A DNA stretch of 64,000 nucleotides from Saccharicrinis sp. (GTDB lineage: Bacteria > Bacteroidota > Bacteroidia > Bacteroidales > Marinilabiliaceae). A program made the translations under genes and the position numbers. How positions within the stretch are numbered: the first letter of the stretch is position 1; each line of letters opens with the position of its first letter. This document shows, piece by piece, positions 1 through 64,000 of this stretch. The notes beneath the pieces were generated by a model. That model ran no database searches. It was not told where the DNA came from and was given only the letters and a program-made list of their open reading frames with translations. Where the stretch lies: positions 1-64,000 of the forward strand of contig JAGXIP010000220.1 in NCBI GenBank assembly GCA_024635585.1. Direction: 5' to 3'.

Positions 1-216
1 TAAACAAAATGCCAACTTTGGAACCCATCGAATGATGGATAATTATCCAAAGCAGACTCCAAAAACAACAAATTACGAATCAATTGTATCATAAATAATC
101 GGGAACTTCAATTTTTTATGTAGTTTGCGGATATGAGGTTATCCTTTCAAGTTTTCGCAAAACCGAATAAAGCACGTCGTTTAATTATTTTACCTTTGCG
201 GCTTAAAAGGTAATTC
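1..216. other. Intergenic leader of the AEC transporter gene
   Basis: I see no gene in this stretch. A TACCTTTG at 191-198 matches the Bacteroidota -7 element (TAnnTTTG) and sits 18 bases before the ATG of the permease gene. I could not find a matching TTTG or TTG element 19-21 bases upstream, so promoter assignment is tentative. The ORF called on the minus strand from 147 to 497 is a shadow of the permease gene. Confidence 0.4.
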
Positions 217-1176
217 ATGTTTTCAACATTATTTATAAATGTGTTGTCGGTATTTTTAATGATGATACCCGGATATGTTATCATCCGCAGAAACATTATT
301 TCCGAATCGGCACTCAAAGACTTTAGCCATATCATCGTTAAGGTATTGTACCCCTCCTTGATTTTTAGCTCCATAACAACAAACTTTACGCTCACCAAAG
401 TGCTGGAATCGTGGCAGCTGCCGGTTTCCATTTTTATGTTTTGTGTGCTTGGATATTTAATAGGTTTATTATATGCCGGATTTTTTAAAAGCGACAACCC
501 GCAAAGGCGAAAGAGTATTTTGTTTCAGATGACCATCAACAATTACTCTTTTTTACCCCTTGCCATCATCTCAAAACTTTATGGCGAGCAACATATGGCG
601 GCTCTCATATTATCTACCCTGGGTGCCGAATTAGCCGTATGGACGCTGGGAATGTCTATTCTGAATATGAACACTGGAGGATTTAAGTTTCGCGACCTAA
701 AGCACCTTTTGTCGCCGCCATTAATCAGTATTTACTTTTCGGGGGGGGTATTGTTGGTGCTCCATTTATTAAACATGCCCATACAGAATATATTCGACCA
801 TAATCTATTGTTGAATTACACCCAAAAAACCATTTACGAGCTAGGTCAAGCGACCATCCCATTGTCGTTGATTATGGTAGGGGGAAGAATGGGGAAAATT
901 AAATTGGGAGATTTAAAACAAAGAGATCTTTGGGCGGTAGCACTGTTCAGGCTGGTGCTAATACCTATTGCAGGAGTTATTATGTTCAAACTATTATTTC
1001 CTGAGCACCCTTATCTTAATGTGATGCTTATTGTGGCTGTAATGCCAAATGCCATAGCTAGTTTGGTTATGGGCGAATTGTATGGAGCCGACCAGAAATT
1101 GATTAGCGGTACTATATTGATAACGCATGTGTTATCCTTAATAACTATTCCTTTGTGGTTGTTATTTCTGCTCTAA
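217..1176 (+). CDS. AEC family (auxin efflux carrier-like) transporter
   Basis: This is a 319-residue, very hydrophobic protein with about ten predicted membrane segments arranged as two halves. That layout and length are usual for the AEC/BASS-related secondary transporters of bacteria, which export small organic acids such as malate or malonate. The C-terminal half carries the polar break expected in the crossover helix (VMPNAIASLVMGELYG, near residues 280-295), where AEC proteins have conserved Pro and Asn residues. The gene stands alone, with REP-like palindromes downstream and nothing co-oriented within 280 bases. The substrate cannot be read from the sequence. The ATG at 217 is preceded closely by a TACCTTTG -7-like element, which supports this start. 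Confidence 0.8.
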   Translation: MFSTLFINVLSVFLMMIPGYVIIRRNIISESALKDFSHIIVKVLYPSLIFSSITTNFTLTKVLESWQLPVSIFMFCVLGYLIGLLYAGFFKSDNPQRRKSILFQMTINNYSFLPLAIISKLYGEQHMAALILSTLGAELAVWTLGMSILNMNTGGFKFRDLKHLLSPPLISIYFSGGVLLVLHLLNMPIQNIFDHNLLLNYTQKTIYELGQATIPLSLIMVGGRMGKIKLGDLKQRDLWAVALFRLVLIPIAGVIMFKLLFPEHPYLNVMLIVAVMPNAIASLVMGELYGADQKLISGTILITHVLSLITIPLWLLFLL

Positions 1177-1226
1177 TTAGAGGCTATAAGAGAAGAATGA
1201 CAACAATTTTCTGTTTAAAAACCCTC

Positions 1227-1298
1227 CCTGCCTGCCGGCACAGGCAGGTAACTCTCCCGTAATTCTACGGGACAACCTGTTCCGAACTCGTTTCGGAA
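1227..1298. repeat. Cluster of three REP-like palindromes
   Basis: Three short palindromes follow each other. An 8-bp stem lies at 1227-1248 (CCTGCCTG / CAGGCAGG). A 6-bp stem lies at 1256-1271 (CCCGTA / TACGGG). A 7-bp stem lies at 1280-1298 (TTCCGAA / TTCGGAA). They sit in the 285-base gap between two co-oriented genes, followed by C/G-rich text containing CCCCCTTTAGGGG. The last palindrome resembles the CCCCGAA/TTCGGGG hairpin at 4661-4679, so these look like members of an interspersed repetitive palindrome family. No T-tract follows, so terminator function is not indicated. Confidence 0.6.
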
Positions 1299-1461
1299 GG
1301 CTCTAAAGGGAGAACCGGAATTCCCCGCAGAGAGCCAGTCCCCCTTTAGGGGTTAGGGGTAATCACGATGGAGTATTATTTAAGTAGAAACTATAATTAA
1401 CGAACAATTTCTTTAATTTAGGGTTAGATGATTTCTACCGTAATAAAACAACAAAATAGCA

Positions 1462-2751
1462 ATGAGCAACAGTTTCAACTTACCAGTCAATGGTAAAAAG
1501 AGGATAATAATTATAGGTGCTGGTTTTGCAGGTTTAAAATTGGCACGCAAACTAGGTAGCTCTGTGTATCAAGTAGTGATGATAGACAAGAGGAACTATC
1601 ATCAATTTCAGCCTCTTTTTTATCAGGTGGCCACCTCGGGATTGGAGCCCAGTAACATTTCATTCCCCATCCGTAAAGTTTTTCAAGAACATGCCAATTT
1701 GCACTTCCGGAATACTGAATTGTTAGCGGTACGAACCGATGAAAAAATAATTGTTACCTCTTCCGGGGAGCTTAACTACCACAAATTAATTATCGCCACT
1801 GGTGTAGATACCAATTACTTCGGCAACCAGAATATCGAAAAGTACAGTATCCCCATGAAATCGACTTCTCAAGCTATTAACTTGCGAAACAGGATATTGG
1901 AAAGCTTTGAGGCAGCTATATTAACAGACAATAAAAAAGAGCAAACCAAACAATTGTCGGTGGTAATTGTAGGAGGAGGCCCAACCGGAGTGGAGTTATC
2001 GGGAGCTATTGCCGAATTAAAACGCTTTGTGCTACCCAAGGATTATCCAGAGCTGGATTTTAACCTGATGAAAATTCGCCTGTACGAAGCATCGCCAAAA
2101 TTACTAAACGTAATGAGCGAAAAAGCCAGCAAAGATGCCCTTAAATTCCTGACCAAACTGGGTGTTGAGGTTCATTTAAATACGATGATATCCGATTACG
2201 ACGGTGAGAATATGACCCTAGCCGACGGTACCATTTATAAAGTACAGAACCTAGTGTGGGCGGCTGGTGTTGGTGGGAAACGCATCAAAGGAATTTCCGA
2301 TGAGCATTACGTGCGCGCTAATCGTTTAGCAGTGGATAGAACTAACCAAATTATAGGGTTGAAAGATTTTTATGCTCTGGGCGATATTGCTTCAATGCAA
2401 ACCGATAAATATAAAAACGGACATCCTCAAGTGGCACAAGTGGCCATACAGCAGGCCGCACAACTTGCCAAAAACCTATTGCAGAATACCGAAGAGCCTT
2501 TTGAATATAACGATAAAGGCTCCATGGCAACGGTGGGTAGAAATATGGCTATCGTGGATTTGAAAAATTTTAGCTTTTCGGGAAGTATGGCTTGGTTCGT
2601 TTGGCTAATAGTGCACCTCATGGCCATTGTTGGCGTTAAAAATCGCTTGTTTATCATTATCAATTGGGCACAAGGTTATTTTTCCCGTGACCAATCGTTG
2701 AGGGTGCTTATCAGGCCGTTTAAAAAGCAGGAAAGCGATAAAGATAGTTAG
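1462..2751 (+). CDS. NAD(P)/FAD-dependent oxidoreductase, type II NADH dehydrogenase-like
   Basis: This 429-residue flavoprotein has two Rossmann dinucleotide-binding motifs in the order expected for NDH-2 enzymes. The FAD motif GAGFAG is at residues 19-24, and the NADH motif GGGPTGVELSG is near 170. The FAD-contact motif YALGDIA lies near 305. A hydrophobic stretch around 375-392 and a basic C-terminus match the membrane-anchoring tail of non-proton-pumping NADH:quinone oxidoreductases. The family oxidises NADH and reduces menaquinone on the inner face of the cytoplasmic membrane. The gene is monocistronic by spacing. Other members of this superfamily (sulfide:quinone or ferredoxin reductases) are less likely because the N-terminal YHQFQPLFYQVATSGLEP segment is typical of NDH-2. 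Confidence 0.85.
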   Translation: MSNSFNLPVNGKKRIIIIGAGFAGLKLARKLGSSVYQVVMIDKRNYHQFQPLFYQVATSGLEPSNISFPIRKVFQEHANLHFRNTELLAVRTDEKIIVTSSGELNYHKLIIATGVDTNYFGNQNIEKYSIPMKSTSQAINLRNRILESFEAAILTDNKKEQTKQLSVVIVGGGPTGVELSGAIAELKRFVLPKDYPELDFNLMKIRLYEASPKLLNVMSEKASKDALKFLTKLGVEVHLNTMISDYDGENMTLADGTIYKVQNLVWAAGVGGKRIKGISDEHYVRANRLAVDRTNQIIGLKDFYALGDIASMQTDKYKNGHPQVAQVAIQQAAQLAKNLLQNTEEPFEYNDKGSMATVGRNMAIVDLKNFSFSGSMAWFVWLIVHLMAIVGVKNRLFIIINWAQGYFSRDQSLRVLIRPFKKQESDKDS

Positions 2752-2819
2752 GTCGAAAGGTCAATAGATACTTAGTTTATTAGATTGTTAAGCCAATTCG
2801 AAGTGACTCCTAAATAAGA

Positions 2820-2862
2820 AAGGCCGAGGCATCCGAATGTCTTCTCGCTCAACCTAGGCCTT
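2820..2862. terminator. Possible bidirectional terminator between convergent genes
   Basis: The stretch AAGGCCgaGG ... CCtaGGCCTT forms an interrupted hairpin (6 bp + 2 bp) in the 139-base gap between the converging NADH dehydrogenase and adenosine kinase genes. There is no clear T-tract on the plus strand, so strength is uncertain. Position between two convergent stop codons is the main support. Confidence 0.4.
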
Positions 2863-2890
2863 AAAATAACAACAATGAGATGTATATTTT

Positions 2891-3877
2891 TTAGTTCTTC
2901 ATCTTTTTTAGCTCCTCATGAATCTTATCCCAACGATCCTTTTCCATCTTAGGTCCCACAACTTCAATCACGTTACCTGATAACAAAGCAGCTATCTCGC
3001 CGCATTTATCAAGTGGAAGAAGATTTATAAGACCATATAAAAATCCAGCAGCGTATAAATCGCCCGCTCCGGTGGTGTCAATACTATTTGCTGGAATAAC
3101 CCCAACTTCAAAAGCTGTTTTATTCTGCTTTATTAACGACCCTTGCTTACCTAACTTAAGGACGGCAATATTACAATCCTTGGCCATTTCGTCAAGCGCT
3201 TCACGATGCTCTTTTTTGGTAAAGGCCTTGGCTTCTTCTTCGTTGGCAAAAAGGATGTCCACATATTTTGCTACCATTTCCTTTAAAAAAGCAAGGTTAT
3301 CCTCCACCACATTAAAGCTGGCAAGGTCGAGTGAAACAATTAGCTTGGCTTCTTTTGCATACTTAAGCGCTTTTTCAATTAGCGGCTGGTTATATACCAA
3401 ATAGCCTTCGATATGAAAGTGGGTGTAACCCTCAAAAAGTTCTTTTGTTACATCGTCGGCACAGAGTTCAACGGCGGCACCAAGATAGGTGGCAAAAGTT
3501 CGCTCCGAATCGGGACTTATTAAAGCCACTGCCTTCCCTGATTCGTTATCGCTTTCCAACAATTTAGCATCTATATTATTGGCGCTCATATCTTTTTTAA
3601 AGAAAGCGCCCAACACATCCTTTCCTACTTTGCCAAAAAACCCGGTGGCAACCCCCAAACACGAAAGTCCATGTATGGTATTTGCTGCCGAGCCTCCCGA
3701 TGCCATCTCTTGAACGTGATTCGCAATTTCAAGTAATATGGTTGCCGATGTTTCTGCACTGACCAATTGCATACTTCCCTTCGGAAAATTTAATTTTGTT
3801 AACAAATCGTCATTCTCCATCCTGGTTAAAATATCAACCAACGCATTACCCATTCCCAAAACCTTACTCATAATCAA
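2891..3877 (-). CDS. PfkB family kinase, adenosine kinase-like
   Basis: This 328-residue protein has the ribokinase/PfkB fold signatures. The N-terminal GGSAANTIHGLS (near 61-72) is the sugar/nucleoside binding signature, and the C-terminal DTTGAGDLYAAGF (near 266) contains the catalytic Asp and the anion hole. The overall pattern (MGNALVDI start, length about 330, GYL..NQPLIEKAL region) matches the adenosine kinase-like subgroup of Bacteroidota. These enzymes phosphorylate adenosine to AMP with ATP in the cytoplasm for purine salvage. Another ribokinase-family substrate cannot be excluded. The gene stands alone. Upstream on its strand a TATCTTTG (complement of 3919-3926) matches the -7 element, but I found no -33 partner. 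Confidence 0.8.
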   Translation of the reverse strand: MIMSKVLGMGNALVDILTRMENDDLLTKLNFPKGSMQLVSAETSATILLEIANHVQEMASGGSAANTIHGLSCLGVATGFFGKVGKDVLGAFFKKDMSANNIDAKLLESDNESGKAVALISPDSERTFATYLGAAVELCADDVTKELFEGYTHFHIEGYLVYNQPLIEKALKYAKEAKLIVSLDLASFNVVEDNLAFLKEMVAKYVDILFANEEEAKAFTKKEHREALDEMAKDCNIAVLKLGKQGSLIKQNKTAFEVGVIPANSIDTTGAGDLYAAGFLYGLINLLPLDKCGEIAALLSGNVIEVVGPKMEKDRWDKIHEELKKMKN

Positions 3878-3926
3878 CTACTTATTATCTTATTGTAATT
3901 TTTACTAAAATATTTCCACAAAGATA

Positions 3927-3957
3927 TTGCATACTTTCAATAATCCTATTACTTTTG
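3927..3957 (+). promoter_or_regulatory. Candidate Bacteroidota promoter toward tRNA-Asn
   Basis: TTG at 3927-3929, a 20-base spacer, then TACTTTTG at 3950-3957 matches the -33/-7 consensus of the Bacteroidota primary sigma factor. It points toward the tRNA-Asn, about 100 bases downstream, which would give a moderately long 5' leader. It overlaps the upstream region of the divergent adenosine kinase gene. Confidence 0.35.
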
Positions 3958-4058
3958 CTCCGCATTTGACAAAACACTATCGTAAACGGCGGCAGAATTT
4001 TAAATGTATAAACCACTTTTTTTGGTTTATTTATTTACATCAAGAGTGTATATTATAC

Positions 4059-4132
4059 TCCTCCTTAGCTCAGCTGGTTAGAGCACCTGACTGTTAATCA
4101 GGGGGTCCTAGGTTCAAGTCCTAGAGGAGGAG
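4059..4132 (+). tRNA. tRNA-Asn (GTT)
   Basis: A complete cloverleaf can be drawn. The acceptor stem is TCCTCCT/AGGAGGA, the D arm GCTC...GAGC, and the anticodon stem CCTGA/TCAGG with loop CTGTTAA (anticodon GTT). The T arm is CTAGG-TTCAAGT-CCTAG, and the discriminator base is G. It is 74 nt, and the CCA end is not encoded. It is followed directly by a hairpin with a T-run and then by two decayed tRNA-like copies of the same unit. Confidence 0.95.
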
Positions 4133-4136
4133 CAAA

Positions 4137-4172
4137 AAAAGAGATTCGATTCATTTCGAGTCTCTTTTTTTA
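4137..4172 (+). terminator. Rho-independent-type terminator of tRNA-Asn
   Basis: GAGATTCGA-TTCATT-TCGAGTCTC forms a hairpin with one internal mismatch, followed by seven T residues. The same element recurs after each of the two downstream tRNA-like copies (around 4280-4316 and 4443-4480), which shows that the duplicated unit was tRNA plus terminator. Confidence 0.75.
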
Positions 4173-4196
4173 TGGGGTAAATTTGTGGGTGATTGG

Positions 4197-4276
4197 AATG
4201 GATTAGCTCAATTGGTTATAGCATCCCGTGATTTTTGATCACGGGAGGGTCCTAGGTTCAAGTCCTAGCGGGGGAG
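4197..4276 (+). pseudogene. Decayed tRNA-like copy (unit 2 of the tandem array)
   Basis: The sequence keeps a recognisable D-arm start (TTAGCTCA.TTGGTTA) and a T arm identical to that of tRNA-Asn (CTAGGTTCAAGTCCTAG). The 5' acceptor strand (AATGGAT) cannot pair with the 3' strand (CGGGGGA). The anticodon arm has become a long hairpin, CCCGTGAT-TTTTG-ATCACGGG. Read as a 5-bp stem with a 7-nt loop it would place TTT at the anticodon, but the broken acceptor stem argues against function. The ORF 4228-4548 laid over it is spurious. Confidence 0.7.
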
Positions 4277-4338
4277 CAAAACAAGAGATTCGATTAATTT
4301 CGGGTCTCTTTTTTTACGGGGTAATTTTGGGGGATTGG

Positions 4339-4438
4339 AGTGGATTAGCTCAGCTTGTTATCTGCCATTCGGCAGACAGGAAGCATCCCGTAATTTTTCA
4401 TCACGGGAGGGTCCTAGGTTCAAGTCCTAGAGGGGGAG
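4339..4438 (+). pseudogene. Decayed tRNA-like copy with insertion in the D arm (unit 3)
   Basis: This copy is closely similar to unit 2, with the same T arm, the same CCCGT..ATTTTT..CACGGG anticodon-arm hairpin and a trailing terminator-like hairpin. It carries about 21 extra bases (4361-4381) in the D arm that contain their own palindrome, TCTGCC-ATTC-GGCAGA. The acceptor stem is also broken. It is best read as a tRNA relic interrupted by a small REP-like palindrome. Confidence 0.65.
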
Positions 4439-4660
4439 CAAAACAAAGAGATTCAATTAATTTTGGGTCTCTTTGTTTGTTGTGTACAAGTTCGGAACTT
4501 CTCTTTGTGTTTTATAATACTCCAATAATTACCAAAATATACCAGTAAACTTAAAAAATATCCTTAGATAACTCCCTTAACTCAGAGCCCAATTGTCCAT
4601 TTTATCCTGTAACTAAAACATTCATGTGTTTATAATTGATTTTTTTTGCCACATAGCCTG

Positions 4661-4679
4661 CCCCGAACTTGATTCGGGG
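4661..4679. repeat. REP-like hairpin CCCCGAA/TTCGGGG
   Basis: A 7-bp stem with a 5-base loop (CTTGA) lies between the tRNA array and the end of the rfbC gene. It resembles the TTCCGAA/TTCGGAA palindrome at 1280-1298. No T-tract follows on either side. The remaining sequence from 4481 to 4733 shows no gene. Confidence 0.5.
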
Positions 4680-4733
4680 GAAATCGCCATTACAATTATC
4701 CCCCTTTGTGTGAGGACACTCACATAGCTCGTT

Positions 4734-5288
4734 TCACAACTTAAATGGTATTTCGGTTTCCGATAAGGGTTTTAACTTTTTATCTTTTTCTGACAACAAA
4801 ATATCTTCATGGTTTATCTGCCAATCAATTCCCAGTTCCGGATCATCCCAGGCAATACCGGAATCATGCTCTGGTGCATACCAATTGTCCACTTTATACG
4901 AAAATATTGCCGACTTACTTAATACAATAAAAGCATGTGCGAATCCTCTTGGAACAAAAAATTGCCGCTTATTCTCGTCTGACAGCTCCACCGAAACATG
5001 TTTTCCGTAAGTGAGTGAACCCATTCTTAAATCCACTGCCACATCCAGCACTTTGCCCTCAATACAACGAACCAACTTGGCCTGATTATAGGGAGGCCTT
5101 TGAAAATGAAGCCCTCTTAAAACACCATAACTTGAGCGAGATTCGTTGTCCTGTAAGAAATTAACTTCACCAATATTTTCCTCAAAACTTTTTTGGTTAA
5201 ATGATTCGAAGAAGTAACCCCTGGGATCACCAAACACTTTAGGCTCTATGATTACCAGTCCTTCTATTTCTGTCTTAATAAATTGCAT
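4734..5288 (-). CDS. rfbC: dTDP-4-dehydrorhamnose 3,5-epimerase
   Basis: This 184-residue protein is the usual length for RmlC/RfbC cupin epimerases, which convert dTDP-4-keto-6-deoxyglucose to dTDP-4-keto-rhamnose. The N-terminal IIEPKVFGDPRGYFFESFN, the RGLHFQRPPYNQAKLVR active-site segment with its catalytic His (near 60-76), and the FSYKVDNWYAPEHDSGIAWDDP segment near 128-150 are all characteristic. It is the last gene of the minus-strand polysaccharide cluster and implies that rhamnose or another dTDP-6-deoxyhexose enters the polymer. The partner genes rfbA, rfbB and rfbD are not in this window and would have to be elsewhere. Confidence 0.93.
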   Translation of the reverse strand: MQFIKTEIEGLVIIEPKVFGDPRGYFFESFNQKSFEENIGEVNFLQDNESRSSYGVLRGLHFQRPPYNQAKLVRCIEGKVLDVAVDLRMGSLTYGKHVSVELSDENKRQFFVPRGFAHAFIVLSKSAIFSYKVDNWYAPEHDSGIAWDDPELGIDWQINHEDILLSEKDKKLKPLSETEIPFKL

Positions 5289-5344
5289 AATACCTTTTTG
5301 CTAAGGACAATAAATACTGTCCATATTGATTTTTCTTTAATTTC

Positions 5345-6568
5345 TCATCCAACATTACAAATTGGTCCTCTGATATCTGTGTGCCTTAGATTGTATTGCT
5401 GCAAATAATAACAGAGCACCGCAAGATAAATAGCATTTATGCCTGATGAATAAATATGACCTGTTAAAGCTCCAATAAACAAGAATTGACTCACTAAAAA
5501 AAATCCCATTGAATTCTTTCTTGTAAACGAAAACATTGTTTTGAAAAGCAAAATGAAATATAGAATAGTTCCTATAATTCCACCAAATAAGTATAAATCA
5601 ACTAAACCCATCTCTGTAACAGGCATTTCGACAAAAGTGCCACCAATAAAAATGTTATACCATTTCCAATCCTCCAATAACGTAAACACTTTCTGCTCGA
5701 ATAAAAGGCTACGTTTGGAAGTAATGGAATATATTAAACCTTGCTCCTCATAAATTCTATAGAAGAAGCTAAAAATCCCCGAAAAATAGGCGAAAACACA
5801 CAACCCTAGAATCGAAATTCCAATACCTATTAATTTTTGATTTAAAGAGATTTGTTTTATTATAAAAAATATGAAAAAGGAATAGCAAAGCAGGAATAGC
5901 ATGATAGCTTTTGTACCTAAAATTAAAGATGCAAACAACAACAAAATTAGTGGTACGGTATGTTTAAAGTTTTTAGCCTTTAGCGCGGCAGTTCCAAAAT
6001 AAGTAATCCCAATCATCCAGAAAAATGTAATCTCATTTTGAGTGGAAAACGGAGGTTTGAATCCAAAACGATATCCACCATAGGTATGAAAATAGGACAG
6101 ATCAAAAGCAAATGCAACCAATACTATAAGTGCCGATAAAATAAATATACTTTCAAAAGTTATTCTAATATCCTCCCATTTAAAATTTAAAGATTGAATT
6201 GCAACAAACAGGAGCATAGGGAATACATACTTATTTCCTTCTTTAAACAATTGAAATAAATGATTGAAATTCAGAACAGTATCTGTTGAAAATAAATACA
6301 AAGTATAACCAACTATAGGTATAATAGCAAAGCCTAGAATCATTAGTAAAAAAGAGCGCTTAACTCCCTTAACCCATAATAATATGAGAAAAATAATTTC
6401 AACAATTCCTTTACCATAAAAGGAAATACTATTACTAGTATTTAACCCATGTGTTTGGTCAATATAAAAATTAACCATATCCAAAATAAAAAAAAGAGAC
6501 ATGACATATGAAACACCGTACCTCTTTATTGAATTTTTAATACGAACGCTATTTAGATAAGACCTCAT
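5345..6568 (-). CDS. O-antigen polymerase (Wzy)-like membrane protein
   Basis: This is a 407-residue protein with about ten to twelve hydrophobic segments and a larger polar loop near residues 270-310. It has low complexity, is AT-rich and has no enzymatic motif, as is common for Wzy polymerases and O-antigen ligases. It overlaps the upstream glycosyltransferase gene by 20 bases, so the two are likely translationally coupled. Position in a cluster with exporter, flippase and glycosyltransferases supports a role in polymerising repeat units at the periplasmic face of the inner membrane. A second candidate polymerase/ligase (11411-12625) is in the same cluster, so which one polymerises is open. 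A fragment of this gene recurs as a relic near 9.0-9.2 kb. Confidence 0.65.
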   Translation of the reverse strand: MRSYLNSVRIKNSIKRYGVSYVMSLFFILDMVNFYIDQTHGLNTSNSISFYGKGIVEIIFLILLWVKGVKRSFLLMILGFAIIPIVGYTLYLFSTDTVLNFNHLFQLFKEGNKYVFPMLLFVAIQSLNFKWEDIRITFESIFILSALIVLVAFAFDLSYFHTYGGYRFGFKPPFSTQNEITFFWMIGITYFGTAALKAKNFKHTVPLILLLFASLILGTKAIMLFLLCYSFFIFFIIKQISLNQKLIGIGISILGLCVFAYFSGIFSFFYRIYEEQGLIYSITSKRSLLFEQKVFTLLEDWKWYNIFIGGTFVEMPVTEMGLVDLYLFGGIIGTILYFILLFKTMFSFTRKNSMGFFLVSQFLFIGALTGHIYSSGINAIYLAVLCYYLQQYNLRHTDIRGPICNVG

Positions 6569-7640
6569 TGAATAATTCTTCGTATTGGGATACTATTCGT
6601 TCCCAACTATAAAGTTTCTGAATTTTTAAAAAATTTGAATTAACAATATCCACCCTATTGTCTGCTGGGAAATTTATTACTACATCCTTTACGTCTTCCT
6701 TGGTATTAAAATATAAAGCGTCGTTACCTAAGATTGATCTATTAAACAAATTATCATTGGCACAAATAAATGCCCCAGAACCCATTGCTTCCAATAAACT
6801 TGGGTTGGTACCTCCAACTGTATGACCGTGAAAATAAATCTGAGCGTAATATCTTAAGTTATTGAGTATATTAATGTCATATACCCCTCCTACAAATCGA
6901 ATATTTATATTGTGTTTATACTTATCTTTTAAATATTCACCATACTTTGTTTCATGATTACCTATAACAAGAAATGGTTGCCCATTGTTAGCTAAATCAA
7001 TGCCATCCAAAATAATTTCAATACTATTTTCCGGCTCTAATCTGGCTATCAACATACTGTATTGATGGGCTGTAACATTATACACCTTAAGCGATTCAAT
7101 GGAATAATCTTTTATTACATGCGACCCATAGGGAATATAAGTGGACTCCACAGAATATTTATCTTTCAAATATTTTTGAATACCTATTGAGTCTGCCACC
7201 AAATGATGACTATGTTTAACCCCTAATTTTTCTGCGTATAAAAGAAACTGCTGCACTTTTTTTGTATACTTCGTACGTTTCCATTCCAGACCATCCATAT
7301 TAGTAACCACTTTTGTCTTGCTCGGAAGTAGTTTGCCCCAAATACTGCTACTTGTATACCCTAACTGTAGTATAATATCATACCCTCTGTTTCTAGAGTC
7401 AAGAATGCAATTCAAATCATAGATAAACTGACCTGACGTTCCTATCTTCTCTTCTGGATCGTATTTATGAATAATTTTTACGCCTTCCCACTCTTTCTCC
7501 TGATAGGGATGAAAATGGCTGTTGTAAACTGAAACTTCATGCCCTCTATCTACTAAATATTTAGCTACATATTCAGCGAACTGCTCAAATCCTCCGTAAT
7601 AGTTTGGGATGCCGCGTGTGCCTAGAATGGCTATTTTCAT
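6549..7640 (-). CDS. DUF1972-type glycosyltransferase (GT4-like)
   Basis: This 363-residue protein begins MKIAILGTRGIPNYYGGFEQFAEYVA, the hallmark of the DUF1972 N-terminal domain found in rhamnosyl/galactosyl-type transferases of polysaccharide clusters. The C-terminal half has a GT-B donor domain with a HGHTVGGTNPSLLEAMGSGAF segment near 270-290, equivalent to the EX7E region. It should transfer a sugar from a nucleotide donor to the lipid-linked oligosaccharide on the cytoplasmic side. The start overlaps the stop of the preceding gene by 4 bases. A degraded copy of residues near 130-210 occurs at about 9184-9416. The sugar and linkage cannot be deduced. Confidence 0.82.
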   Translation of the reverse strand: MKIAILGTRGIPNYYGGFEQFAEYVAKYLVDRGHEVSVYNSHFHPYQEKEWEGVKIIHKYDPEEKIGTSGQFIYDLNCILDSRNRGYDIILQLGYTSSSIWGKLLPSKTKVVTNMDGLEWKRTKYTKKVQQFLLYAEKLGVKHSHHLVADSIGIQKYLKDKYSVESTYIPYGSHVIKDYSIESLKVYNVTAHQYSMLIARLEPENSIEIILDGIDLANNGQPFLVIGNHETKYGEYLKDKYKHNINIRFVGGVYDINILNNLRYYAQIYFHGHTVGGTNPSLLEAMGSGAFICANDNLFNRSILGNDALYFNTKEDVKDVVINFPADNRVDIVNSNFLKIQKLYSWERIVSQYEELFNEVLSK

Positions 7641-8770
7641 AACGATCTATTGAAATTATTTTGGGTTAGTATATTTTTTATTTTTAATGCAGATTTTTGC
7701 CATGTATATTTGTGACTGTGATCAAGCCCCTTCTTTATATATTTTTCCCGTTCTTCTTCATCAATTATTAACTTGTTAACTTCTTTTACTAATTCTTTTG
7801 TGTTTTTAGGGTCGAAATAGAGTGATGCATCGCCGCAAATTTCCGGCAAACAAGAAGCATTTGATACCACAGTTGGCACTCCGGACTTCATCGCTTCCAA
7901 AGGAGGAAGACCAAATCCTTCAGCAAAAGATGGAAAAACGAATATCTGAGCTGCACCTAATACATTAAGGAGGTCATTATACGTTAAATATCCTAACATC
8001 TTTACTCTCTCTTCCAGTCCTAATTCGACAATAGTTTTATCTATATCAAAGGTTTTGTGATCTTTCTTTCCAATAATAACTAAACTATAATCATATGCTA
8101 AGAATGGCATTGCCTCTAATATTGTTTTTATATTTTTTCTTATATTAACCCTTCCGAGGTAAAGAAAATATTTCTCCGGCAGATCGAACTTTTTTCTGAC
8201 TAATAATTTCTCATCTTGTGTGATTGGCCTGAAGTCATCGGATACACCGTGATATACAACATGAATATCTTTTTTTATTTTAAGGTATTTAGTTATCCTA
8301 TCTTTCTCAGAATTTGAAATTGTTATAATAGAATGTGCAAATTGTGCCGTAAATCTCATTAAACTGTAAATTCTCCTTTCGACATAACTAAAATAATTAG
8401 GGTAATCAAAAAATAGAAAATCGTGTATGAATGCAACGTTCTTTGTTCTTTTATAAAAAATGACTGGGCTGAAATTTTGATACAGACAAACATCGACACC
8501 TAACTTGTCTGCATAATATGGCATCACAAACATATTGCTAATAAAATTAAGGGTACTAGGTATGTAAACTAAAGTAATGTTTGTCTTTTGTCCAATTTTA
8601 GATAAGATCTCATGTTCATACTTTTGATCCATTCTGCGAAGAAAAAGGTAAACTTGATTATCCGATATTTGATGTATAAATTGATCTACTAAATTACGTA
8701 CAACTACTTTGCCACTGGGGTTTCCATTAAAATACCATTTAGCGTCAATGCCTATTTTCCTCATTAACAT
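7637..8770 (-). CDS. Glycosyltransferase family 4 protein
   Basis: This 377-residue GT-B protein has the GT4 C-terminal signature FAEGFGLPPLEAMKSGVPTVVSNASCLPEI (near 285-315), containing the EX7E motif that contacts the donor sugar-nucleotide. YLGRVNIRKNI near 210 is the start of the donor-binding domain. It overlaps the downstream DUF1972 gene by 4 bases. Either of two adjacent ATGs (8770 or 8764) could be the start. Upstream lies a 735-base non-coding stretch, so this gene may be transcribed through from the cluster or may have its own start. Specificity is unknown. Confidence 0.83.
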   Translation of the reverse strand: MLMRKIGIDAKWYFNGNPSGKVVVRNLVDQFIHQISDNQVYLFLRRMDQKYEHEILSKIGQKTNITLVYIPSTLNFISNMFVMPYYADKLGVDVCLYQNFSPVIFYKRTKNVAFIHDFLFFDYPNYFSYVERRIYSLMRFTAQFAHSIITISNSEKDRITKYLKIKKDIHVVYHGVSDDFRPITQDEKLLVRKKFDLPEKYFLYLGRVNIRKNIKTILEAMPFLAYDYSLVIIGKKDHKTFDIDKTIVELGLEERVKMLGYLTYNDLLNVLGAAQIFVFPSFAEGFGLPPLEAMKSGVPTVVSNASCLPEICGDASLYFDPKNTKELVKEVNKLIIDEEEREKYIKKGLDHSHKYTWQKSALKIKNILTQNNFNRSL

Positions 8771-9505
8771 ATAAAATATCGATGAACAGATAAGAAAATT
8801 TCGGAAGGAAAATTCTAATTATCTGCGTACTTAGATTGGTATTAAACATAGATATAACGAATTAAATATCAAAACAAACAATGTGAGATTAAAGAACAAT
8901 ATAATAAATTGTTTAATATTTAATTTATTTAAAAAGAAATCAAAATATTCCGTGATAAATTTCCAATATAATTATCAGTATTTACTGAAAACAAATATAA
9001 ACCATAACCGAATATGCGTATATTACTAGAGCGTGTAATCATTAGTAAAAAAGGGCGGTAACTCCTTTAAACCAGAGTAATATGAGAAAAATAATTCCTA
9101 CTATTCTCTTTCTATAAAAGGAAATACTATTACGAGTATTTAACCCATTTGTTTCATCAATATAAAAAGTGACCACATCCTAAATAATTTCAAATCTATT
9201 TTCCGACTCTAATCTGGCTATCAACATACTGTATTGATGGGCTGTAACATTATACTTCTTAAGCGACTCAAAGGAATATTCTTTTATTACATGAGACCCA
9301 TAGGGAATATAGGTGGACTCCACAGCATATTTATCTTTCAAATATTTTTGAATACCCATTGAGTCTGCCACCAAATGGTGACTATATTTAACACCTAATT
9401 TGTTGGCATAAAAGAAACTTCATAACCTTTTAAAATATCCGATAAATTATTTTTTCGACTTATTTATTAACAACAAAACTTATTATAATTAAAATTATAG
9501 AGAAC
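8771..9505. other. 735-base gene-free gap within the polysaccharide cluster, holding a relic
   Basis: The first 200 bases (8771-8972) are extremely AT-rich, and I recognise nothing in them. From about 8973 to 9416 lies the chimeric relic described separately. The remaining bases to 9505 are AT-rich and featureless. Confidence 0.6.
8973..9416 (-). pseudogene. Chimeric relic: wzy fragment joined to DUF1972 glycosyltransferase fragment
   Basis: Bases about 8973-9187 resemble 6285-6489 (inside the wzy-like gene). Bases 9177-9416 resemble 7005-7250 (inside the DUF1972 glycosyltransferase). Order and orientation are the same as in the intact genes, but about 526 bases between the two blocks are missing. 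The join falls where both parent genes contain ATCCAAAATAA (6479-6489 and 7005-7015); the relic has ATCCTAAATAA there. The 64-residue ORF at 9180-9374 is a piece of the glycosyltransferase (MVADSMGIQKYLKDKYAVES versus ...LVADSIGIQKYLKDKYSVES). The relic has no usable start or catalytic region and is not functional. Confidence 0.85.
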
Positions 9506-10642
9506 TCAAATTTGCAAGTTCAATAGCTCATTTATAAAGCCCTCAATCTTATTACAATATACTCCCTCTGAAAAATCATTACTAGCTCTTTTTAAGGCAT
9601 TCTCACTTAACCTTCTATAAATCTCTGTATCTTCATTTATTTTTCGCACAATCACTTTAAATCCCGCTTCATCATCAAACAAAAATCCATCCAATCCGTT
9701 TTTTATTAACTCTTTAGTACCGCCACTAGCCAAACCTATTACAGGAATTCCATTAGCCATTGCCTCGATAGTAACCCTACCAAAAGCTTCAAACTTAGAA
9801 AACATCAAAAGCAAATCAATTTGATTATAAATCGCGCTTGTATCGGTCATAAAACCATGAAAAACCAATTGACTTGCTACTCCATTAATGGTTGCAAAAT
9901 CAGAAATTTGCTTTAAATACACACTTTCACCATCTCCAAACAAATGAAGCTTCCAATTCTTATTAGACTTTAAAAATGACAATAAAAAGGAAACAGATTC
10001 AAGCTGTCCTTTTAAAGGATGAATATACCCAACAATCCCGAAATTAAGTTGCGAAAAATCAGGATTTCTTGAAAGAGATAATTCATCATTTATCTTAATA
10101 CCATTGTAAACTACTCGTGTTTTTGTCTTTTCAGTTTTTACTGGCAGAACATGCTCTTTTACTGTATGCGAATTAAAAACAACACCATTACTGGAATTCA
10201 AATACCATTTTTTAAATCTATTTCCAAAAAACGGATAAAAACTGTAATCCAAGTCACCAAATTCACGGACATGAGAAACATGCGGGACTTTTAAAAGTTT
10301 CGCAATTATCCAACCAATATTCTCCATAGAACTATTAGAGTAAATCAAATCAGGCTTAAATCGAATAGCTTTAATCAAAATAAAAGGAAAAATGAAAAAA
10401 TTCAGTAGTTGCAGTAAAGGAAATATCAAGTATTTCAATTTCCTTCTAAAAAAAAACACAGTTGCAAAATATGGGAGTGTGCAAAAAGAAACACCTTCCT
10501 TTTTAAACAAATCTCCCAAACTGTTTGTCAAAGGAAAAAAAACCAACACATCGTTAGAACAGTCAAAGAACTTCATCAAAGTTAAAAGGGATTTATTCGC
10601 CCCATACGGTTGACCATTATGAGCAAAAAATAACACTCGCAT
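9506..10642 (-). CDS. Glycosyltransferase family 4 protein
   Basis: This is a 378-residue GT-B fold protein. The N-terminal domain begins MRVLFFAHNGQPYGANKSLL, the typical glycine-containing loop near the acceptor site. The donor domain contains FGIVGYIHPLKGQ near 205 and FEAFGRVTIEAMANGIPVIGLASGGTKE near 285-312, the EX7E-type donor motif. A hydrophobic patch near 65-90 may associate with the membrane, where the lipid-linked acceptor sits. It is separated by 5 bases from the upstream GT2 gene, consistent with co-transcription. Confidence 0.83.
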   Translation of the reverse strand: MRVLFFAHNGQPYGANKSLLTLMKFFDCSNDVLVFFPLTNSLGDLFKKEGVSFCTLPYFATVFFFRRKLKYLIFPLLQLLNFFIFPFILIKAIRFKPDLIYSNSSMENIGWIIAKLLKVPHVSHVREFGDLDYSFYPFFGNRFKKWYLNSSNGVVFNSHTVKEHVLPVKTEKTKTRVVYNGIKINDELSLSRNPDFSQLNFGIVGYIHPLKGQLESVSFLLSFLKSNKNWKLHLFGDGESVYLKQISDFATINGVASQLVFHGFMTDTSAIYNQIDLLLMFSKFEAFGRVTIEAMANGIPVIGLASGGTKELIKNGLDGFLFDDEAGFKVIVRKINEDTEIYRRLSENALKRASNDFSEGVYCNKIEGFINELLNLQI

Positions 10643-10647
10643 AAAAC

Positions 10648-11424
10648 CTATCCTCTTTTTAAATACAAATTTATTCCTACTTTGCGTAAGCCTTTTTTTA
10701 TAAAAAACTTAAGAGATACCACACAAGCATATAAAAAAGCGTCCATTCTTCTAGCCCCACCAGTACTGATTGTTGCTTTAAATCGCTCCCGTATCGCTTG
10801 AAAAGTATCACTTGCTCCCCCCTCCTGCATTGCGATAGTAACCTCATCCAAATAAGCATACTTCAAATCTCCTTTAGCTCTCAAAAGCAACTCAGTATCA
10901 CCTACAATTTTATAATCGATATTATAATTCCCATATTTTTCAAAGAGTCTCTTTGAATGTAAAGAGCCTGGGTGAGCTGTTACTGTTTCTCGTAAAATAC
11001 GTGGCCAACTCCATGGCAATCCTTTAACACTAATTAATCGGTTCTCCTTATCTATTATCCTCATTCGGGAGGATATATACTCAATTGAATCAGTTTGGGA
11101 ATCAACAAATTTGAGGTACTTATCAATCGATCCTTCCAAAAGAACATCATCAGCACCTAAAAACATAATCCACTCACCCTTAGCCACCTGCAATCCCTTA
11201 TTCCACGCATCATAAATTCCTTTATCTGCCTGACTAACCCAGTAGTCAAGAAATGTACAAGAACGTAAGATCTCAATTGTATTGTCACTAGACCCCCCAT
11301 CAATAACAATTACCTCAGTAAAATTATTCTTCTGATTACTGATACTATTTAAACATCTATTAACGAACAAACCGGCATTAAATGTTGCTATTATTACAGA
11401 AATTTTGGGATTAGTTTTCGCCAT
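10648..11424 (-). CDS. Glycosyltransferase family 2 protein
   Basis: This 258-residue GT-A protein has the GT2 start (PKISVIIATFNAGLFVNRCLNSI), the nucleotide-contact motif DGGSSDNT near 42-49, and a metal/donor motif FLGADDVLL near 92-100. Its length and the WNKGLQVAKGEWIMFLGADD region resemble WcaA/colanic-acid-type transferases. It overlaps the start of the neighbouring membrane-protein gene's 3' end by 14 bases and lies in the same operon. The donor sugar is not predictable. Confidence 0.85.
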   Translation of the reverse strand: MAKTNPKISVIIATFNAGLFVNRCLNSISNQKNNFTEVIVIDGGSSDNTIEILRSCTFLDYWVSQADKGIYDAWNKGLQVAKGEWIMFLGADDVLLEGSIDKYLKFVDSQTDSIEYISSRMRIIDKENRLISVKGLPWSWPRILRETVTAHPGSLHSKRLFEKYGNYNIDYKIVGDTELLLRAKGDLKYAYLDEVTIAMQEGGASDTFQAIRERFKATISTGGARRMDAFLYACVVSLKFFIKKGLRKVGINLYLKRG

Positions 11425-12625
11425 TTCTAAATATTAAAAAGGAAAAAGGAAAGATTAAAAAAAAAGATGTATATGTAATAGGTTCCGAAAAAAATGAGAC
11501 CGTGGGTATTAAAACGAATATTATGCTTTCGATCCTATTGCCCTTTAGTAGCCTCTGTTTAAAGAAACAATAAAATAGGAAAAAACCAATGGGCAACCCA
11601 TACCAAGCAAACAAGGCCAAAAATCCATTTGTTAACCCCCCAGACATTTCTCCATGAATGTCTAGGTAATCAGTGGAAAAAAGCTCAGATTCTATTTTGT
11701 TAACATATGCTTTTTCTATAAGATACTCACTCGACTCAAACTTCCCATGCCCCAATATTGGACGCTCCTTAATCAACTCAATTCCAATCATTAAATCGCG
11801 TAACCGAGCTAAACCAGAAGTATTAGTGTCAGCTACTTTATCAGAGACATTCGAAATTAATATAGGTCCCACAAATAATAAGAATAAAACACCGCCTAAG
11901 GATATAGCGGCTAAATTTCTAATGTTCAAACCTATTCTAGTAAATAGAAAATAAAGGATATTAAATATCATTACAAATAATCCTAATGTTGAGAAAGATA
12001 TAACGACAGTTAAAAACCCAAAAAAAACAGCAAAAATGCTTTTATTTAATTTTATAGTAAAAAAAAGAAAAAGATTTGCAACAAGCTGATAAACTCCAGG
12101 TTCCCAAAACACTCCAGTATTACGTATAAGACCAGCAAATGATGAGTTAGAAACATAAAATAAACCCAGAAGAGACTTATTTAATCCTACCGCTATATTA
12201 AATCCAGCTGGTACTATTAAATATAAAAAATACCCAATAGCTGCATGGATCACAAATGCCTTTACACAAAAATATAAGTCTCTTTCAAACTCAGAAGTTG
12301 ACCCTCTATAATTTAATAATAAAAGATAAGCGTTAAGAATAAGGAAATATTGAAAGAATAGGGATACTAAGCCAAATGAACGGTTAAGTGACCAATTAAA
12401 TACTAGGAATACAAAGGCCGCCAACAAAACGAAAAGATCTTTCTTTTTCAGCGTGAAAAACGAATTGAAATTTAGGCCAATCAATACGAAAGACAATAAC
12501 CATCCCTGACCTTCAAAAAATCTTATACCTATACTTTGAAAAATGAGTAACCCAAGGGAAAATACACGGATATCATCTTTAAAAATGATAAATCGTTCAA
12601 CCTCTTTTAAATATATTCTTTTCAT
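11411..12625 (-). CDS. O-antigen ligase/polymerase-like membrane protein
   Basis: This is a polytopic protein of about 404 residues. The segment RNTGVFWEPGVYQLVANLFLF, followed by a periplasmic loop containing RPILGHGKFES, is typical of the Wzy_C/O-antigen ligase family. The ORF track extends to 12694, but the extra 23 residues (MTVRSNVSTHRIWPGNSARF...) are polar and unlike a membrane-protein N-terminus. I therefore prefer the ATG at 12625 (MKRIYLKEVERF). It is the second polymerase/ligase-like protein in the cluster, besides 5345-6568. One may polymerise repeat units and the other may ligate, or one may be left over from another polysaccharide type. Confidence 0.72.
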   Translation of the reverse strand: MKRIYLKEVERFIIFKDDIRVFSLGLLIFQSIGIRFFEGQGWLLSFVLIGLNFNSFFTLKKKDLFVLLAAFVFLVFNWSLNRSFGLVSLFFQYFLILNAYLLLLNYRGSTSEFERDLYFCVKAFVIHAAIGYFLYLIVPAGFNIAVGLNKSLLGLFYVSNSSFAGLIRNTGVFWEPGVYQLVANLFLFFTIKLNKSIFAVFFGFLTVVISFSTLGLFVMIFNILYFLFTRIGLNIRNLAAISLGGVLFLLFVGPILISNVSDKVADTNTSGLARLRDLMIGIELIKERPILGHGKFESSEYLIEKAYVNKIESELFSTDYLDIHGEMSGGLTNGFLALFAWYGLPIGFFLFYCFFKQRLLKGNRIESIIFVLIPTVSFFSEPITYTSFFLIFPFSFLIFRNGEN

Positions 12626-12725
12626 TTTCTTTGTAAATCTGGCAGAATTGCCAGGCCAAATTCGGTGAGTAGAGACATTACTCCGCACAGTCAATCTGCA
12701 ATTATAATCGAACCATTAATAAGCT

Positions 12726-13970
12726 CTAATCATCAATGATTGAGTCCTTAAATTGATTATAAATATTGAATAAATCTTTTTGTATATTGTCCTTATTGTG
12801 TCTTTCCATTGCCAAATGTCGGCCATTTTTCCCAAGTTCAATCGATTTATCTGCCGACATATTCAAATTAAGTATTTTAGATGTTAAGGTAAAAGGATCA
12901 TTCGCAGGTACTAAAACTCCTGTTTCGCCATCTTCTATTAGCGATCCAACTCCACCTACGTTTGCAGCAATAACCGGCAAACCCAATAACTGTGCTTCAC
13001 AAACACTATTAGGGCTATTATCAATGTAGGAAGGATGTACAAACATATCAGCATTTTTTAGATAATCCACCAATATTTCGGCGTTTACTACTCCCCTTAA
13101 TTTTATATTAACTGACGCATTGGTGAAACCTAATTTTCTTTCCCAAAATTTGTACTCTGTTATTCCCAAAATATTCCATTCAAAATCTAAATTGCAGTGT
13201 TTATTTAAGAGTTGAGCTGTTTTCATTATAACATCCATACCCTTATAGCTTGTTTCAGAAAGTGTAGAGACAATAAAAAGTTTTGTTCTTTCTTTTTTTT
13301 TCCAGGGTATTGCTTCATAAAAAACATCCCTAAGTGCCTCGCTGCAATAAAAGTATTTAGATTCGGGGGCATATAAAGCACAAATATTCTTGTCCCACTC
13401 CGTTCTCCCCATAAAATACTTGCAGTTTTTTAAAATTATATTTTCTCGTTTAGCATTATGTTTAAAAAAAGCGAATTCCTTTAAAGTGGTAAATAATTTG
13501 AAAGGATTTAGAATATTATACTTAATAACATCCATTCCACTGACTCCTGGGGGATAGTAAGCATTTAAACAAGGATTCAGAAGACCTTGGATGTGAATGA
13601 TTACGGGGATATTTGTTTCCTTAGCTATTAAACCAAAACTTTTTTCGCTACCGAATACATGTATTATATCAGGATTAAAATCATTAACTACCTTCTTAAA
13701 GGCATCTATCTCCGATTTATCATATTTTTTATATCTGAAATAATGTTTAAGCTTTTTAAATTTTGAATTATATAGGGATAGCGGATAGTAGGTTGTATTA
13801 CCTACTCTATTTTTAAAACAACTATCGTTATAAAAAAAACTAAGCCCTAATTCTATTTTTTCTTGCTGGGATAATATTTTTTCAAGAGATTCTACCCAAC
13901 CCACACCGTTATATCCCTTCAATTGCTTTTTGTATAACGATGGGGTGTTTGTAAACCAAAGAACTTTCAT
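12726..13970 (-). CDS. Glycosyltransferase family 4 protein
   Basis: This 414-residue GT4 enzyme has a donor-domain segment FVHPSYIDNSPNSVCEAQLLGLPVIAANVGG (near 310-345), which provides the EX7E-like motif and the loop contacting the nucleotide diphosphate. LFIVSTLSETSYKGMDVIM near 232 marks the entry to the donor domain. The acceptor domain begins MKVLWFTNTPSL. It is flanked by short gaps of 32-100 bases to its neighbours. Because it shares no special sequence with the other GT4 proteins of the cluster beyond family motifs, it is probably a different linkage enzyme. Confidence 0.83.
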   Translation of the reverse strand: MKVLWFTNTPSLYKKQLKGYNGVGWVESLEKILSQQEKIELGLSFFYNDSCFKNRVGNTTYYPLSLYNSKFKKLKHYFRYKKYDKSEIDAFKKVVNDFNPDIIHVFGSEKSFGLIAKETNIPVIIHIQGLLNPCLNAYYPPGVSGMDVIKYNILNPFKLFTTLKEFAFFKHNAKRENIILKNCKYFMGRTEWDKNICALYAPESKYFYCSEALRDVFYEAIPWKKKERTKLFIVSTLSETSYKGMDVIMKTAQLLNKHCNLDFEWNILGITEYKFWERKLGFTNASVNIKLRGVVNAEILVDYLKNADMFVHPSYIDNSPNSVCEAQLLGLPVIAANVGGVGSLIEDGETGVLVPANDPFTLTSKILNLNMSADKSIELGKNGRHLAMERHNKDNIQKDLFNIYNQFKDSIIDD

Positions 13971-14101
13971 TTAAGATATGAGTTTGAAAAGAAAATGTTA
14001 AAGCTTATACATACTACCACTTTAATGAGGATATTTTTAAAGAGCAATATAAAACTAACGTGAACTGTTGCGTCACGCTGCATTCTCTTCTTTTTTATGA
14101 A

Positions 14102-15046
14102 CTATTTCACGAGCACTTTCAATTTCCAATAGAGTCGTTTAAAATATTGTGGTATAAGAAAATGGAAAAACAATAAATATTTGATTTTTGTTTCTAAATT
14201 TAAAAAATGGGTTAGTCTAGTATATCTTAGCAATTTTAATGACGCTAACTTTTCACCTTCTCTTGCATAAAATAAAGCCATATTAAAGCAAAATTCGCTA
14301 ATGCAAGCAAGTGCAATTTTCTTTCTTGAGGCATCAAAAGAGTACTTGCTTATATATTTTTTTATAGTTACCGGGACTAAAATTGAATTATTGAAAAAAT
14401 CAATATTAAATTTTGAGATTCTTGATACAGAGCCATCTACATAATGATAAAGTCCAAGCGCACGACTAATATATCCAAAATTGCCAGCACAGGCTAACTT
14501 AAACCAAGTAATCCAATCCTCAAAATTTCTTACACCTTCCGGAAACCCTCCTATCTCAAAAAAAGTGGATTTTTTCACAATAGTTGTAGAACTATTATTG
14601 GGACTTCGTTGGTTACCAAATAGCTGAAAGTAATCATACACTCCAGTTCCTAATTTTTCACTTCTAGCTTTACAGTCTCTAGATCCCAAATAATAATTTG
14701 TACCTACAAAGGACAAACCTGCTTCGTGATATTTTACAAGAAAATTTACTGTTTCTTGTAAAAAATCAGGCTCATATTCATCATCTGCATCTAAAAAAGC
14801 AACCCAATCTCCGTCTGCATTATTAACACCAATATTACGCGCTAAGGATACCCCTCCGTTTGTTTGCAATATTAACTTAACCCTTAAATCATCCACTTTT
14901 TTAACCAAATTGGCACTATTATCGGTGGATCCGTCATCTACAACGATTACCTCAAATTCTGTATAAGTTTGCGCAAGTACCGAATCAATAGCACGAATAA
15001 TATATTTTTCTTTATTATAAAGAGGTATAACTACTGAAATCAACAT
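14102..15046 (-). CDS. Glycosyltransferase family 2 protein
   Basis: This 314-residue GT-A enzyme starts ISVVIPLYNKEKYIIRAIDSVLAQTY, followed by VVDDGSTDNS (near 35-44) and the metal-binding motif FLDADDEYEP near 88-97. All are diagnostic of GT2. The C-terminal portion is basic and amphipathic (YFKRLYWKLKVLVK), suggesting membrane contact. A gap of about 130 bases separates it from the downstream GT4 gene and one of about 50 bases from the pyruvyltransferase gene upstream, compatible with one operon. Confidence 0.86.
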   Translation of the reverse strand: MLISVVIPLYNKEKYIIRAIDSVLAQTYTEFEVIVVDDGSTDNSANLVKKVDDLRVKLILQTNGGVSLARNIGVNNADGDWVAFLDADDEYEPDFLQETVNFLVKYHEAGLSFVGTNYYLGSRDCKARSEKLGTGVYDYFQLFGNQRSPNNSSTTIVKKSTFFEIGGFPEGVRNFEDWITWFKLACAGNFGYISRALGLYHYVDGSVSRISKFNIDFFNNSILVPVTIKKYISKYSFDASRKKIALACISEFCFNMALFYAREGEKLASLKLLRYTRLTHFLNLETKIKYLLFFHFLIPQYFKRLYWKLKVLVK

Positions 15047-15099
15047 TTTTTTTAACTTAAAATATCAAATGCAAAACTTTTAAAATATTCAAATCAATT

Positions 15100-16173
15100 T
15101 TAACAATCAACCAAGCTATCTTTTAGTAAATCAAGCGAAATCTGCCTTTGACTTTCTAGGCGATTATTAACCTGTTCATAATCTATGTTCGTATCCAAAA
15201 TGTTTGTATTTATCACCTCCTTAAGATTCAAAAAGAACCGATCTTCAAGACCCACTATTTGCAAAAGGCTGTTCAAACGAGATAAGCCTCTTGATTGATT
15301 GCCAATACATATAAATTGTTTCTGAAATATTAATGAAAAGCAAACACAATGAAAGGAATCAGTAATAACCATTTCTGCATCTTTTATCTTCATTAACCAT
15401 TCCTTTACAGAAAGGTACTTATCCAATTTAAATCCAAGAAATGATATTTCCCGTTTATTGAGCGAATGGATTGATTTGTCGGTTTGTTTTGAAATATAGG
15501 ATTCTATTGCATCAGTTTCTTCGTTTTTGTCTAACACAAAACTTGCTATATATGATTCGTTTATTTTACGTTGTGACAGTAAATCGTAAAATAAATTTTT
15601 ATCAGCTAAAAGTGTTGGATCAAGCGCGTGGTTTGCATTTACTCCAAAAACTTCCTTACATATATCCACACCAACGAGTTCTCTTACAGATACAGCATTA
15701 AATTTAACGACTTCTTTTTTTATTTTCTCAGTTGTATCCTGGTCCACTAACCATTTATCCACTCCAAAACTTGCAGCATACGAAATCCGTTTAACACCTT
15801 CTGGAACAAAATCGAGAAAGAAGTGTAAGGCTAAGTTACCACAATATTCGGGGCGCCATACTTGATCGCTGCCTACAATAACTGCATTATATTGCACGGC
15901 TTGTTTTTTTAACTCAGTAAAGGAATATAAGGGCTTTGATAGGGATACCTGACTTTTTAAAAAATCCCGAAAAGGATTTCCTTCGATGTAGCCTTTTACT
16001 TTATTTTTTAACGAAGCTAAATAACTTTTTTTCCTTAGTGCGGGTCTAATGTCAATTAATTCCACTTCATAACCCAATTGCTGTACTGTTTTACTTAAAG
16101 CAAAAGCCTGAAGAACAGCCCCATAGTTCCTTGTTTTTGGATGAAAGAAAGCGAGAGTTCCTATTTTTTTCAT
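15100..16173 (-). CDS. Polysaccharide pyruvyl transferase family protein
   Basis: This 357-residue protein has the family pattern. TRNYGAVLQAFALSKTVQQLGYEVELID is at the N-terminus, GSDQVWRPEY is near 97, and SYAASFGVD near 130. The C-terminal VITDSFHCVCFSLIFQKQFICI (near 270-292) contains the conserved Asp/His pocket. Members add ketal-linked pyruvate from PEP to sugars of exopolysaccharides or transfer related groups, and many PF04230 proteins remain uncharacterised. Its neighbours are an SDR and a MenD-like ThDP enzyme. The three form a modification-type block in the middle of the polysaccharide cluster. Confidence 0.8.
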   Translation of the reverse strand: MKKIGTLAFFHPKTRNYGAVLQAFALSKTVQQLGYEVELIDIRPALRKKSYLASLKNKVKGYIEGNPFRDFLKSQVSLSKPLYSFTELKKQAVQYNAVIVGSDQVWRPEYCGNLALHFFLDFVPEGVKRISYAASFGVDKWLVDQDTTEKIKKEVVKFNAVSVRELVGVDICKEVFGVNANHALDPTLLADKNLFYDLLSQRKINESYIASFVLDKNEETDAIESYISKQTDKSIHSLNKREISFLGFKLDKYLSVKEWLMKIKDAEMVITDSFHCVCFSLIFQKQFICIGNQSRGLSRLNSLLQIVGLEDRFFLNLKEVINTNILDTNIDYEQVNNRLESQRQISLDLLKDSLVDC

Positions 16174-16214
16174 ATATTTTTGTTATGACTCTGAGTATTT
16201 GAGTTCAATTAGTT

Positions 16215-17087
16215 TTAAACCTTCAAGGTGTAACCACCATCGCAAATAATGGTTTGACCAACAATATAGTTTGCAGCATCGCTCATTAAAAATATAGCCA
16301 ATTCGGCAATCTCTTCAGGTAAGCCAATTCTTGAAATGGGGATCTCTTTTAAATAGGCATTTTCTTTAGCATCCATATTTTTTATTGCAATAGATTCTGT
16401 ATCAATGATGCCGGGTGCGATTCCGTTTACACTAATTCCATAAGGTACAAGTTTTAGTCCAAGACCTTGAGTTAAGCCATTCAGGCTCCATTTAGACATC
16501 CCATAAGGGCCATCTTGCACACCTAAAGTTCCTCTCATGGAGGAAATATTAATAATTTTGCCTTTTTGTTTTCCCGTAATCCATTTTTTCACAATACATT
16601 GAGTTAGGAAAACGAGCCCTTTAGAATTTACTTTATGGATTTCATCCCAAACACTTTCGGTTAAATCTAAAAATTGACGATTCCCACCCAACATTCCCGC
16701 GTTATTAACAAGTATATCAAATTGATGGCCAACTAATGCCAAAGCTTCTGAATATTTTGATTCGTGTTCAGAAACCTTGCTCACATCCCATTCAATGATC
16801 TTCAGTAATGGACTATTCAGTTCCTTAGATGCTTTTACTAATTTGTCCTTATTCCGCCCAGTAATTAACACTGTGGCGCCCTCCTTGATACATTTACGGG
16901 CGATAGCTAAACCAATACCTGAACCACCTCCGGTTATAATTACACTTTTGCCCTTTAAGATTCCACCGTATTGGATTTGTGCAATATTTACCCTAACAAC
17001 ATCTCCTTCGCGCCAGTACCTTCGAACCATTTTGGCAGTTTGCAACAGACGGGATAAGAAACTGATGGTTTTATTAATTATGCTCAT
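16215..17087 (-). CDS. SDR family NAD(P)-dependent oxidoreductase
   Basis: This is a 290-residue classical short-chain dehydrogenase. The cofactor motif GGGSGIG (near 53-59) is followed by NNAGM near 127, a catalytic Ser in INISSMRG, and YGMSK near 193-197, so the Ser-Tyr-Lys set is intact. About 45 residues precede the Rossmann fold; this basic N-terminal extension is longer than usual for the family and may bind the membrane or a partner. The start lies 2 bases after the stop of the MenD-like gene, indicating translational coupling. The pair therefore probably works on the same substrate. Confidence 0.8.
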   Translation of the reverse strand: MSIINKTISFLSRLLQTAKMVRRYWREGDVVRVNIAQIQYGGILKGKSVIITGGGSGIGLAIARKCIKEGATVLITGRNKDKLVKASKELNSPLLKIIEWDVSKVSEHESKYSEALALVGHQFDILVNNAGMLGGNRQFLDLTESVWDEIHKVNSKGLVFLTQCIVKKWITGKQKGKIINISSMRGTLGVQDGPYGMSKWSLNGLTQGLGLKLVPYGISVNGIAPGIIDTESIAIKNMDAKENAYLKEIPISRIGLPEEIAELAIFLMSDAANYIVGQTIICDGGYTLKV

Positions 17088-17089
17088 TT

Positions 17090-18814
17090 TTATTTTCCAA
17101 TTATTCTCTTAAGACCTGTTTTTAAACCAGAAGGCATACTTTCCTTAATGGTTTGCTTTATTTTTTCTCGTTGTGTCTGATGCAGATTTGATTTTATAAT
17201 TGTTTCCAGAGCCTTCGAATCATCACTCATTGTTGTAAACACTTCCATGAGCATTGGACTTTCGGAATGTTTTATGAATATTGGAAGGGATTCTTTCAAT
17301 TTTTCCTTGTTTTTTACGCGCAAGTATTCAAAATTATTATTTTTCGCCCAACCTTCGGCAGATTCGCCAAAATGACCTGCTGCGGCTATATGACGATTTG
17401 ACAAATCGCCGAAATTATCTGCAGTATGCGTATAAAGTCTAAACTCCCCACCACCACTATTATTAATCAATACGATACGTACATTATTTTTAATTTGCCT
17501 TATGCCCAATGCATTCATGTCGTAAAAGAAGGCTAGATCGCCTATAATAAGAAAATTCATATCATCACTAGCAACACTTTGACCCAAGAATGTTGAAAGG
17601 TCGCCATCAATACCAAAACCTGCCACGTTTGAATAGCATTTAATTGAAGCATCTACATCATATAATTCCCAATTTCGCAAACTATTTAAAATTGAGAAAT
17701 GAAGATTTGAATTTGATGGGATGAGAGCGGATAGGTACTTTGCTATGTAGGCATTAGACAATGGGAGTTTCTCGGGAATAGTTACCTTTGATATTTCTGC
17801 TTGCCAATCCAAGTAATAGTTATTGTTTGAATTTCCTTTTACTGCATCAGCCATTCGCTGAAAAAAGTAATCCTCTGGGCATTCAAAAATTTTCGTCAAG
17901 GAGTTATATGCATCTGCATATAAGCCATCTTCACAAACTCGCCAGTGCTCAATTTTTGCATTTTTCAAATTTCCGTCAAGTGGATAATCCCCTAAATGGC
18001 CCCCAATTGATATCACCAATTCGGGTAATAAATTTCCAAAACTGCCTATGGTCAGTAATTTATTGCCATGTACAGTTTTGAGACCATTGAAATTGGAAAT
18101 ATGATTGACATATATAGCTACGTTATGGGCGTTAGCAAAAGCTTCGATAGCAACCGTTTCTTTATTAGAAAAAGGTCGATGCCCACCAATAACCAAGAGT
18201 ATTCGTTTATCGTTAATTTTTGGCCATTCCTCATCTAATGGCTTGTATCGGGTTATTTTTCGAGCTAGTTCAAGCTTGTCATCACCTTTTTTCCAATGTT
18301 CGTTGATTCTCACATTTATATGGGCAGGACCTCCACCATTGCGTGTTAGCGCATCCAAAGCCAAATTTAATCGTCTATTTACAAGATACTCATCATTCAT
18401 ATCTTTGATAATGGGAATATCTACAGATACATTGGCAGTATCTGACGGCATTTCCATCTGTTTGATTGATTGCATATTTAGTTGCCCAGTGAAACTTTCG
18501 TCATAGTCGGTTGTAATGGCAAGGACTGGAGTTTTTCGATAAAACGCTTCGGTCAAACCGGGCATATAGTTTCTAGTTGCTTGAGCCGAGGTACAAGTAA
18601 TAGCAACAGGTGCATTAACTTGTAAAGAAATGCCTACTGCAAAGTAAGCTGCACTGCGCTCATCAACAACAGAATAGCAAGTAAAAAAGGGGTCGTCCTC
18701 TACACTCTTCACTATTGAAATATTTCTGCTTCCCGGCGAAACTACAATATGTTTTATGTTATACTGTTTTAGGAGCGACAAGAGCATTCGAACATGTTTA
18801 TAATCTGTAATCAT
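17090..18814 (-). CDS. MenD-like thiamine diphosphate-dependent enzyme
   Basis: This 574-residue protein has the three-domain ThDP fold. HIVVSPGSRNISI (near 22-34) and VVDERSAAYFAVG (catalytic-type Glu52) are the N-terminal MenD-like pyrimidine-domain motifs. In the C-terminal pyrophosphate domain, GDLAFFYDMNAL followed about 20 residues later by INNSGGGEF is the GD...N metal/ThDP motif. MenD makes SEPHCHC from isochorismate and 2-oxoglutarate for menaquinone. Here the gene lies between a flippase and an SDR in a surface-polysaccharide cluster with no other men genes, so a dedicated role (for instance a 2-oxoacid-derived decoration or branched sugar) is more likely. The substrate is unknown. 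Confidence 0.75.
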   Translation of the reverse strand: MITDYKHVRMLLSLLKQYNIKHIVVSPGSRNISIVKSVEDDPFFTCYSVVDERSAAYFAVGISLQVNAPVAITCTSAQATRNYMPGLTEAFYRKTPVLAITTDYDESFTGQLNMQSIKQMEMPSDTANVSVDIPIIKDMNDEYLVNRRLNLALDALTRNGGGPAHINVRINEHWKKGDDKLELARKITRYKPLDEEWPKINDKRILLVIGGHRPFSNKETVAIEAFANAHNVAIYVNHISNFNGLKTVHGNKLLTIGSFGNLLPELVISIGGHLGDYPLDGNLKNAKIEHWRVCEDGLYADAYNSLTKIFECPEDYFFQRMADAVKGNSNNNYYLDWQAEISKVTIPEKLPLSNAYIAKYLSALIPSNSNLHFSILNSLRNWELYDVDASIKCYSNVAGFGIDGDLSTFLGQSVASDDMNFLIIGDLAFFYDMNALGIRQIKNNVRIVLINNSGGGEFRLYTHTADNFGDLSNRHIAAAGHFGESAEGWAKNNNFEYLRVKNKEKLKESLPIFIKHSESPMLMEVFTTMSDDSKALETIIKSNLHQTQREKIKQTIKESMPSGLKTGLKRIIGK

Positions 18815-18827
18815 TTTGAACGTTTTA

Positions 18828-20381
18828 TCAATTATTGTTTGACATGAGATGCTTCAATTTGGTAGAAACAAAAGCTGTAATTATTTTCTTTTCTGGCTTA
18901 TCCAGACCAACCACATATATACCAATTGCTGAAATAAAAAAAGATGATAAAGAAACTACAATTATTCTCATCAAACTTGGTTGAAAATAAAAACTCAGTA
19001 AAAGTGGAAGGGGGATCGAAACCAATACAGTTGCAATAGCTTTTAGAACTACATTTTTAACATAGTCCATTATTGAGAAATCCATTAATTGCTTAATCGC
19101 AGAAATCCTAAGAATCATTACAAAAAATGCAATAATAATATAAATTACGTACGTAATCTCAGGTGTAAAACCTTGCTTGAGTAAAATAAATGTTGTTGAA
19201 TATAATATGGTTACCATAATAGCAATCTTTAATTGATATCTTTTGATATTACCGGTTGCAAGTATTCCGGTGAGGTATGTGTTTGTAAGTGTATAAATCA
19301 GTACAACAACCAAATTGAGCCGTATAAATATGACGGTATATTCAGGAACAGTTTTAAGCCATAGTTTTAATATCATTTTGGCTTCTATAAATACCGGTAA
19401 GGATAAAAAAAGAAATAAGAAAAAGGAAAACTTGGCACCGCGTTCCATTAAAGTTCTCATATGCTCAAAATTATTGGTAGCATAGTTTTTAGTGATTTGT
19501 GGATTTAAAGCAACCATAAAATTAGTAACAAAGCTATTAATTGCATTTTCTACCTGTACAGTAATAGCTCTCGCTGCATTTACCGCAACACCAAAGAATA
19601 AATTAATTAGAATATTCATTCCTTGTGTTAATAGAATATGGGATAGATTACCTATTAAGGACCAACCAGAGAAGCCGATTAGGGTTTTGAAAAGTGTGTT
19701 ATTTCTCTCAAAATGGTAGGTGCATTCTTCAAATTTAATTTTACAATAATACCTGTAAAAAGTAGCTATTCCACTTGCTACGCAGAGCCCCAAAGTCGCA
19801 TATAGTATTAGTTTATCCCACGCGATAAGTACAAGTAATAAAACGATAACAAGACGCAGTATAACTTCTACTATTCCTACATAAGCGTAGATATTAAAAC
19901 GCTCATGAGCCATAATTGAAGCCGAATATGGCACCTGCGTGATGCTAATCATGGCAGAAGCAATGGAGAGTTGATACACCCAATTTGCGGCGACCATTCT
20001 TTCGGGCGGGATAACCATTTTTGTATTTAGAAACCATAGTCCAATCGTTTCAGCAAGGACAAAAATTATCAGTGCAATTATAATATGAATATTTAGTGAC
20101 ATACTAAATACTCGTTTTAACTGAAGAATATCTCCTTTACCTAATTCAAATGTCAGAAAACGTTGTGTCCCTGTTGCCATTGCTGCATTTATAAAACCAA
20201 ACATGGTTACTACACCGGCAACCACGTTGTTGATCCCATAATCTGCGACACCCAGTGTGTTTAATATAACACGTGCGGTATAAAGTGAAACAAGTAGTGA
20301 AAAAAACATCCTGACATAAAGAACCAGTGTATTTTTTGCTATGCGCTTGTTATTTTCACTAGACGATTTAATTTGCAACAT
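18828..20381 (-). CDS. Oligosaccharide flippase (Wzx/MATE-like)
   Basis: This is a 517-residue protein with about 12-14 hydrophobic segments. The N-terminal SSENNKRIAKNTLVLYVRMFFSLLVSLYTARVIL and the GVADYGINNVVAGVVTMFGF segment are typical of polysaccharide_synt-type MOP-superfamily flippases that turn undecaprenyl-linked repeat units to the periplasmic face. It is followed 13 bases later by the MenD-like gene. The 442-base gap upstream separates it from the Wza/Wzz pair, so it may head its own transcript. A perfect 14-bp palindrome lies 63 bases upstream of its start. Confidence 0.82.
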   Translation of the reverse strand: MLQIKSSSENNKRIAKNTLVLYVRMFFSLLVSLYTARVILNTLGVADYGINNVVAGVVTMFGFINAAMATGTQRFLTFELGKGDILQLKRVFSMSLNIHIIIALIIFVLAETIGLWFLNTKMVIPPERMVAANWVYQLSIASAMISITQVPYSASIMAHERFNIYAYVGIVEVILRLVIVLLLVLIAWDKLILYATLGLCVASGIATFYRYYCKIKFEECTYHFERNNTLFKTLIGFSGWSLIGNLSHILLTQGMNILINLFFGVAVNAARAITVQVENAINSFVTNFMVALNPQITKNYATNNFEHMRTLMERGAKFSFFLFLFLSLPVFIEAKMILKLWLKTVPEYTVIFIRLNLVVVLIYTLTNTYLTGILATGNIKRYQLKIAIMVTILYSTTFILLKQGFTPEITYVIYIIIAFFVMILRISAIKQLMDFSIMDYVKNVVLKAIATVLVSIPLPLLLSFYFQPSLMRIIVVSLSSFFISAIGIYVVGLDKPEKKIITAFVSTKLKHLMSNNN

Positions 20382-20823
20382 TAAAGATTTTCGGTAACTA
20401 TTTTTATGAATTTATGCGTAAAAGTAAAAAGTTAATCGCCATTACACTTATAAGTGTCTCCCAATAATATAAATTATAAATCCAATATCAAATAGCTTCT
20501 CATGCTGGATCATGTTGCGTCCGACATACATCAAGGCTGGTTTTATAATTTCGATAGATACCATTTTAAGTCTTAGGTTTCAAACTCGTCTCACACCTTA
20601 AGGTTAGCATTCGTCTAAAAAGCCATTGGTACTGGGTTTGTGAAGTTCGGACACGATACATTTGTGACCAATATGTATCATGATTGATCAACTATCATAG
20701 TTTAAATCGGCGACCTTGCTTTATGTAATTTTTGCTGGGTGCATTCACCAATATAAAATATCATTTCTGTGGCACCAATGGCGCAATCTACATCGGAGCC
20801 AAAAAGAAGTTAATGCCATATAA
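20382..20823. other. 442-base intergenic region between wzz-like and flippase genes
   Basis: I see no intact gene. It contains the perfect palindrome ACACTTATAAGTGT (20444-20457) close to the flippase start. The 20732-21043 plus-strand ORF is mainly a shadow of the wzz-like gene. The rest shows no recognisable promoter pair or RNA structure. Its length within an otherwise tightly packed cluster suggests a regulatory boundary or a lost gene. Confidence 0.4.
20444..20457. promoter_or_regulatory. Perfect 14-bp palindrome upstream of the flippase gene
   Basis: ACACTTATAAGTGT reads identically on both strands and lies 63 bases upstream of the flippase start codon. Its symmetry and size suit a dimeric regulator, but no regulator gene is nearby, and I found only this copy by eye. 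Confidence 0.3.
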
Positions 20824-21984
20824 CTATTTCTGCTTGTCATACGCCATCAGCTGCTCTTTCAAATTGCCCCATATCATTCGGCCAAAGAGCAGTCCTAAAC
20901 CTAGAAAGACACCAAGAATAATGGAGGCAAGCACTATCATCTTCTTTTTGGGAGCACTCTTTTCATCGGGTACCACGGCTGGTTCAATGATTTTGACAGC
21001 AGGTGTTTCCTCCTGTAATTTGAGTTTACTTTCTTCGAGCTGACGGGCTAAAGTATTATACACATTGAACGCCAAATCGTACTCACTTTGCAAGCGTTGC
21101 TCGTAAGTCTGGGCCAAAGCGGTAAGTTGTCCATGGCTGCCATCCCTATGCAGGGCCAGTGCTTCTTGCGCTGCTTCAAATCGCTGGGAGGCTTCGGCAT
21201 AGCGCTCTTCCACGAATGCAAGGTCTTCACGTACTTTATCCGTTTTATAGCGGATAACATACTCCGACAGTAGTTCTGAAACACGGTTGGCTACCTCCGC
21301 AGATAAAATGGCTGTGGGCATTTCTACGTTAACGGTAATCACCCCGTTTTTTTTACCCATTTCAAAGTTAATGCTATGTTGCAGCCATTCAAGCGTCTTG
21401 CGCTCTGCTTTGCTTAGGTAAACTACCTTACTTTCATTATCAATTAGCTGCACAACTGGTTCCGCCTCGCTTCTAAAAGCATTGATTATAATGAAAGGTA
21501 AACCAATCGTATATTTGGTTATGTAGGATAGTATCGTGGTTTCCCGATGCTCGGTATAGTAAGTATGCAGATTCATCTTTCCCACTTCGGGAAAGTTGGT
21601 TTCGTACTGCATTAACATCTGCAAGAAGGGTACACTCTGAATTATCTCAGGATAGTAATCGGTGGGGATACCGCCATCTTCTGCCTGGGCAGACAAATTA
21701 CCCAAACCAAACTGGGATGCCAGACCTCCAAGGGCTCCCAAACTGTTGCTTTTGTTGCTTTCGGGAATGAGCTTGACGGTTGAGCTGTATTTGACTGGGC
21801 TGGATAAGGCAATAACTAATCCTAATGCTACAAAAATACCCATGACTTTTAATATCAGCCAGCGTCCATTCCAGATATGGAGCATCAATGCAAGCAAATC
21901 AATTACATTATCTCTGAATATTGGTGGAAGCGATGATTTTTCCGTATTTGGGTCTTTATTTATCTGAATCATTTTGTCAAACAT
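20824..21984 (-). CDS. Wzz/chain-length determinant family protein
   Basis: This 386-residue protein has two membrane segments, near residues 40-65 and 350-375. They bracket a large periplasmic domain containing heptad-rich coiled coil (AEASQRFEAAQEALALHRDG...), as in polysaccharide copolymerases. The Pro-rich exit (EPAVVPDEKSAPKKK) before the second membrane helix is characteristic. There is no cytoplasmic tyrosine-kinase domain, so this is a PCP-1-like or split PCP-2 protein. It is 11 bases downstream of the Wza-like gene, with which it would form the trans-envelope export assembly. It should control chain length or export at the inner membrane. Confidence 0.85.
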   Translation of the reverse strand: MFDKMIQINKDPNTEKSSLPPIFRDNVIDLLALMLHIWNGRWLILKVMGIFVALGLVIALSSPVKYSSTVKLIPESNKSNSLGALGGLASQFGLGNLSAQAEDGGIPTDYYPEIIQSVPFLQMLMQYETNFPEVGKMNLHTYYTEHRETTILSYITKYTIGLPFIIINAFRSEAEPVVQLIDNESKVVYLSKAERKTLEWLQHSINFEMGKKNGVITVNVEMPTAILSAEVANRVSELLSEYVIRYKTDKVREDLAFVEERYAEASQRFEAAQEALALHRDGSHGQLTALAQTYEQRLQSEYDLAFNVYNTLARQLEESKLKLQEETPAVKIIEPAVVPDEKSAPKKKMIVLASIILGVFLGLGLLFGRMIWGNLKEQLMAYDKQK

Positions 21985-21995
21985 TAATTACGGAT

Positions 21996-24455
21996 CTAGA
22001 ATCTGGACATGGCGGTTATGACTATAGCAGCCATGGATACCACTGAGCTTAATATGGTAATGCGTTCCCCGGGCGTCATGGGTGGTCGCTCCACCTTTTC
22101 CGGCACTACAATCTCAGCACCGGGCTCTATTTTAGGTGAGGCAGCGAAAAACAAAAAGTTACTTTTGGTTTCCACATCGCCATTGGCGTAAACTACATAG
22201 GCTTTGCTTCGCCGGGCATTCTGTGCATAGCCACCCGATCCGTTCACATAGTACTTTAAGCGCTTTCCTTTATTGTGGCGAATTTCAGTCTCGCGCAACA
22301 CGCCGCCCGAAACCAGAACAGTCTGTAACTCCGATGGGATGCTTACCACATCACCGGGACGTAGGAAAATATCTTCAGTGGTGCCTGGCCTTTTTAATAT
22401 CTCAGGCATGTTAATGCCAATGTATTTCTGCTGATTGCCATCTTTGTCAACCAAAATCTGAGCACCCAACTCAATATCCGCTTCTATCCGTTCCAGCTGT
22501 TTATGCGAACGTAGCATGGTAGCACCCTTGGCATAAGCTTCGTCGGTCAAACCGCCTGCCCGCCGTATCAAATCAGAAATACGCTCGTTGCGGTCGCTCA
22601 AGGTATATTCGCCGGGGAACATAACCTGTCCTTCAATACGGATTTTATCTTGCACGTGGTAGTCGGGACGTGCCCTCACATAGACCTGATCGAAAGGTTC
22701 AAGTTCAAATATTTTGGCTTCATCGGCTAAGGAGAGGTCTCGTTCAACACCAAAGACAAATATCTCTGCCAGTTCGGAACCTCTTTGCTGGGGTGCAGCT
22801 TCGCCAAGTATACGTCGGTTAACTTCTATACGAGCTTCGGAGGCTGATGCCGTAAAACCATCGGCCATTAATATCAGATCTTCCAATGTCATGCCTTTGC
22901 GATATTGGAATTTCCCCCTCTCTTTCACTTCCCCACCCAACGATACTTCCAGCTCTTCGCGCATTTCGTGAATGCTTTTGATAATAACCCGATCTTCGGG
23001 CTGTAGAAGGATATCGTAACTTCCCGGATTATTTAATACCTGATCAACATTAAAGGAAACAATGCTATAGTCAAAATTTTCGGTGAGACGATTTATCACG
23101 GCGCGCGAACGGAACACATCGGGTTTTACGCCATCGGCCTGGGCTATCAGATCGGAGAGCATCATGCCCTCGGTCAGCTCAAAATCGCCTGGGCGCCATA
23201 CGGCACCATTAATGCTCACTCGGTTTTCAAAGCGATCGAGAATTTGATCCACTTCAACCACATCCCCGCTTTTGAGGGTAAAGCTATCAGAGTCGGATCC
23301 CCCTACTGTGAGCATTTTAATTTCTTTTTCGGTATTGCGCTTAATCCTAATCTCTTGTGTATAAGCTGAATTCGTAAAGCCTCCGGCAAATTCAATAAGG
23401 TGCTCCAGAGTCTCCTCAGATCTTACTTCGTACAAGCCGGGACGACGGACTTGACCGCTAACTTCTACTCGATTTTGTATGGTAGCTACTCGAATCACAT
23501 CCTGGTCTTGCAGCCGCACGTTGTTGCTCTGGTCGCCCTGCAACAACAAGTCGTAAATGTCGAGGATGCTAAGTATTTTGTTGGCTCTTATGACCTCTAC
23601 CTGACGAAAGGAACCTATCATGCTAGGGCCACCGGATTTGTAAAGGACATTGAACACGGTGGCCAAGGATGAAACGGTATAGCTACCGGGTGTTTCTACC
23701 TCACCTATTACTGTAACCTGAATGCTGCGGACCCGCCCCAGACTCACGCGAGCAAATGTATTCTGATCGCTCTGCCCTGGTCGCAGACCCCGGTACAGTT
23801 GCTTCAATTTTTCAATGATGCGGCTATCCGCTTGTTCCATGGTTAAGCCATGCACATAAACAGGTCCTATGTTGTCGATGGTAACGGTACCTTCGGGACT
23901 TACTTCTAATTGATACAGGTTAGTGGTAGCCCCCCATATATCAACCACCAGCTCGTCGCCTGGTCCCAATACGTAATTGACCGGTGTAGGTATGTTCATG
24001 GCAGGTTCAAAGCTCTGGTTGCCACCCTGGAACAAGGAGCGCCCAAAAATCATGGGACCCTTTGGGGCTTTAGAAGACGTTTGAGGAGCAAGCCTCTTTT
24101 CTGGTTCATAATCCACCGAGTCACCTCTTAACAACGGGCCACCACTGCTTGGCATATCGATTTGTGTTTGCAACTGCTGCGCTCTTTGCATTAACTGAGC
24201 TGCCACGGAAGGTGATAATCCACGCGCCTTAGCCATTTCCATAGCCTGTGTTTGAGATATCCCCTCCTTTTCTCCTCGTTGAATAAAAGATTGCAACTGG
24301 GCATCGCTAATATCAGCGGATTTTACTTGGCTTAAATCAGTGTCGCCCAAGCCCTGAGAATAGACTTCAGTTGGTAAGAAAATAAGAAAACCCAGTAACA
24401 AAAAATAAAAGAGCTTATCTACTGTCTGCTTACCTCTATTGCTTTTATTAATCAT
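21996..24455 (-). CDS. SLBB-domain polysaccharide export outer-membrane protein (Wza-like)
   Basis: This is an 819-residue protein with an N-terminal signal segment (FLLLGFLIFLPTEVYSQ) and a poly-export domain near 155-245 (YVLGPGDELVVDIWG). About six SLBB repeats follow, recognisable by recurring patterns such as GEVETPGSYTVSS, GQVRRPGLYEV, GAVWRPGDFEL and GQVMFPGEYTLS. A C-terminal hydrophobic helix (ITILSSVVSMAAIVITAM) would span a membrane. It is about twice the size of E. coli Wza because of the extra SLBB repeats, as is common in Bacteroidota. It should form the periplasm-spanning, outer-membrane exit channel of the polysaccharide. It is the first gene of the cluster. Confidence 0.9.
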   Translation of the reverse strand: MINKSNRGKQTVDKLFYFLLLGFLIFLPTEVYSQGLGDTDLSQVKSADISDAQLQSFIQRGEKEGISQTQAMEMAKARGLSPSVAAQLMQRAQQLQTQIDMPSSGGPLLRGDSVDYEPEKRLAPQTSSKAPKGPMIFGRSLFQGGNQSFEPAMNIPTPVNYVLGPGDELVVDIWGATTNLYQLEVSPEGTVTIDNIGPVYVHGLTMEQADSRIIEKLKQLYRGLRPGQSDQNTFARVSLGRVRSIQVTVIGEVETPGSYTVSSLATVFNVLYKSGGPSMIGSFRQVEVIRANKILSILDIYDLLLQGDQSNNVRLQDQDVIRVATIQNRVEVSGQVRRPGLYEVRSEETLEHLIEFAGGFTNSAYTQEIRIKRNTEKEIKMLTVGGSDSDSFTLKSGDVVEVDQILDRFENRVSINGAVWRPGDFELTEGMMLSDLIAQADGVKPDVFRSRAVINRLTENFDYSIVSFNVDQVLNNPGSYDILLQPEDRVIIKSIHEMREELEVSLGGEVKERGKFQYRKGMTLEDLILMADGFTASASEARIEVNRRILGEAAPQQRGSELAEIFVFGVERDLSLADEAKIFELEPFDQVYVRARPDYHVQDKIRIEGQVMFPGEYTLSDRNERISDLIRRAGGLTDEAYAKGATMLRSHKQLERIEADIELGAQILVDKDGNQQKYIGINMPEILKRPGTTEDIFLRPGDVVSIPSELQTVLVSGGVLRETEIRHNKGKRLKYYVNGSGGYAQNARRSKAYVVYANGDVETKSNFLFFAASPKIEPGAEIVVPEKVERPPMTPGERITILSSVVSMAAIVITAMSRF

Positions 24456-24575
24456 GAAATTAAGTTTTTTATTTTGGCTATAGTCTCTGTGCGCAAGACA
24501 TCTAAAAAATTGATTATCAATATTATACGGTGTAAAAATATGAAACTCAGGAACCGCTTCGCCCGGTCAGTCACA

Positions 24576-24601
24576 TAATGCACTTTTTATGTTGTGCATT
24601 A
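24576..24601. promoter_or_regulatory. Inverted repeat upstream of the polysaccharide operon
   Basis: TAATGCAC and GTGCATTA are perfect 8-bp arms separated by 10 bases. Lying between the candidate -7 elements and the Wza-like start codon, it could form a leader hairpin in the transcript or be an operator. No T-tract follows, so it is not an obvious terminator. Confidence 0.35.
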
Positions 24602-24724
24602 ATATTACCTACCTTAGGTTGCTGGCATTCAATCATTATCTATACTCAAATATAATTTGTGACAAAAGTAAAAATTAAAATGATAAATAAGAGAAGAAAT
24701 ACCTAATCAAAATATTTTAAAACA

Positions 24725-24762
24725 AAAAAAAGCCTGAAACATTTCTGTTTCAAGCTTTTTTT
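24725..24762 (-). terminator. Terminator of tRNA-Gln
   Basis: Read on the minus strand, AAGCTTGAAAC-AGAAAT-GTTTCAGGCTT followed by a run of T forms a hairpin of about 11 bp with one mismatch, directly after the tRNA-Gln 3' end. It has an A-run/T-run on both sides, so it may also stop transcription from the other direction. Confidence 0.8.
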
Positions 24763-24763
24763 G

Positions 24764-24836
24764 TTGTCCCATTAGGGCTCGAACCTAAACTCTTCTGGAC
24801 CAAAACCAGACGTGTTGCCAATTACACCATGGGACA
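24764..24836 (-). tRNA. tRNA-Gln (TTG)
   Basis: On the minus strand the cloverleaf is complete. The acceptor is TGTCCCA/TGGGACA, the D arm GTGT...ACAC, and the anticodon arm TCTGG-TTTTGGT-CCAGA with anticodon TTG. The T arm is TTAGG-TTCGAGC-CCTAA, and the discriminator base is A. It is 73 nt, and CCA is not encoded. It is followed by a terminator hairpin and preceded by a consensus promoter. Confidence 0.95.
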
Positions 24837-24867
24837 ATCCTTAGTGTCTTTCTTTTTGAAAGCGATG

Positions 24868-24898
24868 CAAAAGTACACCTTTTTTTAAAACGTGCAAA
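24868..24898 (-). promoter_or_regulatory. Bacteroidota-type promoter of tRNA-Gln
   Basis: On the minus strand, TTTG (complement of 24895-24898), a 19-base spacer and TACTTTTG (complement of 24868-24875) match the -33/-7 consensus of the group's primary sigma factor. The -7 element ends 31 bases before the mature tRNA. This is the best promoter match in the window. Confidence 0.75.
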
Positions 24899-25110
24899 TT
24901 AATTTTTCAAAATTTTTAATCATTCTTTATGCTCCTCATAATACACCCCAAAATAGTGGCTATGTATTCCCTTGCAAGCCTTTGTTTTAGGCGATTATTT
25001 TGATGTATTACCGAAATGAAATATTTCTTTAAGCCAGAATAAAAGGCATTAATTAGTCATCATACTTACACTTAATTTAGGTATTATTGTGGTTTAAGTT
25101 GTCGTTTTTT

Positions 25111-28005
25111 ATGAGGCCTTCTATTTTATTTAAGTTTACAATCCGCCAGACTGCTGGATTTGTTGTTTTTGCATTAAGTGGGTTGCTTTATCTCATTACC
25201 TTATCGCCTACTGTAAATTTTTGGGATAGCGGTGAGTTTATTGCCTGTGCCAACGGTCTTCAAGTTGGCCATGCACCCGGTGCACCTTTGTATTTAATGT
25301 TGTCCCGGATGTTTGGGGCTTTTGCACCCGCAGAATATGTGGCAGTTTGTATTAATTTTTTATCCGCTATGACCTCGGCAGCTGCTATTTGGCTTTTATA
25401 TTCCACGCTATTGCTTATTTTAAAAAAAGTGCAGCAAAACACGCCGGATAGCTTTTCAATTCTGTCGGCCACAATAGCTTCACTCACCTTTGCTTATACC
25501 GATACTTTTTGGTTTTCGGCGGTTGAGGCCGAGGTTTATGCCCTTTCGCTATTTTTTACAGCATTTACTATTTGGGCAGTATTAAAGTGGGAAAATGAGT
25601 TGCCAAGTCGTAAAGCTCATCGCTGGCTTTTGCTGATTGCCTTTACCATGGGCTTGTCGGTGGGTGTTCACCTGCTTAATTTGTTGTGTATCCCGGTAGT
25701 AATTTATTGGGTATTCATTCATCTAAATACAAATAAAAACAGCAAACATGTAGTGGGCTTGTTGTTGGGCATGGCCGTTTTAGTGGTGGTTCAGTTTTTT
25801 GTGGTGCAAAACGGATTATTCCTAGCAAAAAAAATGGAGCTATTGCTGGTCAACTCCTTTCATCTGCCTGTACATTCCGGTTTATTGTTGTTTGTCATAT
25901 TGCTGATTGCTTCCTTGGTCATTGGAATTTATGTCTCCAGAAAAAGAAATCAGGTGCTTCACTTCCTTTTTGTGGGTGCAACCCTATTTCTGATTGGGCT
26001 CTCATCGTATGCCATGGTCATTATTAGAGCCAATGCGCATCCGGATATCAATCTGAACAGTCCTACAGATGTTTTTTCGTTAGAATCGTTTATAAACCGC
26101 GAGCAATATGGGGAGCGACCTTTGCTGAGAGGGGCATGGTTTGGAGCGGAGCATTACAAAACAGAAGCTATATTTAACTATCGCTTAAATAAGAAGGGGT
26201 TATATGAACGTTTCGAAAAGACACAACAATTACTATACGATAAAGACGATTTGGGTTTTATGCAACGTATGTATAGTTCGCAGCAACATCATGTGCAAGG
26301 ATACCGCTATTGGACTGGATTGCAAGACGACGAAAAACCAACCTTGATGCACCAATTGGATTTTATGTTTAAATACCAGCTTGGGCATATGTATTTCCGA
26401 TATTTTATGTGGAACTTCTCGGGACGCCAAAATCATTACCAAGGGCACGGCGACTTTTTAAATGGTAATTATGTCACGGGCTTTCCGTTTATTGACAAGC
26501 ATAGCTTAGGGAGCAGGCACTTTTTGCACACGGACGAACTGACCAGCAAGGCACGAAACCATTATTTTATGCTTCCGCTATTATTTGGTTTGGGCGGTAT
26601 ACTTTTGCTGATAAGAAAGAAAAAATGGCATATGCTGCTTTTTTTGGGTATGTTATTTTTACTCACTGGAGCAGCTATAGCGTTGTACCTTAACCAACCA
26701 CCTTATGAACCTCGCGAAAGGGATTATGTTTTTGTAGGTAGCTTTTACGCCTATGCCATTTTTATCGGTTTGGGCGTGTGGGCATTATTAAAAAAAATAG
26801 CACAATTGTCGCCTTCACAATTTACTAAATGGACGGCTTCAATAGCTATATTACTGGCACTACCAGGGCTTATGATTTCCAATAATTTTGACGACCACAA
26901 CCGTTCCGACCGCACACTGGCTCGCGATTTGGCCTTGTCGTATCTTCAAAGCTGCGGACCCAATGGCATCCTTTTTACCTATGGCGATAACGACACCTAT
27001 CCGCTTTGGTACCTGCAAGAAGTTGAGAATATACGTCGCGACGTTAGTGTTGTAAATATGGGACTTCTCTCGGCCGATTGGTATGTGCAGCAGCAAACTA
27101 TCCGGCAACAGGGAAGGGAGCCCTTGCAGTTTACCATACCCATGGAAAGATATAAAACCGGGGATTTGGATTATGCGGGGGTAGTCAATAGAGTAGATTC
27201 TCCCCTTGCTCTTACGGCTGCATTAAATTTTGTTGGCGACACTGCGTCGGATACCCAACTTGCTATGGGTGGTGGAAGTAAATTAGATTATTTGCCTTCT
27301 GATAAATTCCAATTAGGCAGCAATCCTACCTCCATCTTAAAAATAGACAAAAGTTATTTAATGAAGGGTGAGATAGCACTGCTGGATATTATTGCCACCA
27401 ATAGCTCAAATCGACCTATTTATTTTGGTAATGGAACACCACCATCGGCCATGATTGGATTAAATGAGTTTGTGCAGCCTTATGGTATTGTAGGTAAGCT
27501 ATTGTTGGATGAAAAGCACCCGGACACCGACGAATTATATCGCCTGATGAATGAAAAGGTGCATATTTCTACTCCTACCAAAAGTTGGTGGGATCAAACC
27601 TGTACCGATGCCATCCGTCTGTCGGGTTTGCAGAAAGCTGTGCAACTATTGGCTAGTGATTTATTGCAGAAAGGCCAAAAAGCTGAAGGCCAACATATCC
27701 TACAAAAATATGAGGCCTTTAGTCTTGTGGCGCAAAAAAACACTATCAAAACCAATATATCTTGGATTCAGGTACTGTATAGAGCCGACTTGAAGGATGA
27801 AGCTTTGCACTACCTCGAAAAATATGCTTATTCCATATTTCAAAATATTGCATTTTATCGTGAATCCGAATCTTATTTGGGCGAGAATATGCTTTTCTAT
27901 GCCACGGAAGAAGAAGCAAACCTTAAACAACTTCGCAAAGTTGCCATGGAGCATGAGGCGGAAGAGCTTGTTCAACAGATTGATAAGGTTTTGGGGTTAA
28001 AGTAA
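25111..28005 (+). CDS. DUF2723 family membrane protein (GT117/TMEM260-like glycosyltransferase)
   Basis: This protein of about 964 residues has some 12 membrane segments in its N-terminal 520 residues and a soluble C-terminal half. The motif FWDSGEFIACANGLQVGHAPGAP near residues 37-60 (Asp39, Glu42) is the signature of DUF2723. These proteins are related to PMT-type GT-C glycosyltransferases, where an acidic residue in the first periplasmic loop is catalytic. The human relative TMEM260 is a protein O-mannosyltransferase; the bacterial role is probably surface glycosylation from a lipid-linked donor. YLNQPPYEPRERDYVFVGSFYAYAIF near 525-550 is also conserved in the family. I prefer the ATG at 25111 to the TTG at 25087. 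It is monocistronic. Confidence 0.82.
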   Translation: MRPSILFKFTIRQTAGFVVFALSGLLYLITLSPTVNFWDSGEFIACANGLQVGHAPGAPLYLMLSRMFGAFAPAEYVAVCINFLSAMTSAAAIWLLYSTLLLILKKVQQNTPDSFSILSATIASLTFAYTDTFWFSAVEAEVYALSLFFTAFTIWAVLKWENELPSRKAHRWLLLIAFTMGLSVGVHLLNLLCIPVVIYWVFIHLNTNKNSKHVVGLLLGMAVLVVVQFFVVQNGLFLAKKMELLLVNSFHLPVHSGLLLFVILLIASLVIGIYVSRKRNQVLHFLFVGATLFLIGLSSYAMVIIRANAHPDINLNSPTDVFSLESFINREQYGERPLLRGAWFGAEHYKTEAIFNYRLNKKGLYERFEKTQQLLYDKDDLGFMQRMYSSQQHHVQGYRYWTGLQDDEKPTLMHQLDFMFKYQLGHMYFRYFMWNFSGRQNHYQGHGDFLNGNYVTGFPFIDKHSLGSRHFLHTDELTSKARNHYFMLPLLFGLGGILLLIRKKKWHMLLFLGMLFLLTGAAIALYLNQPPYEPRERDYVFVGSFYAYAIFIGLGVWALLKKIAQLSPSQFTKWTASIAILLALPGLMISNNFDDHNRSDRTLARDLALSYLQSCGPNGILFTYGDNDTYPLWYLQEVENIRRDVSVVNMGLLSADWYVQQQTIRQQGREPLQFTIPMERYKTGDLDYAGVVNRVDSPLALTAALNFVGDTASDTQLAMGGGSKLDYLPSDKFQLGSNPTSILKIDKSYLMKGEIALLDIIATNSSNRPIYFGNGTPPSAMIGLNEFVQPYGIVGKLLLDEKHPDTDELYRLMNEKVHISTPTKSWWDQTCTDAIRLSGLQKAVQLLASDLLQKGQKAEGQHILQKYEAFSLVAQKNTIKTNISWIQVLYRADLKDEALHYLEKYAYSIFQNIAFYRESESYLGENMLFYATEEEANLKQLRKVAMEHEAEELVQQIDKVLGLK

Positions 28006-28410
28006 AACAGACAGTTTTTTTATAGTAAAAAAAATGGTGTCCGGTAAACCTTTTTAATTATTTATAAAATGTAATTTTTTATTAGTGTAGAGAGATTTTC
28101 AATTAGATTTAGGTTTACTTCCGCCTCAGAGAAAAGATGGTTCTTTGATACCTTTCAAATTAAAATTCCATCAAAAATTTCCGTGTTGCCAAAAAGTAAG
28201 AGCCCGTGTGGCTTGAGCACTAATTTAAGATGCAAATGTTTCACAGGACAATAGTGTAATAAAACTTACGCTACATAAAATATAGATTAAAGTTAGAGGC
28301 TAATCCCATATCTTTTGATTGTTCCTTACCGCTTCCTTATTTTTTACTTGCTGGTTTAATATTTTCTCGCTATATTTTGAACATAAAACTAACCATTAAA
28401 TCAAGACAAC
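28006..28410. other. 405-base intergenic region holding repeat copy A
   Basis: The region contains no gene. The 145-base dispersed repeat occupies 28093-28237. The remaining bases are AT-rich, and the last 40 before the cytidylate-kinase-like gene contain TATATTTTG, which resembles a -7 element with one extra base. Confidence 0.5.
28093..28237 (+). repeat. 145-bp dispersed intergenic repeat, copy A
   Basis: It matches 35592-35736 over the same length and in the same orientation. Near-identical blocks are CCGCCTCAGAGAAAnGATGGTTCTTTGATACC, CCATCAAAAATTTCCGT and AAAAAGTAAGAGCCCGTGTGGCTTGAG, and the spacers are diverged. GGTTCTTTGATACCTTT can pair imperfectly with AAAAAGTAAGAGCC, so the element can fold as a long hairpin. 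It lies upstream of the cytidylate-kinase-like gene. Confidence 0.75.
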
Positions 28411-29109
28411 ATGGAAAACGTATTTTTAAAATATATGCGCCAAAGATTGGGTACTGGCGATCAGAGCGCAAGCGAGATTCACGAAGGCCCGGTAATAACT
28501 ATTTCGAGAGAGTATGGCTGCCATGCGAAAGAAATTGCCAAGCACTTATCCGAAATGCTTAACGTAAAGCTTAAGCATGAAGGAAAAGAGGTGCAGTGGA
28601 GATGGCTGAGTAAAGAAATAATAGAAGAATCGGCCAGGGAGCTAAAGCTTACTCCAACGCTTATCAAGAATCTTTCGGATTACAAAAACCGAAGCTTTTT
28701 TGAAAACCTAGCCTTGTTTTTTTCGGATACCTATTATCCCAGTGATGCAAAAATAAACAATACCATTGCCAATTTTATTCACACTACGGCCGCACAAGGT
28801 AATGTGGTTATTGTTGGTAGAGCAGCTGAGGCCATCACAAAAAATTTCACAAAGTCATTCCACGTAAAGCTTATTGCTCCCTTGGATTGGAGAGCCGAAG
28901 TTATCAGTACTACCGAAGGTATAGCCTTATCCGAAGCCAAAAGCAAATGTGTGGAGATGGATAAAAGGCGATTTATGTTTAGATCGTATTTCGAAAAAGG
29001 CGCACCCGATGTTGAATTCTATGATGCCATCTTTAATTGCAAGGAAATGAAGGATGAAGAAATTGTGGAGTTGATAATTATTATTGCCGAGTCAAGAGGT
29101 TTTATTTAA
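28411..29109 (+). CDS. Cytidylate kinase-like family protein
   Basis: This 232-residue protein resembles the Cytidylate_kin2 group. A phosphate-binding region GPVITISREYGCHAKEIAKHLSEML (near 25-50) takes the place of the classical Walker A, and VVIVGRAAEAIT near 132 and a SKC...DKRRFMFRSYF lid-like segment near 175-190 follow. Such proteins are predicted NMP/dCMP-type kinases but few have been tested, so the substrate is uncertain. The gene is preceded by a 145-bp dispersed repeat and followed, after 153 bases, by the ABC-3C operon. There is no sign that it belongs to that operon. Confidence 0.75.
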   Translation: MENVFLKYMRQRLGTGDQSASEIHEGPVITISREYGCHAKEIAKHLSEMLNVKLKHEGKEVQWRWLSKEIIEESARELKLTPTLIKNLSDYKNRSFFENLALFFSDTYYPSDAKINNTIANFIHTTAAQGNVVIVGRAAEAITKNFTKSFHVKLIAPLDWRAEVISTTEGIALSEAKSKCVEMDKRRFMFRSYFEKGAPDVEFYDAIFNCKEMKDEEIVELIIIIAESRGFI

Positions 29110-29262
29110 TTCAGAACTTGCTTCAATAAATTCAAGGTTAAACCTTAGCACAGTATATAAGAAATGTGTTTTTAAAAATATACTGGCTGTTGCAACCAAT
29201 TTTAGAGAAGCATTCTGCATATTTTAAAACTGATTGTTAGATGAAAACTATATCTTTGAGAC

Positions 29263-30072
29263 ATGGGAAAAGGACCAAGAAATTATTCTGATTTAACCAT
29301 TAAAAGGTTATACGCATTATCTGATAATAGGTGTTCATTTCCTGGTTGTACTGTAGTCTTTACAAGCCCAACTAATAATACTAACTTTTCAAATATTTGC
29401 CACATTGAAGATGCCGAAGAAGGAGGACGTTTTAATCCAAATATGACGGATAAACAAAGAGCAAGTTTTGATAATCTTATTTTATTATGTCCTAATCATC
29501 ATATTGAGACTAATGACAATGAGAAATATACAGTTGGTTCTTTAAGAGAGATGAAACAAAAGCATGAAAGTTTAAGTATTAGCAAAGGATTAACAAGAAA
29601 TCCTTCTATGTTAAAAAACACCATAAATGCTATCTCAAATCTATCATTGGAAGATATTTTAGAATCAAAAGATTTAAATGTTTATAGTCCTAAACTAAAA
29701 TTGAAATATAACTCTGTTAAAATAAATTATTCGCTAATTGAAGATTATAAAGTATATCAAGGCAAGATAAATACATTATATGATGAGTTAGAAAGGCAAG
29801 GGTCAATTAAGAAAGAAAAATTACTTAGTAATGTAAATCAAATCTATGCTAAGATTAAAGGAAGCTATGTCTTAGATTCTGAAAGTCCTTTAGAAATTAT
29901 TCGCTTAAATGCTGATAATATTATAGATAATGTATTTGATGAGCTATACAGGCAGCTTGAGAATTCCAATTTTTTTGAAGAAGATATAATCTTAGGTGTT
30001 AGATTAATATTGGTGGATGCCTTTATAAGATGTAAAATATTAGAAGAACCAACGGGAAATGATAATCAGTAA
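29263..30072 (+). CDS. HNH endonuclease component of an ABC-3C-like system
   Basis: This 269-residue protein has an HNH/McrA-type nuclease domain in its first 105 residues. A zinc-knuckle pair Cys24-X4-Cys29 is followed by CHIEDAEEGGRFNP with the putative catalytic His47, then LILLCPNHH (Cys76, His79, His80). The remaining 160 residues are helical and show no known enzyme motif. In ABC-three-component systems this part docks the effector on the ATPase complex. The stop overlaps the next gene by 14 bases. A TATCTTTG -7 element ends only 4 bases before the ATG, so the transcript may be leaderless or a later start may be used. Base composition is more AT-rich than the flanks. Confidence 0.72.
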   Translation: MGKGPRNYSDLTIKRLYALSDNRCSFPGCTVVFTSPTNNTNFSNICHIEDAEEGGRFNPNMTDKQRASFDNLILLCPNHHIETNDNEKYTVGSLREMKQKHESLSISKGLTRNPSMLKNTINAISNLSLEDILESKDLNVYSPKLKLKYNSVKINYSLIEDYKVYQGKINTLYDELERQGSIKKEKLLSNVNQIYAKIKGSYVLDSESPLEIIRLNADNIIDNVFDELYRQLENSNFFEEDIILGVRLILVDAFIRCKILEEPTGNDNQ

Positions 30073-30292
30073 AGATATAAATCCAGAAAGAGACTTCTAT
30101 TATTTGGGAGCTAAAACAATTGAGATTTTATCTTCCACAGAGGATGAGAAAATGGATTTTTTCTCTGTCTTTGATGCGTTAAAGTCATCTGAAAATATTT
30201 CACTAAATTTGTTTACGCTTACTTTAGACTGGCTTTTTATTATTGGAGTAATCAGCAAATCTCACAAAGGATACATAGTAAAATGTTTTTAA
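30059..30292 (+). CDS. Small middle component of an ABC-3C-like system
   Basis: This is a 77-residue acidic/hydrophobic helical protein (ERDFYYLGAKTIEILSS...) with the size and helix pattern of the winged-helix-like 'middle components' that sit between effector and ATPase genes in ABC-three-component systems. The nearest type by eye is MC6, but this was not tested. It overlaps both neighbours (14 bases upstream, 10 downstream), which indicates tight translational coupling and fixed stoichiometry. No catalytic residues are visible; an adaptor role is inferred from position. Confidence 0.65.
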   Translation: MIISKDINPERDFYYLGAKTIEILSSTEDEKMDFFSVFDALKSSENISLNLFTLTLDWLFIIGVISKSHKGYIVKCF

Positions 30293-31977
30293 AAAGCCTT
30301 ACAATACAAAATGATGACGTTTTAATAAGAGAAATCTCTTTTCATAAAGGAATTAATCTTATTGTTGACGAGACTAAATCAAAGAACAAAACAGAATCTG
30401 GAAATAGTGTTGGAAAAACTACGGTATTAAGACTTATTGATTTTTGCTTAGATGGAAATGGAAGCAATATTTATATTGACCCTGAATTTAAAAACACAAA
30501 TAAGAAGATTGAGACGTTCTTAAAAGAAAATAATATTCTTATCACACTTGTATTAATAGAAGATTTTGATGATGAAAATTCTAAGACTATAACAATCCAG
30601 CGGAATTTTTTATCCTATAAATACAAAATACAGACAATTAATGGAGAGGCATTAAGTAATGATGAGTTTTCGAGCACTTTAAAAGAACTGATTTTTGAAT
30701 CAACCGAAAAACAGCCAACTTTAAAACAGCTTAAATCGAAGAATATAAGAGATGAAAAGAATAAGTTAACGCAAACGATTCGAGTACTTCCTCAAAATGT
30801 AACAACAGATGCAATATATGAATCATTACATCTTTTTTGGTTTGGTATTAATATAGACACCTCCAAAGATAAGTTGGTGAGAGATAAAAAGATTGAAGAA
30901 AAATTGCAGATCCGGCTGAGGAAAGAAAGCAATTTATCACAAATAAATCAATCATTAATTATTATTAATAAACAAATCGAAGTTCTGAATAACAAAAAAG
31001 AACTTTTTAATTTAAATGAAAAATACGAGGAAGAGCTTCAAAGTCTAAATATCATTAAATTAAATATTAATAAAGTTTCTACTAACCTTTCTCGCCTTGA
31101 GCTAAGAAAAGAACTTATTTTTGAGAGTAAGGTTGAATTTGAGAAGGATGTTACCCATATAGATATTGAACAGATAAAAAGAATGTATGAAAAAGCTAAA
31201 TCATTCATTCCGAATATCCAAAGATCGTTTGAAGAAACAGTATCATTTCATAATGATATGATACAAGAAAAAGTTGCATATATCACGGAGGAACTACCAA
31301 CTCTTGAACATGAAATTTATCAACTTAAAAGATATCTAAATTCTTTTATAATTCAAGAAAAATCTATTTCTGAATCTTTAAATAAATCAGGTGCAATTGA
31401 AGATTTGCAGATGATAATCAATAAACTTAATTCATATCATGAAAAGAAAGGGAGTTTTGAAGAGCAGAAACGCCTTTGGGAAAAGTCAAATGATAATCTG
31501 AAACAACTAAATGATAAATTGAATAAAATCAATAAGAATATTTTATCTAAAGATGAATTAATTCAGCAAAGAATAGTAGAGTTTAATTCGTATTTTTCAG
31601 ATATATCAAGTCGTTTAGATGGTGTTCATTCTTTGCTAAGTGCAGATAATGAAGGTGGCATATACAAATTTAAAATAGATAATATTGAGGGTAATCCAGG
31701 GACTGGCAGCAAGAAAAGTCAGATGGCTTCGTTTGATTTGGCATATATTAAATTTGCAGACGCTATTAATATTCCTTGTCTCCATTTTATATTGCAAGAC
31801 CAAATAGAAAATGTTCATTCAAATCAGATTTCAAATTTATTGACTGAGATAGTTGATGAAGTAAATTGTCAATATGTACTTCCTGTTCTTAGAGATAAAC
31901 TGCCAAGCAATATTGATATTAAACCTTTTGAAATATTATCATTATCACAGTCGGATAAGTTATTTAGAGTAGAATGA
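30283..31977 (+). CDS. DUF2326-like SMC/RecN-type ABC ATPase of an ABC-3C-like system
   Basis: This 564-residue ATPase has a Walker A GNSVGKTT at 40-47, framed by INLIVDETKSKNKTESGNSVGKTTVLRLIDFCL, the typical lead-in of DUF2326 ATPases. A long coiled-coil region follows (about 200-440). The C-terminal catalytic half contains KKSQMASFDLAYIKFAD (signature-like) and PCLHFILQDQIENV (Walker B-like). The family couples nucleic-acid or invader sensing to an effector. Here the HNH protein would be the nuclease released or activated. It is the last gene of the operon, overlapping the middle component by 10 bases. A 7-bp perfect hairpin lies 16 bases after the stop. Confidence 0.78.
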   Translation: MFLKSLTIQNDDVLIREISFHKGINLIVDETKSKNKTESGNSVGKTTVLRLIDFCLDGNGSNIYIDPEFKNTNKKIETFLKENNILITLVLIEDFDDENSKTITIQRNFLSYKYKIQTINGEALSNDEFSSTLKELIFESTEKQPTLKQLKSKNIRDEKNKLTQTIRVLPQNVTTDAIYESLHLFWFGINIDTSKDKLVRDKKIEEKLQIRLRKESNLSQINQSLIIINKQIEVLNNKKELFNLNEKYEEELQSLNIIKLNINKVSTNLSRLELRKELIFESKVEFEKDVTHIDIEQIKRMYEKAKSFIPNIQRSFEETVSFHNDMIQEKVAYITEELPTLEHEIYQLKRYLNSFIIQEKSISESLNKSGAIEDLQMIINKLNSYHEKKGSFEEQKRLWEKSNDNLKQLNDKLNKINKNILSKDELIQQRIVEFNSYFSDISSRLDGVHSLLSADNEGGIYKFKIDNIEGNPGTGSKKSQMASFDLAYIKFADAINIPCLHFILQDQIENVHSNQISNLLTEIVDEVNCQYVLPVLRDKLPSNIDIKPFEILSLSQSDKLFRVE

Positions 31978-31992
31978 AAAATGACTACAACA

Positions 31993-32011
31993 TGCAACGC
32001 ATGACGTTGCA
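31993..32011. repeat. Perfect hairpin TGCAACG-CATGA-CGTTGCA after the ABC-3C operon
   Basis: A 7-bp perfect stem lies 16 bases after the ATPase stop codon and before the convergent helicase gene. There is no T-tract, so terminator strength is doubtful. It may instead mark the edge of the inserted module. Confidence 0.4.
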
Positions 32012-32115
32012 GTTTAGGTGATTAACAATCATTCTATCACAGCTATGTCAAGTTCGGAGTATCTGGATAGAAAAGTGTCCGCAATCCCTATTTTTTTCGC
32101 AACAATCTATCAATT

Positions 32116-34343
32116 CTACCCTTTCTGTGCAGTCATATAAGCTACAGCAAGCCTTAATTCACCATAGGAGTAATCGCTGCCCAGCTCATTTTTTAACGGG
32201 GTTAAGGCAAAGGTATCCAATTTATGGATGGCTTTTTCGATGAAAGCCAGCTTGTCTTTTTTAATAAAATCCAGCACATCCAGTTCGCCCTGTTGCACGT
32301 AATGAGCCAGGTGTCCTTCTACCGTTCCTTCGGTTATAGATCTGTCTTTGGCTATGGTTTTTACATTTTTGCCCTTTTTGTACATCACTAAGGAAATCAA
32401 CTTGGTATCTTCTTTTCGCTTTATCTCGGTAGAATCTTTTTTCTTCTTTGATCTTCCCAAATTTTCTCTGGATTCGGCAAAAGCAGGCTTTTTGATGGCC
32501 TCTTTATCAAAAGCGGTACCTTCAATGGAAGATTTGACAAGGCTTTGTGCTTTATAAATAAGCTGAAGCTGACCATAGTAGAGGTTAGATAGATCAATTA
32601 ATTCGGTATGATAAGCCTTGGCACCTTTAACGCCTTTTAGGTCATTGCTTTGTTCCCTTATTGCATCGTGTATGTTTTTAATCAGTGGCTCAAAATAGGC
32701 AGTTGCTTTGTTTATCCTTTCCAGCAAATGAGGCAAATAGTTTTTTTCTCCTGACGTTACGATACGGTTCACTTCTCCCCTAAAACTATCGCCCACAGTG
32801 CGCAATGGCTCGGTTAATTTGAGCCATTCTAAGGCCTTACTTTTATATTGCTGTTTGGCCGATTTATTTACATCCTTAGTATAGGTAGAGATATGATAGC
32901 TCAGATCCTGCATCAATCCTGAAAAATCAAAAGCCCCCATTACGAAGCTCTGGAAATATTTTCTGGATTCTTCCTCTAAAATAGGCTCCAGCTCTTCTTG
33001 TTGCTTTTTTATGGTAGCAAAAGAGCTTAGCGAGGGATCCACTTGTAATCCTTCCGTTGGAACAGGTGAGGTTAGTATCAGGCCTTCCAGCGTGCGTAAC
33101 CGCGACAAGGCCACATATATCTGCCCTGGAGCAAAGGCATTTTGTACATCAATAATAGCTTTATCGAAGGTGAGACCCTGACTTTTGTGCACCGTAATAG
33201 CCCAAGCCAGTTTTAAAGGGTACTGCTTAAAAGTGCCCACTATGCTTTCATCTATTTCGTTGGAATCCTTATCCACCGTATATTTTTTATTCTCCCAAAG
33301 ATAGGGTTCGGCCATTGCAGGTGTCGAACCATCTGTAAAGCTTACTTCTATTTGCTCCTTATTTAATTTTGTTATGGTACCTATTTTGCCATTAAAATAC
33401 TTTTGCTCGCCGGAGTAATCATTTTTGGTAAACATAACCTGGGCACCCATCTTAAACTCTAACCTGTCCTCGGTGGGGTAGCTAAATTCCTTAAAATCAC
33501 CAGTTACCTCAGCCTTAAAAAACACTGATTTTTGTTGAATGCTTTGCAATGCTTTTAAATTTTTATCATTGGCAATACGGTTGTGCGTGGTGAGTAGAAT
33601 AACCCCTTCGTCGCTTTTTTGTGCATAATCGGGCTTGTAATATTTATTGAGCAACTGCGCATCAGCCTCCGTCATTTTATTGTTGCGCAGGTTATTTAAT
33701 AGGTTGATAAAAGTATTGTCGCTTTGGCGATAAATCTTTTCCAGCTCAACATATAAGGGTGGAGTTTGACGCAGCACCTGTGCACTAAAAAAGAAAATAG
33801 TAGGGTAATAGGCACCCACAACTCTCCATTCGTCGTCCTTAACCACGGAGGTAACTGCAATAAATCGCCAATGAAAAGCACTTGTACACCACCAAAAGGC
33901 AAATCCCTTTCGTGGCGGACGCTCCGTAAAATAAGGTCGATGGCATCCAGTAAATCGGCACGCAACATACTCACCTCATCAATAATCAACAGCTCCATTT
34001 TTTTAAGCATGTTGCGCTTTGTTTTGTGCATCTGAAACGAACTGAGTAGGGTGCGCGGTGTATTAACCTGTGTGCTTAGGTATTGGTTATTAAGTCCGTT
34101 GTTATCTGGGATAAAAGCACCAAAGGGCAACTGAAACAGAGAATGCAAGGTTACACCACCTGCGTTGATGGCTGCGATTCCGGTGGGCGCGGCTACAATA
34201 ACACTTTTATGGGTGTGCTGCCTGATATTACGTAAAAAAGTGGTTTTACCTGTACCTGCTTTACCTGTGAGAAAAATATTTTGGTTGGTGTTATTGATAA
34301 ATTTAGCCACCAAATGCGGCATAGAATCGAGTTGCTGGTTCAT
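32116..34343 (-). pseudogene. Pif1/RecD-like helicase with C-terminal HTH, interrupted by a frameshift
   Basis: Two overlapping ORFs together encode one helicase of about 742 residues. The first (from ATG at 34343) has Walker A GKAGTGKTTFLRNI, LLIIDEVSML (Walker B) and ends its good homology at FIGDLLQLPP. The second frame continues VVKDDEWRVVGAYYP... and carries KLAWAITVHKSQGLTFDKAIID, VALSRLRTLEGL and a C-terminal HTH-like repeat region (KKGKNVKTIAKDRSITEGTVEGHL). The break is near 33846, where CCTCCG-TGGTT lacks one base compared with an LPPVV reading. Either the gene is inactivated or this is a sequence error; no slippery heptamer is evident. Confidence 0.8.
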
Positions 34344-34442
34344 GGTAGTTTGTAATTGAATAATTTGCAAAATAACGAAAACCATCAACAATTGCCCACT
34401 ACTTTTTTAAGAATATATCCTGCCAAGCAGAATCGTTGTCAA

Positions 34443-35363
34443 TTAATTTTTTACGAATAAGGATTTAATGATATGCTGTGCCATTTTGGGGTTTTCCTTT
34501 AGTCTGCGGGTGGAATATCCAAACCAGTCCTCGCCGTAAGGAACATACACACGCATTTTATGGCCGCTGGCAACAATGCTGCCCCTGAGATTGGGCGATA
34601 CGCCGTACAACATCTGAAACTCATACATATCTTTAGGTACTCGGTATTTCTCAATTATCTCGTAGGCACCTTTTATCAAGGTTTGGTCGTGGGTGGCTAT
34701 ACCTACATATACACCTTGGTATAACAGGCGATCGAGCAGCTTCAGATAGTTCTGATTTATTTTTTCAGCATCTTTAAAGGCAATGTCTGCCGATTCGTTG
34801 TAAATACCTTTACACAATCTGAAATTCAACGGGGAATCGGCCGAGTGTTCCTTTAATAGATTTTCCACATCTGCTGCTGTCCTTTTTAGGTAGGCCTGCA
34901 AAACCAACCCAACATTATCAGGAAACTCTTGCTTTAACTTGAGGTACAGCTCCAATTCCTGATCAACGCGTTGGGCATCTTCCATATCGATGCGTACAAA
35001 ATTGTTGTGCGCACTGGCTAATGAAACAATGCTCCGGATGTTATGGTAGCACTTTTCGGGATTTATCAGTAAACCAAAACTGGTAGGTTTGAGCGAGTAG
35101 TTACCTTTAATTTTTGCACCTTCAAAAGTCTCAATAATATGGAGGTATTCTTTAAGATGATCCTCGGCCTGTTGTATGTTAATAACAAACTCGCCCAACA
35201 AATCAACGGTAACCTCAACCCCAAGTTCGTTGAGATTTTGTGCAACTCTTATGGCATCCTGCACATTTACACCGGCAATATATTTTTTCGAAAACGCCCA
35301 GATAAACTTTTTGGGACAATACGGAATCACTGATGCTATCGCTTTATTGATAATACTTGCCAT
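34443..35363 (-). CDS. Proline dehydrogenase family protein
   Basis: This 306-residue TIM-barrel flavoprotein matches stand-alone bacterial PRODH length. The segment FVRIDMEDAQRVDQELELYLKLK (near 130-155), GLVLQAYLKRT near 158, FRLCKGIYNESADIAF near 182 and the C-terminal YGVSPNLRGS...YVPYGEDWFGYSTRRLKENP (near 248-290) correspond to the FAD- and proline-binding motifs; the YxxRRxxE-like YSTRRLKE is intact. It oxidises proline to P5C, feeding electrons to the quinone pool. The P5C dehydrogenase partner is not in the window. It is followed by the frameshifted helicase but not obviously co-functional with it. Confidence 0.87.
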   Translation of the reverse strand: MASIINKAIASVIPYCPKKFIWAFSKKYIAGVNVQDAIRVAQNLNELGVEVTVDLLGEFVINIQQAEDHLKEYLHIIETFEGAKIKGNYSLKPTSFGLLINPEKCYHNIRSIVSLASAHNNFVRIDMEDAQRVDQELELYLKLKQEFPDNVGLVLQAYLKRTAADVENLLKEHSADSPLNFRLCKGIYNESADIAFKDAEKINQNYLKLLDRLLYQGVYVGIATHDQTLIKGAYEIIEKYRVPKDMYEFQMLYGVSPNLRGSIVASGHKMRVYVPYGEDWFGYSTRRLKENPKMAQHIIKSLFVKN

Positions 35364-35808
35364 GATTTACCTATTAAATGTCTGGCATCAACCTTTCAAC
35401 CCTAAAAAATTCGAGTCTATTTTATTTTGATGCCTCATGTAAAATTCATTTAAATTCCTCACCGAAAAAATGACTATTCTCACAAAATGCAGGCAAACAG
35501 ACTAAGGTTAAATTGTTTTTCATATATTTAGTCAATGACGTTTAAGACAACTCTTTTGATCAACTTCTTAATAGTGTTATTAATATGTGCGAGATTTTTA
35601 ATAAGAACAGGGCTAAATTCCGCCTCAGAGAAACGATGGTTCTTTGATACCTTTTTATATTTTTAAATCCATCAAAAATTTCCGTAGACAAAAAGTAAGA
35701 GCCCGTGTGGCTTGAGTACTAAGCTAAGATGCGAATTTTACACCTTTCAATAACTATGCTTTGTATTGGTGTCAACACGATGGTTTCATCTAAAAAAAAA
35801 CAATAAAA
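35364..35808. other. 445-base divergent intergenic region holding repeat copy B
   Basis: It lies between the divergent proline dehydrogenase and AI-2E transporter genes. The only recognised content is the 145-base repeat at 35592-35736. I found no complete promoter pair. Confidence 0.5.
35592..35736 (+). repeat. 145-bp dispersed intergenic repeat, copy B
   Basis: This is the second copy of the element at 28093-28237, of equal length and in the same orientation. It ends 72 bases before the start of the AI-2E family transporter gene. Conservation is confined to three blocks that can pair as an imperfect hairpin, which points to selection on or origin from a structured element rather than a coding sequence. 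Confidence 0.75.
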
Positions 35809-36927
35809 ATGAAAGAAAACTTAAAATACTTGCTTGGCTTTGTTGCAATAGTGGTGGGAATATTTTTATTATGGTATTTTAAGGCCATTGTTTTCTTCAT
35901 TTTTATTTCTGCCATTCTATCCCTGGTTACCCGTCCACTCTACAATTTTTTTAGGGGAAACAGGAGGGGGAAACAACCCCAACGCAAATTTTCCCTGTCG
36001 AATAGCATGAGTGCTTTGGCAACTTTGTTCTGCTTGTGGGCTTTTTTGCTGGGTTTTGCAAGTTATGTTTTTCCGTTTTTATTCGAGGAACTACAATATT
36101 TGTCAAAGGTTGATTTTGATATGATGCTCATAAGGCTCGAAGGATTTGTGAATCCAATTTTAGTTCCTTTGGAGCATACTATTTTTGGAGAAGTGAGTTT
36201 TTCGGTGTTTAAAGACCAGATCAGTGAATTTTTGGTGACTACTTTCGACTTAGGCAAGCTGCAAATTCTCTTGGCTTCGGTAGCCGATTTTGTGGGAAGC
36301 ACATTTATAGCCATGTTTTCCATCTCGTTTATAACCTTCTTTTTAATTAAGGACGAATGGTTGCTTCTGGAAAGTATTAAATTATTTGTGCCCGAAACGT
36401 ACTACGTAGGGGTAGATCATATGCTGTGGTCTATCAACCGTTTGTTGCGAAGGTATTTTATCGGCATCATACTTCAAATATCACTTATATCCATCTTATT
36501 GATGCTGGGGCTCATGCTCATTGGTCTGGAATTTAGGCATGCCCTTCTCATCGGATTGTTTTCGGGGTTTGTGAATATTATACCCTATTTGGGCCCTTTG
36601 ATAGGAGGTTTGTTTGGTGTTTTGGTTTCGTTGGTGGTGTACCTACAACTAACTATACCCCCGGCTTTTTTGCTTTATCTGGGCGGGATAGTGCTACTGT
36701 ATGTAGTTGTTCAATTGTTAGATAATCTTGTATTTCAGCCCGTAATTTTTTCCACGAGCGTAAAGGCGCATCCACTCGAAATATTTTTAATTGTTATTAT
36801 GGCAGGATATATGGCTGGCATGGTAGGCATGTTTTTGGCCATTCCCGTTTATACCATTCTCAGGGTAGTAGCCAAAGAATTTTTTTCGAAATATAATTTG
36901 GTGCGCAAACTTACTGGGAAGTTGTAG
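35809..36927 (+). CDS. AI-2E family transporter
   Basis: This 372-residue protein has about eight membrane segments and the family pattern. Two N-terminal helices are followed by a soluble loop (90-160) and then SGFVNIIPYLGPLIGGLFGV near 250-270, the most conserved AI-2E/PerM segment. It ends in HPLEIFLIVIMAGYMAGMVGMFLAIPVYTILRVV. Members include the E. coli TqsA autoinducer-2 exporter and Na+/H+ antiporter-like proteins; substrate is unknown here. Its last 66 bases are repeated about 17.9 kb away at 54799-54864, on the far side of the polysaccharide utilisation locus. The gene end may therefore have been an insertion site. Confidence 0.87.
   Translation: MKENLKYLLGFVAIVVGIFLLWYFKAIVFFIFISAILSLVTRPLYNFFRGNRRGKQPQRKFSLSNSMSALATLFCLWAFLLGFASYVFPFLFEELQYLSKVDFDMMLIRLEGFVNPILVPLEHTIFGEVSFSVFKDQISEFLVTTFDLGKLQILLASVADFVGSTFIAMFSISFITFFLIKDEWLLLESIKLFVPETYYVGVDHMLWSINRLLRRYFIGIILQISLISILLMLGLMLIGLEFRHALLIGLFSGFVNIIPYLGPLIGGLFGVLVSLVVYLQLTIPPAFLLYLGGIVLLYVVVQLLDNLVFQPVIFSTSVKAHPLEIFLIVIMAGYMAGMVGMFLAIPVYTILRVVAKEFFSKYNLVRKLTGKL
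36862..36927 (+). repeat. Direct repeat, left copy (3' end of the AI-2E transporter gene)
   Basis: These 66 bases match 54799-54864 with five mismatches by hand alignment, including an uninterrupted 40-base identity (36880-36919 = 54817-54856). The repeat ends exactly at the stop codon (TAG here, TAA in the right copy). The two copies flank the entire sus-type locus in direct orientation. Confidence 0.85.
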
Positions 36928-37438
36928 TGTCGGAACTCCGACCTTTGGAAAGGTAATGTATTAGGAAATGTGCTTATTATCTTTGGTCTTTAATTAAACC
37001 TTAAGCAGTTATGCTAGTTTAGATATTACATTCTACAAAGAATGAAAACCCATACAAAGACAAAAAACATTACAACAACATGATGATAGGGCGTGATTTT
37101 TTTTCACATACCGCTCTCCTTCATATTCATTGGCTATTTTTCAAATATCACTCTCGTAAAGGTACTTTAATAGCGATTAAATATCGGCTTTCTGCCAATA
37201 TTTGTATTTTTACCCATGGCTAGCTATTTTGTATTGAAAGCGCAAAGAATAGCCAAACGAGGTCGTCTGAAGAATGACTGCTTATTAAAAAAATTATCGG
37301 ATATTATTATCTTTAAATAGTTAATTTTGAGCTCGATATATTCTATAAATAAATTGTGTTAGGATGAGCATTCTTCTATATGAAGTTATAGGAGACAGAA
37401 GTGCATAGGTTGCTCATTTTACAGCAAAAATAATTTTT
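36928..37438. other. 511-base upstream region of the PUL regulator
   Basis: I see no gene. A short palindrome GTCGGA-AC-TCCGAC follows the AI-2E stop codon directly. The rest is AT-rich without a convincing promoter pair. If the PUL is an inserted island, its left edge is in or just before this region. Confidence 0.4.
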
Positions 37439-40138
37439 ATGGCACCAGGTATTCAAAAGTGGATGGTTATTAAAGCTGCATTGATATTTTTCTTTATAAC
37501 GATTGTAGGAGAAGATGCGTTTTCATCAAGAATGATACCATTTGTTAAATCATTTAAAAAGTCTGACTACAAAGCAGGAAGGCAGAATTGGGATGTTGCA
37601 GAGGGCAAAGATGGCATTGTTTACTTTGCCAATACAGATGGTTTACTTTGTTATATTTTTGGGGAATGGGATCTGCAAACACTTGAAAAAGGAGGTAGTG
37701 TTAGAGCTCTTCATGTTGAGAATGATACTATTTGGGTAGGGGGCATTGAAGAGTATGGTTACTTTTTTAAAAACGCTAATGGATCTTTAGAGTATAACAA
37801 ACTTGGAGACCTGGAAAGTCGAATTATATGGAATGTAATTGAGTATGAAGGACAAATTATTTACCAATCATACTTATATTTAATTATTTACGATAAAGCC
37901 ACAAAGAAAACCAAGTTTAGTTCATTTACCGAAGAGTTTTGGACAATCATTGAATGGAAAGATGAACTGTGGGCTATTACCACTCAAGGTGTTATGGGTG
38001 TTATCAGAGATGATAGATTTTATCACAGGGAAGTATTTTCTCAACAAATTTCATCTGAAGTTCGCGACGTTTTTATTCATAACGATCAACTATTTATTGT
38101 CTCTTTGGATGGTATTTTTAGGTATGACAAAAATACACTATCCCAATTAGATTTCGGGGGGAGGCTGGATGGTGTGCAGTTCTTTACTGGAGGTTCCCAA
38201 AGTGATAATTCTTTTGTATTGGGCACAGTTACCTCCGGTCTTTTAATCGTAAATTATGCGTCCGGTGAAATTTCAACGATAGGCACATCTGAAGGATTGC
38301 TTGACAACACAGTGCTGAGTCTAAAAACAGATGGGGATAAAAGTGTTTGGTTAGGGCTGGATTATGGAATTGCAAAGGTTGAGTTAAAAAAATCAATCTA
38401 TCCAATCTTTGCAAACGGAGCAACGTATCATATTGAAAATATTGGCAATAGTACTTACCTATCAACCAATAAAGGGGCATTTGTTTCTGAAAATAACCAA
38501 CGGTTCGAATTTATAGAAGGTAGTGCCGGACAGGTTTGGCGAATAAGAGAGATTAATAATCGACTCTATATGTGTCATAATAAAGGAGCTTATAAAATTA
38601 TAAATAACAAGCTGCAGCCCGATTTCGAGGATACCGGTGTTATGGATATTGCGCGGTTCGGACAGTCCGATTATTATTTGCTATCTGCATATACCGGTGT
38701 TTTGTTGGTAAAGTATTTTCAGGATAAGTTTCATTTTGTGTCTAATCTTAATGTATGGGGAAACCCAAAACTCTACTACGACTCAAAGTCAGATTGTATT
38801 TGGGGAGATACCAAAAAGAAGCCTTTGGTGAAGTTTCAGTTAATGAACGATGAGGTAGATGTTAAACGATATGGAGATATTGAACGATTCTTCGATACCC
38901 AATCGGGTTTAGTGTTTTATGACGGAATGAATTTGATGACCTATGCCCCGGATGCTGATGCTTTTACCGAGATACAAAAAGCCCCTTATAGTCATGTTGC
39001 TGAAAAAGGGATTTCAGCTTTGGATATTGCATTAAATAATGGTGCAATTGCCTATGTTGCAAACGATGAAATTAAACTATTTGTAACATTACCGGATGGA
39101 ACTGTTCACTCCTATGAAAAGTTTATAAGCTCTGTTAAATATGATTTAATTGAGGCGGATCCTTTTTTGAACTTTTATAACAATGAACTTAGGATAGCAA
39201 CAGATAGAGGAGTGGTGGTATTCAATTTAGAATATCAGTCATCGTCAATTCAAGAAAAACCGGTAATAACCTCAGTCAATATTGGCTCTAAAGGCATTTA
39301 TCAGAAGTTATTTTTCCCGTTTAAGGATAGTACAATTAACCTGGCTAAGGGAAGGTATAATTTGCAGTTTCAATTTGCTTCACCCTATTCCGATTACGAA
39401 TTCACAGAGTTTAGATATAAGCTTGACCCCTACGATAAAGAATGGACTGAATGGGAAAATAAAATATATAAAAAGGAATATACAGGGATCAGTGGGGGGG
39501 AGTATCGATTTTTACTTCAAACGAGAGTAAATCAATCGGTAATCAAACAAACAGTGCTAAATATTAACGTGAAGCGCCAATGGTTTCAAAATATGTTGAT
39601 TGTTATTCCAAGTATTCTTATTGTCTTATTCGTGTTCGCTTATGTTGCATTTTTAATCATAAGGGCGATAAAAGAAAGAGTTCATTTAAACAAGTTGGCC
39701 TATGAAAAACGTCTGAAGCAAGATGCTGTAAAGTCAAAGAATGAACAGCTGATGCAATTCCTTGAGGTTATATCACATAAAAATAGTTTTTTGCAGGACA
39801 TTAAAGCTATTCTCGGTAGAATGCGCAATTCAGAATCGACCCGATGTGTAAAAAAAATAGATGAAGAACTGAATAATGAAAAGAAGAATTTTATTTACCA
39901 TAAACTCTTCTCCGAAAACAATCAGGAATTAGTTATTCGTATTTCAAAAGAATATCCTACGCTAACGAATAATGACATACGAATACTAACATTAGTTAGA
40001 GCTAACATGAGTTCAAAAGAAATTGCTGCCATTCTTAACATCTCCAGCAGTAGTTTTGATACGAGTCGTTATCGAATCCGTAAAAAGTTAGGATTAAATC
40101 ATGATGATGATTTGAATTCTTTCATTCGTAACCTATAA
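37439..40138 (+). CDS. SusR-like membrane-spanning sensor/LuxR-type regulator of the PUL
   Basis: This 899-residue protein has an N-terminal signal/anchor segment. A periplasmic beta-propeller-like sensor (about 40-610) carries repeats such as GTVTSGLLIVNYASGEI. A Y_Y_Y domain lies near 620-705, a membrane helix at about 718-742 (MLIVIPSILIVLFVFAYVAFLII), then a coiled coil. A C-terminal LuxR-type helix-turn-helix (NNDIRILTLVRANMSSKEIAAILNIS...) spans 835-899. There is no histidine kinase or receiver domain, so sugar binding outside would be passed directly to a membrane-tethered DNA-binding domain, as in the SusR-like class. It heads the PUL 184 bases before susC and most probably controls it. 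Confidence 0.83.
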   Translation: MAPGIQKWMVIKAALIFFFITIVGEDAFSSRMIPFVKSFKKSDYKAGRQNWDVAEGKDGIVYFANTDGLLCYIFGEWDLQTLEKGGSVRALHVENDTIWVGGIEEYGYFFKNANGSLEYNKLGDLESRIIWNVIEYEGQIIYQSYLYLIIYDKATKKTKFSSFTEEFWTIIEWKDELWAITTQGVMGVIRDDRFYHREVFSQQISSEVRDVFIHNDQLFIVSLDGIFRYDKNTLSQLDFGGRLDGVQFFTGGSQSDNSFVLGTVTSGLLIVNYASGEISTIGTSEGLLDNTVLSLKTDGDKSVWLGLDYGIAKVELKKSIYPIFANGATYHIENIGNSTYLSTNKGAFVSENNQRFEFIEGSAGQVWRIREINNRLYMCHNKGAYKIINNKLQPDFEDTGVMDIARFGQSDYYLLSAYTGVLLVKYFQDKFHFVSNLNVWGNPKLYYDSKSDCIWGDTKKKPLVKFQLMNDEVDVKRYGDIERFFDTQSGLVFYDGMNLMTYAPDADAFTEIQKAPYSHVAEKGISALDIALNNGAIAYVANDEIKLFVTLPDGTVHSYEKFISSVKYDLIEADPFLNFYNNELRIATDRGVVVFNLEYQSSSIQEKPVITSVNIGSKGIYQKLFFPFKDSTINLAKGRYNLQFQFASPYSDYEFTEFRYKLDPYDKEWTEWENKIYKKEYTGISGGEYRFLLQTRVNQSVIKQTVLNINVKRQWFQNMLIVIPSILIVLFVFAYVAFLIIRAIKERVHLNKLAYEKRLKQDAVKSKNEQLMQFLEVISHKNSFLQDIKAILGRMRNSESTRCVKKIDEELNNEKKNFIYHKLFSENNQELVIRISKEYPTLTNNDIRILTLVRANMSSKEIAAILNISSSSFDTSRYRIRKKLGLNHDDDLNSFIRNL

Positions 40139-40322
40139 TATATTGAAACGTTAATCCTCACAATTACAGATATATAAAACTCTTTGTCTATGTTTTGCTA
40201 AACCGAATTTCAATCTGTTTAGAACTAATCTATGTGTCAGATTTGATTTACCGCTATCGATCCAATAACATTGTTTAACAATCGAGATCAAAAATTAGCA
40301 GGAAATAATCAATCTGAAACAA

Positions 40323-43300
40323 ATGAATGTTAAAAAATTATCCATAGTAGTTTTAATGCTACTAATAACTACAGCAAGCTTTGCCCAGTCAAAGCTGATT
40401 AAAGGACTGATAGTTGAATCCAATGGAGATCCTTTAATTGGTGTTACCGTTGTCAAAAAAAACACAACACATGGCGTAATCACCAATTTAGATGGGCGTT
40501 ATGTCATTCAGGATCTAACAGTAGGCGATACCTTGGTATTTTCTTTTATAGGCTTTGATACGCAAGAGCGTGTTGTCGGCACTTCCAACCAACTGGATAT
40601 TTTGATGGTTGAAGATTTAGCTGAGTTGGAAGAGGTGCAGGTAGTGGCTTTTTCTAAGCAAAAAAAGGAGAGTGTAATCGGATCTATAAATACCATAAGA
40701 CCTGCCGAACTAAAGCAGCCGGCATCTAACCTAACAGGCGCACTCGCCGGCAGGATGGCAGGAATAATATCGTATCAACGCTCTGGCGAACCCGGTCGCG
40801 ACAATGCTGAGTTCTTTATCCGGGGAGTTACATCCTTTGGCTATGCCAATAGCCCATTGATTTTATTAGATGGCTTCGAGATATCATCAGAGGACTTAGC
40901 CCGGATTGAGCCTGATAACATTGCCAGCTTCTCCATTATGAAGGATGCCACAGCAACAGCATTGTATGGGGCACGGGGTGCTAATGGTGTTATTCTGGTC
41001 AATACAAAAGAAGGAAAAGAAGGAATAGCAAAAATTACCGCACGTGTTGAAACATCGATTGCCAGCCCAACTAAGTTAAATTCTTTTCTGAACGGCGTTG
41101 ATTACATGGAGCAATACAATAAGGCGCTACGAACAAGAGTTCCTGAAGAGGAACTATTCTATTCAAAAGATAAGATAGAGAATACGCGAAATAATGTGAA
41201 TCCGTATATCTATCCTAATGTAAATTGGTACGATGAGTTGTTTAAAAACCAGACCTATAATTCACATGCCAACCTTAACGTGACGGGTGGAGGTAATGTT
41301 GCCCAATATTATATTTCGGCATCGTTCAATAACGAAACCGGATTGCTTAAGGTGGATAATCAGAATAACTTTAATAATAACATCGATATTAAGCGTTATA
41401 ATCTAAGAGCCAACATCAACATTAATCTGACAAAAACAACCCAGATTTCAACCAAGTTTTATTCATTGTTTTCGCAGTATAACGGGCCATCAGAAAACGC
41501 TTCTGATATTTTTGGAAGAGTAATGGATTCTAATCCTGTGGCTTTTCCAAAATATTTCTCCAATAGCCCGGATGTTTTAATCGGTTCAGGTACGGCTGAG
41601 ATTGTTAATCATACAATTTTTGGAAACAAAATTCGTGAAGGTGGTAAAGTTTATACAAACCCATATGCCGACATGGTTAAGGGTTACAAAGATGAGTTTT
41701 CGTCTACTATTTTATCACAGTTTAAAATTGAACAAGATTTAGGCGGTATTACCAAAGGATTATCTGCAAGGGGGATGGCATCTATTAAGAATTACAGTTC
41801 TTACGGAAGTAGTAGAAGCTTTAATCCTTTTTATTATGATGTTTTATCTTATCAGCCATCCACTCCTAAATATTCCGATGGCGCTATTGAGATCAACCAA
41901 TTGAACGAAGGTACAGAGTATTTAAATGATCCCACTACATGGACAAATGCGAACAGTCGGGTTTACTTTGAGCTGGCCACCATGTATAACCGCGATTATG
42001 GAAGACACAGTGTTGGTGGTTTATTGGTTTACACACGAGAGGAGCGTTTAAATACTATTCAAGGTAATAATGTATTTACTTCGTTACCTGCCCGAAACAT
42101 GGGCGTAGCCGGCCGTGCTACTTATGGCTTTAACAAAAAATACTTTGTGGAGTTAAATTTTGGTTATAATGGTTCGGAACGATTTGCGAAAGATAATCGC
42201 TTTGGATTTTTCCCCTCGGCGGGTGTTGGCTATACTATTTCAGAAGAAAAGTTTTGGGCTCGGTTAAAACCAAGTATCAACCAGATGAAGCTTAGAGCCA
42301 CCTACGGACTAGTTGGATATGATGCTATATCAGCAGAAAGCGATCGCTTCTTTTATATGTCGCATGTCAACATTAATGATGGGGGGAAAGGTTATGCTTG
42401 GGGTCAGGATTATTCTACCTGGTACAATGGCTACAACATCAACCGGTACGCCAATGAATCGGTAACATGGGAAATTGCAAAAAAATTGAATCTTGGCCTT
42501 GAAATGCTATTGTTTAAAAAACTAACCATACAAGGTGACTACTTCAAGGAAATACGATCGAATATTTATATGCCGTATCAATATATTCCTACAACAAGTG
42601 GTTTGGCCTCGGAGATAAAAAGCAATATAGGCGAAGCGAAGTCATCTGGTTTTGACGGATCTGCCGATTACAATCATTCTTTTTCAAGTGGATTATATCT
42701 GATAGGCCGGGCTAACTTCACCTATGCAAAAAATGAAGTAATCGCCAATGGAGAGCCTGATTATCAATACGACTATATGAGCCATGTAGGATATCCTGTT
42801 GATCAAATGTGGGGTTTGGTGGCCGAACGATTGTTTATTGATGAAGCTGATATCTATAATTCACCAGTCCAAACTTTTGGCAATAACTATTTACCCGGGG
42901 ATATAAAATACGCCGACGTTAACAATGATGGCAAGATCGATGAAAATGACCAAGTGCCAATTGGTTTTCCTACCGTTCCCGAAATAATTTATGGTTTTGG
43001 ATTAACGGCTGGCTATAAAGGCTTCGATGCATCCTTCTTTTTTCAAGGCTCAGCGCGCTCATCGTTTATGATAGCACCTGATAAGATTGCACCATTTGTT
43101 AATGAGCGAAATGCGTTAGATATTATTGCGGATAATCACTGGTCGGAGTTTAATCCGGATCCTTACGCCTTTTGGCCCCGGCTGAGCACAAGAACAATTG
43201 CCAATAATGAACAGCCCTCATCATGGTGGTTAAGGGATGGAAGTTTCCTGCGACTCAAAAGTTTTGAAGTGGGCTATAGCCTGAATAAAACTGTGTTACA

Positions 43301-43454
43301 AAAATTAAAGTTTGACAACCTAAGGTTTTATGTAAGTGGCAATAACCTGCTTTACTTCAGTAAGTTCAAGTTGTGGGATCCGGAGATGGGTGATAATGGA
43401 TTGGGCTACCCTACCCAACGCATATTTAATATTGGTATGAATATAACATTTTAA
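40323..43454 (+). CDS. susC: SusC/RagA family TonB-linked outer-membrane transporter
   Basis: This 1043-residue protein has a signal peptide (MNVKKLSIVVLMLLITTASFAQ) and a carboxypeptidase-like regulatory domain near 25-95 (GDPLIGVTVVKKNTTHGVITNLDGRYVI). A TonB-dependent plug follows near 110-230 with FFIRGVTSFGYANSPLILLDGF and SIMKDATATALYGARGANGVILV, then a long beta-barrel ending ...GYPTQRIFNIGMNITF with the terminal aromatic residue. It imports oligosaccharides released at the surface, in complex with the SusD protein encoded 11 bases downstream. It is the first structural gene after the regulator. The symbol denotes the family, not the starch substrate. Confidence 0.95.
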   Translation: MNVKKLSIVVLMLLITTASFAQSKLIKGLIVESNGDPLIGVTVVKKNTTHGVITNLDGRYVIQDLTVGDTLVFSFIGFDTQERVVGTSNQLDILMVEDLAELEEVQVVAFSKQKKESVIGSINTIRPAELKQPASNLTGALAGRMAGIISYQRSGEPGRDNAEFFIRGVTSFGYANSPLILLDGFEISSEDLARIEPDNIASFSIMKDATATALYGARGANGVILVNTKEGKEGIAKITARVETSIASPTKLNSFLNGVDYMEQYNKALRTRVPEEELFYSKDKIENTRNNVNPYIYPNVNWYDELFKNQTYNSHANLNVTGGGNVAQYYISASFNNETGLLKVDNQNNFNNNIDIKRYNLRANININLTKTTQISTKFYSLFSQYNGPSENASDIFGRVMDSNPVAFPKYFSNSPDVLIGSGTAEIVNHTIFGNKIREGGKVYTNPYADMVKGYKDEFSSTILSQFKIEQDLGGITKGLSARGMASIKNYSSYGSSRSFNPFYYDVLSYQPSTPKYSDGAIEINQLNEGTEYLNDPTTWTNANSRVYFELATMYNRDYGRHSVGGLLVYTREERLNTIQGNNVFTSLPARNMGVAGRATYGFNKKYFVELNFGYNGSERFAKDNRFGFFPSAGVGYTISEEKFWARLKPSINQMKLRATYGLVGYDAISAESDRFFYMSHVNINDGGKGYAWGQDYSTWYNGYNINRYANESVTWEIAKKLNLGLEMLLFKKLTIQGDYFKEIRSNIYMPYQYIPTTSGLASEIKSNIGEAKSSGFDGSADYNHSFSSGLYLIGRANFTYAKNEVIANGEPDYQYDYMSHVGYPVDQMWGLVAERLFIDEADIYNSPVQTFGNNYLPGDIKYADVNNDGKIDENDQVPIGFPTVPEIIYGFGLTAGYKGFDASFFFQGSARSSFMIAPDKIAPFVNERNALDIIADNHWSEFNPDPYAFWPRLSTRTIANNEQPSSWWLRDGSFLRLKSFEVGYSLNKTVLQKLKFDNLRFYVSGNNLLYFSKFKLWDPEMGDNGLGYPTQRIFNIGMNITF

Positions 43455-43465
43455 TTGAGCACGAA

Positions 43466-45391
43466 ATGAAGAAATATACAAATATACTTACGGTACTGCT
43501 GGTTACCATACTTGCATCGAGTTGCGATTACCTTGATATTGTACCCGAAAAAACACAGGAACTATCCTTGGTTTTTGAACGCAAAGAACAAGCTTATAAA
43601 GCTTTGGCTACTTGTTATTCCTACTTACCCAAGAGCGATGATTTATATGGTACTCATACCGTGATGACGGATGAGTTAACCTCACCCATTCGTCAATCGG
43701 TTAATGGTATTGAAATTATGCGGGGAAAACAATCCGTTGGCGATCCAATGTTATCTTTTTGGCAAGGTTTTAACGGAGGAGGTGAGGTATGGCAATATTC
43801 GTTGTATAATGCTATTAACGACTGCAATATCTTTCTGGAGAACATTGTAAATGTGTCGGATATGTCGGACCTGGAAAAGCGGGAGTGGAATGCGGAGGTG
43901 AGGTTTTTAAAAGCCTATTATCATTTTTTATTGGTAATGCGTTACGGCCCCATTCCGATTATGGATAAAAACTTTCCTATATCGGCATCCCCTGAGGAAG
44001 TGCGGGTGTTTCGAAATTCAACAGATGAATGCTTTGATTATATAGAGGCTGAAATAGACTTGGCTATTCCTGATTTGCCTGCACGGGTCTCGAATACAAA
44101 CTTTCTGGGTCGCGTTGATCGGACAATAGCTGCTGCTATTAAATCCAGGGTGTTGCTTTATGCTGCTAGTCCATTGTTTAATGGCAATGCACAATACTAT
44201 GCAGGCTATACCGATAAGAACGGAAAAGAGTTATTCAATACCAGTTACAACAATGAAAAGTGGGCCAAAGCACTAGAAGCTGCCGAATACGCGATTGAAC
44301 TGGCTGAAGGTAACGGTGTGAAAATATATCATTTCGATGGTGAGTATCGCGACTACGATAATGCCAATTTGACTTATAATCAGGAGTTTACCGAAAGTAT
44401 TTACAACTACAAATTCATGTTTGTTGATCGTTGGAATAGTGAATTGATTTGGGGTTTATCGAGAGTTACAACGGATTATTATCAAATTCAGGCATCCACT
44501 TTAATAAAAAACACTACTGCATCCAGTAATGAAGCTGCCTGGCAATGGTTGTCGCCCACCTACCGCATGGCCGAGTTGTATTACACCAAAAACGGCTTGC
44601 CAATCGATCAGGATTTGACTTTTGAATACGATAATAAATATGCACTTCGCAAAGGAACAACCACAGATTTGAGCGTGTTTGTAGTGCAAATAGGTCAAGA
44701 GACGGTGCAACTACATTTCGATAGGGAGCCAAGGTTTTACGCAACCATAGCATTTGATAGGGGCTATAACCGTGCGCATGGCATCAAGCAATTTTTAAAA
44801 ATGCGCAATGGCGAAACCCCTGGCGGTAAAAAAGGTAGCTCAAACGATTACCTAATTTCGGGATACGGATTAAAAAAATATGTCCACCCCGATTCGCAGG
44901 GTAATACCTATGGTAATCTGGTTAATTATCCATGGCCCTTAATTCGTATGTCGGAGCTATATTTAAATTATGCCGAAGCTTATAACGAATTCAATGGTCC
45001 CGGTCTTATGGCCTATGAAGCCTTAAATAAAGTGAGGCAAAGAGTAGGTTTACCAAATGTTGAAGATGTTTGGTCGGATGCTGCTTTGGCTAAAACGGTT
45101 GGTAAACACACTTCTCAAGAGGGTTTGCGCGATATCATCCAACAAGAGCGCTTGATTGAGTTAGCATTTGAAGGTCACCGCTATGATGATATACGGCGTT
45201 GGAAGCAAGCGGAGCAATACTTTGCTACACCGGTTAAAGGTTGGAGTGTTACGGAGAGCCAGGTTGATCGATTTTATACGCTCATTAACGTAGGAGAGCG
45301 TTCCTTCATTACACCGCGCGATTATTTTCAGCCAATAAAAACGGAAGAGCTATCCCGAAACCCAAATCTGGTTCAGAATCTGGGTTGGTAA
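43466..45391 (+). CDS. susD: SusD/RagB family nutrient-binding outer-membrane lipoprotein
   Basis: This 641-residue lipoprotein has the lipobox LASSC at its N-terminus, followed by DYLDIVPEKTQELSLVFERKEQAYKALATCYSYLP, the typical start of the SusD TPR fold. Family motifs include EVRFLKAYYHFLLVMRYGPIPI near 145-165, WPLIRMSELYLNYAEAYNEFNG near 490-510 and the C-terminal QERLIELAFEGHRYDDIRRWK near 572-592. It lies on the cell surface as the lid of the SusC transporter and binds the glycan. It is somewhat longer than the 500-600 residues usual for the family. Confidence 0.94.
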   Translation: MKKYTNILTVLLVTILASSCDYLDIVPEKTQELSLVFERKEQAYKALATCYSYLPKSDDLYGTHTVMTDELTSPIRQSVNGIEIMRGKQSVGDPMLSFWQGFNGGGEVWQYSLYNAINDCNIFLENIVNVSDMSDLEKREWNAEVRFLKAYYHFLLVMRYGPIPIMDKNFPISASPEEVRVFRNSTDECFDYIEAEIDLAIPDLPARVSNTNFLGRVDRTIAAAIKSRVLLYAASPLFNGNAQYYAGYTDKNGKELFNTSYNNEKWAKALEAAEYAIELAEGNGVKIYHFDGEYRDYDNANLTYNQEFTESIYNYKFMFVDRWNSELIWGLSRVTTDYYQIQASTLIKNTTASSNEAAWQWLSPTYRMAELYYTKNGLPIDQDLTFEYDNKYALRKGTTTDLSVFVVQIGQETVQLHFDREPRFYATIAFDRGYNRAHGIKQFLKMRNGETPGGKKGSSNDYLISGYGLKKYVHPDSQGNTYGNLVNYPWPLIRMSELYLNYAEAYNEFNGPGLMAYEALNKVRQRVGLPNVEDVWSDAALAKTVGKHTSQEGLRDIIQQERLIELAFEGHRYDDIRRWKQAEQYFATPVKGWSVTESQVDRFYTLINVGERSFITPRDYFQPIKTEELSRNPNLVQNLGW

Positions 45392-45518
45392 TTATCGAAT
45401 GCCATATATGAACAAAAAAATATAATGAGATGAAACGAGCCATGGCGAACGCTTCGACACACAGGGGCATGATTATTTGGCGAGTTCCATCTGACAAATA
45501 ATAACAAATTATAAACAG

Positions 45519-46706
45519 ATGAAAACAAAAATATTATTTCCAATACTTGCATTCATACTGGCCTTGGTAGCTTGTGAAGAGGCAGAAAATGGCGTGGCTC
45601 CAGGTAAGGTTTCAGAGGTTGAGGTTATCTCAACAAATGGGGGAGCAAAAATAATTTGTCATCTGCCCGATGATCCTGATGTGCTTTTTGCAAAAGCTTA
45701 TTATACAAATACGCTAGGGCAGGAATTATTTACGGTGAGCAGTCTTTACAATGACACATTGTATATTAAGGGTTATAATGACACAGAAGAACACACGGTG
45801 CGTGTAGTTGCAGTAAGCAGTCATAAAAAAGAGTCCGCTGCCACTGAAGTTAAGATCGTGCCACTTATTTCTAATATTCAAATTGTAAAAGAAAGCATTG
45901 AAATTGCACCGGAATTTGGCGGAGTAAGAATAAGCTGGACCAATCCTGCGGCTGACATCGTATATACCTGGTTGACATATAAAGAAGAAGGAGAAGAAGA
46001 AACAGAGCCAATATATTTGTCTTCTTCCCGTGCTAACGAATCAATGATTGTAAGGGGTATGAACACCAATCCCAAAGAGTTTTTTGTGATGGTGGAGGAC
46101 TTTTACAATAATAAAACGGATAAGGTAACTAAGGGTGAACATATACCAAAATTTGAAGAGGAAATAGATAAATCATTATGGACTTTGGTGGAGAATCTAA
46201 GTGTAGATGGTAATGCTTATGAAGGAAAAACAGTAAACATTTGGGATGGTGAGATCGACTATAAGGGTTCTAACGGACAAGGAAGTTACACCATGATTTC
46301 AAGGGATAACAACGGAGGCCAGTTAAACTTCCCGCTTGATGTAGTCATTGATTTAGGGCAGGAAGATGCCATCGTTAATCGTTTTACTTTATGGCAACGA
46401 GCCTTCTGGTATGGCAACGAAACAGAATACTACTATTACCAGGGTGAGAACTTTAAAGCCTTTCGCCTATATACCAGTGATGATAAAATGAATTGGACGC
46501 TCATTGCCGAACACTCTCTTCCCGATCCTAGAGATTCAGAAGGACGTGTACCGGAAGATTTTATTCAGGCTGCTATAGATGGTCATAGCTATGACTTACC
46601 TTCACCAGTTAATCTCTCCAGATATTTAAAATTATCTATAACTGAGAATTTTGGGAGTGAGATATATGTGAATTTATCAGAATTAACCCTTTACGGAAGT
46701 AATTAA
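45519..46706 (+). CDS. PUL surface lipoprotein, DUF4959/DUF5126/DUF5000-type
   Basis: This is a 395-residue lipoprotein (signal ending LALVACEEAENG). By order and sequence style it has a fibronectin-like N-terminal domain (PGKVSEVEVISTNGGAKIICHLPDDPDVLFAKAYYT, DUF4959-like). A second beta domain starts near residue 120 (EIAPEFGGVRISWTNPA, DUF5126-like). A C-terminal discoidin-like domain, near 220-395 (WTLVENLSVDGNAYEGKTVNIWDG ... ISRYLKLSITENFG, DUF5000-like), completes it. Proteins of this type regularly follow susCD genes and are presumed surface glycan-binding partners. No catalytic residues are seen. A 127-base gap separates it from susD. Confidence 0.78.
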   Translation: MKTKILFPILAFILALVACEEAENGVAPGKVSEVEVISTNGGAKIICHLPDDPDVLFAKAYYTNTLGQELFTVSSLYNDTLYIKGYNDTEEHTVRVVAVSSHKKESAATEVKIVPLISNIQIVKESIEIAPEFGGVRISWTNPAADIVYTWLTYKEEGEEETEPIYLSSSRANESMIVRGMNTNPKEFFVMVEDFYNNKTDKVTKGEHIPKFEEEIDKSLWTLVENLSVDGNAYEGKTVNIWDGEIDYKGSNGQGSYTMISRDNNGGQLNFPLDVVIDLGQEDAIVNRFTLWQRAFWYGNETEYYYYQGENFKAFRLYTSDDKMNWTLIAEHSLPDPRDSEGRVPEDFIQAAIDGHSYDLPSPVNLSRYLKLSITENFGSEIYVNLSELTLYGSN

Positions 46707-46718
46707 TAATATAACACG

Positions 46719-47090
46719 ATGATGAACAAAGTAAAATATGGGATTTTGCCCCTGTTAATGTTATTATTCATAGGGTGCGAAAAGATGGATGATAATTATC
46801 AACAGTACATAAGTAATCGAATTTACTCGCCAAAAGTGATAGAGCTAACTGCTAAGGTAGGATATAAAACAGCTTTGTTAGAGTGGACTAACCCAACAGG
46901 TGATATCGCAAAAACGATTGAAATTAAATATGATGATGTGGTCATCAAAACAACTGAACTGGTTAGTAACTATCAACTTACCGAATTAGAACTGAAAGGC
47001 TACGATATCTCTGTTTTCACCGTTGATCAGAACGGTAATCGTTCGGTGCCTGCCCAGGTGTATATTTTCCCAAGTGGTGAAGAAGATTAG
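46719..47090 (+). CDS. Small PUL lipoprotein, DUF4998-like
   Basis: This is a 123-residue lipoprotein with lipobox LFIGC. It contains a single fibronectin III-like domain (SPKVIELTAKVGYKTALLEWTNPTGDIAKTIEIKYDD), similar in layout to DUF4998 and to the first domain of the preceding lipoprotein. It is shorter than most DUF4998 proteins, which carry a second domain. The gene lies 12 bases after the preceding stop and 25 bases before the GH5 gene, so it is in the operon. It probably contributes to surface glycan binding. Confidence 0.65.
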   Translation: MMNKVKYGILPLLMLLFIGCEKMDDNYQQYISNRIYSPKVIELTAKVGYKTALLEWTNPTGDIAKTIEIKYDDVVIKTTELVSNYQLTELELKGYDISVFTVDQNGNRSVPAQVYIFPSGEED

Positions 47091-47115
47091 TAATCAAAAA
47101 AATAAGCAGAAAAGT

Positions 47116-49152
47116 ATGTATAGAATTTTATTACTCGTTACGCTATTATTGTCGATTCCTGCCATAAAGGCCAATAATGTGAATGGATATTTAAAAGCAG
47201 AAGGCACACAGATAGTCAATAATGATGGCAATTTTATCATCCGTGGCCTTGGTCCGGGTGGCTGGATGTTGCAAGAAGGCTACATGTTTGGGACAGCAAA
47301 TATGGCTGGTACGCAACATGAAATACGAGCCATGCTGGAGGATTTAACAGATAAGGCCACAACAGATTTGTTTTACGACCAGTGGCTGACTAATTTTTTT
47401 AAGCAAGAAGATGTGGAGTTAGTCGCCAATTGGGGCTTTAATGCGTTAAGGGTTCCTTTGCACTACAACCTGTTCACACCCCCAATCGAAGATGAGCCTG
47501 TACAAGGCGAAATAACTTGGTTGGCCAAAGGTTTTGATATGGTAGACAACCTGTTGAGTTGGTGCGAAGCCAACGATTTATACCTTATACTGGATTTGCA
47601 TGCAGCACCTGGCGGACAAGGTAAAAATGCAGATATAAGCGACTATGATCCATCTAAACCATCTCTTTGGGAAAGTGAGCTGAACAAGCAAAAGATGGTG
47701 GCATTATGGGGTAAACTGGCCGAAAGGTATCATGATAAAACACATATCGGAGGCTATGATCTCCTCAACGAAACCAATTGGGATCTTGATGATACTGGTA
47801 ATGACAGTGGTTGTACATGTAATGAAAATGCACCCTTACTTGCATTATATGAAGATGTTATCGATGTCATCCGTCAATACGACACCAATCACATCATTTA
47901 TATTGAAGGCAACTGTTGGGCCAATAATTTCAATGGTTTGCATTCGCTTGCAAGCTATGATGATAATATAGCCTTTAGTTTTCATAAATATTGGAACTAC
48001 AATAGTCAAAGCGAAATACAGGGACTTCTGAACTTAAGACAAGACCTGAATATTCCGCTTTATCTAGGCGAAACAGGCGAAAACTCCAATACCTGGTTAA
48101 CTGATATGGTTGAACTATGTGAAAGCCTGAATATTGGCTGGTCAACCTGGGCATATAAGCAAATGGATATTGACGACCCTTTTACCATCGTAAGTGATAA
48201 ATGGAACGCTATTGTCAATTATACAAATGGCGGTGCCAAACCGAGTAAAGCCACTGCGACTGCAGCCATGGAAGAGATGACAAATAATTTGCTCATTGAG
48301 AATTGTATGTTTAACGAGGGTGTTGTTTATGCCCTCACACAATTGCCATATGGAGCAGATTCAAAATCATTTAAAGAGCATAATATTCCGGGCATAATTT
48401 ACTGTTCGGATTACGATATTGGTTTAGTCAATGAGGCATGGAACGACAAAGGGTATCAAAACTTGAATACTTCAACCAGTATTTATACAGCTCCTAACCA
48501 AGGCTATCTGTTTCGCAATGATGGTGTAGATATACAAGCCTGTCTTGACCTTACAAGTAATGGTTACAATGTTGGATGGACAGAAAATGGAGAGTGGCTT
48601 AGGTTTACCCTTAATGAAATAACAGAAGGTTATTACGATATAATTTTTAGGGTTGCCTCTCCGCAAAAAGGACAACTGAACTTACTCATCGGTTCAAAAT
48701 TCATTAGTCCTACCCAGCATATCGAAGTGCCAAATACAAATGGGTACCAGTCATGGTCTGATGTTAAGTACAGTAATGTTTTCATTGGAAAAAATGAGAA
48801 GGAAATAAAGCTTTACGTAATTCAGGGTGGCTTCAATCTGAATTATATCAAGTTTGACTTAGTTACCCCAACAACTGTCCCAAAGGAGTTGAAGGCTACA
48901 GAGGTACAAATCAAACAAATACCATCTGCGAAGCAAGTGAGTGTATTAATCGATAGCAGTTTCCATAACCAATACTATATCAGTCAAATACAGCTTTTTG
49001 ATATACATGGACGCAGTGTGGCTTCAAAGCCGGACTTCTTATTGTCCGGTTCTTCTTCAATAACCTTCGAGAAAGCCAACACAAAAGGGATATATATCCT
49101 TCAGCTTTATGCTGGAAACACAAAAATAACTCAAAAATTGATTCATCGTTAA
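47116..49152 (+). CDS. GH5 family beta-glucanase with CBM6 and T9SS sorting domain
   Basis: From the ATG at 47116 this is a 678-residue secreted enzyme (signal MYRILLLVTLLLSIPAIKA). The GH5 TIM barrel spans about 25-390: NALRVPLHYNLF, ILDLHAAPGGQG, the acid/base Glu219 in LLNETNWD and the nucleophile Glu319 in LYLGETGEN. A CBM6-like module follows (about 425-575, GYNVGWTENGEWLRFTLNEITEGYYDIIFRVASPQ), then a C-terminal type A sorting domain (GIYILQLYAGNTKITQKLI) for secretion by T9SS. DLHAAPGG resembles exo-1,3-glucanase and cellulase subfamilies, so a beta-glucan substrate is likely. The ORF-track start at 47023 is in the previous gene and is rejected. Confidence 0.87.
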   Translation: MYRILLLVTLLLSIPAIKANNVNGYLKAEGTQIVNNDGNFIIRGLGPGGWMLQEGYMFGTANMAGTQHEIRAMLEDLTDKATTDLFYDQWLTNFFKQEDVELVANWGFNALRVPLHYNLFTPPIEDEPVQGEITWLAKGFDMVDNLLSWCEANDLYLILDLHAAPGGQGKNADISDYDPSKPSLWESELNKQKMVALWGKLAERYHDKTHIGGYDLLNETNWDLDDTGNDSGCTCNENAPLLALYEDVIDVIRQYDTNHIIYIEGNCWANNFNGLHSLASYDDNIAFSFHKYWNYNSQSEIQGLLNLRQDLNIPLYLGETGENSNTWLTDMVELCESLNIGWSTWAYKQMDIDDPFTIVSDKWNAIVNYTNGGAKPSKATATAAMEEMTNNLLIENCMFNEGVVYALTQLPYGADSKSFKEHNIPGIIYCSDYDIGLVNEAWNDKGYQNLNTSTSIYTAPNQGYLFRNDGVDIQACLDLTSNGYNVGWTENGEWLRFTLNEITEGYYDIIFRVASPQKGQLNLLIGSKFISPTQHIEVPNTNGYQSWSDVKYSNVFIGKNEKEIKLYVIQGGFNLNYIKFDLVTPTTVPKELKATEVQIKQIPSAKQVSVLIDSSFHNQYYISQIQLFDIHGRSVASKPDFLLSGSSSITFEKANTKGIYILQLYAGNTKITQKLIHR

Positions 49153-49168
49153 TTGAACATTTTCTATT

Positions 49169-51472
49169 ATGAATATTATTAAAGTTTTATACCTGGCAAT
49201 AGCCGGCGCGTTCATTAGTGGATGTGCGAGTTCGTCACCCGATGCGGTTGAGCGCATACCATTTGTTGAGCAGCTTATTAGGCAAATGACCATTGAAGAG
49301 AAAGTTGGGCAAACGGCTCAAATAACGCTGGATGTTATCACTAAAGGTGATAGCCCGTATTCAAGCTATGAGCCCTTACAAATGGACAGTGGGCTAATTG
49401 AAGAAGCGGTTGCAAAATACCATGTGGGATCCGTATTAAACACAGCTAACAACAGAGCCCGGGACATGCAAACCTGGCATCATGTTGTTTCTTCGATACA
49501 AAAAGTGGCCACTGAAAAAACGCGATTAAAAATACCCACCCTATACGGTATCGATGCTATTCATGGTGCCACATACATTGCCGAAGCAACCATGTTTCCA
49601 CAGCAAATTGCACAAGCTGCCACATGGAACCGGGATTTAGTTTATCAGGCAGCTAAAGCAACAGCTGCCGAAACACGTGCCTGTAATATCCCATGGAACT
49701 TTTCACCGGCGTTAGATTTAGGAACTGATGCACGTTGGCCACGAATGTGGGAAACTTTTGGTGAAGACCCTTATTTAATTTCGGAGATGGGGGCAGAGGT
49801 AATAAAAGGTTATCAGGGAAAACAGCTTAATTGCTCAACAAGTGTTGCTGCCTGCTTGAAACATTTTATTGGATATTCAACCTTAGCATCTTCCGGAAAA
49901 GATCGTACACCATCCGAAATATCTGAAATTTCATTGCGCGAATATCATCTGCCTTCATTTCAAAAAGCGGTGGAAGCTGGTGCGGCTTCAGTTATGATCA
50001 ATTCAGGATTAATTAATGGAATTCCTGTACACAGTAGTTATGATATAATTACCGGTTTACTAAAAAATGAATTGGGATTCAATGGTTTGGTTGTAACAGA
50101 TTGGGCCGATATTGAAAATCTTCATAATCGAGATAAAGTGGCATCCTCTCATAAAGAAGCCATTATGCTTGCTTTCAATGCAGGTGTTGATATGTCGATG
50201 ATTCCTTATAACTATGTGCAGTATTGCGAATTACTTGTTGAGCTGGTGAATGAAGGACAGGTTAGTACAGAGCGCTTAGATGATGCAGTAAGACGTATTC
50301 TAAACCTCAAATATAAGCTTGGTCTTTTTGAAAATCCGCTTGTAAAACCGAATTCGGATGTGTTTAGTAAAACGCATAAAAAGATAGCGTATACCGCTGC
50401 ATCAGAGGCAATAACTCTGTTAAAAAATGAAGCGAATGTATTGCCGCTTTCAAAAACTAGTAAGATTCTGATTGCCGGCCCTAATGCAAATAGTATGCGA
50501 ACCGTTAATGGCGGGTGGAGCTACTCTTGGCAAGGCGAAAAGGTTGAGGAGTTTGCGAAGGATTATAACACCATCTTAGAAGCCGTTGAAAACAAATTTG
50601 GGAAAAACAATGTCATTCACGTGCCGGGTGTAGAATATGATATGCATGGGCGAACTTATGTGGATGAGCACCGGGTTAACATTGATGCGGCTGTTGAAGC
50701 TGCAAAGAATGTGGATGTCGTAATTCTTTGCCTTGGTGAAAACACTTACACTGAAAAACCTGGTGACTTACACGACTTGATGATTTCTGAGAATCAGGAA
50801 AAGTTAGCCATTGAACTGGGTAAAACGGGTAAACCAATAGTGCTGGTACTCAATGAGGGACGTCCACGGATTATAAGGAGGTTTGCTGATAGCATGGATG
50901 CCATTATCCAAACCTATTTGAGCGGCAATCACACGGGTGATGCTCTGGCCGATATCTTGACAGGTGAAGTAAATCCTTCAGGAAAATTGCCTTATACCTA
51001 TCCTATGTTCAGTAATTCTTTGGGTACGTATTACCATAAGCATAGTGAAGAGAGCAAAACACCGGAAGGCATGTATAACTACGAGGGCGGATTTTATCCC
51101 CAGTTTAATTTCGGGCATGGCTTGAGTTATACTTCTTTTGCTTATTCCAATCTTCAGGTTTCTCAAAAAGAGTTTGATAATAGCACTGTGTTATCCGTAA
51201 GTGTGGATGTGGAGAATATAGGGGAAATGGCAGGCAAAGAGGTTGTTATGCTATTTTCATCCGACTTGTATGCTTCTATTGCTCCTGATGTGAAACGCCT
51301 GCGGCGCTTTGATAAAGTTCTTTTAAACCCTGGAGAAACAAAGACTGTCACCTTCTCAATTACAGCCAACGACTTGTCATTTATTAATGCTCAAGGAAAA
51401 AGAGTAACTGAACCTGGTGAATTTGAATTAACCATTGCTAATCAAGCAATGACAATTAAGCTAATTAAATAA
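49169..51472 (+). CDS. GH3 family beta-glucosidase lipoprotein
   Basis: This is a 767-residue lipoprotein (FISGCASS) with the complete three-part GH3 layout. An N-terminal barrel contains PTLYGIDAIHGATYI near 128-142, CLKHFIGYS near 228 and the nucleophile Asp311 in GLVVTDWADI. The alpha/beta sandwich contains EAITLLKNEANVLPL and CLGENTYTEKPGD with the likely acid/base Glu. The FnIII-like C-terminal domain starts near 650 (NFGHGLSYTSFAY). It should release glucose from the oligosaccharides produced by the GH5 enzyme, in the periplasm or at the surface. It lies 16 bases after the GH5 gene. Confidence 0.92.
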   Translation: MNIIKVLYLAIAGAFISGCASSSPDAVERIPFVEQLIRQMTIEEKVGQTAQITLDVITKGDSPYSSYEPLQMDSGLIEEAVAKYHVGSVLNTANNRARDMQTWHHVVSSIQKVATEKTRLKIPTLYGIDAIHGATYIAEATMFPQQIAQAATWNRDLVYQAAKATAAETRACNIPWNFSPALDLGTDARWPRMWETFGEDPYLISEMGAEVIKGYQGKQLNCSTSVAACLKHFIGYSTLASSGKDRTPSEISEISLREYHLPSFQKAVEAGAASVMINSGLINGIPVHSSYDIITGLLKNELGFNGLVVTDWADIENLHNRDKVASSHKEAIMLAFNAGVDMSMIPYNYVQYCELLVELVNEGQVSTERLDDAVRRILNLKYKLGLFENPLVKPNSDVFSKTHKKIAYTAASEAITLLKNEANVLPLSKTSKILIAGPNANSMRTVNGGWSYSWQGEKVEEFAKDYNTILEAVENKFGKNNVIHVPGVEYDMHGRTYVDEHRVNIDAAVEAAKNVDVVILCLGENTYTEKPGDLHDLMISENQEKLAIELGKTGKPIVLVLNEGRPRIIRRFADSMDAIIQTYLSGNHTGDALADILTGEVNPSGKLPYTYPMFSNSLGTYYHKHSEESKTPEGMYNYEGGFYPQFNFGHGLSYTSFAYSNLQVSQKEFDNSTVLSVSVDVENIGEMAGKEVVMLFSSDLYASIAPDVKRLRRFDKVLLNPGETKTVTFSITANDLSFINAQGKRVTEPGEFELTIANQAMTIKLIK

Positions 51473-51498
51473 CTTACTTTTCACTTAAAACAAATACT

Positions 51499-54400
51499 AT
51501 GGCACATGTTAAAAATTTACTTTTATCAGCCTTACTAATAGGCTTTAGTCTTTCTGCTTTTGCGCAGGATGTAACATTATTAAATTTTGAATCCGATGAT
51601 CTAAACATGGGAGGTTGGAATGGCGTTGAAGTACAACGTGTTTCAACCTCAGATATCCCCGCAGGTAATTCATCTGCATATGCTATTGAGTACTCTCATC
51701 CTGGAAATAATTGGTGGGGAGGTGCATATTTTAACAACCTTGCCGAAAAGATTGACATAACCGTAACTCCTTTTGTGAAATTCAAAATTTATTCAAGTAG
51801 TCCGGTCTTTGTTCAAGCTAAGCTCGAAGGAGGTGACAATGGAAATAATTATGAACGCGGCTATCAGCTTTCAAGCGATGAACTTAACCAATGGACTGAA
51901 GTTGTATTTAATTTCGGTACTGTTACGGATGACAATAATTATGGTACGGTCGTTATTTGGATTGACGGACCACAAAATTATGCAATGGCCGGATCAAAAT
52001 TTTATGTGGATGACATTGTAAAAACAAGCACAGCTCCTGCCGGGAGTATAAGTTTCCTGCCTTCTGATAACGCTATGGTATATTCTGCTCCTTCAAAGTT
52101 ACAACTAGGCTCTTATACCTACAAGTTGCAAAAAAACGGGGTTGATATTACAAATGCCGACCTGAATGGCGCGCTATACTTAAAGAATAGCTTAAATAGC
52201 GACATTCCTTTTACAGCAGAGCTTAACGAAGGCGATCAGACAAATAAGTTCTTCTCTAGTATTTCAATTACTCCATCAATTGGTTTGATGGACGGGACTT
52301 ATACCTTTGGTATTATTGATAATATATTAACCTATGCCGATGGTTCATCAACTGCCGTTAATGGAAGTGAAGCTTCTTTTACAATTGACTCTGATGGTTA
52401 TGGAGTATTGAGTATGTATGAAGATTTTGATTCCAATTCAAAAACGATTGTTGTAGACGCGGTGGAGGGAACAGTCTCAGAAGTGGCTAACCCTAGTGGA
52501 GCCGGTACGGTGGCCATGTTTAACAAAGGCGATAATGATTGGGGAAGAATTCATTATGAACTCAATAGACCGGTTGATTTAACCGCAGAAAAAGTATTCA
52601 GCTTTGATGTTTATCATAGCGCAAGTGCCGATTTTAGGTTTAAGCTTTCTGCAATAAAAGATGACGGTGGCGTATCTAAAGAAATAAATGTGGCATATAC
52701 AACACCTGGTGCCTGGCAAACTTTAACGGTTGATTTGTCGGATGTGTCATTTGTTGATGTTAACTTCAATCATATTCTTATATACCCTCTTGAAGCCGAA
52801 ACCAAAAATGCAGATATCTATTTTGATAATTTGCAAGGACCAGCATTTCAGACAGGCACGATAAGCTATTCCCCGGCTGATGGTGCTTCTGAAGTGAATG
52901 GCTTTAAAGATAAATTAACCATTAAGTCAAATGTTAAATTGGTTAATGCAGATGGATCTGATATTACAGATTTGTCATCGGTAGCTTACATGTACGAAGG
53001 AGCTAATGAATTTACAGATTTTGAGGTCGACGTTAACAATGATAAGACCCTTATCACATTTACGTTAACAAAGTTACCCATGAATATTTCAACCCCATAT
53101 ACATTTGGTGTTAACGCTAATGCGCTTAAATTCCATGATGAGGTTGGCACTTTAGCTAGTTTAGAAAGTACATTTACTTCTAATGCTATAAATCCACCAA
53201 GTACAATCGTTTACTCTGATTACGAAACTGTTGAGCTTATTAATTTTACTAGTTGGAACAATTCAACAACATTTGAGAAAGTAACTAACCCGTCTAAGGA
53301 TGCAGTAAATGGATCAGACAATGTTGGGACCTATATACATGGTGGTGGTGATGCCGGTATTGGCGATGATTTACCTGAAAATGTAAATTTTGTTTCCACA
53401 CCGTATTTCCGAATGAAAGTTTGGTCGGCAAAATCGGCATTAGTTAAGCTCAAACTTGAGAATAATCCGGATTGGGGGACAAACAGAGAGTTAAGCGTTC
53501 AACTCAAACCTGAGCAAACAGGAAAATGGACTGAGTTATTCTTTGATTTTTCGGGAACAGAGTTTACTAACTTAAATAAAATAGTTCTTACAATAGATCC
53601 TTCAAGCACTTTTTACGCTAGTGGTGATAAAATATATTTTGATGATATTGAAGCGAGTAATACTCCGCCAGAAATTGTAATAGAGTCTTACCCTTCCAAT
53701 AACGAGATGGATGTATCACTTATTGGCACATACTATATCAAAACAAACTTAAGTTTTGACCTGCCTGGAAGTGCAAAATTAACGAGTGATAATTTAGGGG
53801 ACTATTGGAAATTAAGAAAGGGCAATAGCACAGGGGTTGAAGTTTCTGCAACAGTGGATTTTGATACGGAACAGAACATGCTGAAACTAACGCCTTTAAC
53901 CTTATTAGATCCCAACGCTACCTATTGGCTGGGCGTGCCGGATGGCGACTTAAGTTATTCATCGGGCGATGTTGTAAATGGTTTTAATATCACTTTCACA
54001 ACTGGTGTAGAACCTGTATTTACAATGTATAATGACTTTGATGGTACTGATTTAACAACTACCGTTGAAGGTATGGGAGATCCCGCCGGAGCATTAAATC
54101 CTGGACAACTAAACCCTGATGGCTCATTTTCTTTTGTAGCTCAATGGGATAAAGGAACCAGCTGGAGTGGATGGGAACGCTTACATGTTGAGTTAAGCAA
54201 AGCGATTGATTTTACAACGGGTAATGTAATATCAATTAAAATATATTCGCCAAAAGAAACTTATGTGAGATTAAAGGTGGGTACCGAAAAGGATAATGAT
54301 GGCGGTATTTACAAGGAAACTGATGCGCAAGTCACCACTGTAGATGGCTGGCAAACGCTTTACTTTGGTATGGGCGAAATGCCTTCAAATACTTATTCAC

Positions 54401-54720
54401 ATTTGTTTATTTATATAGATGGAGGTATCGAAGATGCTCAAACTTATTATATCGATGATATCAAAGGTCCTGAGCTTAAAGAGGCCACTGCTATAGATGA
54501 AGCTACAGGTATGGAGGAATTATCAATTAGTCCGAATCCGGCAACCACTTACATTAAAATTAATAATGTAGATAATGAAATGGTTGAAATATACAACGTT
54601 TCAGGGGTGCTGGTTAAACAGGTTCTTAATTCCAATACCATAATTAACATTGATGATTTAGAAACAGGTCTTTATTTTGTCAAAGTTGGTGATATGGTTA
54701 GTAAACTAATTAAAAAATAA
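51499..54720 (+). CDS. Modular T9SS-secreted glycan-binding protein, no catalytic domain seen
   Basis: This 1073-residue protein has a signal peptide (LLLSALLIGFSLSAFAQ). Four related beta-sandwich modules begin near 25, 310, 570 and 850. Each has a W-rich start (for instance WNGVEVQR, GDNDWGRIHYEL, WDKGTSWSGWERLHVEL) and ends in a Y/F-DD/DN calcium-type motif (KFYVDDI, IYFDNLQG, KIYFDDIEA, YYIDDIKGP). Between them are Ig-like, SbsA-type spacers (SYSPADGASEVNGFKDKLTIKSN, YPSNNEMDVSLIG). A type A sorting domain ends the protein (LSISPNPATTYIKI...GLYFVKVGDMVSKLIKK). The modules resemble carbohydrate-binding domains (CBM11/CIA30-like fold). I see no glycosidase motif. It is the last gene of the PUL. 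Confidence 0.72.
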   Translation: MAHVKNLLLSALLIGFSLSAFAQDVTLLNFESDDLNMGGWNGVEVQRVSTSDIPAGNSSAYAIEYSHPGNNWWGGAYFNNLAEKIDITVTPFVKFKIYSSSPVFVQAKLEGGDNGNNYERGYQLSSDELNQWTEVVFNFGTVTDDNNYGTVVIWIDGPQNYAMAGSKFYVDDIVKTSTAPAGSISFLPSDNAMVYSAPSKLQLGSYTYKLQKNGVDITNADLNGALYLKNSLNSDIPFTAELNEGDQTNKFFSSISITPSIGLMDGTYTFGIIDNILTYADGSSTAVNGSEASFTIDSDGYGVLSMYEDFDSNSKTIVVDAVEGTVSEVANPSGAGTVAMFNKGDNDWGRIHYELNRPVDLTAEKVFSFDVYHSASADFRFKLSAIKDDGGVSKEINVAYTTPGAWQTLTVDLSDVSFVDVNFNHILIYPLEAETKNADIYFDNLQGPAFQTGTISYSPADGASEVNGFKDKLTIKSNVKLVNADGSDITDLSSVAYMYEGANEFTDFEVDVNNDKTLITFTLTKLPMNISTPYTFGVNANALKFHDEVGTLASLESTFTSNAINPPSTIVYSDYETVELINFTSWNNSTTFEKVTNPSKDAVNGSDNVGTYIHGGGDAGIGDDLPENVNFVSTPYFRMKVWSAKSALVKLKLENNPDWGTNRELSVQLKPEQTGKWTELFFDFSGTEFTNLNKIVLTIDPSSTFYASGDKIYFDDIEASNTPPEIVIESYPSNNEMDVSLIGTYYIKTNLSFDLPGSAKLTSDNLGDYWKLRKGNSTGVEVSATVDFDTEQNMLKLTPLTLLDPNATYWLGVPDGDLSYSSGDVVNGFNITFTTGVEPVFTMYNDFDGTDLTTTVEGMGDPAGALNPGQLNPDGSFSFVAQWDKGTSWSGWERLHVELSKAIDFTTGNVISIKIYSPKETYVRLKVGTEKDNDGGIYKETDAQVTTVDGWQTLYFGMGEMPSNTYSHLFIYIDGGIEDAQTYYIDDIKGPELKEATAIDEATGMEELSISPNPATTYIKINNVDNEMVEIYNVSGVLVKQVLNSNTIINIDDLETGLYFVKVGDMVSKLIKK

Positions 54721-54744
54721 TAAACAATCTTCATCATTGATTCA

Positions 54745-54780
54745 GAGGGTATTTACGAAAGTAAATACTCTCTTTTTTTT
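54745..54780 (+). terminator. Strong rho-independent-type terminator of the PUL
   Basis: GAGGGTATTTAC-GAAA-GTAAATACTCTC forms a 12-bp stem with one G-T pair, closed by a GAAA tetraloop and followed by eight T residues. It begins 25 bases after the last PUL gene and is the clearest terminator in the window. Confidence 0.92.
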
Positions 54781-54798
54781 CATGCGTGGAATTTGATA

Positions 54799-54864
54799 CG
54801 GTTAGTAGCCAAAGAGTTTTTTTCGAAATATAATTTGGTGCGCAAACTTACTGGGAGGTTGTAA
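54799..54864 (+). pseudogene. 3'-end relic of an AI-2E transporter gene (right copy of the direct repeat)
   Basis: This fragment encodes RLVAKEFFSKYNLVRKLTGRL followed by TAA, matching the last 21 codons of the AI-2E transporter (RVVAKEFFSKYNLVRKLTGKL, TAG). Only five of 66 bases differ, giving two conservative amino-acid changes plus the changed stop codon. Nothing of the upstream part of the gene is present apart from weak similarity over a few codons. Together with 36862-36927 it brackets the PUL in direct orientation. It is either the displaced original gene end at an insertion site or the remains of a lost paralogue. Confidence 0.85.
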
Positions 54865-54960
54865 TGGAATTAATACAACATCTTTTGTATCGTTTTTTTA
54901 TTATTGACGTACAAAAAGCTAAACAAAGTGCCATTGCATGTTGTAATAAATCTTAACCTT

Positions 54961-56994
54961 ATGAGAAGTAATTCTAAGGCAACAGCCTTCAACCAGAAAA
55001 TAACGGATCTGGCTATTATACTTATGCTAATATTGGTAATACCTTTGTTGGTGTATGTTAATTTTATTAGTCCACGTGTAGGCGTGTATCCTTCAATCTC
55101 CATAATTTCAAACTACATATTATTAGGTATTTTTCTGGGTATTATACCGCTATTTAAAATCACTCCTTATGCCGTTAAACGGAGCTTCTTGTTTGTTTTA
55201 TTGTATTATTTGGGTATAAAATCATTGCTTCTTTCCAATACGGAATTTGTGTATACTGTATTTGTTTTGCTTACCAGTTATACTTTACTTACTTCAAATA
55301 CTAAAACATCATTTTTAGTTGTCAGCAGTGTTATTGTTGGTTACGTGCTGGTACCCATACTTACCTACTATAAAATAATTCATTTTTATTTCGACCCGGT
55401 CATTTTTCATACTGATGTGCAGTCAATAGCGATTCGGGCATTTGAATCCATCATTGGCATTTCTTTTATGGCTGGTTTGATATATTTTGTTTTTAAAAAT
55501 AACAATAACAATATCGCCTTGCTCGAAAAAAGAGTTATGGAAACCAATTTACTAAATGCTGCACTTCTGCGCGAAGTAAGCCAGAGAAAAAAAGCCGAAT
55601 TGGCCGCAGCAGAACATGCTCATAACTACCTTACGTTATATAACAACAGCTACGATGGTTATATGATATGTTCAGATGATTATGCTATTACCCGAATTAA
55701 TCAGGCCGTTTCTAATTTATCAGGCTACTCCGATAAAGATTTAGTTGGCGTTAGCGTATTTGATTTTATAGGAGAAGAATATAAAGAAGTGTTCAGAATA
55801 CGCAAACAAAGTAGGCAGATGGGCGAAGAGCTTTCGGACTTTGTAGTTGAAGTTAAAACCAAAGCTGCTAAAAGACTCGTATTGCAGGTGCAAGTTGTGA
55901 CGATAAACCAGGATTTTGAGCACACCTATTTATTGGTATTGAAGGATGTAACCCGACAGACTATCGCTTCGGAACAATTACATAGAAGTGAAGAGTTATA
56001 CCGTAATCTATTTGAACAAACAAACGATTCTATCCTTATTATGGAGGGCGATAAGTTGGTGGATTATAATTTGAAAGCGCAAGAGGTATATCCCAAAATA
56101 AAAACAAAACAAATCGGTATTCCTTATACAAATGCCTATGCTAAGTCGGATGATTTAAATAGAACGGTAGATTTACCTACCCGAATTGCGCTGGCATTGC
56201 AGGGTAAATCACAGACTTTTGAATGGATCCACACTAACGAACACGTAGATGCGCCAATTTATACATTGGTAAATATAAAAGTCTTAAATAAATTGGGTGA
56301 TAAGTATTATATGGTGGTCGAAAAAGACATAACCGAACGAAAAAAGAATCAGAATTTGGTTTTAAATTCAATTATACAAACCGAAGAGAACGAAAGAAAA
56401 CGTATATCATCCGATTTGCACGATGGAATTGGACCTATTTTGACTACCATTAAATTATACGCACAAGCCTTGATTGATGAAACCATTCCAAACAAACAAG
56501 ATATTATTAAAGTGAGGTTGTTGGATCTTGTGGAAGAAGCTGTTAACAGTACATCCGAAATTGCATTTAATATAAGTCCACACATATTGGTGAACTATGG
56601 CGTAGTGACGGCGGTCGAGTCGTTTATTAAAAAATTCAATCTAACAGGTAAGCTAACGGTGGATTTTTCGCATAATGATATCGGTCGTATTGAAGAGAAT
56701 AAGGAAATTACTATTTATAGGCTTTTTACCGAGCTTTTTAATAATACTTTAAAGCATGGACATGCCAACCATGTTACTTTTAAAATTACCGAATCGCAAA
56801 ATAGTATTAACTTGTATTACAAGGACGATGGAGTTGGTTTTAATCCCGAAGAGGTTACTTTTTCCAAATCAGGTATGGGACTGTGGAACTTAGAAAGCCG
56901 TATTCAGTCGTTTAATGGCCAATTTATAATTAACACAGAGCCCAATAAAGGTGTTGAAGTTAAGATTAGGATTCCAAAAGACGAAAACGTATGA
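54961..56994 (+). CDS. PAS-domain sensor histidine kinase (HisKA_3/NarX type)
   Basis: This protein of about 677 residues starts at the ATG at 54961 (the track's TTG start at 54904 is less likely). Five or six membrane segments occupy residues 10-185, followed by a short coiled coil. Two PAS domains lie near 215-345 (YNNSYDGYMICSDDYAITRINQAV...) and 350-465. A HisKA_3 dimerisation domain has the phospho-acceptor His487 in RISSDLHDGIGP, and the HATPase domain has FTELFNNTLKHGHA and DDGVGFNP. It overlaps the LuxR response regulator by 4 bases, so they form a two-component pair. It lies just outside the right direct repeat of the PUL. Confidence 0.88.
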   Translation: MRSNSKATAFNQKITDLAIILMLILVIPLLVYVNFISPRVGVYPSISIISNYILLGIFLGIIPLFKITPYAVKRSFLFVLLYYLGIKSLLLSNTEFVYTVFVLLTSYTLLTSNTKTSFLVVSSVIVGYVLVPILTYYKIIHFYFDPVIFHTDVQSIAIRAFESIIGISFMAGLIYFVFKNNNNNIALLEKRVMETNLLNAALLREVSQRKKAELAAAEHAHNYLTLYNNSYDGYMICSDDYAITRINQAVSNLSGYSDKDLVGVSVFDFIGEEYKEVFRIRKQSRQMGEELSDFVVEVKTKAAKRLVLQVQVVTINQDFEHTYLLVLKDVTRQTIASEQLHRSEELYRNLFEQTNDSILIMEGDKLVDYNLKAQEVYPKIKTKQIGIPYTNAYAKSDDLNRTVDLPTRIALALQGKSQTFEWIHTNEHVDAPIYTLVNIKVLNKLGDKYYMVVEKDITERKKNQNLVLNSIIQTEENERKRISSDLHDGIGPILTTIKLYAQALIDETIPNKQDIIKVRLLDLVEEAVNSTSEIAFNISPHILVNYGVVTAVESFIKKFNLTGKLTVDFSHNDIGRIEENKEITIYRLFTELFNNTLKHGHANHVTFKITESQNSINLYYKDDGVGFNPEEVTFSKSGMGLWNLESRIQSFNGQFIINTEPNKGVEVKIRIPKDENV

Positions 56995-57623
56995 TTAAAG
57001 TAGCTGTTGTTGACGACCATGAACTTTTTCGCGAAGGATTAGTGCTTGTGCTAAATCAGATAGATAACATTCAGATTGTGGCCGATTTTGACTCCGGCAA
57101 TGCATTTCTACAATCTCTTAACGATTTGGATTTGGATATTGTATTGATGGACATAAAGATGGATGGATTCAGCGGTATTGAAACCACCATTAAGGCCAAA
57201 GCTTCCAAACCCAACTTAAAAATTATTGCCGTAACCATGTTTGTCGAAGATTCCTATTATTTGCAAATGATTAATGCCGGAGCCCACGGTTTTGTATTAA
57301 AAAAAGCAGGAAAATACGAGCTGGCACAGGCTATTACCGAAGTGCATAAGGGTGGCAATTACTTTTCGCAGGAAATATTGCAAAAAATGGCGTTCAAAGC
57401 CATTAACACCGAAATGCATCCTGAAGAACAACTGACTGCACGCGAAACAGAAGTACTACAGCTAATTTGCAAAGGACTATCAACAAAAGAAATCGGTGAA
57501 AAACTTTTTATTAGCCAAAAAACAGTTGAAGTGCATCGCGCTAATCTATTGCGTAAAACCGATTGCAAAAACGTGGCTCAACTTGTAATATGGTCTCTAA
57601 AGAACAACTACAGTTCTTTATAA
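56991..57623 (+). CDS. LuxR/NarL family response regulator
   Basis: This 210-residue regulator has a receiver domain (Asp8, Asp9, phospho-acceptor Asp54 in VLMDIKMDG, the Thr switch in AVTMF and Lys in FVLKKA). It also has a C-terminal LuxR helix-turn-helix (LTARETEVLQLICKGLSTKEIGEKLFISQKTVEVHRANLLRK, near 145-188). The start ATG overlaps the kinase stop (ATGA). It should bind DNA when phosphorylated by the adjacent kinase. Candidate targets are the downstream receiver-porin-PstS-like genes, whose upstream region contains a perfect 8-bp inverted repeat. Confidence 0.92.
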   Translation: MIKVAVVDDHELFREGLVLVLNQIDNIQIVADFDSGNAFLQSLNDLDLDIVLMDIKMDGFSGIETTIKAKASKPNLKIIAVTMFVEDSYYLQMINAGAHGFVLKKAGKYELAQAITEVHKGGNYFSQEILQKMAFKAINTEMHPEEQLTARETEVLQLICKGLSTKEIGEKLFISQKTVEVHRANLLRKTDCKNVAQLVIWSLKNNYSSL

Positions 57624-57976
57624 AAACTGGCTCTTTAGGATTTTAATGGCTTTACCACAAAGTGGTAAAATATGAATAGCCATGGGTAATACCCAGGGTA
57701 AATTCAGATTAGGAAAATGAACTCCAAAGCGGGTTCAATATTTATTTTTGAATAGATGCGTTACCCACTAAAATCCATATAGCACCTAAAAACTCTACCC
57801 AAAGCATACCATAGATGCCCGAAAAAACTTTTCTAATTATAACAAAAATACCTACACGCTTCATATCTGTTGTGCTCTAAGGGTTTTCCCTTAAATAAAT
57901 TAGGTAATTATATACTTCAATATACCCATTGCCCCCATTTCAGCTTTAAACTGACACCCTCATCTTTGTAACTTAA
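57624..57976. other. 353-base intergenic region with inverted repeats
   Basis: There is no gene. TTTACCAC-AAA-GTGGTAAA (57651-57669) is a perfect inverted repeat, and GGGTAATACCC follows about 20 bases later. Just before the next gene, CATCTTTG resembles a -7 element (one mismatch). Confidence 0.45.
57651..57669. promoter_or_regulatory. Perfect inverted repeat TTTACCAC-N3-GTGGTAAA
   Basis: Two 8-bp arms separated by AAA lie 28 bases after the LuxR regulator stop codon and about 310 bases before the receiver-only gene. It lacks a T-run, so it could be an operator for a dimeric regulator or a weak terminator hairpin. Confidence 0.35.
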
Positions 57977-58405
57977 ATGACAAAGATGAATAAGCGTTTA
58001 AAAATAATAATTGTTGACGACAATACTAGGTTTCGAGAAGGACTCCGATTTTTCATTGAAAACCATACCAACTGGATTATAATTCAAGAAGAAGCGTCGG
58101 GCATGGATTTTCTGCAAAGAGATTTTTCTCAACTCCCCGATATCATTTTTATAGATCTTAATATGCCCATAATCAATGGGGTGGATACTATTTATAAATT
58201 CTTTTCAAAACACGCCTCTTTGCCCATAAAAGTAATTGCCACAACCATGTATCGGGATGAATTTCAGCTTCAAAAACTCATTGAGGTAGGATTTTCGGGC
58301 TTCGTATTAAAGAAAGATATATACAATAACCTTACGGAAGCCGTCGAAAAAGTAATGCAAGGCGGTGTGTATTTTCACAAGTACATTAAAAAAGCAATTT
58401 ATTAA
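57977..58405 (+). CDS. Stand-alone receiver-domain protein
   Basis: This 142-residue protein is a single response-regulator receiver with Asp14/Asp15, phospho-acceptor Asp60 (IIFIDLNMPI), Thr in ATTMY and Lys in FVLKKD. It aligns throughout with the receiver of the LuxR regulator 350 bases upstream (VVDDHELFREGL versus VVDDNTRFREGL; GFVLKK shared) but stops where the linker to the DNA-binding domain would begin. It may act as a phosphate sink, an antagonist or a protein-interaction output. Starts at 57977 or 57986 are both possible. It is 14 bases upstream of the porin-like gene. Confidence 0.82.
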   Translation: MTKMNKRLKIIIVDDNTRFREGLRFFIENHTNWIIIQEEASGMDFLQRDFSQLPDIIFIDLNMPIINGVDTIYKFFSKHASLPIKVIATTMYRDEFQLQKLIEVGFSGFVLKKDIYNNLTEAVEKVMQGGVYFHKYIKKAIY

Positions 58406-58419
58406 TTAAAACTTAAACA

Positions 58420-59511
58420 ATGAAAACAAGCAAAACAAGTTTAATGATGATTATCGTGCTCACTCTGTTCATAGCAACAAGTGTTAAAGCACAAGGCGAT
58501 TGGGAACCACAAAAAAGATTTACAGGTTATGTTTCGTCCGAGTTTAACTATTTTAATAAATTACAGGGCTACGATAACGAATATGGCGTAGCACTTTCGG
58601 AGGCCGGTTTTTTAGCCAGTTACCAACCGCGCAAGGATGTGATGTTTAAAATGGTATTTGTATATCGACCTGATTTCGCTATCGACCAGATGATTAACGA
58701 GGCTAATGTGCAATATTCGTTAAGCGATCGCCTAAAGGTTAAGGTTGGACGTTTTCTTACGCCACTAAGCCCAATGAATACCTATTATTATGCACCCGTA
58801 AATACCAGTGCAACCTTACCTGTATTGGTTTCTAACCATGAGTTTTTTCCTCTTAACATGGATGCCCTCTCCATTAATGGAAGCTTGGGTAACGATTATA
58901 AATTCAGCTATGAATTGTTTGCCGGAGGATACCACAATACCACTTGGATGACAACAGGTGCAGTCGGCTTTTTTGGCGATGAGGTTGCCTATTACAAACA
59001 ACAAATTGGTAGCCCTTACACCATTGATGGTAGCTATAGTGGAACCCACAACTTGGCAGTAGGTGGTAACGTGCGTTTTTCATATCTTGACTATGTTAAA
59101 ATTGGCATGAGTGTTTTTAATCCCAAAACGGAAACGATGCCTATATATGTGTCTGCCTACGATATTGTTCAAAATTTAGAGTCAGAAAAATTGACTTACG
59201 GACTGGATCTTAAATTGACTTTAAACAATACCCGATTGACTGGTGAAATATGGAACTCAGACCTGAAAATTGATGGTGACTATATCGACCTGAATGGCTC
59301 ATTCGTTGAGCTAAGTCAAACAATAGGCAAGCTAACCCCATTTGTACGATATGAAGATCAAACAACTAATGACATTGAATTTCAGCGATATACAGTTGGT
59401 GCGATGTTTAAACCAACCTTCGAAACGACTTTTAAAATGGAATATCTGCACTACAGCCACGAAGTGCAAGATATCGACGGACTGGTTGTGTCACTGATTT
59501 ATTCGTTTTAA
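58420..59511 (+). CDS. Porin-like outer-membrane beta-barrel protein
   Basis: This 363-residue protein has a signal peptide (MIIVLTLFIATSVKAQG) and alternating amphipathic strands ending in a terminal Phe (VVSLIYSF), as in outer-membrane barrels. The sequence VKVGRFLTPLSPMNTYYYAPVN and the overall length resemble OprO/OprP-like or carbohydrate-porin-type barrels of Bacteroidota. The neighbour downstream is a PstS-like periplasmic protein, so anion or phosphate-related transport is possible, but specificity is not shown by the sequence. It is co-transcribed, by spacing, with the receiver-only gene. Confidence 0.68.
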   Translation: MKTSKTSLMMIIVLTLFIATSVKAQGDWEPQKRFTGYVSSEFNYFNKLQGYDNEYGVALSEAGFLASYQPRKDVMFKMVFVYRPDFAIDQMINEANVQYSLSDRLKVKVGRFLTPLSPMNTYYYAPVNTSATLPVLVSNHEFFPLNMDALSINGSLGNDYKFSYELFAGGYHNTTWMTTGAVGFFGDEVAYYKQQIGSPYTIDGSYSGTHNLAVGGNVRFSYLDYVKIGMSVFNPKTETMPIYVSAYDIVQNLESEKLTYGLDLKLTLNNTRLTGEIWNSDLKIDGDYIDLNGSFVELSQTIGKLTPFVRYEDQTTNDIEFQRYTVGAMFKPTFETTFKMEYLHYSHEVQDIDGLVVSLIYSF

Positions 59512-59545
59512 TGTTTGATTTATATTAATTTAAAAGAGATAAACG

Positions 59546-59971
59546 ATGAAAAAGATTTTAGTACTATTTATAATAATTGCCGTAGCTGCCACTTATAGTG
59601 TATCGGCACAGTCATATAAAGTAATTGTCAATAATGCCAATAATACTGAATCCGTTAGTAAAAAGGATTTGGCTATGGTTTACTTAAAGAAAAAGAAGAG
59701 GTGGGAAAACAAAACCGCAATTGTTCCTATCGATCAGCAGGTAAACGCCAATGTAAGAGAGTATTTTTCAAAAGAAGTTTTTAACAAAGATGTAGCCGCT
59801 ATTCGCAGCTATTGGCAGAGTGCCAGTTTTTCGGGAATGGAAACTGCTCCAGTTGAAAAAATTTCGGATAAAGAAGTTATTGACTATGTTAAAAACAATG
59901 AAGGAGCAATCGGTTATGTGGCTTCTTCTGCAACTACATCTGGCGTTAAAGTGCTGGCAATAAAAGAATAA
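59546..59971 (+). CDS. PstS-like periplasmic substrate-binding domain protein
   Basis: This 141-residue protein has a signal peptide ending SVSA and one lobe-like domain: VNNANNTESVSKKDLAMVYLKKKKRWENKTAIVPIDQ ... REYFSKEVF ... NNEGAIGYVASSA. This pattern is seen in short phosphate ABC transporter substrate-binding-like proteins that lack pst permease partners. At about half the length of PstS it probably does not serve a classical ABC importer. It follows the porin-like gene after 34 bases and may work with it in the periplasm. A bidirectional terminator follows at 60028. Confidence 0.7.
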   Translation: MKKILVLFIIIAVAATYSVSAQSYKVIVNNANNTESVSKKDLAMVYLKKKKRWENKTAIVPIDQQVNANVREYFSKEVFNKDVAAIRSYWQSASFSGMETAPVEKISDKEVIDYVKNNEGAIGYVASSATTSGVKVLAIKE

Positions 59972-60027
59972 TTGTCAATAATATGGATTGAACATACTGT
60001 ATTCAAGACCATAAGACCAAGACAACA

Positions 60028-60066
60028 AAAAAGGCTGTTCATTTATTTGGACAGTTTTTTTATTTT
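60028..60066. terminator. Bidirectional terminator between convergent genes
   Basis: AAAAAAGG-CTGTTC-N8-GGACAG-TTTTTTT has a 6-bp stem with one G-T pair and A/T runs on both sides. It can serve the PstS-like gene on the plus strand and the barrel-protein gene on the minus strand. Confidence 0.7.
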
Positions 60067-60783
60067 TTTACTTGGTATCTTAAGGCCAAAGTAAAATGGA
60101 TTTTACTTTGGACGTTTCTAAAGGTGCCTTCGGTTATTCTTGGGGATTCAATATCAAGTTCGCTTCGATGGTAAATGTATTTTAGTGCTACATCAGCAAG
60201 TATCTGTTCTGCAAGCTTGATAGAATAGCCACCTGCAATTCCAAATCCATAAACTAAACCACTTGTTTTATTCGATTTGTTAAGGTAGTAGCCACTCCCG
60301 GAAGAAACTGTAAATACCTCATTGGCTTCCATATTATACAGAGATGTGCCTATATCTAATTGACCTTGCAGAAATAAACCTTTATGCAAATAACTACGAA
60401 TTGAAGGATAAAACACGAAAGAATTATCCGTAACCTCATGAAAAATATGGTCTTCCATGTTTTTGTTGACGTATAACCACTCGATTCCCCCACCAAGTAA
60501 AAACCTTTCGGATAGATAAAACAGAATACTTGGAGATAGATTTAAACTAAAATTAGTGTGATTTAACGAGCTCACATTGTAATCAAGGTCTTGATTGATA
60601 CCTATTTTCGTATCGCCTAAAGTAGGTGTCAAAATTGCCGGCTTTATTATTTAAATAAAAACCTCCTACTTCGCCTCCAAGTAATATTTTTTTTTCCTGA
60701 GAGTAACTACTAATAGATAAGAAGATCAACGATAAAAAAATGAACTTAATTCTTAGCTTGTAATAAAAACTAAAGCGTTCCAT
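60060..60783 (-). pseudogene. Outer-membrane beta-barrel protein interrupted by a frameshift
   Basis: Two overlapping minus-strand ORFs make one protein of about 240 residues. The first gives a signal peptide (FIFLSLIFLSISSYSQ) and the first strand (KILLGGEVGGFYLNNKA). The second gives the rest of a small OmpW/OMP_b-brl-type barrel (TNFSLNLSPSILFYLSERFLLGGGIEWL ... VQSKIHFTLALRYQVKK). The frame changes near 60625-60645 around GCCGGCAATTTTGAC. Either an indel has inactivated the gene or there is a base-calling error. The function is unknown. Confidence 0.72.
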
Positions 60784-61085
60784 ATTCCTTGGATTTTAAT
60801 TATAGATACGATCAAATCTCACTCTCTAAAACTAACTTTAATTTGTGAATGTTACGATACCTGTATAATAAATTGCGGTATTAATTAAACCATACCCTAC
60901 CAAAAACCCTCATTATTTATCCTACCTCATTAGTATAATTAATTTTTGTTAATATTTGTTGAACATTATTTAAGCTTGTGCCTTGTTTATTGTGACAACA
61001 AAATTTTATGGTTCGTTTTTTTTTGTAAATTGTTGGTGATTATTTAACGTGCGTTAACGGATTATCTTTAAAACCTTGATTTAAC
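60784..61085. other. 302-base upstream region of the ACIII operon
   Basis: There is no gene. TATCTTTA at 61063-61070, 15 bases before the actA start, is one base off the -7 consensus. No well-spaced -33 element was found. The rest is AT-rich without clear structure. Confidence 0.4.
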
Positions 61086-62225
61086 ATGAAGATATTTTCT
61101 TGTATTACACCTGTAAATATCAGGTTTGTTTTAATAGCTTCCCTGTTGTGTTCTTTCTCCTTATATGCCTTTTCATCCGAAAGCGGACAGCCCTTCAGCC
61201 AATCCGACGAATTTAATTCGATGATGGGCGAACGCCTCTTTAATGGATTAATTACTACAGGCGAAAATACCCCTTCGTGTATTTCCTGTCATGCCAAATT
61301 TACAGGCGATGAGATGAATTGGAATCCTACGGCCATGGAGATTGCCAGTGCTGTGGACAGGCTTGATTTTGATGAATTCAAAAGCATTGTAAATAGCCCC
61401 GCCGATGGCTTTATTGCCAAAGTGCACAAAGGTTATGATTTAAACGACGATCAAATTGCGCAAGTAAGATTTTACTTAAAGACATTGGGAGCAGAGGGTA
61501 TTGGCGAAAAACCCAGAAACTATCCTCAGCTCATGTTGTTTGTTCTTTTGGGTCTACTTATGGCACTGGCACTTATCGATTTGATTTTTACAAAAATAGT
61601 GCGCTATAAAATGGTGCACATCCTCATTATACTTATCGGCATTACCATACATCTAAAAATGGCGTATGCAGGGGCTGCTGGTTTGGGCCGGAGTCAAGGA
61701 TATATGCCCGACCAGCCCATTAAGTTTTCGCACAAGGTACATGCAGGTGCCAACAAAATTGATTGTATGTACTGCCACTTTAGTGCCGAAAAAAGTAAAT
61801 CGGCCGGAATACCTGGTCCAGGCTTATGTATGAACTGCCATATGATAGTGCGCGAAGGAAGCCATTCGGGAAAATCCGAAATAGCCAAACTTATAAAACA
61901 CTACGAAGAAGGAACCGACATTGAATGGGTGCGCGTGCACAATCTACCCGCCCATGTATTTTTTAGCCACGCCCAGCACGTTAACGCCGGCAAAATAGAT
62001 TGTAACCAGTGCCACGGTGCAGTGGAGGAAATGGATATTCTGAAACAGGAAAACGACCTGTCGATGGGATGGTGCCTCGATTGCCACCGAACTACCAACG
62101 TACAGTTTGCCAACGATTATTATTCAATTTACGATAAATACCATAGCGAGCTGGCTCAAGGAGTACGCGATTCTATAAAGGCTGCCGACATCGGTGCCAA
62201 CGATTGCATGAAGTGTCACTATTAA
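61086..62225 (+). CDS. actA: Multiheme cytochrome c, alternative complex III subunit A (with N-terminal heme domain)
   Basis: This 379-residue protein has an N-terminal signal/anchor. An N-terminal cytochrome c-like domain carries one heme site (CISCH, near 60), a membrane helix lies near 143-165, and a C-terminal part carries five further sites (CMYCH, CMNCH, CNQCH, CLDCH, CMKCH). The C-terminal pentaheme part with FSHKVHAGANKIDCMYCH matches ActA of alternative complex III, a quinol oxidoreductase that replaces the bc1 complex in many Bacteroidota. The sixth heme domain at the N-terminus looks like a fusion with a monoheme subunit such as ActE. The actB gene follows after 52 bases. Confidence 0.85.
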   Translation: MKIFSCITPVNIRFVLIASLLCSFSLYAFSSESGQPFSQSDEFNSMMGERLFNGLITTGENTPSCISCHAKFTGDEMNWNPTAMEIASAVDRLDFDEFKSIVNSPADGFIAKVHKGYDLNDDQIAQVRFYLKTLGAEGIGEKPRNYPQLMLFVLLGLLMALALIDLIFTKIVRYKMVHILIILIGITIHLKMAYAGAAGLGRSQGYMPDQPIKFSHKVHAGANKIDCMYCHFSAEKSKSAGIPGPGLCMNCHMIVREGSHSGKSEIAKLIKHYEEGTDIEWVRVHNLPAHVFFSHAQHVNAGKIDCNQCHGAVEEMDILKQENDLSMGWCLDCHRTTNVQFANDYYSIYDKYHSELAQGVRDSIKAADIGANDCMKCHY

Positions 62226-62277
62226 TAGCTTGTGCTAACGTCTTAGTTTTCAATGAATAACCATACATATTGTTCGA

Positions 62278-64000
62278 ATGAAAAAATATTGGAAAAGCAT
62301 AGAAGAATATAAAGAAGAGGTAAAAGATGATCATGCCCACTTGCCCAATAAAATACAAGCCAGCGAAGCCTTGAAAGCTTCGCGAAGAGATTTTTTGAAG
62401 TATTTTGGTTTTAGTGTGGCCTCGGCTGCGGTGCTGGCCAGTTGCGAGCGTCCGGTAAAAAAAGCCATTCCGCTTTTAATTCAACCCGAAGAAGTTCGCC
62501 CCGGCATTGCCAGTTATTACGCCTCAACTTTTTATGTGGGCAGCGAGGCAGTGCCCATACTCGTAAAAGTGCGCGATGGGCGTCCTATAAAAATTGAGGG
62601 CAACGAGTCCAGCGTGATGACGCACGGAGGAACTTCTGCTCAGGTACAGGCTTCGTTATTGGGCTTGTACGATGAGTCCAGACCTAAAAACCCTACCTTT
62701 AATAAGGAAATAATAACCTGGGACAAAGCCAATACCGATATTAAACAGGCGCTGGATACCTTGCCAGCAGATAAAGAAGTAGTGCTATTAACAGCCACCG
62801 TTATTAGCCCTTCGCAAAAAGCCCTTATCGATAAACTAAAAATAAAATATCCCAAGCTAAAACAAGTTACTTTAGATGCTTATTCCTATTCAGGAATGAG
62901 AGAAGCCTATGCTGATATGGTTGGAGAAGCCATCATTCCAACTTTTAGGTTTGATAAGGCAGAGGTAATAGTTTCGTTTGGTGCCGACTTTTTAGGAACT
63001 TGGCTACTACCTACGGTTTTCACCAATCAATATGTGCAAAACAGAAAACTGGAAGATGGGCAAAAAAAATTGTCCAAACATATTCATTTCGAAGGTTTTA
63101 TGTCGCTTAGCGGCTCCAATGCCGATGAACGGTTTGTAATCAAACCATCAGAGGAAGGTAAATATGTTTTGTCACTTTATAACGAGGTGGCAAAATCTCA
63201 GGGCTTACCAACTTTGGATACAGGCGGTTTTGAAACAGAGGTTAAAGAGTTTGCACAGCAATTACTTGCTGCCAAATCGGCCTCTTTGGTGGTTTCGGGA
63301 TCCAATGATAAAAACGTTCAGTTGCTTGCTGCAGGCATTAACAACATGCTAGGTTCCTATGGCAGAACCATCGATATTAATCAAGATATTCATCTTTACC
63401 AAGGTGATGACAATGCCCTGTTACAATTAGTAAAAAGCTGCAAGCAAGGTAACGTAGGTGCTTTAATTTGTTTAGAGTCGAATCCGGCCTACAATATGGT
63501 CGATACCGAATCTTTCAAGGATGCCATCAAACAAGTGGGGCTTACCGTTAATATTACCGCGCAAAACGACGAAACCAGCCCTTTGTGCAACTATGTACTG
63601 CCATCCAGTCATTTCCTCGAATCCTGGGGCGATGCCGAAACCGTTGCTGGCATGTTAAGTTTAACGCAACCAGTCATACGGCCAATATACAATACCTTGG
63701 ATACCAACCAAATATTGCTGAATTTATTGGGCGAGGACATCAGTTCCTACGATTACCTGTATCAGTATTGGCAAAAAAATATTATACCCCAATCATCAGA
63801 CGACAATCCGTTTATATCCACCTGGAAAGTTACTTTGAGTGCGGGCTTATTGTCTGTTCCAATTAATAAGGGGGCAAAATCAATTTTAAATCCCAATCTT
63901 TCGTCGGCTGCATCAAAAGTGAGCTCCGATAAGAATACGGATGGGTTAGAGCTAATCGCCTATCAATCCGTTCCCGTGGGCGACGGCAAAATGGCTAACA
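62278..64000 (+). CDS. actB: Alternative complex III molybdopterin/Fe-S-like subunit B, truncated by the window end
   Basis: The reading frame from the ATG at 62278 stays open to the end of the window (574 codons) and is missing from the ORF track because it has no stop here. It begins MKKYWKSIEEYKEE and has a Tat-like signal SRRDFLKYFGFSVASAAVLASC with a lipobox-type Cys. It continues with a molybdopterin-oxidoreductase-like domain (GRPIKIEGNESSVMTHGGTSAQVQASLLGLYDESRPKNP) and reaches YQSVPVGDGKMAN, seen just before the Fe-S region of ActB. In ACIII this domain lacks molybdenum, and the C-terminal Fe-S clusters would lie outside the window. Confidence 0.88.
   Translation, partial: MKKYWKSIEEYKEEVKDDHAHLPNKIQASEALKASRRDFLKYFGFSVASAAVLASCERPVKKAIPLLIQPEEVRPGIASYYASTFYVGSEAVPILVKVRDGRPIKIEGNESSVMTHGGTSAQVQASLLGLYDESRPKNPTFNKEIITWDKANTDIKQALDTLPADKEVVLLTATVISPSQKALIDKLKIKYPKLKQVTLDAYSYSGMREAYADMVGEAIIPTFRFDKAEVIVSFGADFLGTWLLPTVFTNQYVQNRKLEDGQKKLSKHIHFEGFMSLSGSNADERFVIKPSEEGKYVLSLYNEVAKSQGLPTLDTGGFETEVKEFAQQLLAAKSASLVVSGSNDKNVQLLAAGINNMLGSYGRTIDINQDIHLYQGDDNALLQLVKSCKQGNVGALICLESNPAYNMVDTESFKDAIKQVGLTVNITAQNDETSPLCNYVLPSSHFLESWGDAETVAGMLSLTQPVIRPIYNTLDTNQILLNLLGEDISSYDYLYQYWQKNIIPQSSDDNPFISTWKVTLSAGLLSVPINKGAKSILNPNLSSAASKVSSDKNTDGLELIAYQSVPVGDGKMAN

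What the first reader, a model, noticed from the sequence alone, without database searches (positions are those of the whole stretch)
4059..4480. Tandem tRNA-Asn unit with two decayed tRNA-like copies sharing T arm and terminator
Each of three consecutive ~140-base units has a tRNA-like body with an identical T arm (CTAGGTTCAAGTCCTAG) and a GAGATTC..TCTC hairpin with T-run. Units 2 and 3 lost the acceptor pairing but kept, or gained, a long anticodon-arm hairpin (CCCGTGAT..ATCACGGG). The selective survival of T arm, hairpin and terminator could be recent decay, or could mean these tRNA-like transcripts are used for something else.
Basis: seen in the sequence. Interest (0 to 1): 0.6.

Follow-up and report, generated by a model that had tools for sequence, protein, structure and literature searches.

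The report
Dead tRNA tails of endonuclease cassettes
Behind a working asparagine tRNA gene in a Bacteroidota bacterium sit two broken copies that keep the gene's back half and stop signal but have a rebuilt anticodon hairpin, and the same broken-copy design recurs behind at least ten kinds of tRNA gene in related bacteria, usually with a small DNA-cutting (GIY-YIG) enzyme gene in front of it, so they are probably the leftover tails of a selfish cassette that targets tRNA genes.

Summary
An intact tRNA-Asn (4059-4133) is followed by two tandem copies that keep the D arm, an identical 17-nt T arm and the terminator. They lack 5' acceptor pairing (1/7 and 2/7 pairs against 7/7), and their anticodon arm is a longer hairpin (TCCCGTGATTTTTGATCACGGGA).

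This is not random decay. Relatives carry the same layout behind Val, Met, Lys, Asn, Pro, Phe, Thr, Ala, Tyr and Leu tRNA genes: intact tRNA + terminator, then an 80-100 aa GIY-YIG endonuclease ORF, then a hairpin in place of the anticodon arm, then the 3' half of the same tRNA and its terminator. Of 52 GIY-YIG ORFs found by protein similarity alone, 40 are flanked by such direct repeats (0 of 20 control ORFs). The hairpin covaries. ORF-less tail arrays also exist at Asn, Thr, Lys and Pro genes.

The Asn locus is syntenic across the genus: most relatives lack tails; the closest has at least five with a near-identical hairpin.

Best reading: ORF-less, tandemly amplified tails of a tRNA-associated homing-type cassette. 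Mobility, cleavage and the ORF loss here are inferred. The open-access papers searched describe only phage SegB as a near analogue.

The parts
4059..4133 (+). intact tRNA-Asn (anticodon GTT), unit 1
   Evidence: ARAGORN; Rfam RF00005 70.4 bits
4134..4171 (+). intrinsic terminator of unit 1 (16-base arms and T run)
   Evidence: inverted repeat I3; fold -18.1 kcal/mol
4172..4203 (+). sequence replacing the 5' acceptor strand of unit 2; ends ..ATT GGA ATG GAT TAG, possibly residual 3' codons of a lost ORF (weak)
   Evidence: alignment with unit 3; comparison with ORF ends of cassettes is by eye
4204..4222 (+). D-arm-like sequence of unit 2
   Evidence: Rfam tRNA match 4204-4268, 25.9 bits
4224..4246 (+). 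hairpin in place of the anticodon arm, unit 2 (TCCCGTGA-TTTTTGA-TCACGGGA)
   Evidence: same motif in relatives
4252..4268 (+). T arm of unit 2, identical to unit 1
4278..4315 (+). terminator of unit 2
4316..4345 (+). sequence replacing the 5' acceptor strand of unit 3 (ends ..ATT GGA GTG GAT TAG)
   Evidence: direct repeat D2 with unit 2
4346..4384 (+). D-arm-like sequence of unit 3 with a ~20-base insert holding the palindrome TCTGCCATTCGGCAGA (4361-4376)
4386..4408 (+). hairpin in place of the anticodon arm, unit 3 (one A.C mismatch)
4414..4430 (+). T arm of unit 3, identical to unit 1
4441..4478 (+). terminator of unit 3
   Evidence: inverted repeat I4; fold -19.7 kcal/mol
2891..3877 (-). 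sugar/adenosine-kinase-like gene (named by eye from its sequence), conserved neighbour that identifies the orthologous tRNA-Asn locus in relatives
   Evidence: tblastn hits beside tRNA-Asn in same-genus genomes and in other genera and families

Best explanation
Units 2 and 3 are ORF-less tail units of a selfish cassette that lives behind tRNA genes. The complete cassette in relatives is a GIY-YIG endonuclease ORF followed by a dead copy of the host tRNA: the anticodon arm is replaced by a longer hairpin, and the 3' half and terminator of the same tRNA are kept. Proposed working: (1) the endonuclease cuts the tRNA gene or its immediate flank (inferred); (2) break repair uses the tRNA 3' half and terminator as a homology arm, so the cassette ends up behind a still functional tRNA (inferred from the direct repeats); (3) the hairpin makes the tail useless as a tRNA and probably uncuttable, and the terminator ends the ORF transcript (inferred); (4) the repeated arms let the unit multiply in tandem by unequal recombination (array structure shown, process inferred); (5) in this genome the ORF was lost, or the unit always was a non-autonomous derivative, and the tail was duplicated to two copies (inferred).
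For: Same tail architecture with an ORF: Val cassettes in Carboxylicivirga marina and Carboxylicivirga sp. M1479 and in same-genus genome G002; the ORFs are GIY-YIG by Pfam (E 8.8e-16 and 3.3e-14). Among GIY-YIG ORFs found by protein similarity alone, 40 of 52 are flanked by direct repeats of the tRNA 3' half/terminator against 0 of 20 control ORFs; 46 of 52 have such a repeat or a tRNA within 400 nt upstream; ten tRNA isotypes appear among tRNAs found upstream of all cassettes examined. Motif residues are kept: Y 54/55, Y and G 55/55, R 55/55, H 55/55, E 54/55, so the enzymes look active. Tail hairpins: stem of at least 6 bp in 29 of 39 tails against 9.5% of shuffles; stem pairs not fixed by the search pattern pair at 75% and 70% against about 55% and 47% when re-paired at random, never reached in 2000 shuffles. 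ORF-less tail arrays at Asn (G006; G551), Thr (G006, G002), Lys (G002) and Pro (G347). Orthologous Asn locus: no tails in G001, G003, G004, G007, G008 and G009; at least five in the closest relative G006 (kinase 89% identical), hairpin one base different. Precedent: phage SegB, a GIY-YIG homing endonuclease in a tRNA region, drives tandem amplification of tRNA plus truncated segB with microhomology between the tRNA 5' end and the segB 3' end (PMC13096335; PMC2988022).
Against: No GIY-YIG ORF lies in the window units, and none of cassette type was found in this roughly 90% complete genome. No ORF-bearing cassette with the same Asn tail was found in the genus, so ORF loss is not shown directly. 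About a quarter of the cassettes lack a clear hairpin, and Phe cassettes carry it in the T arm. Hairpin-bearing partial copies also lie upstream of real tRNAs without an ORF, which this model explains only partly. Cleavage and mobility are untested.
Confidence: 0.6

Rival explanations
1. Plain tandem duplication of the tRNA-Asn gene followed by decay; T arm and terminator survive by recency or gene conversion with unit 1.
For: Genus relatives carry 1-3 tandem intact tRNA-Asn genes at the same locus. Unit 2 keeps 91% identity to unit 1 over the 87-base T-arm/terminator segment.
Against: The copies gained a longer hairpin, and the same hairpin class appears in dead copies of Val, Met, Lys, Thr, Pro and other tRNAs with covariation; the 5' acceptor strand is replaced, not point-mutated; the same tails follow GIY-YIG ORFs.
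Confidence: 0.15
2. The units are expressed non-coding RNAs (tRNA mimics, decoys or sponges) kept for an RNA-level function, as proposed for the pseudo-tRNA tRNAOther of Bacillus cereus.
For: Terminators and T arms are intact; unit 2 with its terminator folds better than shuffles (z -3.4); a TAnnTTTG box, the Bacteroidota -7 type, precedes each unit (4178, 4322); a pseudo-tRNA with an effect on its host has precedent (PMC3399842).
Against: TAnnTTTG is no more frequent in the window than by chance (95 against 90); several genus members lack the units; copy number and 5' part vary freely; unit 3 breaks a hairpin pair.
Confidence: 0.12
3. A dispersed palindromic repeat (REP/MITE-like, TCCCGT..ACGGGA) inserted into tandem tRNA copies, unrelated to the endonuclease.
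For: Palindromes with the same TCCCGT..ACGGGA stem occur outside tRNA loci in G000, G002 and G006 (window 1255-1272); unit 3 and other tails carry further palindromic inserts.
Against: In the tails the hairpin almost always sits in the anticodon arm and follows the GIY-YIG stop codon; inner stem or loop bases sometimes keep the isotype's own letters (Asn TGA/TCA, Met GAT/ATC, Thr TGTAA; by eye), so it looks rebuilt in place rather than inserted whole.
Confidence: 0.1
4. Attachment-site remnants of a tyrosine-recombinase element (island or phage) that uses the tRNA-Asn 3' end.
For: Duplicated tRNA 3' ends are typical of such sites (established knowledge).
Against: No integrase or island separates the units; the duplicated part includes D arm, altered anticodon arm and terminator; the repeats flank only a GIY-YIG ORF or nothing.
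Confidence: 0.03

Closest known systems
Phage T4/T6 SegB (free-standing GIY-YIG homing endonuclease in a tRNA cluster; PMC2988022, PMC13096335)
   Same: GIY-YIG endonuclease gene beside tRNA genes; microhomology between tRNA and the 3' end of the endonuclease gene; tandem amplification of tRNA plus truncated endonuclease.
   Different: Here chromosomal, in Bacteroidota, each unit ending in a dead copy of the same tRNA with a rebuilt anticodon hairpin and its own terminator; ten isotypes; ORF-less arrays.
tRNAOther, the pseudo-tRNA of Bacillus cereus (PMC3399842)
   Same: A tRNA-like gene not used in translation.
   Different: [quoted passage not shown] the units here lack acceptor pairing, are tandem tails and belong to a recurrent cassette layout.
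Integrative elements with duplicated tRNA 3' ends
   Same: A functional tRNA is kept upstream and a 3' fragment is duplicated downstream.
   Different: No integrase; unit of roughly 140-400 bases; altered anticodon hairpin; terminator included in the repeat.
REP/BIME-type dispersed palindromes
   Same: Short GC-rich palindromes between genes, with a similar stem in the same genomes.
   Different: Fixed position inside tRNA-like tails and linked to GIY-YIG ORFs.

Membership tests
tRNA-Asn gene (units 2, 3) | paired acceptor stem and anticodon arm of a tRNA | tested here: not met
   1/7 and 2/7 acceptor pairs; anticodon arm replaced by an 8-bp hairpin; below the Rfam cut-off
GIY-YIG tRNA-tail cassette (tail unit) | 3' half and terminator of the upstream tRNA repeated downstream | tested here: met
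   direct repeats of 87 bases
GIY-YIG tRNA-tail cassette (tail unit) | anticodon arm replaced by a TCCCG..CGGGA-type hairpin | tested here: met
   shared with cassettes of relatives
GIY-YIG tRNA-tail cassette (complete) | GIY-YIG ORF between tRNA and tail | tested here: not met
   no such ORF in the units; no cassette-type GIY-YIG in the genome
Homing endonuclease element | site-specific cleavage and transfer into empty sites | not testable with these tools
   only indirect: presence/absence at an orthologous locus; catalytic-motif residues conserved in relatives' ORFs
Functional pseudo-tRNA / sRNA | stable transcript with a phenotype | not testable with these tools
   no expression data available

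The most novel reading that the evidence does not exclude
Bacteroidota carry a so far undescribed class of minimal selfish elements that colonise tRNA genes of at least ten isotypes. Each is a GIY-YIG endonuclease plus a dead host-tRNA copy whose anticodon arm is rebuilt into a protective or recognition hairpin; ORF-less satellites, as in this window, are multiplied in trans.
Probability: 0.35. Interest if true: 0.8.

Novelty: new variant of a known kind. Interest (0 to 1): 0.6.

Why it matters
If right, tRNA genes in many Bacteroidota are targeted by tiny endonuclease cassettes that spare the host by leaving a working tRNA and mark their own copy with an altered anticodon arm. That would be a testable chromosomal counterpart of phage SegB. 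It would explain GIY-YIG ORFs and tRNA pseudogene arrays beside tRNA genes, and why contigs in several of these assemblies end inside such arrays.

Tried and rejected
Rfam and ARAGORN on the window: no other RNA family; a Plastid-ycf2 hit on the minus strand of the tRNA is below that family's cut-off and only mirrors the tRNA. Blastn of the units against phage records: no match. Own-genome searches for further copies, stand-alone GIY-YIG and other weak tRNA-like genes: no further unit of this kind; two other sub-threshold tRNA hits were not read. Promoter boxes upstream of the units: present but at chance frequency. Palindrome in unit 3 elsewhere in the window: none. Tyrosine-recombinase att-site reading rejected: no integrase and wrong repeat content. 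Ten literature searches, limited to open-access papers, found no description of these cassettes; that is absence in one library, not proof of novelty.

Full report
What is there. The window belongs to a Bacteroidota assembly of 310 contigs (phylum inferred from its relatives). At 4059-4133 lies an ordinary tRNA-Asn with an intrinsic terminator (4134-4171). Two tandem copies follow. Both keep a D-arm-like stretch, an identical T arm and a terminator. Both lack the 5' acceptor strand (1/7 and 2/7 pairs), which is replaced by sequence the two copies share with each other but not with unit 1. In both, the anticodon arm is a new, longer hairpin: TCCCGTGA-TTTTTGA-TCACGGGA in unit 2, and in unit 3 a version with one mismatched pair. 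Unit 3 also carries a palindromic insert in its D loop.

It is not alone. Searching the family for the hairpin brought up the same hairpin in dead copies of tRNA-Val, tRNA-Lys and tRNA-Asn. Most of the Val copies are preceded by an 82-83 aa ORF whose stop codon is the TAA or TAG in the tRNA-like sequence; Pfam calls it GIY-YIG (E 8.8e-16 and 3.3e-14). The complete layout is: intact tRNA + terminator, GIY-YIG ORF, hairpin in place of the anticodon arm, 3' half of the same tRNA + the same kind of terminator, often in tandem. Named examples are Carboxylicivirga marina and Carboxylicivirga sp. M1479; two more distant hits (an Ignavibacteriae MAG, whose ORF is interrupted, and Candidatus Chrysopegis kryptomonas) have the same direct-repeat layout. 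In one Lys case the ORF reads through the tail (..LLKHAQLVEHPDLSGVVLGSNPS, L084).

How strong is the link. GIY-YIG ORFs of 60-130 aa were taken from the family by protein similarity alone, without using the tails. Of 52 that could be judged, 40 are flanked by direct repeats of the upstream and downstream flanks (in most, by inspection, the tRNA 3' half and terminator; a few are other repeats) and 46 have such a repeat or a tRNA within 400 bases upstream; 20 control ORFs from all examined loci gave none. tRNAs found upstream of all cassettes examined are of ten isotypes: Met, Val, Asn, Lys, Phe, Thr, Pro, Ala, Tyr, Leu. The motif residues are nearly invariant in 55 aligned proteins. After the stop codon a perfect stem of at least 6 bp occurs in 29 of 39 tails against 9.5% of shuffles. 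In 135 hairpins, base pairs not fixed by the search pattern still pair (75% and 70% at the first two inner positions) far more than after re-pairing at random (about 55% and 47%). That list includes chance hits, and related sequences are not independent, so these figures are indicative.

Spread. The looser pattern TCCCGN{3,22}CGGGANGGTC is found in 154 of 393 genomes of the order (it includes chance hits; genomes with many matches, such as G006, G060 and G153 with 16, 25 and 18, have 0-1 in the reversed-pattern control). A strict version is found in 4 of 297 genomes sampled across the phylum, with no control match. One viral contig (L184) carries a similar ORF end and tail.

ORF-less arrays like the window's exist elsewhere: five clear tails behind two tRNA-Asn genes in same-genus G006, where the contig ends inside the array and another contig begins in it; tRNA-Thr tails in a Thr-Tyr-Gly tRNA operon in G006 and G002; Lys in G002; a single Asn unit of the same build in another genome of the class (G551, L190/L194). 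Hairpin-bearing partial copies also occur upstream of real tRNAs, where they keep the 5' half (L149 has both sides with the same hairpin). I cannot fully explain these.

The locus in relatives. A kinase-like gene (window 2891-3877) lies next to tRNA-Asn in same-genus genomes and in other genera and families, so the locus is orthologous. G001, G003, G004, G007, G008 and G009 have one to three intact tRNA-Asn genes and no tails. G006, the closest relative by this gene (89%), has tails whose hairpin differs by one base from unit 2 and by one from unit 3. The tails are therefore lineage-specific and probably date from before the G000/G006 split.

Mechanism. Shown: repeated tRNA 3' halves and terminators flanking an endonuclease ORF; replaced anticodon arm; tandem arrays; presence/absence at an orthologous locus. 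Inferred: that the enzyme cuts tRNA genes, that repair through the repeated arm places the cassette behind a working tRNA, that the hairpin protects the tail or marks it, and that in this window the ORF was lost (or the units are satellites). A precedent is phage SegB, which sits in a tRNA region and drives tandem amplification of tRNA plus a truncated segB, with microhomology between tRNA and the 3' end of the gene (PMC13096335; PMC2988022). The end of the 5' segment of units 2 and 3 (ATT GGA ATG GAT TAG; ATT GGA GTG GAT TAG) resembles Val-cassette ORF ends (ATT AAT GGC GAT TAA; ATC AAT GGC GAT TAG), but this is weak and by eye.

What weakens it. The window has no ORF and its genome no cassette-type GIY-YIG gene, although the assembly is only about 90% complete. 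No Asn cassette with exactly this tail and an ORF was found. The same TCCCGT..ACGGGA stem occurs in palindromes outside tRNA loci in G000, G002 and G006, so the hairpin may have a second source. Expression could not be tested.

Verdict. A real, non-random feature; most likely ORF-less tails of a tRNA-associated GIY-YIG cassette (0.6). The general kind, a free-standing GIY-YIG element beside tRNA genes, is known from phages. The chromosomal tail-and-hairpin design was not found in the literature searched.

Noticed in passing
L144, L145, L147, L149, L152, L153, L156, L160, L161, L162: Arrays of 5'-type dead tRNA copies (5' half + TCCCG..CGGGA hairpin + GGTC, then other sequence; spacings about 69-124 bases) upstream of real tRNA genes, some with a GIY-YIG ORF downstream; L149 has both sides with the same hairpin.
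   Followed up: partly
L211 532-1345 (minus strand), L213 344-698: tRNA-Thr tails with hairpin TCCCGTTGTGTAACACGGGA, in up to six copies (mostly 117-base spacing), inside a Thr-Tyr-Gly tRNA operon in G006 and G002.
   Followed up: partly
window 1225-1310: Intergenic cluster of palindromes (CCTGCCTGCCGGCACAGGCAGG, TCCCGTAATTCTACGGGA, TTCCGAACTCGTTTCGGAA) resembling dispersed repeats in G002; the TCCCGT..ACGGGA stem is the same as in the tRNA tails.
   Followed up: partly
window 4332-4440, minus strand: The antisense strand of unit 3 folds much better than shuffles (z -6.4): the mismatch in its hairpin becomes a G-U pair and the palindromic insert pairs.
   Followed up: no
window 3950-3957, 4178-4185, 4322-4329: A TAnnTTTG box (Bacteroidota -7 type) precedes the tRNA and each copy, but such boxes are at chance frequency in the window.
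   Followed up: partly
L184 (IMG/VR contig), near base 8264-8288 minus: A GIY-YIG-like ORF end followed by a hairpin tail (AGCATCCCGTTACAACGGGAGGGTC) on a contig classed as viral.
   Followed up: no
L074/L064, L083, L101, L149: Tails often carry further palindromes in the T arm, acceptor or D arm, as if several tRNA arms were being rebuilt into longer hairpins.
   Followed up: no
window 4734-10642: Minus-strand genes that read like a dTDP-sugar epimerase, a membrane polymerase and several glycosyltransferases: a surface polysaccharide cluster seems to start just downstream of the units.
   Followed up: no
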